From the IMG/VR virus record IMGVR_UViG_3300036770_003860, positions 1 to 37,973 of that record: a stretch of 37,973 bases of DNA. One strand, written 5' to 3'. Position numbers and translations under genes: made by a program. A model generated the notes under the pieces. It was not told where the DNA came from and did no database searches. It saw only the letters and a list, made by a program, of their open reading frames with translations. This stretch comes from a virus. Positions within the stretch are counted from its first letter, which is position 1. The number at the start of each line of letters is the position of its first letter. Positions 1 through 37,973 of this stretch are shown in pieces.

Positions 1-51
1 AGAACCTTTCTGGTCGAAGTTGCCGGTAAAGGGATTAAAGGTCCAAGCCAT
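1..51 (-). CDS. Start of a small virion protein, cut by the left edge
   Basis: An ATG at 49-51 opens a frame reading MAWTFNPFTGNFDQKGS before the edge. This opening is common in small proteins of the head/tail region of short-tailed phages (recalled from knowledge of phage proteins, not searched). It starts 3 bases after the stop of the preceding 69-residue gene, so it belongs to the portal operon. If the two window ends are joined, the frame runs on without a stop into the partial gene at 37704-37973. Function unknown. Confidence 0.55.
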   Translation of the reverse strand, partial: MAWTFNPFTGNFDQKGS

Positions 52-54
52 GCG

Positions 55-264
55 TTAGGATCGGGTCACAGTGGCAATCTTGGCGTCATCCGCTGTCGGC
101 GGCCCGCCGACATAGGTGAAGGTCAGCGTGGCGACCGTCTGGGCACCCTCCTTGTAGACCACCGTGTCGAGGTTGTTTGTCGAGCCGACGTAATTCAGCT
201 CCACCGTTGTGTGCTGCGGGATGTTGAGACCGGCGATGTTTCTGACGGAGACGTTCGGGTGCAT
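55..264 (-). CDS. Small hypothetical protein downstream of portal (69 aa)
   Basis: A 69-residue protein beginning MHPNVSVRNIAGLNIP, rich in beta-branched residues and Thr, with no membrane segment or cysteine. It starts 3 bases after the portal stop and ends 3 bases before the next gene, so it is co-transcribed with head genes and is probably a virion or connector component. No clear Shine-Dalgarno sequence precedes the ATG, which suggests translational coupling to portal. I do not recognise a family. The role is inferred from position only. Confidence 0.7.
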   Translation of the reverse strand: MHPNVSVRNIAGLNIPQHTTVELNYVGSTNNLDTVVYKEGAQTVATLTFTYVGGPPTADDAKIATVTRS

Positions 265-267
265 GGA

Positions 268-2358
268 TTAGGCGGCGGGTTGGGCGGTCATGCCGAGTTG
301 CTGCTCCTGCTGCATTTGCTGCAAGGCAGGCTGGGCGCCGACGCGGCCGATGACGGCGTTGTTGGCTTGCTGGAGCTGGAACTGAAATGCTTGCATGCGG
401 GCGTCGAGCATGCGGCGGAAGATTTCGTCTTGCTGGTAGCGCTGGCTGACGGCCGGGTTGGACTGGATGATTTGCTGCAAGGTTTGCAGTCTTACCTGGG
501 CGTTTTGGCCGCCTTCCTTGAGCGGAGGCTCGGTGCCGGCGCTGATCTTGGCGAAGGCGGTTTGTTCGTCTTCGATTTCGGCCTGGGTCGCCACTCCAAT
601 GTCCTGCACCAAGAGATCGGCGAGGTTTTGGTCGAGGGCCGACATCATGTAGCGGACCAAATTGGCGCGATCCAACACGCCGAAGGAATCCAAGGGCACC
701 AGGGTCTGCGCGATGAATGACATCTTGGCCTCGAGGGCGGCGCTGTCCAACGTGCGGGCATCGAAATCAGCCGTCACGTCGAACTGTCCGCGGATGTCGG
801 AGGCGCCATCGGTGATGGGCACTTGGTTGCCGGTGACGCGGGCAACTTCCTCCGCGGTCATATATTGTTGCGCAAGCTGGAGGATCTGCGCGATGACCAG
901 CTTCATGTCAAGAAGCCAGCTATCAACCAGCTCCTGCATGTGGAGCATCGACAGGTTGGGGTTGACCGTGTCGGTCATGCGGCCGAAGTAGCGGTCCACA
1001 TCGGCGCGGACGCTGGCCTCAACCTCAATGCTGCCTTGGTCGAAGCGCGGCGGCTCCATCCAAGAGATTTCGCCCGGGCGGCGCTCGGGGATCTGGACGC
1101 CGGGGCCAAGGACGAGGTCAAATTTGCCGCGGGCAGCCGGCGTTTTGAGCGGAGGGAGGATCGACAGCGAGCTGCGGTCAACCCGGAAGTCGCGCTGGAT
1201 TTTAACTTCCTCTTGCGCCGTCTGGACGATCTCGGGGATGCCGCGGGCCTCAAGGAGCGGGCGCGTGTTGCGTTCCCGCGGAAGCTCCACAAACGGATAC
1301 AGGCCGTGCTCGTAGGGCATCAGCTCATGCAGGGCGTGCTTGTCGGTGATGTTCCAAGAGATGACCGTGCGGGTGACCTTGGTGGCGTTGGTGCGCTCGT
1401 CGTGCTCCTTGCGGTAAACGTGCCAGACTTCGATGAGGTCGCGGAGCTGCTCGAAGAGGAAGTTGTCGGAGCGGTGAATGTTGAGGTGAATGCGCTTCAG
1501 CTCGCCCTTGTGCTTCACCGCGCGCTCAACCCATTCCTGATCCCAGCCCTCAATGGCGGCGCGCTCGCGCAGCTCAAATTCGCTGAGGAGTTCCCGGCGG
1601 GCAACGAAGGGCGCGCGCTGGATGCTGTCGGTCTGGATGGGGAAGATGATGTCTTCCCACGGCTCAAGGGCGCGGACAACCGGCTTGCTAGAGAATATAA
1701 ACGGCTGCTCCCACTCGACTTCGCCTTTTTCGCGGAACTGGCGGATTTTGGTCGTGGTGCCCAGCTCTGGGATGATTTCGCCCATGAGCTGGGCGGCGAG
1801 TTCTTCCTGCTCGGGGTCGAGAATGACCTCAAGCAGCGCCTGGAGGTTGGGGTCTTGGGACTCCTGCAGCATCATCATGGCGTCTTCCATGGTAAAGCTC
1901 TTGACCTCGACGCGGGTCTGCTGCTCCCAATCAATGGCCATGATGGACAGGCCGTAGGTCTCGCGCATCTCGGCGGCCAAGCGGACTTCGCGCCGGAGGT
2001 CGTCAAGGATGTGGCTCATCAGCCACTTCAAGACGGTGTCGATGGCGTTGCGCTTGGCCACGTCCATGGACTCGGTGGGCTGCGCTTGGATGCGGGCCTT
2101 AAAGAAGGCGTTGACGCAGGCTATAACGCGCTCGCGGATCAGCGACTCAGCCAGAAAGACGCGCGTGTCTGCGGCGTTCTCAAAAGGAAAGATTTTGCGT
2201 CCGTAGGCGCTTTGGTGCTTGCGGCCGTCGTCGGTCTGCCCGGGCCAGATGCAGTAGCGGGTGTTGAAGTTTTTGACCTTCCGCTGCTGATACTGACTGC
2301 CGTCCGCGTCGGCCTGGTCGATGTCGAAGATGAGCTGGCTGACTTCGGGTTTTTTCAC
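268..2358 (-). CDS. Portal protein (head-tail connector)
   Basis: A 696-residue protein starting at a GTG that overlaps the preceding stop (GTGA). An in-frame extension to 2478 exists but would overlap the upstream gene by more than 100 bases, so the GTG is preferred. The protein is acidic and mostly helical. It has a central region with MEPPRFDQGSIEV and a Gln-rich C-terminus ending in QMQQEQQLGMTAQPAA, typical of the long portals of short-tailed phages. It should form the dodecameric DNA gateway at one capsid vertex. Its position after scaffold, capsid and decoration genes fits. The family call rests on length, composition and context rather than a diagnostic motif. Confidence 0.82.
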   Translation of the reverse strand: MKKPEVSQLIFDIDQADADGSQYQQRKVKNFNTRYCIWPGQTDDGRKHQSAYGRKIFPFENAADTRVFLAESLIRERVIACVNAFFKARIQAQPTESMDVAKRNAIDTVLKWLMSHILDDLRREVRLAAEMRETYGLSIMAIDWEQQTRVEVKSFTMEDAMMMLQESQDPNLQALLEVILDPEQEELAAQLMGEIIPELGTTTKIRQFREKGEVEWEQPFIFSSKPVVRALEPWEDIIFPIQTDSIQRAPFVARRELLSEFELRERAAIEGWDQEWVERAVKHKGELKRIHLNIHRSDNFLFEQLRDLIEVWHVYRKEHDERTNATKVTRTVISWNITDKHALHELMPYEHGLYPFVELPRERNTRPLLEARGIPEIVQTAQEEVKIQRDFRVDRSSLSILPPLKTPAARGKFDLVLGPGVQIPERRPGEISWMEPPRFDQGSIEVEASVRADVDRYFGRMTDTVNPNLSMLHMQELVDSWLLDMKLVIAQILQLAQQYMTAEEVARVTGNQVPITDGASDIRGQFDVTADFDARTLDSAALEAKMSFIAQTLVPLDSFGVLDRANLVRYMMSALDQNLADLLVQDIGVATQAEIEDEQTAFAKISAGTEPPLKEGGQNAQVRLQTLQQIIQSNPAVSQRYQQDEIFRRMLDARMQAFQFQLQQANNAVIGRVGAQPALQQMQQEQQLGMTAQPAA

Positions 2359-2693
2359 GGGACGAGGACGGTGGGTTTGCGTGGAGTGTAATTGACCGCG
2401 CACTGCGGGTTTTTCTTGATGAACCAAGAGCGGAACGATTTGTCGCCCCAGCAGTCGCGGCCAAGATGCTGTTGCCACGCGAAATAAGCATCGGCCGGCA
2501 CGTCCATGACATGCTGGCCGAGACCATCGACAGTGCAGTGCTCGATCTGGTCGTTGAGCTGCTTGGCGCGGGTGGATTGGATGCCGGCCATGACTTGCTG
2601 GGCGTGCCAGCCGGTCTTCAGCTCATCCCGGACGAGTTGCGCTAACTCGCCATCCATGTCGGCGACCAGATCGCCGAAGATTTCTGATGACAT
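2355..2693 (-). CDS. Hypothetical protein between capsid genes and portal (112 aa)
   Basis: A 112-residue protein beginning MSSEIFGDLVADMDGELAQL. It is charged, helical in its first half and Trp/Cys-containing in its second (FAWQQHLGRDCWGDK). An AGGAG ribosome site lies about 6 bases before the ATG, directly after a GC-rich hairpin. Its stop overlaps the portal GTG by GTGA, so portal translation is probably coupled to this gene. No family recognised. A small head-assembly factor is plausible from position only. Confidence 0.75.
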   Translation of the reverse strand: MSSEIFGDLVADMDGELAQLVRDELKTGWHAQQVMAGIQSTRAKQLNDQIEHCTVDGLGQHVMDVPADAYFAWQQHLGRDCWGDKSFRSWFIKKNPQCAVNYTPRKPTVLVP

Positions 2694-2704
2694 CCTAACT
2701 CCTA

Positions 2705-2724
2705 CGGCCCCATTACTGGGGCCG
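2705..2724 (-). other. GC-rich hairpin ahead of the 112-aa gene
   Basis: Perfect 7-bp stem CGGCCCC/GGGGCCG with a 6-base loop, in the short gap between the decoration and 112-aa genes. On minus it is followed by TAGGAG and the next start codon, not by a T-run, so it is unlikely to be an intrinsic terminator. It may be an mRNA stability or processing element separating the abundant capsid messages from downstream genes. Confidence 0.6.
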
Positions 2725-2740
2725 CAGTGTGTTAAGACGC

Positions 2741-3175
2741 TTAGAGGTCGTTGAGGTCCGAAACCGCCAGGTAGATATGAACCTCGCCGGCGGTGAGCTG
2801 GCTAAGGTTCTTGGCGGATTCACCGGTGAACTCGGCCACGATGTTCTGCGAAGCAGCCGTGATGGCCACCGGGGCAGTCGCCGTCATCGCCTTGAAGCTG
2901 ATGGGCGTGGCGCCAGTGCGAACGCTGGTCGCGCTCATGATCGAGTTGGCCGAGGCCGTGTTGCCGAGCGTGTAGGTCAGCGTGGCCATGTCGCCGTGCG
3001 TAAACTCGGTGACGAGCTTGTGCGCTGCGTTGGTGACGACCGTGCCGGCGGGCGCCGCGAGCAGGGTAAGAGCCTGCACGTTGTCCGTGTCGGTAAGGTC
3101 GGCCTTGGTGACGATGACCTTGTGCGTAAAGCCGGTGGCGGCTTTCGTGTTGGCGGGAAGTTCGAAGACTTTCAT
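2741..3175 (-). CDS. Probable capsid decoration or minor head protein
   Basis: A 144-residue protein directly after the major capsid gene. It is rich in Ala, Thr and Val and looks all-beta (runs such as HKVIVTKADLT and DMATLTYTLG), with a single small domain and no Cys. An AGGA ribosome site lies about 10 bases before the ATG. Size, beta character and position next to the capsid gene fit a head decoration or stabilising protein. No specific family motif was recognised, so the assignment is contextual. Confidence 0.6.
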   Translation of the reverse strand: MKVFELPANTKAATGFTHKVIVTKADLTDTDNVQALTLLAAPAGTVVTNAAHKLVTEFTHGDMATLTYTLGNTASANSIMSATSVRTGATPISFKAMTATAPVAITAASQNIVAEFTGESAKNLSQLTAGEVHIYLAVSDLNDL

Positions 3176-3211
3176 GCTAATTATATCCTAGTTAGTAGTT
3201 TCTTGGTTGAA

Positions 3212-4231
3212 TTAGGCAGTCGCGTTGAACTTCGCCATGGCCTTGGGCGACATGACGGCGAGGGAGACGATGGCGTCCACCAAGCCGCGAGGTCCGCCGC
3301 CTTGATCCTCCAGCTCCTGGAACCGCGGACGGCGTCCGTAGCGGAGCATGAGGTGGTCGGGCGACATGACGTAACCGCGGGCGTATTTCTCGGCGTCAGT
3401 GCTGGCGTTGGAGGCCAGGAACAGGGACGTGACGATCTCAACCGTGCTGAAGTCGCCTTCGTAGAACGAGATGTTCGAGACCAAGCGGCTGGAGTTAGCG
3501 GCCTGCGAGGTTTGGCGAAGGTTGAACACATCGCTGGTTGCGTTGACCGTAAACCTAGTGAAATTGGTGATGGCTTTCTTGAGGGAAGGGCCAGCCACCA
3601 AAATCAATCTGTCTTGGCTTCCGGTCTGCTCGTAGATCGACTGCAAGACATCCTGCAGGTTGGTCTCGGTGAGCGCGGTGGTCGCGGTGTTGGTGATCGA
3701 CGCGGACGGCGTGCGCTGCGAGGCGGGCACCGGGAGGTCGGACTGGGCGGTGGCTTTGATCCACTCGCCGAGGCCGCGCGTTTTGTACGCAACGGAGCCG
3801 GAGCCTTCGACGGAGTCGTTGTCCGAGCTGATGGTTGCCTCAATATCACGTTTTAGTTCAGTGAGACTCTTGGCCGTCGCCCTTGCAAATTCTTTCTTGC
3901 GGCCGATGGCGGCAACGTCAGAAAGGTTCGCTTGAAAATCCGAGACACGGACGGTGCGGCGCATCTTCTGGGCGCGGGCGCTCAAAAGGACGCGGTTGGC
4001 GGTGGCATCCGAGAACTCGGACACGTCGGCGGAATCAACGACACCATCAGTGCTGACGGCGTTGTACGAATCGGCCAAATAACTGTAAACGGCAGGATTA
4101 GAAATATCCGCACCGGTCTTCGCAATGGAAGACGAGATGGGCGTATTTTTGGCGTCCACGACCGTCAACACGTCGAGGAGATCCTCGCGGTTTCCAACGG
4201 CCGGGAACAGGGTTCCAGCGGGAGCTGACAT
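3212..4231 (-). CDS. Major capsid protein, SU10/DUF5309-like
   Basis: A 339-residue protein with features I associate with the SU10-type (DUF5309) capsid family of HK97-fold proteins: RVSDFQANLSDVA near residue 95, the helical segment AKSLTELKRDIEA, a central GLGEWI loop and a C-terminal region with YARGYVMSPDHLMLRYGRRP. It would form the icosahedral shell. The gene follows the scaffold gene at 25 bases, with an A/T-rich leader and a weak purine ribosome site. Neighbouring scaffold, decoration and portal genes support the assignment strongly. Family membership was judged by eye. Confidence 0.88.
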   Translation of the reverse strand: MSAPAGTLFPAVGNREDLLDVLTVVDAKNTPISSSIAKTGADISNPAVYSYLADSYNAVSTDGVVDSADVSEFSDATANRVLLSARAQKMRRTVRVSDFQANLSDVAAIGRKKEFARATAKSLTELKRDIEATISSDNDSVEGSGSVAYKTRGLGEWIKATAQSDLPVPASQRTPSASITNTATTALTETNLQDVLQSIYEQTGSQDRLILVAGPSLKKAITNFTRFTVNATSDVFNLRQTSQAANSSRLVSNISFYEGDFSTVEIVTSLFLASNASTDAEKYARGYVMSPDHLMLRYGRRPRFQELEDQGGGPRGLVDAIVSLAVMSPKAMAKFNATA

Positions 4232-4256
4232 AATTTTAATTCTTTCTTTTTAAGGT

Positions 4257-5288
4257 TTATCCGAAGAGCGCTTCGCTCATAAATTCCGCTACGTCATCAA
4301 GACGCCCGGACGCGAATGCGCGGTCTCGCGTGGCTTTCGTCACGCCTTTGGTCGAAGTTTTCGGCGAACTGATCGGCTTTACAGGTGTAGGCGTTTTCGC
4401 GGTTGCTTTCGCGGACGAGACTTTGCCGGCGGCCTTGCTCTTGGCTTGGTCGGCGGCTTGTTTGGCCATGAGGGTCTGCTCTCCGTAGAGCGCCAAGCCG
4501 ACCCAGTATTCAGCTTGCGGGAGCTTCAATAGCTCCGGCGCCTGCTTGACTGTGGCCTGGAACGCCGTGTGCATCGGTGTGCCCTTCTTGAAGATGTCGG
4601 GGAAGAGATTCTTGGCTGCCTCGACGGCCGGTTGACGCTGGGCGAGCCATTGCTGGCGCGCCGGGGCGTGGATGGTTAGAACATCGTCGGCTTTGAGGAG
4701 GTAGTCCTTGACCTGGTCGCTATCAACGTAGACCTCGGAGCCATCCGGTCGTTTGACCGTGGCGCCGTCGCTGTTTTTCAGTGCCCAGCGGCGGACCTCC
4801 TGCGCGGACTTGATTTTAGCGTCCAGCGCTTCAGCGGTGTCTACATCGGCCAGCGGGTTTTCCGCGGTCGGCTGCAGCACAGGGCGCGCTGCTTCGTTGA
4901 CCTGGGCTTCCAGCTCGGCGAGGCGCTTTTGGGCTTCCTCGTATTGGCTTTTGACGGTGGCGGCTTCTTCGGCGGCGGCTTTCTTTTGGGCCGTCAGCTT
5001 ATCGATGCGCTTCTGGATCCTGTCCTGCGTGGGCGCTTCGTCTTCGCCGGCTTCGTCTTCGTCCTCGGAGCTTTCGGACTCCTCGGTCGCTTCCTCTGCA
5101 TCTTCGGAGGTTTCCTCGGCTGACTGCTCCGCGGATTCCTCTTCGTTTGTCTCGTCTTGTGAAAGATCGCCGGATTCCTCCGGTTTCACCTCGTCCTCAG
5201 CGCGCTCGGCCGGTGGCCGCAGCTCATCGAGAGCCAGTGAAATGATATCGTCCTTACCTGCAGCCGGAGCTGCTTTCCCTTCGTCCAT
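4257..5288 (-). CDS. Capsid scaffolding protein
   Basis: A 343-residue protein with a strongly acidic low-complexity N-terminal third (repeated EE/SE/DE runs, about residues 28-85), a coiled coil at about 95-130 (DKLTAQKKAAAEEA and following heptads), a middle domain and a basic Lys/Ala/Pro tail. The acidic N-terminus, coiled coil and basic C-terminal capsid-binding tail are the usual layout of phage scaffolds. GAGGG about 7 bases upstream is a good ribosome site for the ATG at 5288. It is the first gene after the regulatory region, so it heads the head-gene operon. Confidence 0.85.
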   Translation of the reverse strand: MDEGKAAPAAGKDDIISLALDELRPPAERAEDEVKPEESGDLSQDETNEEESAEQSAEETSEDAEEATEESESSEDEDEAGEDEAPTQDRIQKRIDKLTAQKKAAAEEAATVKSQYEEAQKRLAELEAQVNEAARPVLQPTAENPLADVDTAEALDAKIKSAQEVRRWALKNSDGATVKRPDGSEVYVDSDQVKDYLLKADDVLTIHAPARQQWLAQRQPAVEAAKNLFPDIFKKGTPMHTAFQATVKQAPELLKLPQAEYWVGLALYGEQTLMAKQAADQAKSKAAGKVSSAKATAKTPTPVKPISSPKTSTKGVTKATRDRAFASGRLDDVAEFMSEALFG

Positions 5289-5382
5289 GAGATAACCCTC
5301 AAGTAGTGCCAGGGCGTCCGTCGCCCAGTCCGATCAACAACCTCGAGTGCCATGAGGGCACAACTCACCGTTGATGCTAATA

Positions 5383-5410
5383 AGTATACAGACTACTGGA
5401 CAAATGTCCA
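5383..5410 (-). promoter_or_regulatory. Sigma70-like promoter for the head operon
   Basis: On minus, TGGACA (-35, plus positions 5405-5410), a 16-base spacer and TATACT (-10, 5383-5388). Each hexamer matches the consensus at 5 of 6 positions. Predicted start near 5375, giving a leader of roughly 85 bases before the scaffold ATG. The -35 box lies inside a perfect inverted repeat, suggesting repression or activation by a dimeric protein. Confidence 0.65.
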
Positions 5411-5411
5411 G
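5396..5411. promoter_or_regulatory. Palindromic operator over the -35 box
   Basis: CTGGACA, AA, TGTCCAG: a perfect 7-bp inverted repeat with a 2-base centre, covering the -35 hexamer of the scaffold promoter. The core resembles the GACAAATTGTC iterons in the replication gene at 16658-16755, which could mean a shared binding protein. The resemblance is visible in the sequence. The shared-binding idea is inference. Confidence 0.6.
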
Positions 5412-5429
5412 CATTATTTTCGCGGGACG

Positions 5430-5446
5430 GTATCGTTATGCGATAC
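5430..5446. promoter_or_regulatory. Inverted repeat GTATCG/CGATAC
   Basis: Perfect 6-bp inverted repeat with a 5-base centre (TTATG), about 20 bases upstream of the first operator. It could be another dimer site or a small hairpin. It has no T-run, so it is not a terminator. Confidence 0.4.
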
Positions 5447-5490
5447 TGCCGTGGATAGAAACGTCTACACTTCTGCACAAGTGATGGCAC

Positions 5491-5524
5491 TTTGTGACAC
5501 AAAATGGGGTCTTTTGTGACAAAG
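5491..5524. promoter_or_regulatory. Two phased TTTGTGACA operator-like sites
   Basis: TTTGTGACACAAA at 5491-5503 is a perfect 6-bp inverted repeat around a single A. CTTTTGTGACAAAG at 5511-5524 is an imperfect version. The shared TTTGTGACA starts at 5491 and 5513, that is 22 bases or two helical turns apart, so bound proteins would sit on the same DNA face. Confidence 0.5.
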
Positions 5525-5544
5525 CGTAGGATAGCGCGCATAAG

Positions 5545-5581
5545 GTTATACGGTTTGCAACAATCTGTCAGTTAGTGACAG
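5545..5581 (-). promoter_or_regulatory. Second promoter-like element with overlapping palindrome
   Basis: On minus, CTGACA (plus 5566-5571), a 15-base spacer and TATAAC (5545-5550). The inverted repeat CTGTCA-GTTAG-TGACAG (5565-5581) covers the -35 hexamer, as at the first promoter. The short spacer makes it weaker or activator-dependent. Confidence 0.45.
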
Positions 5582-5790
5582 GTCGGCGGGTGGCGACATT
5601 TCGGAATGTTGGCGAACGGCAACCTGTAAGAAATACTTGTGAGTTCCCGAGCGGGTATAAACTACTACTTTCCTGCTAATTTATGCACGATTGGTAGCAG
5701 AGCGGGAATGTTTGGGCCGGCGGCGGCAGATGGAGCGCCGCTTCATTTGTGGGCAGTAGTTCAAGCCACGTTTGAACTAGTGCGCAAAAT

Positions 5791-6078
5791 CTACTCCAAG
5801 CGGGATGCGTCCGCTCGGCGTTGCTCCAAGGCGTCCCATAGCTCAAGCAGAGCGTTGAGCTGGCCGGAGGCATGGGCGAGCCAGCCGGGTTCTTTGGCGG
5901 TCGCCATGTTGCTGACAAGCTGGGAGATGTCGGCGATGCGGTCCTGCAGCTCGGTCATCACGGCGAGATAGGCCGGCGGGGCTTGCTCGCGGGTGAAGGA
6001 CAGCGCGCCCTTGGGGTCGAAGTTGTCAGTGACCTGGTAGCGGTCGGTTGGGATGGTTTTGGTTTTTGCGAATAGCAT
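5791..6078 (-). CDS. Small helical hypothetical protein (95 aa)
   Basis: A 95-residue protein beginning MLFAKTKTIPTDRYQVTDNF. Its second half is helical with heptad-like hydrophobics (LQDRIADISQLVSNMA, LNALLELWDALEQ). It is the last gene of the terminase transcript and lies just upstream of the regulatory region. No ribosome site is obvious and no family is recognised. A small packaging or head-assembly accessory is possible but not shown. Confidence 0.6.
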   Translation of the reverse strand: MLFAKTKTIPTDRYQVTDNFDPKGALSFTREQAPPAYLAVMTELQDRIADISQLVSNMATAKEPGWLAHASGQLNALLELWDALEQRRADASRLE

Positions 6079-6115
6079 AGTTTTTAGGCTGTTTGTGTTT
6101 GCGTGGGTTAAGCCG

Positions 6116-6325
6116 TCATCCGCGGCGCATTATGATGATCTCCAAGGCATGGATGGCGTTCTGAAGATGCGGGCCGCAGTCCCAGCAGATCGGGCCGAAG
6201 TGAGCATCGCGGCCGTGGACGTCCTGCATACGAAGCGGCTTGGCACAGATGCCGCAGCGTGGGATGTCGCTGCCGCGGCGGCCGGGGCGCAGACGGTTGG
6301 GGGGCGATGGCGGTGATTGGGTCAT
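6116..6325 (-). CDS. Small zinc-ribbon-like protein (69 aa)
   Basis: A 69-residue protein with two CxxC-type pairs: CGICAKPL at about residues 25-28 and CWDCG at about 47-50, separated by a His-containing loop (DVHGRDAHFGPI). This spacing suits a single zinc ribbon. The start overlaps the preceding stop by ATGA, choosing this frame over a longer alternative. It sits between terminase and head genes. HNH-type nucleases near terminases also carry CxxC pairs, but no HNH core is visible here. Confidence 0.7.
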   Translation of the reverse strand: MTQSPPSPPNRLRPGRRGSDIPRCGICAKPLRMQDVHGRDAHFGPICWDCGPHLQNAIHALEIIIMRRG

Positions 6326-6537
6326 TTGAATTCAAAGGCTCCAAATATTTGGGAAAAAACATTTGCGCCGGTGTTCATGCCGCTGTGCTCCTTGGCAGCG
6401 CTGTATCCGGCATCAAAGCCGGCGTCGTAAACGCGGTCGAAAAACTTGCGCAGCCCAGCCGCGGTAAAATGCGGATCACTAAGCAGCCGCGGACTGCGCT
6501 GCGTGAGATCGGCCCAAAGCTGGTCGCGCTTGCTCAT
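6322..6537 (-). CDS. Small hypothetical protein after terminase (71 aa)
   Basis: A 71-residue protein beginning MSKRDQLWADLTQRSPRLL. Its ATG shares one base with the terminase stop (TGATG), so it is translationally coupled to it. The longer in-frame form to 6603 would read back into terminase and is rejected. It has a hydrophobic/aromatic pattern (FFDRVYDAGFDAGYSAA) and no membrane span. Function unknown. A terminase- or portal-associated factor is possible from position. Confidence 0.65.
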   Translation of the reverse strand: MSKRDQLWADLTQRSPRLLSDPHFTAAGLRKFFDRVYDAGFDAGYSAAKEHSGMNTGANVFSQIFGAFEFK

Positions 6538-8159
6538 CAGTAGCTGCCGCCTCCGCGGGATCGCAGGATGTCGCCATCGACGTTGATGGCGTCGGAGAGG
6601 CAAACGTAGCGAATTAAATCTACAAAGTCCTTGTTCGCTGAGCGCTTGCCGTCCGCACCCGTATACGTCTGGATGCAGTGAATGACGTTCTTGCAGTTTT
6701 CGCTGATGTACAGCTTCGGCTGGTTGCGGGCGTCCACCGGCTTCTCGGGGTTATAGGACAGCGCATCGTTGATCATGCTGACGCCCTCATCGATGCTGTC
6801 GCCCGGGGTTGCCGTGAAGAGCATGCCGAGGTCGGCCATCTCGTCGATCAACGTGGTGGGCGATTCCTTGGCCAGCGTGCGGGCGTGGCCATAGCGGCTG
6901 TCCATCCAGCGCTCAAAGATCTCCTCGCCGGCTTCCACGCGCAGGATTTCGTCGCGGTAGCGTTCGAGGCCAAAGCCGAAGTCCTGCTGCGCGGGGCCGG
7001 GCTTTCCGTCCAACTTCTTGCCGTCCGGTAGCGCCCATTCTCCCGCGTAGCCCACCCCTTCGATGTAGGACGTTTGGTCGGGCCATTCGCGGTAGACCAC
7101 AATGCGGCCGGACGTATCGTGGACCGTCCAGATCATGGCCCAGTTCTTGCCGCTCGCCGGATCGACCCAATGGTAGCGCGTGCCTTGCGGGACATCGCTG
7201 TGGCGGATGACGTGGACCTTGGGATTGAAGAGCGGGAAGCGGCCGCTGATGGCTTTGGTTGGAACGCCGTAAGCGCGGCAGAGGATCTTTTCCTTGGTCT
7301 CGCTCTGCAGCTCTTTCTTCATCCGCGACCAGCCGGCCCAGGGATTGCTCTGGGTGTGGAAATAGAGAATCGGGCGGCCCTTCGGATTAATCTGCTCGAT
7401 GGGAACTTTCTCGTGGCCCGAAATTTCGCCCTTGTCGTTTTTGAGCGGGAGCAGCTCGGCGTCGGTGTCGGTGAGTGTTTTAGCACCGCTTAAATACTCA
7501 GCCACGGTCGGCGACCAGCCTTCGACCGGCGTGAAGGTCACGGCGAGCTTGCCGTTGCGGTCCACCAAGCGGAACCGGAGCGTTTCGAGGACATCAAGCG
7601 GAACCAGCTCGTCTGCCCAGGCGAAATCAATCTCGCCGCCCTCTAGGGTAGACGGATCTTGCGCGTAATTTCGGAAGATGCAGATCGATTGGTTTGGCGC
7701 AACGAATTTGGCCTCGGTGAATCCGCCCTTTACCGAATAGGTGATGTTGGTGACCTGTCCCTTGCGCGCGTTGCGCCATTCCGGCGGCATATATTTCCAT
7801 ACGCGGGGCTGCTGAAGTTCTATAGAATTTGGCGCGGTCGTCTGGAACAGCCACACAACGGCTCCGGGCTTGCCATACATGGTTTTAATGGCTTCTTTCG
7901 CCGCCCATTCCGTCTTTCCCGAGCGGTTGCCGCCGAGCACCAAGATTTCGCGGTGCTTTTCCAGCAGCTCAGACGCGCGTTTCCAGATCGGCGGGATAAA
8001 GCCATAGCGAAACGGGTCGCTGGCCTCGCGGGCGATCAGCTCTTCGCGTGTTTTTAAGTATCTCCAGCCTTCGTCCGGTCCCAGCTTCTCGAGCAGGTCG
8101 AGATCGACCTGCATGACAGGGTGCGGCGACGGCTTAAACCGTGTCTGATGTTCGTTCAC
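6537..8159 (-). CDS. terL: Terminase large subunit
   Basis: A 540-residue packaging motor. The ATPase domain shows Walker A GGNRSGKT at residues 76-83 and Walker B IDFAWADE at 177-184 with the expected acidic pair. The C-terminal nuclease domain contains VDPASGKNW near 331-339 and later acidic residues (DSRYG, DFVDLIRY). It cuts and pumps genome DNA into the prohead at the portal. The predicted start is GTG at 8159 with GGAG just upstream. An internal ATG at residue 16 is an alternative. No obvious small-terminase gene is adjacent. Confidence 0.95.
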   Translation of the reverse strand: MNEHQTRFKPSPHPVMQVDLDLLEKLGPDEGWRYLKTREELIAREASDPFRYGFIPPIWKRASELLEKHREILVLGGNRSGKTEWAAKEAIKTMYGKPGAVVWLFQTTAPNSIELQQPRVWKYMPPEWRNARKGQVTNITYSVKGGFTEAKFVAPNQSICIFRNYAQDPSTLEGGEIDFAWADELVPLDVLETLRFRLVDRNGKLAVTFTPVEGWSPTVAEYLSGAKTLTDTDAELLPLKNDKGEISGHEKVPIEQINPKGRPILYFHTQSNPWAGWSRMKKELQSETKEKILCRAYGVPTKAISGRFPLFNPKVHVIRHSDVPQGTRYHWVDPASGKNWAMIWTVHDTSGRIVVYREWPDQTSYIEGVGYAGEWALPDGKKLDGKPGPAQQDFGFGLERYRDEILRVEAGEEIFERWMDSRYGHARTLAKESPTTLIDEMADLGMLFTATPGDSIDEGVSMINDALSYNPEKPVDARNQPKLYISENCKNVIHCIQTYTGADGKRSANKDFVDLIRYVCLSDAINVDGDILRSRGGGSY

Positions 8160-8169
8160 TCACTCCACT

Positions 8170-8187
8170 GCGCCGTCTCCGCGGCGC
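8170..8187. other. Hairpin in the terminase leader
   Basis: Perfect 6-bp stem GCGCCG/CGGCGC with a 6-base loop, about 10 bases upstream of the terminase start, in the 52-bp gap after the PP-loop gene. It has no T-run on either strand, so termination is unlikely. It may modulate terminase translation. Confidence 0.4.
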
Positions 8188-8211
8188 TCCTCTCCTAAAA
8201 TGTAAAATTAG

Positions 8212-9087
8212 CTATCCGTCATAGCAGCCGCATGGCATGTGATGCGGGTCATGTTTGTCCAGCCAATCAAACAGCTTGAGCTGGTCGTCGTCGGCCTTGA
8301 CGATCTCAGACCACTTTTGGCCAAACGCCAAACCCTCAACCCTTCCTTTGACAACCATGTTTTCTTCCATGGTTACAGCTCGAGCGTAATGCTCTGGGTG
8401 CTCTTCGCGCAGGCGGATGATCTCCCGCAGCTTCATGGCAGGGCAGAAGAAGCAAGAGGATTTGCCTGGCTGAGGCAGGCCGTGGCGCCGGATAGCGTCC
8501 ACACATTCCTGCCGGGTCCACTGCCACTCAAGTAGTGGATACCAATTAAACTCAAAGCGGCCGGCGCCAAGATCAGTTCCAGTAAAGCGCTTGTGCGATC
8601 TGTGGGATTCGTTGGCATCATAGCCAATGGCCTTGGTCACGGCTTTAATGCCACGCTCGTCCATCCATTTGCGGGTGCGCTTATTGATCGGTTCAATCTT
8701 GTATTTCATGCTGCACGCCTTGTGCCCAAACGCCAAGGACGGCAGCGTTTTTGTGCGAAGGCAGTCTGACTCAAGTGTTGTCTTTTCCTTCTTGTAGGTT
8801 TTGTAGACCGTCTCGATACCAAGCCCAAACCACTTCTGGCACGTCTCGTCCATCAGCTTGATATGCTCGTAAGTCTGCGGAAGCTCGCCACCGGTATCAG
8901 AAAACATAATAAGGCCAGGGCGGATGCCGCGCTCGCGGAAGCCGCATAGCATGGCGGTGCTGTTGGTGCCGCCGCCATAGGCCACGACAATGGGATGACC
9001 CTCAGCAGGAGAGCCTACACACGGCGGGACACTTGCGCGCCTAATCCCGCTGCTTTCGGGTTCACTGCTGAGGGTCAAAGCGTCCAC
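8212..9087 (-). CDS. PAPS-reductase-like PP-loop protein
   Basis: A 291-residue protein of the phosphoadenosine phosphosulfate reductase/ATP-pyrophosphatase fold. The nucleotide-binding PP-loop is AYGGGTNSTAML (residues 36-47), a variant of the usual SGGKDS. It also has FSDTGGELPQTYEHI, typical of the second strand in these proteins. Cysteines cluster in CFFCPAMK (about 211-218) and CGC near the C-terminus, which could bind metal or an Fe-S cluster, as in DndC-type relatives. True sulfate assimilation is unlikely in a phage. Nucleic-acid modification or host signalling is more plausible. It lies immediately upstream of terminase. Confidence 0.8.
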   Translation of the reverse strand: MDALTLSSEPESSGIRRASVPPCVGSPAEGHPIVVAYGGGTNSTAMLCGFRERGIRPGLIMFSDTGGELPQTYEHIKLMDETCQKWFGLGIETVYKTYKKEKTTLESDCLRTKTLPSLAFGHKACSMKYKIEPINKRTRKWMDERGIKAVTKAIGYDANESHRSHKRFTGTDLGAGRFEFNWYPLLEWQWTRQECVDAIRRHGLPQPGKSSCFFCPAMKLREIIRLREEHPEHYARAVTMEENMVVKGRVEGLAFGQKWSEIVKADDDQLKLFDWLDKHDPHHMPCGCYDG

Positions 9088-9089
9088 GC

Positions 9090-9287
9090 CTAGATGGATG
9101 CCAGTTCGCCGACCTCAACCATGTTTTCGGGCAGGAACGTGTAGCGGATAACGGCGTGTTCAACGCTGTCTTTAACTACTGGCGTTGCGTCTGCCTCGCT
9201 TGCGGTGAAGCAACGCCCATCGGCGTAGTAAAGCCCGGTGAGCTTGTTGCGAAGTTTGATAACTTTGGATGTGGTGTGTGTGGTCAT
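9090..9287 (-). CDS. Small early protein downstream of an iteron array (65 aa)
   Basis: A 65-residue protein beginning MTTHTTSKVIKLRNKLTGLY. The ATG at 9287 is chosen because the longer frame would translate the repeat array at 9303-9350. Its first bases (ATGACCACACACACCACA) resemble those of the plus-strand gene at 21409 (ATGACAACACAACACACC), which also follows a TGTTGGCA array, although the proteins differ afterwards. No ribosome site is visible. It ends 2 bases before the PP-loop gene. Function unknown. Confidence 0.6.
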   Translation of the reverse strand: MTTHTTSKVIKLRNKLTGLYYADGRCFTASEADATPVVKDSVEHAVIRYTFLPENMVEVGELASI

Positions 9288-9302
9288 ATCAATGCCAATA
9301 GT

Positions 9303-9350
9303 AGTCAGCAGCTGTTGGCAGTCAATGGCAAATGTTGGCATCTGTAGGCA
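9303..9350. repeat. Iteron array A: TGTTGGCA with 10-bp period
   Basis: Five consecutive 10-bp units on plus starting at 9303, 9313, 9323, 9333 and 9343: AGTCAGCA, TGTTGGCA, CAATGGCA, TGTTGGCA, TGTAGGCA. Two are perfect, one has a single mismatch and two are weak (5 of 8). It ends 15 bases upstream of the minus gene starting at 9287. An inverted TGCCAATA at 9293-9300 adjoins it. The 10-bp period is one helical turn and cannot reflect coding. Confidence 0.8.
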
Positions 9351-9357
9351 ATAGATT

Positions 9358-9428
9358 GGGCGCCGGCCGGCGCGACTGCGCTGCCGCTGGCTCTCCCCAG
9401 AGCCGTTGTTTAAACCGGCGCGGCGCCC
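9358..9428. other. Highly structured segment between small genes
   Basis: Contains the perfect 14-bp palindrome GCGCCGGCCGGCGC (9360-9373), a 6-bp hairpin GGCTCT/AGAGCC with a 4-base loop (9389-9404) and a longer-range pair GGGCGCCG/CGGCGCCC (9358-9365 with 9421-9428). It overlaps the 3' end of the 69-aa gene on minus. No T-run follows, so it is not a classical intrinsic terminator. It could stall transcription or protect mRNA ends ahead of array A. Confidence 0.45.
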
Positions 9429-9619
9429 AAAATGTCTAAAGTCGGATTCTCCGCGCACGCGAGCTGGTCGATGCGCGCGGTCAGCCACCGGCCGCCGTTC
9501 TCGCGGCAGACGGTGACGTAGTCGTTTTCAAGACCGCCCTGCGCGACAACGTAGAGGACGCGGCAGGTGCCGATGCCGTCCACCTCGACGCGGAAGTTTT
9601 GGGGTGGCCAAGAGATCAT
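9410..9619 (-). CDS. Small hypothetical protein (69 aa)
   Basis: A 69-residue protein beginning MISWPPQNFRVEVDGIGTCR, with alternating hydrophobic residues suggesting a small beta-rich fold (TCRVLYVVAQGG, YVTVCRENGGRWLTARI). Its ATG overlaps the preceding stop by ATGA. It is the last of a chain of six overlapping genes (10852 to 9410). Two cysteines are not spaced as a metal site. Function unknown. Confidence 0.65.
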   Translation of the reverse strand: MISWPPQNFRVEVDGIGTCRVLYVVAQGGLENDYVTVCRENGGRWLTARIDQLACAENPTLDILGAAPV

Positions 9620-10056
9620 GGGAAAGATTGCCGGGGACGGTGCGGCCGCACCTCTACAGCGCCCTGGTTCCCAAGGTTACGGCTCCAGTGGGACGCAGAT
9701 TGTAGCTCTGCGCTGGCGGGATAAACCATGGATGCCTCCAGACCTCGATGAGCACCATACGGTGCCATCCGGCTGCTGCGCTGCCCGGACAAAGTGGAGC
9801 TACGGCTCAGGTCGCTACGCGCCGGAATATCTCCAGGGCGCCCCTCAATGACCGCAGCTAGGTGGAGCCGAGGGATCAGTTCGCATCGGGCCGCGCGCTG
9901 CACGGCATACGGTGACCGGGGCGGCACTCCACCAAAGAATATGCAGGCGCCCCAGTCGTCTTGCTCGCTGGAGCTGGGCATCCCGGAGATGGTCCGCGGC
10001 GTCACACCACATGAACGCCGGCAAGAACCCGCTTGAGCCTGCAACTTGAAAGTCAT
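9616..10056 (-). CDS. Hypothetical protein of unusual composition (146 aa)
   Basis: A 146-residue frame rich in Ser, Arg, Pro and Gly with no recognisable domain, beginning MTFKLQAQAGSCRRSCG. Both ends are coupled: its ATG overlaps the upstream stop by ATGA and its stop overlaps the downstream start by ATGA, which argues it is translated. Its composition is unlike the helical, Ala/Glu/Lys-rich neighbours and other frames are also open over parts of it. It may be a recent acquisition, a frameshifted gene or a disordered protein. Confidence 0.5.
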   Translation of the reverse strand: MTFKLQAQAGSCRRSCGVTPRTISGMPSSSEQDDWGACIFFGGVPPRSPYAVQRAARCELIPRLHLAAVIEGRPGDIPARSDLSRSSTLSGQRSSRMAPYGAHRGLEASMVYPASAELQSASHWSRNLGNQGAVEVRPHRPRQSFP

Positions 10057-10205
10057 TTGGATTTGCGCTTGCGCATCTCCGCGCAGAGGGCGTCGGCCTT
10101 GCGCTTGGCCGCCTCGGCGACAAGTTTGGTGCGCTTGGACTTGAGGAGGACTATGGTTTTGTCAATCTCTTCAATTTCCGGTGTCATAATATCGTACTTA
10201 CTCAT
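10053..10205 (-). CDS. Lys-rich coiled-coil microprotein (50 aa)
   Basis: A 50-residue protein beginning MSKYDIMTPEIEEIDKTIVL and ending in a basic run EMRKRKSK. Nearly all helix-forming, with a heptad pattern (IEEIDKTIVLLKSKRTKLVAEAA). The start overlaps the end of the upstream membrane protein gene by 8 bases and the stop overlaps the next start by ATGA. It is too short for default ORF cut-offs. A small DNA-binding or adaptor protein is possible. No family recognised. Confidence 0.65.
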   Translation of the reverse strand: MSKYDIMTPEIEEIDKTIVLLKSKRTKLVAEAAKRKADALCAEMRKRKSK

Positions 10206-10353
10206 AAATCGTGATTCGCCACAGGCCGGCTTGGGCGATGGCGTAGCCGAGCCAGATTATGGCGTGCCAGAACTTGTGCTGGAGCAGGCCGAGGTCGATG
10301 GCCACGGCGAAGTAGATGAGGCCGACGAGGGCGATGAGCACCGCAGAGGTCAT
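10198..10353 (-). CDS. Small membrane protein (51 aa)
   Basis: A 51-residue protein beginning MTSAVLIALVGLIYFAVAID with two hydrophobic stretches: residues about 3-22 and about 28-44 (FWHAIIWLGYAIAQAGLW). The start overlaps the upstream stop by ATGA. A small two-span inner-membrane protein in an early operon could act in superinfection exclusion or membrane attachment. Holin activity is less likely, because the lysis cassette is elsewhere. Function not shown by sequence. Confidence 0.7.
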   Translation of the reverse strand: MTSAVLIALVGLIYFAVAIDLGLLQHKFWHAIIWLGYAIAQAGLWRITIYE

Positions 10354-10505
10354 CGGCGCGCTTTGGCGGTCTTGGCGGACGCGCGAAATGCCTTGGCGGT
10401 GGGCGCGCCGGCAGACCCGGGCTTGCGCATTTTTTCACCGCTTCCGGCGGCGATGCGGGCTTTTTTGGCGTGGATGTTGGCGTAGAGTCCTGCGGGTTTT
10501 TTCAT
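10350..10505 (-). CDS. Conserved phage microprotein of the KPAGLYANIHAKK type
   Basis: A 51-residue basic protein with KKPAGLYANIHAKKARI followed by a GSGEKMRKPGSAGAPTAKAF segment. I recognise this Gly/Lys-rich pattern from many unrelated tailed phages, often near structural or accessory genes, with no known function. The start overlaps the preceding stop by ATGA, and so does its stop with the next gene. The highly basic sequence suggests nucleic-acid or ribosome contact, which is inference. Confidence 0.85.
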   Translation of the reverse strand: MKKPAGLYANIHAKKARIAAGSGEKMRKPGSAGAPTAKAFRASAKTAKARR

Positions 10506-10852
10506 GGTTTGTTCTTTTTGATGGCTTCTCGGAAAAGGTATTGAATCAAGTAAGCGCCGGTTTCCTCGTCGCTGCTGGTGATGTGCTTCAAGAAATCCTG
10601 CACAACGTGATACAGCTCATGGACGAGCGATCCGGTGTCGGCGGCGTCTTCAATCCAGACGACCGCTTGGCTGCCGAGGCACATCGCCCAGGCGGCGTCT
10701 GAGTCGTCGGGCTGGTTGTCGGGGTCTTTGGGGTCGAGATTGAGGATGTTCGCACACCGCCGGATCGCCGCCGCTTGTGGGGTTCCACAATAGAACTCCA
10801 CGACCAGACCAAAGGTCTGCTCTCGGACAACGAACCGGCGGGTGCGTTTCAT
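10502..10852 (-). CDS. HELYH zincin-like small protein (116 aa)
   Basis: A 116-residue protein with HELYH at residues 78-82, matching the HExxH zinc-binding/catalytic signature of metallopeptidases, in a helix followed by an Asp/Glu-rich segment that could give the third ligand. Length is short for an active protease but fits the minimal zincin-like proteins known in phages. It heads a chain of overlapping genes; its stop overlaps the next ATG by ATGA and its ATG overlaps the previous stop (TAATG). A substrate cannot be inferred. Confidence 0.7.
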   Translation of the reverse strand: MKRTRRFVVREQTFGLVVEFYCGTPQAAAIRRCANILNLDPKDPDNQPDDSDAAWAMCLGSQAVVWIEDAADTGSLVHELYHVVQDFLKHITSSDEETGAYLIQYLFREAIKKNKP

Positions 10853-11193
10853 TAGCGGTTAGCGTCTACAATTGCGTTGGGATTAGCGTTGCAGGCTTCT
10901 GCGTAGCGCTGGAGCCATGGCACAAATTGCTCGTAAGTGCCCCAGCCGTTGGGCGCATTGTATTGTTCAAAGCGCTCCGGCTCGGACTGCAGCGCGGCAA
11001 TGCCTCGCTCCAGAACCGGCCCAATGTGCGACGCCTTGAGATAGCCATGCTCATCGGGACGCCAACATGCCTCGTAAACGCCGGCGGCTTTGGCCATGGC
11101 GCTGAGGTTGTGCGTAATGTTTGCGCGGTAAACTTCTTCGGAGCGTCCGCACGTCCCGCACTTGTTGCTGTAAAGCGTTACGTCAAGGCCCAT
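10852..11193 (-). CDS. Hypothetical phage protein MGLDVTLY-type (113 aa)
   Basis: A 113-residue protein starting MGLDVTLYSNKCGTCGRSEE. Openings of the MGLDMxLY type are frequent in short phage and bacterial proteins of unknown function. One CGTCG pair near the N-terminus and a Trp/Tyr-rich C-terminal half (NGWGTYEQFVPWLQRYAEA) are visible. The ATG at 11193 is preferred over the longer frame, which overlaps the upstream nuclease gene. Function unknown. Confidence 0.75.
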   Translation of the reverse strand: MGLDVTLYSNKCGTCGRSEEVYRANITHNLSAMAKAAGVYEACWRPDEHGYLKASHIGPVLERGIAALQSEPERFEQYNAPNGWGTYEQFVPWLQRYAEACNANPNAIVDANR

Positions 11194-11195
11194 AA

Positions 11196-11966
11196 TTAGG
11201 CAGCTTTCTTCGCCATTAGCTGGACGTAGTGGAGGTTGAGGCGGGCCTGAAAGACCTTCCAAAACGGCTCGGCGCTGAACATCCAGGCGACCTCAAAGTC
11301 GTCCGGGGATTCCTTGCCGATGCGGACGATGCCGCGGCGCTGGACTTTCATCGTGGGCCGGTTCTCGTTCCACAATTGTTCGTAGCCGGCGAGCTGCACT
11401 TTGTGCGCGCCAACGATGGCTTTGCTCGTCTTCCAGTCGAGGAGAACGATTTTGCCGTCACGGTCGCGCGAGGGTGCGTCGATGGTTCCGCCGAAGAGGT
11501 ATTGCTCGGAGACCAACTGCACTTCCGGCTCAATGACGGTGAGACCTTCCTCGTCCCACCAGCGCTTGAAGTTGTTGAAGGCAATGGTCGCTTTCTCAAC
11601 ATCCGCGGGGCTGAACTCGCTGAGGTCGGCAACGTGGTTGTGCAGGAAGCACTCAATGAGGAAGTGCGCGATGGTGCCGATGTCAGCCGCCTTGTCGCGG
11701 ACCTTGCGGTAGTCCTGGCCTTCCATGCCGAGCTTCCACGCCCAGTGGATGAGGCCGCTTGAGTCCTCGCCGATCTTGGCGATGGTGCTGGCGCCGGGGA
11801 CTTCGGTGCCGTCTTTGAGCGGATACTTCTGGTGCGCGCGGGTTTTCTCGAGGCGGACGATTTTGCGGCCGTCCTCGGTGAAGCGATCCGGCTCCGCGGG
11901 CTTGGCGGCTTTCGCCGCCTTGCCCTTGGTGCTCGGTTTGCGTGTTGCGGTGCGTTTGGCTGGCAT
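11196..11966 (-). CDS. RecB/Cas4-like PD-(D/E)XK exonuclease
   Basis: A 256-residue protein with a basic, Lys/Ala-rich N-terminal tail and a RecB-family nuclease core: GTIAH with H101, PEVQL with E147, GTIDAP with D163, LLDWKTSK with D177 and K179, and QLAGYEQL near 191-198 (the QxxxY motif). All key residues of this family are present, so it should be an active DNA exonuclease in replication or recombination. It lies between the SSB gene and small accessory genes, matching phage exonuclease-SSB recombination modules. Confidence 0.88.
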   Translation of the reverse strand: MPAKRTATRKPSTKGKAAKAAKPAEPDRFTEDGRKIVRLEKTRAHQKYPLKDGTEVPGASTIAKIGEDSSGLIHWAWKLGMEGQDYRKVRDKAADIGTIAHFLIECFLHNHVADLSEFSPADVEKATIAFNNFKRWWDEEGLTVIEPEVQLVSEQYLFGGTIDAPSRDRDGKIVLLDWKTSKAIVGAHKVQLAGYEQLWNENRPTMKVQRRGIVRIGKESPDDFEVAWMFSAEPFWKVFQARLNLHYVQLMAKKAA

Positions 11967-11972
11967 GGGAGG

Positions 11973-12545
11973 TTACCAGTTGATCTCTTCGTCGTCGGTG
12001 CCGGTCTTGCGCGACTCGGGCTTGGCTTCAGACACATCGAAGCCGTAGGACACGGCGCTGCCGCCATCGCCCCAGGTGACGAGTTCGAGGACTTGGACGG
12101 CTTTGGGCTGCAGCGTGATGCCAGCGCCGAGGCTGGCCGTGTACCAGCAGTAAGGCAGGACCGCCACTTTGATCTTGGAGCCGCCTCCGATGTTGTCGGT
12201 GATGGGTTCGCCCGCGGCGTTAAAGAGCTTGGGTGCGCGGCTGTACATCTCGCCGTCCTTGCCCTTGCCCATGGCCTTGACTTTGAGCTTGAGCTGGATC
12301 TGGCCGTCGTTCTCTTCCCACGGCGCGGCGTGCATCTTGAGTTTGTCTTTCTTCAGTTCGGCCTTTTTCTGCGCGACAAACTCGGCGAGCAGGGACTCGA
12401 CCTGGCTGAGGAACGGCTCGGCGTCCTCGGCGGACATCTCGAGGTTGACTTTATAAACGCCGACTTCATCAAACTTCGTGTCGGGTTTATTCAGGCTGGC
12501 GTAGCGGGCGATGCCCACGGGTGTAGTTATGGTTTTGGATGGCAT
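11973..12545 (-). CDS. Single-stranded DNA-binding protein, gp2.5/DUF2815-like
   Basis: A 190-residue protein with the features of the T7 gp2.5-like DUF2815 family: an N-terminal beta region (TTPVGIARYASLNKPDT), MYSRAPKLFNAAGEPITD in the middle, GSKIKVAVLPYCWYT, and an acidic tail ending TGTDDEEINW. The acidic aromatic C-terminus is typical of SSBs that recruit replication partners. The ATG at 12545 lies 1 base after the nuclease gene stop. A longer frame runs back into that gene and is rejected. Confidence 0.88.
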   Translation of the reverse strand: MPSKTITTPVGIARYASLNKPDTKFDEVGVYKVNLEMSAEDAEPFLSQVESLLAEFVAQKKAELKKDKLKMHAAPWEENDGQIQLKLKVKAMGKGKDGEMYSRAPKLFNAAGEPITDNIGGGSKIKVAVLPYCWYTASLGAGITLQPKAVQVLELVTWGDGGSAVSYGFDVSEAKPESRKTGTDDEEINW

Positions 12546-12546
12546 G

Positions 12547-12915
12547 TTATGTGGTTGGTTGTGTTTTTGGTTGGACAGGAAAGCTGGATTCGCGGACGAG
12601 CAGGCAGAAGTCTTCAAAGGCCATCGTGACGAGCCGGCGGCAGTTGTCCTTGCGGTGGACGACTACGGACAATTTGCCGGGACCGCCGTCCGCTTCGGAT
12701 TGGGCGATGGCGGCGTCTAAGTCGAAGCGGGCGCGGCCGTGGCGCTTGCACTCGATGTGAAAATCCGGCAAGCAGGGCACGATCACGTCAGGCGCAGAAA
12801 TTCCCCAAGATCCCTGGCTGACTTGTGCGCCCCGCTTGGCCGGAAATCCTTCGGCGGTCAGAGCTTTGGCGACTTCGCGCTCGAAGCTGGCGCCCTTCTG
12901 GCGGCTGTTGATCAT
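12547..12915 (-). CDS. Hjc-like Holliday junction resolvase/endonuclease
   Basis: A 122-residue protein of the small PD-(D/E)XK type: E12 in GASFEREVAKAL, a Gly/Ser loop, PDVIV with D43, and HIECKR with E55 and K57. This spacing matches archaeal-type Hjc resolvases and related phage nucleases that cut branched DNA before packaging. The start overlaps the helicase stop by ATGA. It lies between helicase and SSB genes, in a compact replication/recombination module. Confidence 0.85.
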   Translation of the reverse strand: MINSRQKGASFEREVAKALTAEGFPAKRGAQVSQGSWGISAPDVIVPCLPDFHIECKRHGRARFDLDAAIAQSEADGGPGKLSVVVHRKDNCRRLVTMAFEDFCLLVRESSFPVQPKTQPTT

Positions 12916-14294
12916 TCGTTCAGCGCCTCCCAAAGTTGTTTATCTGGGGCGTAGACAGAACCATCGCCGTCAGTCAGGCGGCCAACCGGGGTAGTGCCCT
13001 CGAAGCGGGTAAGCGATGGACGCCAGGTGAGATTGAGCGTGCCGGTGCGTCCGGCGCGGTGCTTGGCCACGATCAACTCGGCGTCCTGCGGGTCCGGCTC
13101 TTGGTCCTGCACTGCGTAGTAGCAGGGGCGGTGGACGAGGCACACGATGTCGGCGTCCTGCTCGATGCTGCCAGATTCGCGGAGGTCGCTAAGTTTTGGG
13201 CGGTTGTCGCTGCGGTTTTCCGCCTGCCGGTTGACCTGGGCGGCAGCAACGACTGGCACGCCTAGCTCCATGCTCATGGCCTTCAATCCGCGCGAAACAA
13301 AGCCGACTTCGTTTTCGCGGGACTGGGCGCCGCTGTGCGAGACGAGCTGTAGATAGTCAACGAAGATGCACTTCACGCCCCAGCGCCGGACGGCCAAGCG
13401 GGCGCGGCCGCGGATGTCGAGGAGGGTGAGGCCGCCGCGGTCGTCAACGTAGAGGGGTTCGTTACTGAACTGCGCGGCGGCATCAGAAATTCGGAGCTTG
13501 GTGGCGTGGTCGAGGAATCCGTTGCGGATGATCTCGGTATTGGTATTGGCGCGGCTCAAGACAACGCGCGCGGCCAGCTCGTTGGCGGGCATCTCAAGGC
13601 TGAAGTAAACGACCGGCGCGCCGCGGCGGGCCATGTTGTCCGCCATGTTGAGCATGAGCGCCGACTTACCCATGGCGGGACGCCCGGCCACGATGGTGAG
13701 TTGTCCGCCGCGCAGACCGCCGGTGACCTGGTCAAAGTCCTTGATGCCGGTCTGCAGGCCGAGCTTCTTGCCGCCAGACATCAGTGCTTCCAGCTCGTCC
13801 AAGAGACCTGGGACGATGGCGCTTGGAGCGCGCATGCTGTCGGTGGCGGTGGTGAGGCTAAGACTAAGAACGGCCTCACCGGATTGTTGGAGCACGGCGT
13901 CAGCGTCGGTCGCCATGTCCTGCGCTGAGGCCTGCATGGCGACTGCGGCGTCAATAATGCGGCGGCGGGCGTGGAGGTCGCGCAATGTTTGCGCGTGGTA
14001 CTCAACTGCGGCGGGGCCGCCCGCGGAGTTGCCGAGCATCTCGGTGAGGGCGCCGGCACCGCCGACCGAATTTAGCTTGTGCGCTGCATCGATGCGCTGG
14101 GTCACGGCAATGACGTTGGGCGTGCCGCCGGAGGCGCGAACTTCGGTGATGGTCTCAAAGACCAGCCGGTGCGCGGGCGTGAAGAATAGATCGGCGTGGA
14201 GACCGGAGACCTCGTCAACGAGGTTCGGCTCAGCCATGAGGCTGCCGAGTACGGCGCGCTCGGTGGCGGGCGATTGCGGGACGGTGCGTTTCAT
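12912..14294 (-). CDS. Replicative DNA helicase, DnaB family
   Basis: A 460-residue protein with the DnaB two-domain layout: an N-terminal helical domain (about 1-115, beginning PQSPATERAVLGSLM), a linker and a RecA-like motor. Walker A is GRPAMGKS (204-211), Walker B is IFVDYLQL (310-317), with FSLEM and a later arginine-finger region. Normal length for the family. It would form the hexameric fork helicase, loaded by the initiator at 16195-17043. GGAGG lies 10 bases before the ATG, and a 32-codon membrane peptide gene ends directly upstream. Confidence 0.95.
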   Translation of the reverse strand: MKRTVPQSPATERAVLGSLMAEPNLVDEVSGLHADLFFTPAHRLVFETITEVRASGGTPNVIAVTQRIDAAHKLNSVGGAGALTEMLGNSAGGPAAVEYHAQTLRDLHARRRIIDAAVAMQASAQDMATDADAVLQQSGEAVLSLSLTTATDSMRAPSAIVPGLLDELEALMSGGKKLGLQTGIKDFDQVTGGLRGGQLTIVAGRPAMGKSALMLNMADNMARRGAPVVYFSLEMPANELAARVVLSRANTNTEIIRNGFLDHATKLRISDAAAQFSNEPLYVDDRGGLTLLDIRGRARLAVRRWGVKCIFVDYLQLVSHSGAQSRENEVGFVSRGLKAMSMELGVPVVAAAQVNRQAENRSDNRPKLSDLRESGSIEQDADIVCLVHRPCYYAVQDQEPDPQDAELIVAKHRAGRTGTLNLTWRPSLTRFEGTTPVGRLTDGDGSVYAPDKQLWEALNE

Positions 14295-14393
14295 TTAGGC
14301 GTGTCCTCCGCGGTCGTCGTTATCGATCACCAGCATCACGACCATGAAGGCGATCAGCACCAGCTGGACCGTTATGACAAACACGCCGCTCAT
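14295..14393 (-). CDS. Small membrane peptide upstream of helicase (32 aa)
   Basis: A 32-residue frame MSGVFVITVQLVLIAFMVVM followed by LVIDNDDRGGHA. One clear hydrophobic span (about residues 4-23) and an acidic tail. Its stop abuts the helicase ATG, and its codons carry the helicase ribosome site. It overlaps the 70-aa gene by 74 bases in another frame, so one of the two may not be expressed. Single-span phage peptides often target host membrane enzymes, but nothing here shows a function. Confidence 0.5.
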   Translation of the reverse strand: MSGVFVITVQLVLIAFMVVMLVIDNDDRGGHA

Positions 14394-14532
14394 TGCCGGC
14401 TTTCCTCTGCGCGAGGTCCGCGCGGCGACGCTCCCAGCGGTCGCAGGCTGCATCGACTAAGCGAAATGATTCTTCGAGCCATGGTGTGATGTGGTGTTCG
14501 GGCGGTGGCGGTGGTTGGTGCTCAGTAGCCAT
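14320..14532 (-). CDS. Pro/His-rich small protein downstream of array B (70 aa)
   Basis: A 70-residue frame starting MATEHQPPPPPEHHITPWLE, with a poly-Pro stretch, a helical middle (DAACDRWERRRADLAQRK) and a basic Gly-rich tail. The ATG overlaps the end of the GKGDRPRP-type gene by 11 bases and lies about 32 bases downstream of iteron array B. The 3' half overlaps the 32-residue membrane peptide in another frame. No family recognised. Confidence 0.5.
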   Translation of the reverse strand: MATEHQPPPPPEHHITPWLEESFRLVDAACDRWERRRADLAQRKAGNERRVCHNGPAGADRLHGRDAGDR

Positions 14533-14701
14533 GACGTGGGACTTCTTTCTGTCGTGGCGTGGTCTGTTGGCATATGTTGGCAAATGTTGGCACTGAAGGC
14601 AAGGATTTTTTTGGGGTTTTTGACGAAAAAATGCGGTCGTAGTTGGCCCGGTAGCGGTCGCCGTTGACCGGCCGCGGGCGGTCGCCTTTGCCGGCGCTCA
14701 T
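14522..14701 (-). CDS. Conserved phage small protein, GKGDRPRP type (59 aa)
   Basis: A 59-residue protein opening MSAGKGDRPRPVNGDRYRAN, followed by YDRIF. This is a common small tailed-phage protein of unknown role that normally ends soon after YDxIF. Here about 25 further residues are encoded by DNA containing iteron array B, so the extended tail is probably incidental. The ATG overlaps the preceding stop by ATGA. A copy of its first codons (SAGKG) reappears in the fused remnant at 14961-15047. Confidence 0.75.
   Translation of the reverse strand: MSAGKGDRPRPVNGDRYRANYDRIFSSKTPKKSLPSVPTFANICQQTTPRQKEVPRHGY
14565..14601. repeat. Iteron array B: TGTTGGCA with 10-bp period
   Basis: Three perfect TGTTGGCA copies on plus at 14565, 14575 and 14585, then TGAAGGCA at 14594 (9-base step). 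It lies about 32 bases upstream of the minus gene starting at 14532 and inside the 3' end of the GKGDRPRP-type gene. The period is not a multiple of three, so the repetition does not come from protein sequence. Confidence 0.85.
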
Positions 14702-14964
14702 AGATCGTGCGCCTCCCTCTTGACGCCGCATTCCTCCCAGAATTGCTTGCGGTGCCATTCTTCCATTTTCTCCATGCCCTCCATGGCTATCTCATCCTCG
14801 ACGATGCGGGGCAGATCCCAGCTCATCGGCATGTGCTTGACCCGGGCGCGGGCCTCAAGGCGGACGGCCCGCGGAACCCGCTTGATCTTTCCGGGGACAC
14901 ACAGATCAAGCAGGAACCGGCGGGCGGACGCGATGGCGCGGGCTTGCTCGCAGGGCGTGCTCAT
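14698..14964 (-). CDS. Duplicated small phage protein, longer copy (88 aa)
   Basis: An 88-residue protein whose segment ARRFLLDLCVPGKIKRVPRA parallels RRTRQFLADLLHPSTRPKTV of the 69-residue neighbour at 15044-15253, and both continue with RxxxxxxRxxHxPxxxxxP and an acidic end. The two are diverged copies. This one carries about 19 extra residues near its C-terminus (MEGMEKMEEWHRKQ region). The ATG overlaps the remnant ORF stop by ATGA. The family is frequent near phage replication genes. Function unknown. Confidence 0.75.
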   Translation of the reverse strand: MSTPCEQARAIASARRFLLDLCVPGKIKRVPRAVRLEARARVKHMPMSWDLPRIVEDEIAMEGMEKMEEWHRKQFWEECGVKREAHDL

Positions 14965-15047
14965 AGCGGTTGGGACGCCAGCAACAGCGCTGCGTGTTTT
15001 TCGTTGGCGATATCCTCAGCCAGCGCGGCGCCTTTGCCAGCGCTCAC
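14961..15047 (-). pseudogene. Fused remnant ORF left by a tandem duplication (28 codons)
   Basis: A GTG-started frame of 28 codons, VSAGKGAALAEDIANEKHAA followed by LLLASQPL. The first residues match the start of the GKGDRPRP-type protein (MSAGKGD). The rest matches the C-terminus of the 85-residue protein at 15250-15507 (LTNAIADEKHEALLEAAQPL). Its start overlaps the short paralog's stop (GTGA) and its stop overlaps the long paralog's start (ATGA), so the junction still carries ribosomes from one copy to the next. Confidence 0.7.
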
Positions 15048-15253
15048 AACTCGTAGCCCTCCGGTGAAGCAAACTCGTCTTGCGAGAAGATCGGCTTGCC
15101 GGATTCCTCAAGAAACGGGAAGTGGCGCAGGCAGGCGGACGCGCGCCCGCGCAGCCCCTTGACCGTCTTGGGTCGCGTGCTGGGGTGCAGCAGGTCGGCA
15201 AGGAACTGGCGGGTGCGGCGAAGGGACCAATATTGTTCGTAGCGCAGGCTCAT
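15044..15253 (-). CDS. Duplicated small phage protein, short copy (69 aa)
   Basis: A 69-residue protein opening MSLRYEQYWSLRRTRQFLAD and ending with RHFPFLEESGKPIFSQDEF and a short tail. This form is close to what I recall from other phages, so it is probably the ancestral copy of the pair. The ATG overlaps the preceding stop by ATGA. It is predicted to be helical at the N-terminus. Function unknown. Confidence 0.8.
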   Translation of the reverse strand: MSLRYEQYWSLRRTRQFLADLLHPSTRPKTVKGLRGRASACLRHFPFLEESGKPIFSQDEFASPEGYEL

Positions 15254-15507
15254 AGCGGCTGGGCCGCTTCAAGCAAGGCTTCGTGCTTTTCGTCGGCGAT
15301 AGCATTGGTTAGCGCGGCGCAGCGCTCAAGGATGCTGGCGAGCCGCTTGTTGCGCTTAATCAGCTCACGGTTTTCGGCGCGCAGGTCTTTGATCTCAGCG
15401 CTGTGCCGGCGGTCCGCATCGCGCATAAACTCCAGCTCCGCGGAGGCGCCGAAATTGTGCCCAAATCCGACTTCGCCGACGACCAAATCGGGGATCATGG
15501 TGGTCAT
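15250..15507 (-). CDS. Coiled-coil protein (85 aa)
   Basis: An 85-residue protein with a long coiled coil at about residues 25-75 (EFMRDADRRHSAEIKDLRAE and following heptads) and the tail ADEKHEALLEAAQPL. The C-terminal part is duplicated in the remnant ORF at 14961-15047. Both ends overlap neighbours by ATGA. Probably an oligomeric accessory protein. No family recognised. Confidence 0.75.
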   Translation of the reverse strand: MTTMIPDLVVGEVGFGHNFGASAELEFMRDADRRHSAEIKDLRAENRELIKRNKRLASILERCAALTNAIADEKHEALLEAAQPL

Positions 15508-15674
15508 TGGCGCTTCTCCTTCTCGGCGGCAAGCTGCTCGACCAAGGCCCGGAGGGCCATGATGGTGGCGATGGCTTCGTCGGCAATCTCTTGGACGTAG
15601 GCCACGTTGACGTTGAGGTATTGGGTTTTCGCCTTAACGGCAGGCGCCTTGCTGGTGGTTTTCTTGGTTTTCAT
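15504..15674 (-). CDS. Small Lys-rich protein (56 aa)
   Basis: A 56-residue protein starting MKTKKTTSKAPAVKAKTQYL with a basic disordered N-terminus and a helix NVNVAYVQEIADEAIATIMA to a charged end. The ATG at 15674 overlaps the stop of the nuclease gene by ATGA. A longer frame reads back into that gene and is rejected. Function unknown. Confidence 0.7.
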   Translation of the reverse strand: MKTKKTTSKAPAVKAKTQYLNVNVAYVQEIADEAIATIMALRALVEQLAAEKEKRQ

Positions 15675-16198
15675 GCTGATGTGGACATTTGTACAGTAGG
15701 GCATGGGACATCGGCTGTCTTAGGCCCAGAATTTGTTAGCGATTCCGCGACCTCGTCCAGCAACTCCCAGTTACCGGGTTGCCGGTGTCGATTGGGGTCG
15801 TAGCGGACGCTGACTCGGCTGCGGATGTCGTCGAAGGTCCAAAAGACGAACTGATTGCGGTCGGGCAAATAGGCGGCGAGGACGTCGAAGTCGTGGGCGA
15901 GATACGGGCGGGCGTTGCGGCCGCGCGTGCTGCGCTTGACGGAGATGTGGTAGGCGCCGCGGTCGAGAGTGGCGGTTTTTACCTGCGCGGCAATGGGGCG
16001 GACGCCGTCGCGGGTGAGCAAAACGTCGGCGGTCTGGCCGTGGCCGAAGGGCATGAAGATCTCCCAGTCGTGGACCATGGCGCCGGCGATGAATAGCGTC
16101 TCGGCGATCTCGCCCTTGCGGCAGGCCGACAGCTCAACGGCGCTGCCAGTGATGGGGGCATGGATGCCGTCCGTGATGGCGAAGATTGCCTGCGTCAC
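15671..16198 (-). CDS. PD-(D/E)XK endonuclease-like protein (175 aa)
   Basis: A 175-residue protein with E30 in RKGEIAETLFIAGAM, TADVLL with D58, and IAAQVKTA with Q72 and K74, followed by YHISVKRSTRG. This order matches the small PD-(D/E)XK endonuclease family in which the last acidic residue is replaced by Gln (QVK). Such proteins occur in phages and as intron-type endonucleases. It lies between the initiator and the small-gene cluster, ATGA-coupled on both sides. A branched-DNA or repair nuclease is likely. Confidence 0.75.
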   Translation of the reverse strand: MTQAIFAITDGIHAPITGSAVELSACRKGEIAETLFIAGAMVHDWEIFMPFGHGQTADVLLTRDGVRPIAAQVKTATLDRGAYHISVKRSTRGRNARPYLAHDFDVLAAYLPDRNQFVFWTFDDIRSRVSVRYDPNRHRQPGNWELLDEVAESLTNSGPKTADVPCPTVQMSTSA

Positions 16199-17043
16199 GC
16201 TGCGTTCTCCTTCTCAAATTGTTCCCGCATCTCGGCGAGGCTGCGCTCGAGGGCGGTTTGTTTGGGGCGGCCTTGGGGCGGAAGCTCGACGATCACGGGC
16301 TTGGCGGGGGCATCGATGAAGACGCCGCGCCAGCCGTGCTTGACCGACTTGCGCAGGGCTTCGACGGCGGCGGCTTCGTTGACGGCGGCGAGGTCGGCAA
16401 CGATGCGCTTGGCCGCGGTGGGCGTGAGCGGGGCGCGCAGCTCGCGGCGGTGTTGGGCGAACTCGGCCCAGGCGCGCGCCAGCCCCGGGCCGTGAGGCAG
16501 GGGCAAGGATGCTGGGTCAAATTTGGGAGCGGGAGCTTTCTTTGGCTTGGGTGCCGCTTTTCCCGAAATAGGCAGCGAAGGCGATGAAATCGCCGGAGCG
16601 GGCGCGGCAGCGCTTAGTTCTTTTACTTCGTTGTGTTCTTTCTCTTTATTGTCAGTAGACAAATTGTCAGAGCTGAATGACAAATTGTCAGAACCAAATG
16701 ACAAATTGTCAGAGCTGTTTGACAAATTGTCAGAGCTATCGACTGACAAATTGTCATTCTCAAAGGCAATGCGGTAGCGCCGGCAGAGCATGCGGCCGTT
16801 CTCCACGCGCTTCTCGCCCAAGATGACCAGCCAGCCATTGGCCACCAGCCGGTCCATGCAGCGGTAGATGTTCCGGCGGGTCATGCCGGTGCTGGCCTCA
16901 AGCATCTCCGGCGCGGCCCAGCAGGTGCCGTCCGCCTCGGAGAAGCAGGCCAAGCGCAGCAGGACGAGCTTGTCGCCGTTCTTGGCGGGACAACGCTCCC
17001 AGATCCACTTGAAGATCGGCGTCTTGTCTACGCGCTGCTTCAT
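16195..17043 (-). CDS. Replication initiator, lambda-O-like, with origin inside the gene
   Basis: A 282-residue protein in three parts. Residues about 1-95 form a winged-helix HTH (TCWAAPEMLEASTGMTRRNI, then YRCMDRLVANGWLV). Residues about 97-129 are a Ser/Asp/Asn-rich linker repeating DNLS, encoded by palindromic iterons. The C-terminal part has the replisome-organiser pattern ARAWAEFAQHRRELRAPLT and VKHGWRGVF, then a helical tail. Phage lambda O places its origin in the same way, so this protein should bind the iterons and recruit the helicase at 12912-14294. The ATG at 17043 overlaps the preceding stop by ATGA. Confidence 0.85.
   Translation of the reverse strand: MKQRVDKTPIFKWIWERCPAKNGDKLVLLRLACFSEADGTCWAAPEMLEASTGMTRRNIYRCMDRLVANGWLVILGEKRVENGRMLCRRYRIAFENDNLSVDSSDNLSNSSDNLSFGSDNLSFSSDNLSTDNKEKEHNEVKELSAAAPAPAISSPSLPISGKAAPKPKKAPAPKFDPASLPLPHGPGLARAWAEFAQHRRELRAPLTPTAAKRIVADLAAVNEAAAVEALRKSVKHGWRGVFIDAPAKPVIVELPPQGRPKQTALERSLAEMREQFEKENAA
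16658..16755. repeat. Probable replication origin: five palindromic iterons
   Basis: Five copies of GACAAATTGTC at 16658, 16679, 16700, 16721 and 16745, usually extended to TGACAAATTGTCAGAGC. Each is a 5-bp (often 6-bp) inverted repeat around one A. Spacing is 21, 21, 21 and 24 bases: about two helical turns and multiples of three, so the reading frame is kept. A half-site ATTGTCA (16648-16654) and a T-rich stretch (about 16615-16650) adjoin, resembling the A/T-rich unwinding region beside the iterons of the lambda origin. Confidence 0.85.
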
Positions 17044-17489
17044 TTGCGGCGGATCAGTCGGGATTTCTTGCACTCGTCGGCGGACTCAAAGACCAGCCGC
17101 CCCTCGACATCAGCCATCCCTGACCAGCGGGCCTTGAGGCGGTTGTACGGAGGGTTGACCGGCTGCCAGCTCTTGGCGTCCTTCACAAAGCAGACCACCG
17201 GCTCCGACCATCCGGGCACCTCGACGAAGAGCATGTTCGGGTGGCGGGCGGTCTGGTGGCGGCAGATCACCGCGGAGACCTCGTCGCCGGCGCTGTAGCC
17301 GACTTGGACGGCGGTCTCCACGGCCAGTTCTTTGGCGGTCTTGGGGGTGGCTTTAAGGATGGCTTCGGGCTGGGGTGCCGGGGCTGGTTCTGGGGCAGGC
17401 TTGGCGGGTTCCGCGGGCGGCTCTGGGGCGGGCTGACTGATGGGTTGACTGAAGGTTGACTTGGCGGCGGTTAGGATGGTCTTGATCAT
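17040..17489 (-). CDS. Hypothetical protein with Pro-rich linker (149 aa)
   Basis: A 149-residue protein with a short N-terminal helix, a Pro/Ala/Glu linker (about residues 18-43) and a C-terminal domain rich in beta strands and Trp (MLFVEVPGWSEPVVCFVKDA, then SWQPVNPPYNRL). It is ATGA-coupled to the initiator gene, so it may act in replication initiation. No family recognised and no membrane span. It is first in its operon after a 160-bp gap. Confidence 0.7.
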   Translation of the reverse strand: MIKTILTAAKSTFSQPISQPAPEPPAEPAKPAPEPAPAPQPEAILKATPKTAKELAVETAVQVGYSAGDEVSAVICRHQTARHPNMLFVEVPGWSEPVVCFVKDAKSWQPVNPPYNRLKARWSGMADVEGRLVFESADECKKSRLIRRK

Positions 17490-17503
17490 AAGGTGTTTTT
17501 GCT

Positions 17504-17523
17504 AAAAATTTCGGGAGGCCGAA
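17504..17523 (-). terminator. Weak terminator-like hairpin
   Basis: On minus, TTCGG-CCTC-CCGAA (plus 17510-17523) followed by ATTTTT (plus A-run 17504-17508), just before the 149-aa gene. The 5-bp stem is short, so termination would be partial at best. The gap 17490-17650 otherwise holds a GTCTCAT direct repeat (17621-17627 and 17633-17639) and no convincing promoter. Confidence 0.3.
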
Positions 17524-17650
17524 GCGGTCGGGGGTATTGAAGAAATTGATAAAGCCACATCCCCTCCACCCCTCCATAACACGATCCAATATCCATCATG
17601 TGTTAGCGCGCTACTCTGTTGTCTCATTAACGGTCTCATCAGTTTGCGGC

Positions 17651-18262
17651 TCATCTCTCGGATTCCTCTGTAGCTCCAGTCTCAATCTCAATAGCAGCAG
17701 CCGGCAGGGCAGCAGCCTTTTGCGCCTCGGCCGACAGTGACCCGACCGGTAAATCCACCCGTTCCGGCGTCACATCGATCACCTGAGCGCTCTTCAGCCC
17801 CGACACAAAGTCACTCCACTGGTCAGCCGCCGGAGCCATCACATGTTCGACGCGCTGGGTTGCGTTGCCACTAAGCAGTTCCATCTTCTCGGACGCCACA
17901 GCCGACATGATGACCAAGCCGTGGTCCTTCATATCCGGCACGCGATCAAGGAGTTCTGCGGTGCCGACAGCCGCCAAAGTTTTCCAATTGTTGGCTGCCG
18001 TCTGGCGGGCCTTCTCAAGTGCCTCGGGCCGGTTGCGGATCAGCGCGATGATGGTGTGGAACGACGTGTTGAAGGCTCGAGCAATGCGCGTGGCCGGCAT
18101 GCCGCCAACGTGCGCCGCCAGAATCTCTGCAACCTTGCCCGGGGGCACATCTTCGCCGGTGTGGCCCTGGACGCTGACAATCTGCCGGCCGTCTTCAGCC
18201 TCAACGAGCTTGGTTGACTTGGCCGTGCCCTTGGGTTTGCTGCGTGTTTTTGGTCTTCCCAT
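17651..18262 (-). CDS. HTH DNA-binding protein, possible small terminase (203 aa)
   Basis: A 203-residue protein with a basic N-terminus (MGRPKTRSKPKGTAKSTK), an HTH-like segment at about 60-95 (EILAAHVGGMPATRIARAFN, then TSFHTIIALIRN) and a helical section ending ATQRVEH, then a Pro/Ala tail. The pattern HTH then helices then LLxGxxTxRVEH resembles phage HTH proteins of the small-terminase or replication-regulator type. No small terminase was found beside the large one, so this is a candidate. The ATG at 18262 is chosen because the longer frame overlaps the upstream gene. Confidence 0.55.
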   Translation of the reverse strand: MGRPKTRSKPKGTAKSTKLVEAEDGRQIVSVQGHTGEDVPPGKVAEILAAHVGGMPATRIARAFNTSFHTIIALIRNRPEALEKARQTAANNWKTLAAVGTAELLDRVPDMKDHGLVIMSAVASEKMELLSGNATQRVEHVMAPAADQWSDFVSGLKSAQVIDVTPERVDLPVGSLSAEAQKAAALPAAAIEIETGATEESER

Positions 18263-18263
18263 A

Positions 18264-19316
18264 TTAGTTACAAACTTGGTAGCGGTGCGGATCAAACTGC
18301 GGGCACAGCTCGCGGGTGTAGTGCCGTTCCATTTCTCGGCGCTTGCCAGCTTCCACCGGTCGATACAGCGCCATGTCAAAATCGCCCCAATGCGGATTAC
18401 TGTAGTGCGTGGCAACTCGCTGCATCACGCAGCCGCTTTCGCCCACATATTTGAGGCGGTCTTTCTTAAACAGTAGGTAAACGCCAGGGCCGCGCGCCTT
18501 GTAGTTGACCTCATACCAATCCTCGCCGCCAATGCGCAGAGCGTTTGGCTTGCTGCCTCGCTCAATCTTCCATTGGTGACCCCAGACAAACTTGCAACCG
18601 TTCCAGCACTTCGTGTAAGCGTGCGCCAAGAATTTGGCCAACTGCATACAATCAAAGGTGACTTGACTTGATGAGGCCAGTGGCACGGCGCCGTTGGCTA
18701 TAAAATCCGCGACAGTTACCTCGCCGGTCCCGGTAATGGCGCAAAAATCCTTCTTTGTAATGAGCTGATCCTTGCGGCCCGCCGATAGGTAATCGTAAAG
18801 ATATCCAACAAGCGCATCGCCATCCCAGCCGTAGGGATATGGCTTCCCGGTTAGCTTCCGCGCCGGCAACCGAAACTCAAGGCTCGGCCCTTCAGCGCAA
18901 TATCTAAAACCATCCTTTGTTGCTTCGTTAAGGTTGCGGATTATTCGATCTTCTGCGTCCTCGCAGACCGCCCATTCGTTGACGCCAAGCTCCCTGTAAA
19001 TTGGACAAAACCAAGCGCTTGTCAGCCAAATTGGATCGCGCAATGCGCGCAAACCATCGATCCACTCCCGCAACTGCTCTGGTCCATAAGCCCCTAACAA
19101 ATCCTTAGCGTCAACCGAATGCTGTAGCGAATCGCCATAGGTAGATCCTCCTCGATGCCTTGCAACAATTTCCCATTGCCCGTCGCCGTCATCATTGCGG
19201 CCGCAAAACTTAGCCTCAACAATATCGGCGTGGACGTATTTATGTCCGCGATGGAACCCGACCAGATTTACGATGGACTCGCCCGCTTTAAGCATTTTGC
19301 CGCGCTGTTCGCTCAC
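18264..19316 (-). CDS. GIY-YIG-type protein with unknown N-terminal region (350 aa)
   Basis: A 350-residue protein. The C-terminal part (about 270-345) has GPGVYLLFKKDRLKYVGESG, matching the GIY...YVG strands of GIY-YIG nucleases, with a downstream R/H/E-rich helix (EAGKRREMERHYTRE) able to supply catalytic residues. The first 265 residues are not recognised but are Trp/Tyr/Cys-rich. The GTG at 19316 overlaps the preceding stop by GTGA. An ATG at 19295 is the alternative start. A homing or repair-type nuclease, or a host-takeover nuclease, would fit. Confidence 0.7.
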   Translation of the reverse strand: MSEQRGKMLKAGESIVNLVGFHRGHKYVHADIVEAKFCGRNDDGDGQWEIVARHRGGSTYGDSLQHSVDAKDLLGAYGPEQLREWIDGLRALRDPIWLTSAWFCPIYRELGVNEWAVCEDAEDRIIRNLNEATKDGFRYCAEGPSLEFRLPARKLTGKPYPYGWDGDALVGYLYDYLSAGRKDQLITKKDFCAITGTGEVTVADFIANGAVPLASSSQVTFDCMQLAKFLAHAYTKCWNGCKFVWGHQWKIERGSKPNALRIGGEDWYEVNYKARGPGVYLLFKKDRLKYVGESGCVMQRVATHYSNPHWGDFDMALYRPVEAGKRREMERHYTRELCPQFDPHRYQVCN

Positions 19317-19537
19317 CTTAAAATCCTCCCCTTATGCCTGCGCAACAGCGGCCGCAGCGCCTCAATACCCTGTTCCGTCTCAAAGATATGCAAATGCCCG
19401 CCTTTGATAGCCCGAGCGATGCGCTTCATGCCCATGTCCAAAAGCACGCCGGAGAGCCACGGGTCGCGGCTCTGGACGTGCCAGATGTCGCCCTCAACCT
19501 GCCAAGCGCAGAGCTTGTCCGGTGCCGCGGCCTTCAT
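19313..19537 (-). CDS. Small hypothetical protein (74 aa)
   Basis: A 74-residue protein beginning MKAAAPDKLCAWQVEGDIWH with a beta-rich N-terminal half and a basic C-terminus (LRPLLRRHKGRILR). Overlaps both neighbours by 4 bases. Function unknown. The position suggests an early host-interaction or regulatory protein. Confidence 0.65.
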   Translation of the reverse strand: MKAAAPDKLCAWQVEGDIWHVQSRDPWLSGVLLDMGMKRIARAIKGGHLHIFETEQGIEALRPLLRRHKGRILR

Positions 19538-19755
19538 CTCAACCTCTTCCGGTAAGATTGCGTCAAATCATCCCACTCAAACCCACGAGGCGCCTGCAGC
19601 CGCATCCAGCCGTCCCGCAGCGCGTACCAGCCTTCGAGCTTGTAGTTGTACTCCCAAGCGGCCGGCGCGTTATGCGGTGCGGTAGCACGCCACGACGCCG
19701 CGGAGCAGCCGGCGAAGAGGCTGCAGGCGGCTAGGGTGGCGAGCGCGCGGATCAC
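19534..19755 (-). CDS. Early-region lipoprotein (73 aa)
   Basis: A 73-residue protein with a lipoprotein signal: VIRALATLAACSLFAGC with the lipobox LFAGC near residue 17, then a Trp/Tyr-rich mature part. The start is GTG at 19755, supported by GGAGG 8 bases upstream (plus 19764-19768) and by GTGA overlap with the preceding stop. A surface lipoprotein expressed early could block superinfection. A spanin role is less likely outside the lysis cassette. Confidence 0.7.
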   Translation of the reverse strand: MIRALATLAACSLFAGCSAASWRATAPHNAPAAWEYNYKLEGWYALRDGWMRLQAPRGFEWDDLTQSYRKRLR

Positions 19756-19919
19756 TGGCGCTTCCTCCAGATGCGTTCCGCCAAGGCCAGCATGACCTGC
19801 GCCGGCAGGCACGGCCGCTCGCCGTGGTACACCTTGGCGCCGGTCTTCTCGTTGTCCCGCGCGGCGAGCCACTGGGTGACGAGGTCGATGTCGCGTTGTG
19901 AGTAGGCGAGAGTGGTCAT
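19752..19919 (-). CDS. Small hypothetical protein (55 aa)
   Basis: A 55-residue helical protein, MTTLAYSQRDIDLVTQWLAA onward, ending LALAERIWRKRQ. It is below common ORF length limits but is coupled on both sides: its ATG overlaps the coiled-coil gene's stop (ATGA) and its stop overlaps the lipoprotein GTG (GTGA). Its 3' end carries the lipoprotein's GGAGG ribosome site. Function unknown. Confidence 0.7.
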   Translation of the reverse strand: MTTLAYSQRDIDLVTQWLAARDNEKTGAKVYHGERPCLPAQVMLALAERIWRKRQ

Positions 19920-20224
19920 GCGAAGGAGCCGGCAAACTGTTTTTGCCTCGCGCTCTGCAGCATTGCCGACAGATCGAGGTTGTCGTCGCGCAACCCGTCG
20001 TTTTCCTGGTGCAGCTCGGCAATCTTGTCCTTAAGCCGGATGGTCTCGCTGAGGTGGCTGTCGCGCGCGGCCCGGAGGCAGCGCACCAGCTCGTCCTTGT
20101 CGATCTTGTCCTTATAGGCGGCTAGCTGGCGCTCGGTGTTGTGCAGCTGGGCCTCCAGTGAGGCGATGCGCTCGTCCCTGAGCGCAAAGCCTTTCGCTGT
20201 CAGCTCAAGCGTTGCCTCGCTCAT
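19916..20224 (-). CDS. Coiled-coil protein (102 aa)
   Basis: A 102-residue protein that is almost one continuous coiled coil from about residue 15 to 90 (ERIASLEAQLHNTERQLAAY and following heptads). ATGA overlaps at both ends. Likely a homo-oligomer. Such proteins in early phage operons are often host-interaction factors. No family recognised. Confidence 0.7.
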   Translation of the reverse strand: MSEATLELTAKGFALRDERIASLEAQLHNTERQLAAYKDKIDKDELVRCLRAARDSHLSETIRLKDKIAELHQENDGLRDDNLDLSAMLQSARQKQFAGSFA

Positions 20225-20550
20225 TTCCAGCTCCTCTCGTCCCAGTTGGCCCGCAGCTTCACATAGGTGATAAGCGCGGTGTGCAGCTCGTCAGACGCCG
20301 CGGCCATCGCCTTGGGCGAGGTCGTGACGTGAACCAGGTCCGGCATCGCCGCGGCGAGCACCTCGCACATCCGGCGCGCCTCGTTGCGCTCCTTAATGAG
20401 CTTCAGAATCGGCGACTGCAACTGCGGCAACGAAGCGGCGAGCGCCTCAACCACCGGGATGACCTTGTCCGCAGGGCCGAGGCATTCGGGATCACCGCAC
20501 TCGCACAGCGCGTCCGGGTGATACGGCCGGTCAATGTTGAGGTCGATCAC
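20221..20550 (-). CDS. Hypothetical protein with Cys-rich N-terminus (109 aa)
   Basis: A 109-residue protein beginning MIDLNIDRPYHPDALCECGD with CECGDPEC, three cysteines that could bind zinc, then helices (EALAASLPQLQSPILKLIKE). ATGA overlaps at both ends. Function unknown. A small zinc-stabilised adaptor is possible. Confidence 0.7.
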   Translation of the reverse strand: MIDLNIDRPYHPDALCECGDPECLGPADKVIPVVEALAASLPQLQSPILKLIKERNEARRMCEVLAAAMPDLVHVTTSPKAMAAASDELHTALITYVKLRANWDERSWK

Positions 20551-20672
20551 AGGGGCCGTCCTTTCTTTTCAAGCCAGTCGCAGGCGACCAGCGTGACAAC
20601 GCAGAGGACGGCGAAGGGAACGAATGGGCCGTCCAAGAGATAGTTGATGGTTTCGATTAACGTTGGCGTCAT
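20547..20672 (-). CDS. Single-span membrane peptide (41 aa)
   Basis: A 41-residue protein MTPTLIETINYLLDGPFVPF followed by a hydrophobic stretch (about 17-33, with VLCVVTLVACDW) and a basic end. GGAGG lies about 9 bases before the ATG, one of the strongest ribosome sites in the window. It sits directly after the HTH gene. Probably an inner-membrane microprotein. Function unknown. Confidence 0.65.
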   Translation of the reverse strand: MTPTLIETINYLLDGPFVPFAVLCVVTLVACDWLEKKGRPL

Positions 20673-20673
20673 G

Positions 20674-20862
20674 TCAGTTTCCTCCCGTAGTGTTCGCCGC
20701 GATGAACTTGGCGAGCTGGATTGCAGGAACCCGGCGCGTGCGTTGCCCAAAGGCAATCGACGGCAGCCGGCCGTCTAAGACCCACTTGCGGGCCGTGGCG
20801 TAGCTCACGCGGAGGGCGTTGGCCGCATCGCGGATCGTGAGCAGTTGTGGTGTGTCTGTCAT
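20674..20862 (-). CDS. Excisionase/AlpA-like HTH protein (62 aa)
   Basis: A 62-residue winged HTH: LLTIRDAANALRVSYATARK (about residues 7-26) then WVLDGRLPSIAFGQRTRRVP, the layout of the MerR-type HTH_17/excisionase family. Such proteins act as directionality factors for tyrosine integrases or as activators. It is the first minus gene, divergent from the plus block, with iteron array C 8 bases upstream of the ATG at 20862. The lytic early operon therefore starts here and is probably repressed at array C in lysogens. Confidence 0.85.
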   Translation of the reverse strand: MTDTPQLLTIRDAANALRVSYATARKWVLDGRLPSIAFGQRTRRVPAIQLAKFIAANTTGGN

Positions 20863-20869
20863 AAAAATC

Positions 20870-20907
20870 TGCAGTAATCTGTGGGCATCTGTTGGCAAAT
20901 GGGACAA
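20870..20907. repeat. Iteron array C in the divergent control region
   Basis: On plus, TGTGGGCA at 20880 and TGTTGGCA at 20890 are strong; TGCAGTAA at 20870 and TGGGACAA at 20900 are weak in-phase units. The period is 10 bases. It lies immediately upstream of the excisionase-like gene on minus, where a bound protein would block initiation. Confidence 0.7.
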
Positions 20908-20937
20908 TGAGGGTCCGCGCCTTGATTTCGCTCACTA

Positions 20938-20965
20938 TGCCAACACGTGCAAACAGATGCAAGCA
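20938..20965. repeat. Iteron array D, inverted, in the divergent control region
   Basis: On plus, TGCCAACA (20938), TGCAAACA (20948) and TGCAAGCA (20958), that is TGTTGGCA, TGTTTGCA and TGCTTGCA on minus, again with a 10-base period. It faces array C head to head, about 40 bases apart, between the two divergent genes. Confidence 0.75.
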
Positions 20966-20994
20966 CTTTTTTTCGGCCATGGGCAATTGACCCT

Positions 20995-21032
20995 AGTTGA
21001 CAATTGTTGGCATCCGTTGGAGCGTGTTGGCG
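20995..21032. repeat. Iteron array E abutting the plus regulator gene
   Basis: On plus, AGTTGACA (20995), TGTTGGCA (21005), CGTTGGAG (21015) and TGTTGGCG (21025), 10-base period. A weaker in-phase unit lies at 20985. The last unit ends 2 bases before the ATG of the ribbon-helix-helix-like gene, so no ribosome site exists there and binding would act directly on that gene: probable autoregulation. Confidence 0.75.
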
Positions 21033-21034
21033 TT

Positions 21035-21295
21035 ATGAGTACCACAAAGAAACCGAAGCGACTTGTCGGCTCGCGCAAGGCAGTCTTCGCCAACGTCAGC
21101 AGCGACTCTCACGCCCGCATTCAGCGCCGCGCGGAAGCCGCACACCTTAGCGCCGCCAAGTATGCCGGCCTGGCCATCGACTTCCTGATGGAGGTCGAGG
21201 ACGCCTTCGGCGGCCCAGTGCCGGATTGGTTCAAGGTGTCGGTCGTCCGAATGGCGCACGACTACAACGAAAAGATGCGTTTGGCGCGGCAGTAA
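21035..21295 (+). CDS. Ribbon-helix-helix-like DNA-binding protein, candidate lysogeny regulator
   Basis: An 86-residue protein with a basic N-terminus (KKPKRLVGSRK), a short strand AVFANVS (about 16-22), then two helices: DSHARIQRRAEAAHL and AAKYAGLAIDFLMEVEDAF. This is the strand-helix-helix layout of Arc/CopG/Omega-type repressors, which bind as dimers and cooperatively coat tandem short repeats. A C-terminal helix with WFKVSVVRMAHDY follows. It is the first gene of the plus block, directly downstream of array E and flanked by arrays D and F. A regulator binding those arrays is inferred. The family call is by eye. Confidence 0.7.
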   Translation: MSTTKKPKRLVGSRKAVFANVSSDSHARIQRRAEAAHLSAAKYAGLAIDFLMEVEDAFGGPVPDWFKVSVVRMAHDYNEKMRLARQ

Positions 21296-21324
21296 GTCGC
21301 TGATTTACAGAGAGAAGTAACTAT

Positions 21325-21342
21325 TTTGCATTAGTGTGCAAA
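21325..21342. promoter_or_regulatory. Inverted repeat TTTGCA/TGCAAA next to array F
   Basis: Perfect 6-bp inverted repeat with a 6-base centre (TTAGTG), 4 bases before array F and about 70 bases upstream of the gene at 21409. Possibly a separate dimer operator within the same promoter region. No convincing -35/-10 pair was found here. Confidence 0.45.
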
Positions 21343-21345
21343 TAA

Positions 21346-21393
21346 TGCTTGCAGATGCCTACAGATGCTATAGCGTGCTGACAGATGCCAACA
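21346..21393. repeat. Iteron array F, five units, upstream of the second plus gene
   Basis: On plus at 21346, 21356, 21366, 21376 and 21386: TGCTTGCA, TGCCTACA, TGCTATAG, TGCTGACA, TGCCAACA. Read on minus these are variants of TGTTGGCA, the last perfect. Linkers are mostly GA. The third unit contains TGCTATAG, which looks like an extended -10, so the array may overlap the promoter of the gene at 21409. Confidence 0.8.
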
Positions 21394-21408
21394 GCATCTA
21401 CACACCAC

Positions 21409-21693
21409 ATGACAACACAACACACCACAACGGGCGCGGAGGCTTCTGCCGCGCAGCTCCTCCGCACCATTTACACCGATAGCGACGGCCACAACCGGCA
21501 GTTCATCTACTCGCTGTATGCTGACGGGTCGGCCATGAGCCGCGAAATTACTCGTCATTGCAGCGACCCCGCGCGGCGCACGCAATGCACTTACCGCGAG
21601 CGTCACGACGCTGGCTCCGAAATGGCCGTTCTGATCAATCGCCTCGCGTCGCAGCCTTCGCTCCCCGCTGGCTGGTATGAGGACAACGCCTAA
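21409..21693 (+). CDS. Hypothetical protein downstream of array F (94 aa)
   Basis: A 94-residue protein beginning MTTQHTTTGAEASAAQLLRT with a beta/alpha pattern (RQFIYSLYADGSAMSREI) and several Arg/Cys residues. The ATG at 21409 is chosen because the longer frame reads through array F. Its first bases resemble those of the minus gene at 9287, also under a TGTTGGCA array. It ends 1 base before the next gene. Function unknown. Part of the lysogeny block. Confidence 0.65.
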   Translation: MTTQHTTTGAEASAAQLLRTIYTDSDGHNRQFIYSLYADGSAMSREITRHCSDPARRTQCTYRERHDAGSEMAVLINRLASQPSLPAGWYEDNA

Positions 21694-21694
21694 C

Positions 21695-22249
21695 ATGAAA
21701 CCCCTCAACGCCCGCATCATCTCCCTGGTTGGCTTCGCCGCCAGCCAGTGGGCATCCGAGCGCCTCAACGGCAGCCGCCACCGGCGCCAATACCGCGAGC
21801 TGGTTGCCGCTGGCCTTGCCCTCCATGAGTCCGGCGAGCTATACGCAGCCGCGCCCAAGATGCGCCGAGCGCTCGCCACCATAGCCAAGCACGCCGCTCC
21901 CTTGGCCGTGGTGGTGATCCTCGCCGGCTGCGCCGCGGTCGAGCCGGAGGTCCGCCGGCCAACCGCCCGCGTTGTGCCCATGAAGATCGCCAGCCAGCCC
22001 ATCGGCGCCTGCGTGTTTCTCAATGGAGAATACATGGGCCTGACGCCGCTGACCATCCCAGTGGAAGCCGACTCGGAAGGCGCGTGGCGGCATGATGTCA
22101 GGATCCAGTGCCAAGTGCCGCAGGATGCCAGCGTCGAGGACACCTACACGTCCTACGAAGGCTACGCCGTCCCGCGGCACCTGCTGTTCCGCATCCCGCG
22201 GTATGTCCACTGGTGGTCCGCCACGCAGCAGCACCGGCCGCAGCTATGA
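21695..22249 (+). CDS. PEGA-domain protein, probably a lipoprotein with an internal start
   Basis: The full frame encodes 184 residues. An internal ATG at 21860 would give a 129-residue lipoprotein: MRRALATIAKHAAPLAVVVI followed by LAGC, a good lipobox. The mature part contains IGACVFLNGEYMGLTPLTIP, the VNGxxxGxTP core of PEGA domains, which are small surface beta-sandwiches. The first 55 residues (MKPLNARIISLVGFAAS) are helical and basic. Either an unusual fusion or two nested products. In a lysogen it could alter the cell surface. The stop overlaps the next start by ATGA. Confidence 0.7.
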   Translation: MKPLNARIISLVGFAASQWASERLNGSRHRRQYRELVAAGLALHESGELYAAAPKMRRALATIAKHAAPLAVVVILAGCAAVEPEVRRPTARVVPMKIASQPIGACVFLNGEYMGLTPLTIPVEADSEGAWRHDVRIQCQVPQDASVEDTYTSYEGYAVPRHLLFRIPRYVHWWSATQQHRPQL

Positions 22250-22470
22250 TCAAGCACGACTACTTGCTCACCGGCACGTTCCCTTGGGACGGCATCCGCA
22301 TTGCCGGCCGGCGCTTTGACTCGCCGGAGCTGTTCGCCATGATGCGCCGGCAGTGCGTCTGCGCAGACCAAGTGCGGCATGTCTGCGCGGACCTTGATGT
22401 GCTGCCGTTCGCCGAGGAGGTTGCGGCGATTGAGCGGGACATTTGCCGCAGGGAGGCGGCTTACTGCTGA
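22246..22470 (+). CDS. Hypothetical protein closing the lysogeny block (74 aa)
   Basis: A 74-residue protein beginning MIKHDYLLTGTFPWDGIRIA with CVCADQVRHVC, three clustered Cys and a His, and an acidic helix. ATGA-coupled to the PEGA gene. Its last 10 bases overlap the 3' end of the integrase gene, which converges from the other strand. Function unknown. Confidence 0.7.
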   Translation: MIKHDYLLTGTFPWDGIRIAGRRFDSPELFAMMRRQCVCADQVRHVCADLDVLPFAEEVAAIERDICRREAAYC

Positions 22471-23561
22471 TTCCACACCGCCGCGATATCCACTTCGCGG
22501 TCGTACACGGCATACCAGGTCGAGGTCGTGGTCGGTGAACTGTGGCCAAGCATGTGCTGCGCTACGCTGATCTTGCCGGTCGCGTTAAGGATGTCCGAGC
22601 CGGCCTGCCGCCGCAGCTCGTAGGCTGCCGTCCGCCGATCCGGCAGAAACTCCCGGACGAACGCATTGAAGATCCGCTCCATAAAAAACTTCCGGCGCCC
22701 GGGCGTGGCGCCCTCCACCATGTAATCCTCCGCGGTCAGCAGCTCCGCGGCCATCCATTCGGGAATGGACATGGCGCGGCCCCGCTTGCTGCCGGTCTTC
22801 AGCGTCACGCCATCGCGCTCGATCACCACCATGACGAACTTGCCATTGCGCTCCTCAATCCACTCGCGCCGGCAAAGCCAGCACTCCTTCGGCGTCATCC
22901 CGAGGTAGCGCGTCAGCAGGAACGCCCGGCGGATCGACGGCGATCTCTGCTTGCTGGCCTCGTCCATCCTACCAAGGATCTCCGGCGAGATTCGCTCAAA
23001 GGTAGGCGAGGGCGCCCGCATGCCCTTGGTCGTCTTGGCGAACTTCTCCAGCGACTCCGGCAGCGGGAAGCCTTCCCAGTCAAGCGCGTGGCAGAACACG
23101 GCCCGGGCCGACACCAGCACGCCGCGCAGCGTGTAGACACTGCCCTTCCACTCCGCGAGATACTTGGCCACCAGCGCCGGCGTCAGCACGCTCAGCGGCT
23201 TCTCCCGCACCTGCTCGTTGGTGCCGCCGAGCGTGGCCCGCAGCAGCCGCAACAGACGATTGACATTGCTCTGCTTGCTGCCGATCTTGCTGACCTTCAA
23301 ATAATGGTCAATCGCCTCACCAACCGACTTGCACGTCGCCCGCTGCTGGTGCGCCTGCAGCGCCGCCAGACCCTCGCGCCCGGCATCGACCAGGATGCCC
23401 TTGGCCTTCTCCTTGGCCATGACCAAGTCGCGCAGGCCGGTCGAAATGCGCAGCCGCTTCTTGGTATGCGGGTGTCGGAACTCAAGCTGCCACCGCGGCG
23501 AGTCGTTGGTCTGGTAGAGTTTTCCGGTCAGCCCGGCCGCGGCGATCTTGTGCGTGTCCAT
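22461..23561 (-). CDS. int: Tyrosine integrase with atypical active site
   Basis: A 366-residue tyrosine recombinase. Numbered from the ATG at 23561: arm-binding and core-binding regions (about 1-190), then the catalytic domain. AYELRRQAGSD holds the second Arg (R317) with Tyr-Glu where HxxR is usual, LGHSS holds H340, and WYAVYD holds the probable nucleophile Y350. The first catalytic Arg, normally in LGxRxxE, is Thr (LGMTPKE, T223). The frame extends to a TTG at 23609 but that part contains an arm-type repeat, so the ATG is preferred. It inserts and excises the phage at attP beside it. Confidence 0.85.
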   Translation of the reverse strand: MDTHKIAAAGLTGKLYQTNDSPRWQLEFRHPHTKKRLRISTGLRDLVMAKEKAKGILVDAGREGLAALQAHQQRATCKSVGEAIDHYLKVSKIGSKQSNVNRLLRLLRATLGGTNEQVREKPLSVLTPALVAKYLAEWKGSVYTLRGVLVSARAVFCHALDWEGFPLPESLEKFAKTTKGMRAPSPTFERISPEILGRMDEASKQRSPSIRRAFLLTRYLGMTPKECWLCRREWIEERNGKFVMVVIERDGVTLKTGSKRGRAMSIPEWMAAELLTAEDYMVEGATPGRRKFFMERIFNAFVREFLPDRRTAAYELRRQAGSDILNATGKISVAQHMLGHSSPTTTSTWYAVYDREVDIAAVWNQQ

Positions 23562-23600
23562 GCCGCAACCAATAGCACGGGCGTCAAACCCTGCCAACCT

Positions 23601-23634
23601 GTCTGGCAAAAATTGGCGCAGAGTCTGACAAAAA
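23601..23634. repeat. attP arm-type sites, integrase side
   Basis: Two GTCTGRCAAAAA copies at 23601-23612 and 23623-23634, 22 bases apart (two helical turns). The second is part of GGCGCAGAGTCTGACAAAAA (23615-23634), which recurs with two changes on the other side of the tRNA-like core. They are the likely binding sites of the integrase arm-binding domain. Confidence 0.7.
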
Positions 23635-23644
23635 ATAAGCCAAA

Positions 23645-23670
23645 CCAGACCAAACCAGATAGCACCAGAT
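23645..23670. repeat. Three CCAGA repeats with 10-bp period in attP
   Basis: CCAGA at 23645, 23655 and 23665 within units CAAACCAGAC, CAAACCAGAT and AGCACCAGAT. They lie between the left arm sites and the tRNA-like core and could be excisionase or host-factor sites. A 6-bp inverted repeat CTCTGT-TCT-ACAGAG (23682-23696) follows. Confidence 0.6.
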
Positions 23671-23709
23671 CACAACTTTTGCTCTGTTCTACAGAGAAAA
23701 CGGGACTTC

Positions 23710-23748
23710 GGCTAGGTAGCTCAGTTGGCAGAGCAGAGGACTGAAAAT
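23710..23748 (+). other. attP: attP core: 5' half of a tRNA-Phe gene
   Basis: The 39 bases match the first half of a bacterial tRNA-Phe: 7-base acceptor strand GGCTAGG, TA, D-stem GCTC/GAGC with loop AGTTGGCA, anticodon stem GAGGA and loop CTGAAAA with anticodon GAA (23743-23745). After one more base the match stops: the 3' stem half reads TGCCC instead of TCCTC, and no T-arm or acceptor 3' strand follows. It lies beside int and between arm repeats, so it is the site of crossover with a host tRNA-Phe gene, probably in the anticodon loop region. Confidence 0.8.
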
Positions 23749-23779
23749 GCCCCGCCTTACTGCGTCCGATTGCCACTCT

Positions 23780-23799
23780 GGCGCGGAGTCTGGCAAAAA
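23780..23799. repeat. attP arm-type site, far side
   Basis: GGCGCGGAGTCTGGCAAAAA, an 18 of 20 match to 23615-23634 in the same orientation, 165 bases away on the other side of the tRNA-like core. Paired arm repeats around a core are expected for a lambda-type attP. Confidence 0.7.
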
Positions 23800-23825
23800 G
23801 AAAGGGCCAGCCGTAGCTGACCCTT
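23794..23825 (-). terminator. Intrinsic terminator of the late operon
   Basis: On minus, AAGGGTCAGC-TACG-GCTGGCCCTT (plus 23802-23825) followed by TCTTTTT (plus 23795-23801). The 10-bp stem with one G-U pair closes on a C(UACG)G tetraloop, an unusually stable RNA loop. It lies 27 bases after the last late gene and stops late transcripts before attP and int. The T-run overlaps the far arm site. Confidence 0.9.
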
Positions 23826-23852
23826 AGTCTCTTTCTGGATGTGCCGGATGAG

Positions 23853-24092
23853 CTAAACTGTTTCCGCTTTTAGCTCGCGCTCCAGCGCCGTGTCGAAATA
23901 GGCGACCTTGTCCATCATGTCACCCTCGCCGTTCTCAAAGTCCTCGATAATGGTGGCCATCTTCGCCTCGTCCATCTTGGCCGGGTTGTAGAACACATTG
24001 AGATCCTGCACCGGCACCAGCTCCCAGCCTTCTGGCCCGGAGTCTTGATCGGTCACCAGCACATGATCGATCTTGGGGTTGAATGCGGTCAT
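23853..24092 (-). CDS. Last gene of the late operon, hypothetical (79 aa)
   Basis: A 79-residue acidic protein beginning MTAFNPKIDHVLVTDQDSGP with repeated Glu/Asp (IIEDFENGEGDMMDKVAYFD). ATGA-coupled to the 1950-residue protein gene, so it may be its chaperone or partner. It is followed by the intrinsic terminator. No family recognised. Confidence 0.7.
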   Translation of the reverse strand: MTAFNPKIDHVLVTDQDSGPEGWELVPVQDLNVFYNPAKMDEAKMATIIEDFENGEGDMMDKVAYFDTALERELKAETV

Positions 24093-27000
24093 TTGATTAC
24101 CAAGGGAATCTTACTCTTTTTCATCGTTCCGACAACAGTTTCTTTACTGCCTTTTTTGACCTTCGGGTTGGGGTGGTTTTTGGCGTAATCGGGAAACAGC
24201 TTCAGCGGGTCCGCCGGCGCGTCCAAGATAAAGCTGTCCGCCTTTTCCGGCCCCAGCATCACCCAGTCGTACGACGGATGCGGCTTAAATGTGCCCGAGG
24301 CCAAAAACTGATCACGAAGCATCCGCTCGTTGGCGCTCATCTTTGCTTCCTCGTTGGCATTCTTGCCGAAGTAAACGGCAAAAGTATCCACATCCTTGGA
24401 GAGTTGCACCACGCCGACCACATCAAGGTTTTGTCCATTCACAAAATCCATCGACCCCTTGAGCATCGCCTTCACATCCGGCGCAAACGGAATGCCCGTT
24501 ATGCGATCCATCGCTGCCCCGCGCTGCTTAAACGAAAACCTCGCCGCCTCATCAACGAACTTGGTGTTCCGGTATTTCGCCGCCATCCCGCTGTACCAAG
24601 GCTCGCTCCGGTGCTTCGACACCAGCGAGGCAAACTCGCCGTCGAACTCCTTCATCCGCTTGCGCGTTGCGTGCGATTTCAGTGGACTGAGCCGATCCAA
24701 AAACTTCACCATCGGCTGATACTTTTTGAAGACGGCATCGTAGTCGCGCTGTGCCGCAGCCAGCTCACTCATGGTCGCCTCTTTTTGCAGCACCGCCTTC
24801 GACGTTCTTTCCACCCGGCTATAGGCACGATTTATCTGCCCCTGCGGATTGATGGCGCCCAGCTCCAGCACCACATGCAGGAAATCTGACTGGTCAGCCG
24901 TCATGTTTGGCCGTCGCGCATCGATCTCGCTCGTCACGTCCATGACGAACTTGCGATTGCTGCGGTGCGCATTTTCCTTCATGATCTGAATCAGCGCGTG
25001 CCCCGCCGTCGTGTTCTTCACGATATTCTTCGCCCGAGTCACAAAGGCGCTGTTCATGTTCGCCCACACCGCCTTGAACCCGCGCCCATCAGGTAGTCGC
25101 GCAACCGTTTGGTTGCTGATCAAGAACGGATGCAGCGGCCCGCCCATATTGTCGCCGCGCGTATTGTGCCGGTCGGCCTCAAGCATAGCCACCTGCTCGC
25201 CGCGGATGCTTTCAATGTCAGCCACGCGCGGACGCACCGTTGTAGCTGGGTCCAAATGATATTCCAGCACGCGGCCATCTGTCGCCGGCTTGGTGCCGAT
25301 AATGTAAAAACCACGATCCGGCACCTGCTGCGGCAGCGGGCGATTGTCGCCATGCACCGCATCCGGCATAAACTGCGCCCTCGGCCGCGGCGTCTTGCCA
25401 TCAGCCCACTGGTTCAGCAGTCCTTCGACTGGCGCCCACTTGCCGCTCTTCAGCTCCAGTGACGTTCTGTTGCCAGCATCGTCCTCGAGATCCAGCCACG
25501 CACCATCTTGGGAGCGGACAATGTCTTTGATGACGCCCTTTTGTGCGGATGTTAAGCGCTGTCGGCCGTGGATGGAGATCAGCCCAGAGTTGGCGTCCAC
25601 GCGCACAGCTCCTTTGCGCATGAACTCTGTCATGGCTTCGTTGCCGCCGAACTCTTGCGACTCTGAAAAGCGGATTTCACGGTGGTCGCTGTTGCGTGTG
25701 TCTCGCAGGTAGTCGCGCTGTCCGCTTTGTGGTCCGAAGTTGCCGTCCGGCTTGCGCTCGTAGCCACCTGCATCGCTCTTGCCAGAGAAGTCTAGCATGG
25801 TGCCGTCGGGCAAGACGTAGCCAGCCTCGTAGATTGAGCGCGTGGTGCCGTGGCGGCGCTTGGCGTACTCAAAGGCGTCCTGCGGAGAAACATCCGGCAT
25901 CGCCTGCCCACGCCTCTGCAACGCCCGCTGCAACTGCGGATCTTCCTGCCGCACGCCGCGGCGCTCCAGCTCCGCGTTGATCGCCTCGTTGCGCCGGAGC
26001 AGCTCGCGGGCCTGCGCCGCGCCGCCACGCACCGGACGGCCCTCACGCATGCCCAGGGTGGACAGCCCGAGGTAGCCTTGGTTCTCCTCGTATTGGCGCA
26101 GGAGTTGGTCGGTGGTCATGCCTTCGACGGCATCCGGCATCCCCTGAGCCTCCCGCGGGATCTGCTGGGGCATGCGGTTGTTCTTAATCTTGTCGTAATC
26201 GAAGTGGTAGCCATCGCGCCCTGTCGGCGTGATGTCGTTCACGCGGTCGATGCGGAAGGTGCGAACGCTGCCTCGAGGATTGAGATCGGTGTAAAGCGGG
26301 TTGATGTCGCGCTGCACGGCGGTGCCGGTGCCGATGAGGCCGTTGAGCATGTCGCGCTTTTGCTGGCCAATGGTCGCCTCTCCTGGGAGTCCGGCCTTGT
26401 GGTTGGACAGGTAGACCAGCAGGTCGGCATGCACTTGCGCCATGTCGTTGTTAAAGATGCCCAGCTCGCCCTTGTTGATCGCCTTCATGGCGGCGGCACG
26501 GAATGCGTTGAGGTCCATAATGACCGCCTTGAGGTGTCCAGCCTTGGTCGCCTCCCAGCCGAGGAAGGCACCTTCGCGCAGGATAGCCTGCACGTCGCCG
26601 CGGTTGATCACGCGGTAGCGGCCGCCCTCGCCCGTTCCAATGGTGTTGTAGTCGAAAATGTGGCTGGCTCCGCGGTCGCGGCTGGCTTCAAGCATGCGCG
26701 CCATCTCACGAACGTGCTTGGGGAACCACCGAAGCACGTCGAACTTGGCCGGAAGTGTTGGGCCGCTGATGATGGTGCGTCCGCCGCCGGTGCGCCGTAG
26801 GCCAAACTCTGCGGAGTTGGGAGCCACGATCTTGTTCTTGTCGTAAAGCTGTCCGACCTGAGCCGACCGACCGCGCTCCTGCTGGTCTAGGACGCCCTGC
26901 GACTTCCACTGCGCCGTGCCGTTCTGGTCGATGTAAATCAAGTCGTTCTCAAGGATGCCGTTCTCGTTGGCGCGCAGCTTGGTGTGCGTGCTGCGGCGTG

Positions 27001-29941
27001 CCGACTCTGCGGAGCCGTCCACGCTGATCTGCGTGCCACGCTGCTCGCGCGCACCGGCCTGCTCCATGCCGAGCATCCAAGCCTCGTAGTTTCGCAGGTG
27101 CTCCTGCATGCGCTTGCGCATCACCGGATCTTGCATCAGTGGGTTGTCGCGGAAGATGACCGAAGGGTTGTCCAGCGGCTTGCCGGTGCTGGGGTTGAAC
27201 GCCATGCCCAGCGTCTCAAACACGCGGGTCGCTGCTGCCAGCACGCTTTCCATCACTTGCGGTCCGCCGGTGCGCATGCTGCGGAAATCCATGTTGTTGG
27301 AAAGCGAACTGAAGGTCTCGGCAACAATCTCGTCCCGGAACACATCCAAGCCGTCTGGGTTGTCGCCATCGGCGATGCTGCGCTCGCGCATTTCGTTGTA
27401 GCGGTCTTCGATCATCTTTTGCCGCGCCGCATCGCTGACCGGCTTGCCCTTGAGCACGTCCGCCATGGTCTGCTTGCCGGAAGCAATGTCGTCAAACTCC
27501 TGCTGCGTCAGCTTGTCTGGAAGCTGATCGTGGGCACCGGCGAGGATGTCCTTGTCCACCAAGCGCGTGACATATTCACGGCCGCGGGATTGAACGCCCG
27601 GCGTATCGTAGCGCTGGTTGACCAAGTTGCGCAGGTCGTCGCGGAGCGTGCCGTTGAGAATGCTTGAGGTCAGGATGGCGTGACCGATTTCGTGCGGCAT
27701 GATCTTGGTCGGCGACAGTCCGCGGGCAAGGTGGGCGTTGGCCTCAACGAGGTCGCCGCTTTTGACCAAGAGCGGATACTCTCGCGGCACCACGGTGAAA
27801 TCCGACTGGCCGTCTTCGCCCTTGATGCGGACGACATTAGCCTCCTCGGTCTTGCCGTTGCGCGTGATCTGCACCGGCTTGACGCTGACGCGGCCGGCGA
27901 TTGGCGCGGTGTGGCCCATGTTGACGTAGACCTTGGCGCGTCCGTCTGCGGCCCTCTCGATATGCAACCCTGCGACAGTCTCGGCGCCGCTGGCCCGGAT
28001 GTCCGCATTGGCGCGGTATTCTTGGGCGCGCAGCGGAATAAAATCAACTTTGCCGCTGGTGATGCCCTGCATGGCCGAAAGCATGTCCAGGCCTGAATAA
28101 CTGAGGGCGCCGAGAGATGCGGCATCGCCTCCGGCCATCTCCACATCGACCATCATGCGGGCGATGTCGGCATCGGTGCGCGCTGACCGGCGCCCGATCA
28201 CGCGGGCTGCCGCGCCTGTCGTTCCACCAAGCATCAGCGCGCCACCGAAAATTGCTCCAGCAGTCTCAGAGTCCGGCGCGGCCAGGGCGAACGGCGTTGC
28301 GGCCAAGCCGGCGACCGCGGCAGAGCTGACCACATCGTCCGCGCCCCGGGCGAGCTGCGTGATGCCGATATTGTCCGCCGACCTCGCCACCCTGCGTAGC
28401 GTCTCCGGCATGTCGGCGTTTTGACTCACACGGCGAAGTGTTGATTCCACGCCTCCAGATGCGCCGCTCCTCATGTATTGAGCGTATCGCGGATTAAACT
28501 TGCCGCTGGCCGCCATGCGCGCGGCCGCCTCGGCGCGCACTGATCCCACCGCACCGGCGTCCATCTCCTTGATGATCTGCCATGTTGCGCCCGAGGCCGA
28601 TCCGACCTTGCGCAGTGTGGCTCCGGCACCCTTGACTGCAGGAAGAAATGCCCCGGCGACAATCAGCGGCTTGGCGACAAAGTCAACAACAGGCGAGTCG
28701 ATCTGCGTGTCGAGATACGCGGCGGCCGCGCCCACTCCACCTAGGGCTGCCATGCGTTTGTTGAGCGAAAGGTCACCGACCAGCGGGATTTTGGATGTCA
28801 GCCGGTCCGCTCCGCGCATGATCATGCCATCGAGCGCCGCGGCGCCCTCTTCGCCCAGCTTAAATCCCTTGCCGGTGATGCTGGCAAAGCGGCGCAGCAT
28901 GCGTACCTTAGCCAGCGCGCCCACGCCGACTGGAATAAAGTTCTCCGGCGAGGCAGCCATGGCGGCGACCGTGGCCGTGGACTCCATCGGCTGCTCAACT
29001 TGGCCGGTTAGCGGGTTGGTCGCCGTCTTTTTGACATCTGGCAGCGTGATTGGATTTCCGCCTAGCGAATACTGTGTCACGCCCATGTATTCGCGCGTAT
29101 ATGCCTGGTTGCGCAGGTAGCGTTGGTAGCCCGTCTCTTCGTCCTCCTCGGCCTCTTGCTGCGTGGGTTCAAACATGCCCTGCGCCTTGGCCTCTTCCAT
29201 CGCCTGCTGGATGGTTGTGTTGTCCACAACGGGGTCGCCAGTCAGCTTGCCCGAGTCGCGCAGCGCTTGCACGATATTGGCCTGCATTTGGCCAACACGG
29301 CGGCCGGACGCCACCATGTCGTTGATCTTGCCGCCCGCCCAGTCGGTGAGCTGCGTCAGCCCTGCGCCGACCTTGCGGCCCATTTCCTTGAATGTGGCCA
29401 CTTCTGCGGTTGCGGCTCCAATAGGGTCGCCACCCATGGCACGCATGTATTGCTGCGCTCGCTCTTGGACGATGCCAGCACCGAGCTGTCCAAGCATGGC
29501 CGGCGCGCCGGAGAGTCCGCGGAGGAATCCGGAGACTTCGCCCTCTGTCTCGCGCTGCCATTGGGTAAAATCCTTCCACTCGTCAAACGGCATTTCGTAA
29601 GACGGGTCGTGGTAAAGCTCCTGCTGCTTGCGGCGAAGCTCTTCAATGGTCTTCGGCTCGCTGTCGGCGGGGTTGACTGCGGGACCGGAAGAGTAATCGG
29701 GGCGCGCGCCCATGGAGCGGCCGAAAGATGTCTCTGCCGCCACGCTCTGCTGTGCCAGTGCAGCATCCGCCTGCTCGGATGTCATTGTCGCTGGCGCAGC
29801 GTCTTCCGCCGCCTTGGCGTTCATCTCAGCCGCCCAGGTATTCTCAGCCTGCGGCACCCAAGAGCCGGAGTTCAGCATGCGCTGCTCCTGCGCCTTGAGC
29901 CGCTCAAACTCGGCGGCTGTCAGCTTGTCAGGCAGTGTCAC
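24089..29941 (-). CDS. Giant multidomain virion protein with HEIGH metallopeptidase motif (1950 aa)
   Basis: The largest gene, 1950 residues. The first third is helical, Ala/Gln-rich, with hydrophobic Gly/Ala segments at about 330-590 (such as AALGGVGAAAAYLD and AVAGLAATPFALAAPDSETA) that could insert in membrane. A zinc-protease motif HEIGH lies near residues 751-755 in KIMPHEIGHAILTS. The remainder is a series of charged domains, not individually recognised. The size, the protease motif and the end-of-tail-operon position fit phage polyvalent or internal virion proteins ejected with the DNA. Delivery into the host is inferred. Confidence 0.75.
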   Translation of the reverse strand: MTLPDKLTAAEFERLKAQEQRMLNSGSWVPQAENTWAAEMNAKAAEDAAPATMTSEQADAALAQQSVAAETSFGRSMGARPDYSSGPAVNPADSEPKTIEELRRKQQELYHDPSYEMPFDEWKDFTQWQRETEGEVSGFLRGLSGAPAMLGQLGAGIVQERAQQYMRAMGGDPIGAATAEVATFKEMGRKVGAGLTQLTDWAGGKINDMVASGRRVGQMQANIVQALRDSGKLTGDPVVDNTTIQQAMEEAKAQGMFEPTQQEAEEDEETGYQRYLRNQAYTREYMGVTQYSLGGNPITLPDVKKTATNPLTGQVEQPMESTATVAAMAASPENFIPVGVGALAKVRMLRRFASITGKGFKLGEEGAAALDGMIMRGADRLTSKIPLVGDLSLNKRMAALGGVGAAAAYLDTQIDSPVVDFVAKPLIVAGAFLPAVKGAGATLRKVGSASGATWQIIKEMDAGAVGSVRAEAAARMAASGKFNPRYAQYMRSGASGGVESTLRRVSQNADMPETLRRVARSADNIGITQLARGADDVVSSAAVAGLAATPFALAAPDSETAGAIFGGALMLGGTTGAAARVIGRRSARTDADIARMMVDVEMAGGDAASLGALSYSGLDMLSAMQGITSGKVDFIPLRAQEYRANADIRASGAETVAGLHIERAADGRAKVYVNMGHTAPIAGRVSVKPVQITRNGKTEEANVVRIKGEDGQSDFTVVPREYPLLVKSGDLVEANAHLARGLSPTKIMPHEIGHAILTSSILNGTLRDDLRNLVNQRYDTPGVQSRGREYVTRLVDKDILAGAHDQLPDKLTQQEFDDIASGKQTMADVLKGKPVSDAARQKMIEDRYNEMRERSIADGDNPDGLDVFRDEIVAETFSSLSNNMDFRSMRTGGPQVMESVLAAATRVFETLGMAFNPSTGKPLDNPSVIFRDNPLMQDPVMRKRMQEHLRNYEAWMLGMEQAGAREQRGTQISVDGSAESARRSTHTKLRANENGILENDLIYIDQNGTAQWKSQGVLDQQERGRSAQVGQLYDKNKIVAPNSAEFGLRRTGGGRTIISGPTLPAKFDVLRWFPKHVREMARMLEASRDRGASHIFDYNTIGTGEGGRYRVINRGDVQAILREGAFLGWEATKAGHLKAVIMDLNAFRAAAMKAINKGELGIFNNDMAQVHADLLVYLSNHKAGLPGEATIGQQKRDMLNGLIGTGTAVQRDINPLYTDLNPRGSVRTFRIDRVNDITPTGRDGYHFDYDKIKNNRMPQQIPREAQGMPDAVEGMTTDQLLRQYEENQGYLGLSTLGMREGRPVRGGAAQARELLRRNEAINAELERRGVRQEDPQLQRALQRRGQAMPDVSPQDAFEYAKRRHGTTRSIYEAGYVLPDGTMLDFSGKSDAGGYERKPDGNFGPQSGQRDYLRDTRNSDHREIRFSESQEFGGNEAMTEFMRKGAVRVDANSGLISIHGRQRLTSAQKGVIKDIVRSQDGAWLDLEDDAGNRTSLELKSGKWAPVEGLLNQWADGKTPRPRAQFMPDAVHGDNRPLPQQVPDRGFYIIGTKPATDGRVLEYHLDPATTVRPRVADIESIRGEQVAMLEADRHNTRGDNMGGPLHPFLISNQTVARLPDGRGFKAVWANMNSAFVTRAKNIVKNTTAGHALIQIMKENAHRSNRKFVMDVTSEIDARRPNMTADQSDFLHVVLELGAINPQGQINRAYSRVERTSKAVLQKEATMSELAAAQRDYDAVFKKYQPMVKFLDRLSPLKSHATRKRMKEFDGEFASLVSKHRSEPWYSGMAAKYRNTKFVDEAARFSFKQRGAAMDRITGIPFAPDVKAMLKGSMDFVNGQNLDVVGVVQLSKDVDTFAVYFGKNANEEAKMSANERMLRDQFLASGTFKPHPSYDWVMLGPEKADSFILDAPADPLKLFPDYAKNHPNPKVKKGSKETVVGTMKKSKIPLVIK

Positions 29942-29942
29942 G

Positions 29943-31004
29943 TTATTTGGCTACTTTTTCGAGAGTGCCGTCCGGGTTGACGGCGTAGGTTGTGCCCATC
30001 AGCGTTGTGCGACGGCGGGTGTCGGCGGCGGGACTGGCTTGCGACTGGCCACTCGCTCTCGCAGCCTTGATTTCCTCAACAGGAACACCCTTCGATCTTG
30101 CCTCAAAACGGTCGGCAAAATCTTCAACCTCTGCCAGCGCGGCGCCGAAATCTTTGTCGCTCAACTCAAGCGAAAGCCGGTTGGCCGAGTTGACGGCCGC
30201 TTCCGCTTCGCGGACCTGCATAGATCCGAATCCGCGCATACGCTGAATGACCGGCAGGAAAACTTTGGCGCGCGAGCTTTCAATAAGGCTGGAGAAGCCC
30301 GCGGCCGCCGTGCCTGGCACAGGGCGCTGTTTCCCAGTCTCTTTATCGACAGGTCCGCCCATGTACGAAGGCGCAAAAATGTTCATCGGCCCGCGGTATC
30401 CTAGCGCTTTGGATCGCCCATCGTGATTGCGAATGGACTCAATGGTATTGCGCATTAGCGCCACGTCATCCATTGCCACTTGAAGCTCTTTTGGGCCAAG
30501 CGGCTTATTGGCTTTGTCCTCCGGCTTGGCCCTGGACTCACGCTCGTAAAACTCATCCAGCCACCGATTGGCATCCCGCGGGTCAAGCTGCGCCGGCGTC
30601 TGCGTGTCCGGGTTGTTGTAGGAAAAGTCCGCCGTGCGGTCGTAGACATAGCGCAGCGCCGGAGGCAGCTTGTCGTATTCCGCCCGGGCCTGCTCGTCGG
30701 TGAGGTTGGGGTCGTTGATTTTGTTGATAAACGACAGGTCCATCGTGGACGCCGTAACTTCACGCGGCGCAGGTTCTGCGCGGCGGACCTCCGGCAGCAC
30801 GTCATCTACGACCTCTTGCGGGGCGTTGCCGGAGTCGTTGTACATGTCGTTGTGGAAGCGATTGTCCTCACCCGGCAGCGGGCCGTTAAGCACCTCCGGT
30901 GGCACTGGCTCTTCGTCAGGCGCAAGAAACGCATTGGGGTCGGCTGGCGGGCCGCCCGGCAGGCTAGGCTCAACTCTAGGCGGGAGTTTTCGTGGGCTAC
31001 TCAT
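29943..31004 (-). CDS. Probable ejection/internal virion protein (353 aa)
   Basis: A 353-residue protein with a Pro-rich N-terminal 45 residues, an acidic middle and a helical C-terminal domain (VFLPVIQRMRGFGSMQVREA, then EAAVNSANRL). That last pattern, a helix with RGxGxxxxxE, recurs in small phage internal proteins. It lies between two other ejection-type genes: ATGA overlap with the 177-aa gene, 1 base before the giant protein gene. Probably part of the internal core or ejectosome. Confidence 0.65.
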   Translation of the reverse strand: MSSPRKLPPRVEPSLPGGPPADPNAFLAPDEEPVPPEVLNGPLPGEDNRFHNDMYNDSGNAPQEVVDDVLPEVRRAEPAPREVTASTMDLSFINKINDPNLTDEQARAEYDKLPPALRYVYDRTADFSYNNPDTQTPAQLDPRDANRWLDEFYERESRAKPEDKANKPLGPKELQVAMDDVALMRNTIESIRNHDGRSKALGYRGPMNIFAPSYMGGPVDKETGKQRPVPGTAAAGFSSLIESSRAKVFLPVIQRMRGFGSMQVREAEAAVNSANRLSLELSDKDFGAALAEVEDFADRFEARSKGVPVEEIKAARASGQSQASPAADTRRRTTLMGTTYAVNPDGTLEKVAK

Positions 31005-31534
31005 GGATTGTTCGGATTGAAGCGGCGCATGGCCGGAGGAACGGTGACTGCGGCGGGTGCCGGAGGGTTGCTCATAGCCTGCCGCTCGCGGGCCAGGCGC
31101 TCGCGCTCGTACATGATCTCGCGCTGGTCGGTGACGCGCTGGGCTTGCAAGACGGGCGCCTGCTGCATAGCCTTCTCGCGTACTCCCGCATTCTGCCCAG
31201 CAATCATAACCTGCGAAATCCAGCCGCCGGCATCACCGACCACCGTCTGCGCCGCGCGCCCCGCCGCTCGAGGCCCGAGCGTCATGAGGTTTTTGTAGAT
31301 GTCGGCGAATGGCTTGTAGCCGCTGTCGGAAAGACCCTTGATAATCTGCAGCGAGCTTTCGCCATCGACCTTGTCCTCAATGTAGCTGCCGTACATTTTG
31401 CCGACATCACTTAGCGCCCCGCCGATATCCTGCCCAAGTTGTCCCATCATCTGTGCATTGGTTTGAGCCGCCTGCATTTGGCCGGCGGCCATAATCTCGC
31501 CCGAGCGGTCTGGTGTTGGTGAATAAGCAAACAT
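31001..31534 (-). CDS. Ala/Gln-rich probable internal virion protein (177 aa)
   Basis: A 177-residue protein: Ala/Gln/Met-rich helix at the N-terminus (MAAGQMQAAQTNAQMMGQLG), a middle with Gly-rich stretches and a long charged helix near the end (VTDQREIMYERERLARERQA). Composition resembles DNA-transfer proteins of short-tailed phages. It is preceded by the S74-bearing protein. The stop overlaps the next ATG (ATGA). No diagnostic motif. Confidence 0.65.
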   Translation of the reverse strand: MFAYSPTPDRSGEIMAAGQMQAAQTNAQMMGQLGQDIGGALSDVGKMYGSYIEDKVDGESSLQIIKGLSDSGYKPFADIYKNLMTLGPRAAGRAAQTVVGDAGGWISQVMIAGQNAGVREKAMQQAPVLQAQRVTDQREIMYERERLARERQAMSNPPAPAAVTVPPAMRRFNPNNP

Positions 31535-31551
31535 AGTTTTGATCTCCTTGG

Positions 31552-32673
31552 TTAAGCTGCTTTGGCGCCGAGTAATTCTTCGGCCAGCGCCGCGCCGATG
31601 ACGGCCGGCTTGATGGCCAACCGCTTCTTGCCCTTGTAATCGACTTCAGTGACAGCCTCTGGCAGCACCTTCTGAACATCCTGCGCCATGAAGCCCTTGT
31701 GCTTTTTGTCCTCGCCCTTATATTTAAACTCGTAGGCGGTCAGGCCAAGAATGCTGCCGGCCTTGCCGAGAGGCTTGATGTCTTTCTTCTCGCGCTTGTC
31801 GGAGAGGGCCGCGCCTGCGCCGCCAGCCACGCCCCCAACGATGTTGCCAAACATGCTCATCATGCCGGCGTTTTGCATCGCCGCCGAATTCATCTGCGCC
31901 CCACGCAGGGCCGCCCAGTTGTTCATCGTTGAGTTGGATCTTTGGTCCAGCATGTTGGCGTTAAAGCTGGCAATGTTGCCCGCCATCTGGTTGGCCCCGG
32001 CATACGCACCGCCGATCGTGTTCATCGCCATGTTCTGCTGGTTCTGTCCGGCGTTCAGCCCAAGGCCCAGAGCGCGATTGTAAGGATCGACATTGATCGA
32101 GTTACCGGCACCGGCAAAGAGCGTGTCAGCCATCATGCCGCGCCGGTTCATCACGTTGCCGACCATCAAGTTGTTGGCGGCGGCGGCCTGCTGGCGGCGT
32201 TGCGCTTCACGCTGCGTGGCGTAAGAGTCACGGCTCAGGATCTCGGCCGCGCTGGAGCCGAGGCTGGTGCCCAGCCCTCGGGCGGCAAACGCCGCGCGGG
32301 CCGACTGCTGGCTGTCGCGGATCTCCTCGGGAGAGAGGCTGCGGCCCAGAGCCAAGTCGCGCTCCGCGTCATCGTAGAGGCGGCGCTCAATGCTCGTCGG
32401 GTCGGCGTCCTCGTCGCGCACCAAGCCGATGGCCCGCGAGACCGCCGACTGCGCATCGCGGGTGGCCTGATTGTCCAGCCCCTTGGCGATGCGGTCCACG
32501 GTGCCGAAGGTCAGCTTCTCTAGGCGCGGATAGTATTTGATTAGGTTCTGGTATTGCGATGCGATCTGCCGCTCGGCCGCTGCCGATCCAGCCGACATGA
32601 TGGCGTTGATGTCCAATGGCTCGGCGTATTGCACGTCCGGCCGCTTCATTTTTCCTCCTCCAGATGCTCCCAT
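31552..32673 (-). CDS. Virion protein with C-terminal S74 intramolecular chaperone
   Basis: A 373-residue protein. Residues about 20-280 are helical, rich in Ala, Asn, Gln and Met, as in DNA-transfer/ejection proteins. From about residue 289 the sequence reads LSDKREKKDIKPLGKAGSIL, then AYEFKYKGEDKKHKGFMAQD and VQKVLPEAV, which is the S74 peptidase/endosialidase chaperone domain. It trimerises proteins and cleaves itself off at Ser of SDK. S74 is commoner on fibres, but ejection-type proteins also carry it. CTCC-type (GGAG) sites precede the ATG. Confidence 0.85.
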   Translation of the reverse strand: MGASGGGKMKRPDVQYAEPLDINAIMSAGSAAAERQIASQYQNLIKYYPRLEKLTFGTVDRIAKGLDNQATRDAQSAVSRAIGLVRDEDADPTSIERRLYDDAERDLALGRSLSPEEIRDSQQSARAAFAARGLGTSLGSSAAEILSRDSYATQREAQRRQQAAAANNLMVGNVMNRRGMMADTLFAGAGNSINVDPYNRALGLGLNAGQNQQNMAMNTIGGAYAGANQMAGNIASFNANMLDQRSNSTMNNWAALRGAQMNSAAMQNAGMMSMFGNIVGGVAGGAGAALSDKREKKDIKPLGKAGSILGLTAYEFKYKGEDKKHKGFMAQDVQKVLPEAVTEVDYKGKKRLAIKPAVIGAALAEELLGAKAA

Positions 32674-32677
32674 AATT

Positions 32678-33016
32678 TTATCTCCTTGTTCTCTTTGCTA
32701 AATGTTCCCAGCGAAATGCCCTGATCCGCGACTCTCCGCGCCGGCTCCACAGCACCCACGGCTGCGGGCGAGGGACCACGCGCATGAACCGGCCAAAAGC
32801 ATCTGCGCCGTCAGACACAGCAGCCAGCTCGACCAGCCAAGCGTTTGGCTCACCCTCATTGACAGACTCCCCATTCCAATGCACTTCCCGCGCCAGCATG
32901 AAGGCGTCCGGCGCCGAGTAGATAATTCCGCCGGACAGGTGCCAGCCGAGCAGCTCCTCGAAGGGTTCTGCGCTGTGCTCGTCGTGCCATGCTTTTGCGC
33001 GTTGCCATGGGGTCAT
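32678..33016 (-). CDS. Small Trp-rich phage protein (112 aa)
   Basis: A 112-residue protein beginning MTPWQRAKAWHDEHSAEPFE, with Trp/Arg-rich strands and MLAREVHWN plus RVVPRPQPWVLWSRRGESRI. The mix suggests a compact alpha/beta fold. Small proteins of this type sit beside ejection genes in podoviruses. Acetyltransferase-like folds are one possibility, but no acetyl-CoA motif is clear. ATGA overlap with the upstream fibre gene. Confidence 0.65.
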   Translation of the reverse strand: MTPWQRAKAWHDEHSAEPFEELLGWHLSGGIIYSAPDAFMLAREVHWNGESVNEGEPNAWLVELAAVSDGADAFGRFMRVVPRPQPWVLWSRRGESRIRAFRWEHLAKRTRR

Positions 33017-33852
33017 CGGAAAATAATGACATTAACTACGTCAGAATCTACGCCGGCGCCGGCTGCGGTTATGACCTCTATCCGAAAACATGTTTCGGTG
33101 TTGGTAAATGTCGCGGTGCTTTCCACCCGAGTTATGGCGGCGGTGGACACGCAGCTCGCCGCATAATTTGCATCGGGCATTGCTACGGAAAAGTTCACCG
33201 CATACAGACCGGCAGAACCCAAATACGTCACGCTGCTGACATTGCCCGCGCCCTTAATCAGTCGCCGCAGCAGGCTCACGGTCCCACCCGAGCTGGTGCC
33301 GCTGGCCGCCGTGGTCACATGGAACGTATTCGCGTCATCCACCTGCGTCACCGTGTAGGTGCCGTCCACTGCCGCAGTCGGCGAGCCGCCGGTAAAGTCC
33401 AGCCGCACCACATTGCCCACAATCAGTCCGTGCGCCGTGGCGGCGATCGTCACATCGGTGCCAGTGCGCGTGTAGGTTCCGGCCAAGTTGTCCGCGACCG
33501 TCCCGTCGAAATTCACCCAAGCCCTGCACGCATAAATCGGCGGGGCGTTGTCCGCGTTGATCGCCTTCTTGATCTCGCCATCGTTGGCCGACAGCGAGAG
33601 CTTGTCGTTGGTCACGCTGTCATCCGGCAGCGTCACAGTCTTGGTGCTCAAGTCCAGCGTGGCGGCGAGCTTGGCGGCGGTCACGCCGGAGTCCTTGACG
33701 CGGAATTTGTTACCGCTCACCTCCAGCGTGGAGTTGTCGGTGTCGTCGGCGGTCGTGAACGTGACGGTGGCGTTATCGACAAGCTGGTGCATGTCGGCCG
33801 GTTCGACGGTTTCGCCGGTGCTGAAGGTTTTGCCTTTGCTGAGTGATGCCAT
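33013..33852 (-). CDS. Beta-rich tail fibre/spike protein (279 aa)
   Basis: A 279-residue Thr/Ala/Val/Asp-rich protein with repeated short strands (TLPDDSVTNDKLSLSANDGE, then TGTDVTIAATAHGLIVGNVV) and no helix-forming region beyond the N-terminus, as in phage fibres and spikes. The opening MASLSKGKTFSTGETVEPAD followed by MHQLVDNATV is typical of fibre attachment regions. Lies between tail tube-like and ejection genes. It may bind the host receptor. Confidence 0.75.
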   Translation of the reverse strand: MASLSKGKTFSTGETVEPADMHQLVDNATVTFTTADDTDNSTLEVSGNKFRVKDSGVTAAKLAATLDLSTKTVTLPDDSVTNDKLSLSANDGEIKKAINADNAPPIYACRAWVNFDGTVADNLAGTYTRTGTDVTIAATAHGLIVGNVVRLDFTGGSPTAAVDGTYTVTQVDDANTFHVTTAASGTSSGGTVSLLRRLIKGAGNVSSVTYLGSAGLYAVNFSVAMPDANYAASCVSTAAITRVESTATFTNTETCFRIEVITAAGAGVDSDVVNVIIFR

Positions 33853-33857
33853 AATTT

Positions 33858-35870
33858 TTAAGCTGCGTTGCGGGTTTCGGTCGGCGGCAGCGACGGGCCA
33901 GCGGCCTCGATGCTGACGTTGCGGATTTCCGGCCGGTTGGCCGTGGTGACAAATTCAAGTTCGGCGTAGTGCGCCTTCTGCCGAATGGGCTGCTTCAGTG
34001 TGTAGTCCTCTGCCAAGCCGGACGTGTTGGTCTGCCCTGGCACCAGCGTAATTTCGCTGTCTGGGTTAATCATGTTGGCCTTGACCGTAATGCCCGCCGT
34101 ATCCGGCAGGACGACATCCGCCAGCGAGCGGACAAAGCGTTTGGTCGTCATGCTTCCCATGCCGTAGCGCCGCGTGCGGATGCGGCCCTCGACCGGCGCG
34201 ATCACATCGGCCTCGATGTCCGGCGCCTGATCTCCCTCCTCCAGCTCGTCCAGCAGCATGAGCTTGCCGGCGCGGTTGCTGATCAGGATGCGGCGGCGGT
34301 TGGCGATCTCGCTAACCAAGAAGTTCTGCACACCGAACCCGTAGATGTCCTGGCTCTCCCACTGCTCGTTGAGCTGGTTGTAGATAAAGACCCCGTCATT
34401 GTTCTTGGTCGCGTCGGCCAGCGGGACGGCGAGGTAGTAGCGGTTGTCGAAGTAAAGCGCCACGCTGTTGTGGATGAGGCTGGCATTGAGGTCTTCAAGC
34501 TGGTTGGCAATGGGGTCGCTGAGAGGCTTGGTCTCGCCCCGCAGCTTCAAGTCGAGGCGGCTGTCCAGCCGGTAAACCCCGGCGTCCGAGAGGAAGTAAA
34601 TGAACTGCCCCGCCGTGGCGATAGACCGGCGGGCGCTGCACCCAATCTCGTCGGTCAGCAGCTCCAGCTTGGTCACGGGCGTGTTGATCTCCACGGCGCT
34701 GCCATCGGTCGAGGCGAACTGATTGACCTGCGCCAGCCAGATTGACTTCCGGCAAAAGACGAGGAAGTTGTTCTCCACCCACGGATGCACCGCCACGATC
34801 TTGTCGTTGCCGCCCACACCCACGCGAAAAGATTGCCAGAATGGATCAAACACATCCGGGTCGAGGATGTCTGAGAGCATCACGTTCTGCTTGCCGTCCG
34901 GCACGATCAGCCGGTTGTTGATGTAAGATGCCCACGGCGCCGACCGCATGCGGCGGTAGGTGATGCCCACGTCGGGAATGCCAGCCGTGGTGCGCACGAA
35001 GCCCGTGGCCGGGTCGCCGTCCCAGTAGAGCGGCGGCTTGACCCGGCGCACCTTGATGTTGGCCGAGGCGTCCGGCGCCGTGCCGGTCGGGACGGCGATG
35101 GTAAAGCTATCAGTGGCGACCGTGGCGATGTTGTATTCGTGCCCGTCAAACGCCGCTGAGGCCGCCGAACCCTCGATCCGCACGCGACTGTCGGCGGTGT
35201 AGCCATGGCCGGTCACATTGACGGTGGCCACGGCGCCGAGCACCGTGATGCCCGAAGCATTGGTATACTTCTGCTCCCACCCTGGCTGCGAAGTGTCAGC
35301 CTCCCGCAGCAGGTAAAGCCGGTCAAACGCCTGCACCATGCTCACGCTGTCGGTCGGCTCAATCGTCTCGTCCGTTCCGCCGGACGGGTAGGACAGCGTG
35401 GCGGGCAAGAGGCTGACGATCAGCTCCTCATCGCTCTCAGTAATCAGGTTATCGGTGCCATCCACGGCCAGCACGCCGCTGGCCCAGGCCGCCGAGAATT
35501 GCAGGCTGCCGTCCGTCAGGTAGGTGAATGCCTTGTCGGGGCCGGCCAAGACCACGACCTCCATGCTGTTGACCTCGTCCGGCGAGCGCATCACCGCCGA
35601 GGCAAAGATGCCGCCGGTGTAGCTGCTTTTGATGACCGGCCCCGGATCAGTGAGGACAAAAGGAATTGTGAACGGCACCTCGCCGGGGCTGATGTCGTCG
35701 GCCAGCCGCTTGGCGCCCCGGCGCGTCACGGCCACGCCGCGATCCAATCGCATGTTCTCCGAGAGCTGGAGCATGCCGGCCGGCAACGCCACGGGGTTCA
35801 GCCGTGAAGCGTAGCCGATAAACCCGGCGTCTCCGTCTCGTAGAATTGGCGATTCGAGGGCCATGGGCAA
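33858..35870 (-). CDS. Large tail/nozzle-like structural protein (670 aa)
   Basis: A 670-residue, mostly beta protein. The N-terminus (LPAGMLQLSENMRLDRGVAV, then TRRGAKRL) is the pattern of podovirus tail proteins comparable to T7 gp12-type nozzles, and the body shows propeller-like blades (QFIYFLSDAGVYRLDSRLDL, FYEGD-like strands, NNFLVFCRKSIWLAQVNQF). It would form the tail tip below the portal. Start M1 at 35870 or the ATG two codons later. The gene starts right after the fibre-tip gene's stop. Confidence 0.75.
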   Translation of the reverse strand: MPMALESPILRDGDAGFIGYASRLNPVALPAGMLQLSENMRLDRGVAVTRRGAKRLADDISPGEVPFTIPFVLTDPGPVIKSSYTGGIFASAVMRSPDEVNSMEVVVLAGPDKAFTYLTDGSLQFSAAWASGVLAVDGTDNLITESDEELIVSLLPATLSYPSGGTDETIEPTDSVSMVQAFDRLYLLREADTSQPGWEQKYTNASGITVLGAVATVNVTGHGYTADSRVRIEGSAASAAFDGHEYNIATVATDSFTIAVPTGTAPDASANIKVRRVKPPLYWDGDPATGFVRTTAGIPDVGITYRRMRSAPWASYINNRLIVPDGKQNVMLSDILDPDVFDPFWQSFRVGVGGNDKIVAVHPWVENNFLVFCRKSIWLAQVNQFASTDGSAVEINTPVTKLELLTDEIGCSARRSIATAGQFIYFLSDAGVYRLDSRLDLKLRGETKPLSDPIANQLEDLNASLIHNSVALYFDNRYYLAVPLADATKNNDGVFIYNQLNEQWESQDIYGFGVQNFLVSEIANRRRILISNRAGKLMLLDELEEGDQAPDIEADVIAPVEGRIRTRRYGMGSMTTKRFVRSLADVVLPDTAGITVKANMINPDSEITLVPGQTNTSGLAEDYTLKQPIRQKAHYAELEFVTTANRPEIRNVSIEAAGPSLPPTETRNAA

Positions 35871-36221
35871 TTAGGTGGCGATCAGTCCGAGGGTGCGCAG
35901 CTTGCCGAGAAGATCGTTGAGCTGGGTAATGACGGTGGCGGCGTCGGTCGCATCGGCCACGGCCGCCGGCTGCACCACCGGGGTGGCATTCCAGAAGCCC
36001 AGCTTCTGCGTGGCGCCGGTGCCGATCTTGCTGCCGGTCGTGGTGCCGAGAACGATGTTGGCGGCGTCCGCCAGCGACTTGTTGTCGGTCAGCTCCCAGG
36101 CGGCGGCGGCCACGTTGGTCGCGGTGATCTTCTTGGTCACGCCGCCATCCGAAATGACAAACTCGTCTGCGGCATCCGGTGTCGCAGCGAGTGCGGTTAG
36201 TTGTGCGATTGTCTTGGCCAT
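35871..36221 (-). CDS. Small fibre/head-fibre tip protein (116 aa)
   Basis: A 116-residue protein with MAKTIAQLTALAATPDAADE at the start and LGFWNATPVVQPAAVADATD plus a short coiled end LNDLLGKLRTLGLIAT. This C-terminal module is one I associate with many phage fibre and head-fibre proteins, where a short coiled coil makes a trimer. It stands alone here, in the lysis-tail junction. Probably a virion surface trimer. Confidence 0.7.
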   Translation of the reverse strand: MAKTIAQLTALAATPDAADEFVISDGGVTKKITATNVAAAAWELTDNKSLADAANIVLGTTTGSKIGTGATQKLGFWNATPVVQPAAVADATDAATVITQLNDLLGKLRTLGLIAT

Positions 36222-36227
36222 AGTGTT

Positions 36228-36785
36228 TTAGGATTTGCTGGTGAGAACGTAAGAAAGGGTCTTGGCGTTGTTCCGCTTCATCTCGGACTCAACGAGCGTG
36301 ATGAACGCCGGCCATTGGGCGGGCGGCAGGACGGAACATCCTTCACTGCCTGGCCCTCTGGTGACGTGGCCGCCGCGATGCACGTTGATGCCAAACCAGC
36401 CGGTCTCTTCCTTGTCGTCGCGGACAACGGTGACCGGAGCTGCTTGGACCAAAGCGCGGTAAGGGTTGCCGCGCCGAATGCCATGAAGTCCGAGTTTGTA
36501 TTTCCAGACTCCTGGCTTGAGGACGGCATAGGGCTTGTTGATCTTGGGGTTTTTCCCGTAGCGGTCGGGATCGACCGAGGCATTGAAGGTGGCATGCACA
36601 TCGCCGCCGCTGCTGATGAGGATGAGGGCATCGTCGTAGATGCCGCGCGAGTTGCCGGGTCTTTTGTCGAGCTTGCTGTAGTAGCCGCGCACGCCGACCA
36701 GCACGACAGGATCGCTGACCTTGTGCTGCCGCAACAGCTCCGAGGTCGCTTCCTTCTTTTGCTTTGGGCGTGCGGCAGGGATCAT
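36228..36785 (-). CDS. L,D-transpeptidase-like (YkuD-type) lysis or peptidoglycan enzyme
   Basis: A 185-residue protein whose core GWFGINVHRGGHVTRGPGSE followed by GC matches the YkuD catalytic signature: H136 or H140, S147 and the nucleophile C150. YkuD enzymes act on peptidoglycan cross-links, so this is the best endolysin candidate in the lysis cassette (neighbours are a holin-like protein, a lipoprotein and small membrane proteins). No signal peptide is seen, so release by holin is expected. The start overlaps the upstream stop (TAATG). Confidence 0.75.
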   Translation of the reverse strand: MIPAARPKQKKEATSELLRQHKVSDPVVLVGVRGYYSKLDKRPGNSRGIYDDALILISSGGDVHATFNASVDPDRYGKNPKINKPYAVLKPGVWKYKLGLHGIRRGNPYRALVQAAPVTVVRDDKEETGWFGINVHRGGHVTRGPGSEGCSVLPPAQWPAFITLVESEMKRNNAKTLSYVLTSKS

Positions 36786-37132
36786 TAGCGTGTAGCGAGT
36801 TCAGCCGCAGCGGCCTCCACCGTCACGGGTCCGACATAGCCGTCCACCTTGAGATGCTGTCCACGGCCGTGCGTGTTGAGGAGTTGCTGAATCTGCGCGC
36901 CGTAGTCCTTGAGGATGTTCGCCGGCAGCTTCGTCACGATGATGTCGATGATGCCCCAGATGATTCCCGCAACGACCGCCTCGTTCAGACCCAAGGCGCG
37001 GACATCGAGACCGCTCTTAGTGGCGAGGTAGGTGAGGGCAGCGGCAGCAGCGGCCGTGACCAGCTTTTGCAGGATCGGCCCGCCGCGACTAAGCAGCAGG
37101 CGGACGAGTTGTTTTTCGAGGAACGCTTTCAT
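36785..37132 (-). CDS. Holin-like membrane protein with peptidoglycan-binding-like tail (115 aa)
   Basis: A 115-residue protein: an amphipathic N-terminus (MKAFLEKQLVRLLLSRGGPI), hydrophobic segments at about 20-37 (LVTAAAAAALTYLATKSG) and about 50-67 (EAVVAGIIWGIIDIIVTKL), then LNTHGRGQHLKVDGYVGPVT, similar to the last part of peptidoglycan-binding modules. The ATG at 37132 overlaps the lipoprotein stop by ATGA. The much longer upstream frame is not real, since it overlaps two genes. Probably a holin or lysis co-factor. Confidence 0.65.
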   Translation of the reverse strand: MKAFLEKQLVRLLLSRGGPILQKLVTAAAAAALTYLATKSGLDVRALGLNEAVVAGIIWGIIDIIVTKLPANILKDYGAQIQQLLNTHGRGQHLKVDGYVGPVTVEAAAAELATR

Positions 37133-37326
37133 TCGGGTTTTCTCCATTCTTTGAAGTCGCTGATCAGCTCGCCCACGTTCGGCACATAGGTGACCATGAT
37201 CTTGATTGAGCCCCAGTCGCCCGGCTCCGCGCTGCTCGTCTTGACCGGCGGCAACGGAAGCGTCACGCAGCCACCAAGCACAAGTGCGGCGGCCAGCGCG
37301 AAGGCGAACTGGGGACGACACGCCAT
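37129..37326 (-). CDS. Small lysis-region lipoprotein, possible o-spanin (65 aa)
   Basis: A 65-residue protein MACRPQFAFALAAALVLGGC: signal peptide and lipobox LGGC near residue 20, followed by a Pro-rich stretch (TLPLPPVK). Small outer-membrane lipoproteins beside holins are commonly o-spanins, but no separate i-spanin coiled-coil partner is evident. The start overlaps the upstream stop by one base (TAATG). It supports a Gram-negative host. Confidence 0.7.
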   Translation of the reverse strand: MACRPQFAFALAAALVLGGCVTLPLPPVKTSSAEPGDWGSIKIMVTYVPNVGELISDFKEWRKPE

Positions 37327-37499
37327 TACAGTCGGGCGTTGTTGTCCTTGGCCTGCACCAAACCCCAGCCGCTAAGAACGGCGGCGACAATCAAGCCGAT
37401 GTCCGGCAGGGCGTCCGTGGTGAGGTATTCTTTGGCTCCGGTCGCAATGGCAATGAGTATTGTCAAGATGCCGGTCGTCGTTGTTTTCCAGTTTCTCAT
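37326..37499 (-). CDS. Holin-like small membrane protein (57 aa)
   Basis: A 57-residue protein MRNWKTTTTGILTILIAIAT then GAKEYLTTDALPDIGLIVAA and a second hydrophobic part ending QAKDNNARL. The pattern NWKTT-hydrophobic-...-LPDxG-hydrophobic-KDNN is a recurrent small phage holin-like family. Two spans, both short. It is below usual ORF length limits. It lies one gene upstream of the lipoprotein in transcription order. Confidence 0.8.
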   Translation of the reverse strand: MRNWKTTTTGILTILIAIATGAKEYLTTDALPDIGLIVAAVLSGWGLVQAKDNNARL

Positions 37500-37500
37500 A

Positions 37501-37707
37501 TTATTTCTCTTTCTGTTGCTTTCTGCGGAGGTCGTGAAGGACCGAAATTAATGTGACTACACCGACCGCGAGACCGACGCACAGGCCGGCGACACGGAGG
37601 TAGACTTCAAGCTGCGCCACCAAGCTGACAGCGGCGCTGCCGATGGACGCAAACGTCCCCAGGGCGCCGCGCTCAACGGTCGAAAGGTGATTATGTAAAA
37701 GACTCAT
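37501..37707 (-). CDS. Membrane protein of the lysis region (68 aa)
   Basis: A 68-residue protein MSLLHNHLSTVERGALGTFA with one or two hydrophobic segments (about 18-33 and 37-57, including LRVAGLCVGLAVGVVTLISV) and a basic C-terminus RRKQQKEK. This layout suits a class II holin or antiholin. ATGA overlap with the upstream gene. With two further membrane proteins in the cassette, the assignment of the true holin is open. Confidence 0.65.
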   Translation of the reverse strand: MSLLHNHLSTVERGALGTFASIGSAAVSLVAQLEVYLRVAGLCVGLAVGVVTLISVLHDLRRKQQKEK

Positions 37708-37973
37708 TGCAGGTAATACGCTTCGCGGATTTCGCCACGGTGTCCGCGTTTAAGGTTAGCTTCCCACGCTTCCCAAAGAGCGTGGTCTTGGTCGGGCGAG
37801 GGTCCGGCAGTCAGCGGGATGGAGCCGAAGTTCTTGTCGTAGCTCCACTTCTTGCCGTAGGTGAAGATGGCGTAAGCATGCCCACGGCTGCGGCCATCTT
37901 CGTCCCAATGCACGACCAGCACCTTGGTCGGCACGCCGTTCTTTTCCATTGTCGTCTTGGCGGCGATCGCGGC
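37704..37973 (-). CDS. Transglutaminase-like protein, cut by the right edge
   Basis: The frame continues beyond the edge (AAIAAKTTMEKNGVPTKVLV). It contains VHWDEDGRSRGHAYAIFTYG and KKWSYDKNFGSIPL, with His in GHAY and Asp in SYD spaced like the His/Asp of transglutaminase-like cysteine peptidases. The expected Cys would lie upstream, outside the window. If the genome is circular, the missing start is the 17 codons at 1-51, giving a 106-residue protein without Cys, so either catalysis is lost or sequence is missing at the join. Confidence 0.55.
   Translation of the reverse strand, partial: AAIAAKTTMEKNGVPTKVLVVHWDEDGRSRGHAYAIFTYGKKWSYDKNFGSIPLTAGPSPDQDHALWEAWEANLKRGHRGEIREAYYLQ

Follow-up and report, generated by a model that had tools for sequence, protein, structure and literature searches.

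A small predicted ribbon-helix-helix protein is the likely reader of six dispersed 10-bp repeat arrays in a probably temperate phage

Short tandem repeats stand at several gene starts in this phage, and they raise the question of which protein reads them and what that reading would control. The window analyzed here is the whole phage record (37,973 bases). The initial annotation proposed that an 86-residue protein encoded among the repeats is a ribbon-helix-helix (RHH) protein that owns them and operates a lysogeny switch not based on a CI-type repressor. The genes and sites that frame the question are as follows.

12912–14294, minus strand: dnaB
14532–14320, minus strand: ORF upstream of dnaB, preceded by array B
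20674–20862, minus strand: HTH_17 (excisionase/AlpA-like) gene, first of the leftward operon (Pfam E = 7.8e-10)
21035–21295, plus strand: RHH-like regulator P0001, 86 aa, with no prior annotation
22461–23561, minus strand: tyrosine integrase (weak Pfam match)
23712–23755, plus strand: 5′ part of a tRNA-like sequence (tRNA-Phe-like by eye), located upstream of the integrase; probable attP core

The presence of the integrase supports a temperate phage. The tRNA-Phe-like 5′ half lies at a constant distance from the integrase in relatives that share this integrase type, and its sequence makes it a probable attP core.

The repeat unit is TGTTGGCA, which recurs at exact 10-bp spacing at six loci in the window (arrays A to F) with the consensus TGTTGGCAWC. 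A scan based on scores for chained units found exactly these six loci, compared with an expected mean of 0.025 (maximum 1) from 200 first-order Markov sequences.

9313–9350, plus strand: array A, units at 9313, 9323 (weak), 9333 and 9343
14565–14592, plus strand: array B, three perfect units, upstream of the ORF at 14532–14320 and of dnaB
20880–20897, plus strand: array C, with two good units, immediately upstream of the start codon of HTH_17 at 20862
20938–20965, minus strand: array D, three units, overlapping the putative leftward early promoter of the HTH_17 gene and its operon
20995–21032, plus strand: array E, units at 20995, 21005, 21015 (degenerate) and 21025, overlapping the putative promoter of the RHH gene
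21346–21393, minus strand: array F, units at 21386–21393, 21376–21383, 21356–21363 and 21346–21353

The arrays are spread over 12 kb and are located at gene starts. Array E ends 2 bases short of the P0001 ATG at 21035 (plus strand), as the initial annotation stated. The distances between start codon and array are ~26 bases for 9287 (minus), ~33 for 14532 (minus) and ~16 for 21409 (plus). The corresponding distance is ~18 bases for 20862 (minus). Array A precedes a cargo-like ORF (9090–9287, minus strand) and array F precedes a variable gene (21409–21693, plus strand); neither has a homologue among the 36 genomes compared, and other genes stand behind array F in the relatives. Repeats of other kinds are also present in the window. 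Five GACAAATTGTC palindromes are spaced ~21 bp apart at 16658–16756 inside the gene for an HTH_36 replication-type protein (16195–17073), an arrangement that resembles an origin located inside an initiator gene. Palindromic repeats with similar spacing and other sequences occur in L028, L133, L023, L056 and L104 and constitute a second swapped site set. An 88-nt direct repeat (74% identical) at 14944–15031 and 15233–15320 overlaps small ORFs.

A direct search of viral contigs with P0001 returned no relatives. Relatives were gathered by searching viral contigs with dnaB, the integrase and HTH_17, and then with the RHH alignment. The RHH gene is carried by ~58 related viral contigs as homologous ORFs at the same place, which establishes the 86-residue plus-strand gene as real. 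Genome contigs yielded no RHH relative, placing the family so far in viral contigs only, and the dnaB search among genome contigs gave a single 34% match in a Puniceicoccales MAG. Two further candidates, L142 and L206, were discarded as spurious or unrelated matches. Relatives with readable flanks have the divergent order HTH gene, arrays, RHH gene, array, and the arrays at the positions of the RHH gene itself and of the early genes are conserved.

P0001 itself has no match in Pfam or PHROG. A diverged group of its orthologues matches the Pfam HicB family (PF05534), an RHH family, with 23.4 bits against a cut-off of 21; the match exceeds the cut-off in the orthologues of two genomes and is also seen by six-frame search. 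The FitA-like RHH family (PF22513) gave weak matches in 3 of 20 family members, and the best match of the family profile to PDB sequences was the RHH protein ORF56, aligned in register with E ~0.7 (0.68). The predicted layout consists of a ribbon at approximately residues 15–21, helices at residues 23–35 and 42–58, and an extra C-terminal helix at residues 64–85. AlphaFold monomers calculated with 12 and with 20 sequences (pLDDT 64–68, pTM 0.34) contain helices 23–35, 42–58 and 64–85 and no strand, and Foldseek found no RHH match to these low-confidence models. The RHH ribbon forms only in the dimer, so the monomer models neither support nor refute the fold. The strand-helix-helix layout originally described is backed in part, by the HicB and FitA-like matches of the orthologues and by the helices of the low-confidence model; Pfam is blind to it in P0001, and the models contain no strand. 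Because its orthologues match RHH families, P0001 is predicted with high confidence to be an RHH protein.

The RHH proteins of the family group by their ribbon region into VFAN/VYAN (the window), VHAN, VTVSL, ATVTL and IYLNL forms, and the sequences of the local arrays (C to F) in the relatives match the RHH class. Classes 1 and 2 differ in the local flanking bases near the RHH gene and have a class-1-like B array in common, which leaves the TNGGCA core as the one informative part at that site. Class 6 consists of one contig, and an array-first search using the motif of class 6 recovered L133 alone within the family; the other five contigs from this search are unrelated. ATGGACA repeats at 10-bp spacing are present in three unrelated viral contigs (L211:3560–3586, L212:10452–10478 and L207:6553–6579), and no RHH relative was found in the fetched stretches of these contigs. 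In the gap that separates the tRNA-like attP fragment from the start of the integrase, an extra class-matched array is present at L054:1651, L186:12164 and L167:11146, and also in L143, L144, L171, L182 and L198. No clear extra array was seen between the integrase and the attP-like fragment of the window.

Array B is a distal member of the set. In the 36 genomes that have both dnaB and the RHH gene, the region upstream of dnaB was searched motif-blind for the three-unit 10-bp array with the highest self-similarity. An array was found in 36/36 genomes at about the same place, ~260–310 nt upstream of dnaB and 5–6.5 kb from the RHH gene. Its motif is the one expected for the RHH class in 32/36 genomes (TNGGCA in 19/22, TGTCCM in 4/4, TGYGGAC in 8/9 and TATGGAC in 1/1), and the motif of another class was found in 0/36; the four genomes without the class motif at B fall below the threshold of two exact units. 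The association between the RHH protein and the array given DnaB and HTH is r = 0.57 (partial Mantel, P = 0.0002), and the association between the HTH protein and the array given DnaB and RHH is r = −0.07 (P = 0.89). Compared to the window, L133 has 92% identity in HTH_17, 82% in dnaB and 28% in the RHH protein. Its arrays at B and F are both TATGGACA, and at B it has TATGGACATT-TATGGACAAA-CATGGACACA at the exact position of TGTTGGCATA-TGTTGGCAAA-TGTTGGCACT in the window. A scan of neighboring genes showed that ORFs 15250 and 15504 covary with array B about as well. Both are within ~1 kb of B, so linkage explains their covariation, and neither resembles a DNA-binding protein. The proposal that P0001 owns the arrays is strongly backed by an array B that tracks the RHH class, takes no off-class motif and does not track HTH_17. 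Because in dozens of related phages the arrays, even B, change sequence when the protein changes, P0001 very likely binds all six of them.

The positions of the arrays suggest how binding would act. Upstream of the RHH gene, a putative −35 element (TTGACA, 20997–21002) and a weak −10 element (GAGCGT, 21020–21025) separated by N17 were read by eye. This TTGACA falls within the opening unit of array E and is conserved across the classes, and the weak hexamer 17 bases past it has the form NANNNT. Array F embeds a putative promoter (TTGCAG 21349–21354, N16, TAGCGT 21371–21376) for the gene at 21409. The leftward promoter region lies under array D, with array C between that region and the HTH_17 start. 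The initial annotation had assigned control of the early operon to array C, which does adjoin the HTH_17 start but is downstream of the promoter region that D overlaps. A strict sigma-70 scan around the arrays returned no promoter and the proposed −10 boxes are weak, so all of these promoter positions are putative. A protein bound to these arrays would cover polymerase sites.

P0001 would thus be a DNA-binding regulator with the arrays as its operators. One RHH dimer would occupy each 10-bp unit, an arrangement that would align neighboring dimers on one face of the helix and allow them to bind cooperatively. Binding at D and E would shut off the leftward early operon (HTH_17 and the replication genes) together with the promoter of P0001 itself, binding at B would shut off the dnaB segment, and binding at A and F would shut off the variable cargo genes. 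A drop in the repressor level would switch on the early genes. Dimer binding, cooperativity, repression and lysogeny are what we infer for the RHH protein, and its assignment as a regulator that represses early, replication and cargo promoters and itself through the arrays is probable from the sequence comparisons.

The remaining question is which decision such a regulator would serve. HTH_3 and Peptidase_S24 domains are absent from all six frames of the window in searches with positive controls, in keeping with the original claim that there is no CI-type repressor, and a search of 12 relatives for HTH_3 returned none over the cut-off. The absence of such a repressor from the window makes lysogeny control the most likely role for the RHH protein, and the balance of the evidence leans toward it being the lysogeny (immunity) regulator of a CI-less temperate phage. 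A role as an early-to-late repressor also fits the anatomy. It is unlikely, although a serious competitor, that the RHH protein binds the arrays for a Cro-like shut-off of early genes in lytic growth while lysogeny is set otherwise. An operator belonging to the RHH gene itself is present, and arrays A and F also guard variable cargo genes, a type of gene often expressed by lysogens. The lack of an HTH_3 or S24 repressor in the window argues against the Cro-like role, as does the position of the RHH gene, which runs against the leftward early operon and is near the integrase and attP.

If the RHH protein is the immunity regulator, the at least four clearly separated operator specificities in the family are predicted heteroimmune groups. 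A more extended reading, which we hold tentatively at somewhat short of even chances, is a temperate family in which an RHH genome-wide immunity regulator replaces CI, a few ribbon residues set the specificity by a code, and all operators of a genome, the distant ones too, are rewritten in concert at a class switch. The residue-to-base assignments in this reading come from the class alignment of the RHH proteins. In the code, the residues at window positions 18/20 would specify TNGGCA when they are F/Y,N, TGTCCM when H,N, TGYGGAC when T,S and TATGGAC when T,T.

Other candidates for the array reader fare worse than P0001. P2 Cox and lambda Xis bind short repeated sites, and the HTH_17 protein could bind the arrays in the same manner. 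The product of 20674–20862 has the HTH_17 domain, its gene adjoins arrays C and D, and in a sub-clade with local CCTTGGCATT units the HTH_17 recognition-helix region differs too. This assignment is improbable because array sequence does not vary with HTH_17 in the partial Mantel analysis (r = −0.07). Every readable array is changed in L133 even though its HTH_17 is 92% identical, and phages with an unrelated HTH gene and a class-1/2 RHH protein (L037, L045, L054, L056, L061 and L151) retain TNGGCA arrays. A host factor that reads the arrays, with classes that differ because hosts differ, is a very improbable explanation. Host identity could track class, but the RHH-array association survives correction for DnaB divergence; DnaB identity to the window is 82% in L133 and ~70% in L106 and L126, yet L106 and L126 keep TNGGCA. 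Equally improbable is a partition system with a ParR/ParG-type RHH centromere-binding protein and the arrays as a parC-like centromere: D and E resemble the ParR/parC layout of 10-bp repeats with parC split around a promoter (PMC5016525), but the ParA-type ATPase domain AAA_31 is absent from the genome in searches with working positive controls, the arrays stand at gene starts across 12 kb, and an integrase and attP are present. No ParM/StbA partner ATPase was seen in a search that had no working positive control.

P0001 as the array-binding regulator has parallels in known systems. The closest in function appears to be SSV1 F55, a small RHH protein that maintains lysogeny and whose tandem-repeat binding sites are located at its own promoter and at several early ones (PMC9608457, PMC5569661); the likeness drawn here is one of function. 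As in the F55 system, tandem repeats are located at the regulator's own gene (E) and at D/C, B, F and A, although the promoters here are putative. F55 is a 55-residue protein of an archaeal virus that recognizes an 11-nt site and is reported to be unique to SSV1, whereas P0001 has a C-terminal extension and belongs to a bacterial-type phage family in which the units are 10 bp long and natural specificity classes are many. The ParR/parC classes appear to be the closest parallel for swapped specificity. ParR, itself an RHH protein, occupies tandem repeats of 10 bp, each iteron taking one dimer, and parC can be divided into two parts that flank a promoter (PMC5016525); each ParR family recognizes no parC class but its own (PMC9426499). 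Unlike ParR/parC, a partner ATPase is not seen here and the arrays are dispersed at gene starts instead of forming one centromere. The closest sequence families of the diverged orthologues are the HicB-type (PF05534) and FitA-like (PF22513) RHH antitoxins; in contrast to these, no toxin gene was recognized beside P0001, and P0001 is below both cut-offs. Omega (pSM19035), MetJ, CopG, P22 Arc and Mnt are RHH repressors, several of which act on short repeated operators, and this group uses 7- or 8-bp units or single operators. Arc and Mnt act alongside an HTH repressor and not in place of one. In the mycobacteriophage stoperator systems, one repressor serves many operators dispersed in the genome; it is an HTH repressor acting on single sites, unlike the RHH-like protein and 10-bp arrays found here.

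These results name a previously unannotated regulator in a widespread environmental phage family, and the operator predictions are testable at once. The matched RHH and operator classes offer natural material for working out how an RHH protein reads DNA and how a repressor and its scattered operators could change specificity in step. This bacterial-type phage family joins the few viruses (SSV1) in which an RHH protein, and not a CI-like one, appears to hold lysogeny. Should the more extended reading above hold, the family would also offer a naturally occurring set of heteroimmune groups and an RHH recognition code that can be read.
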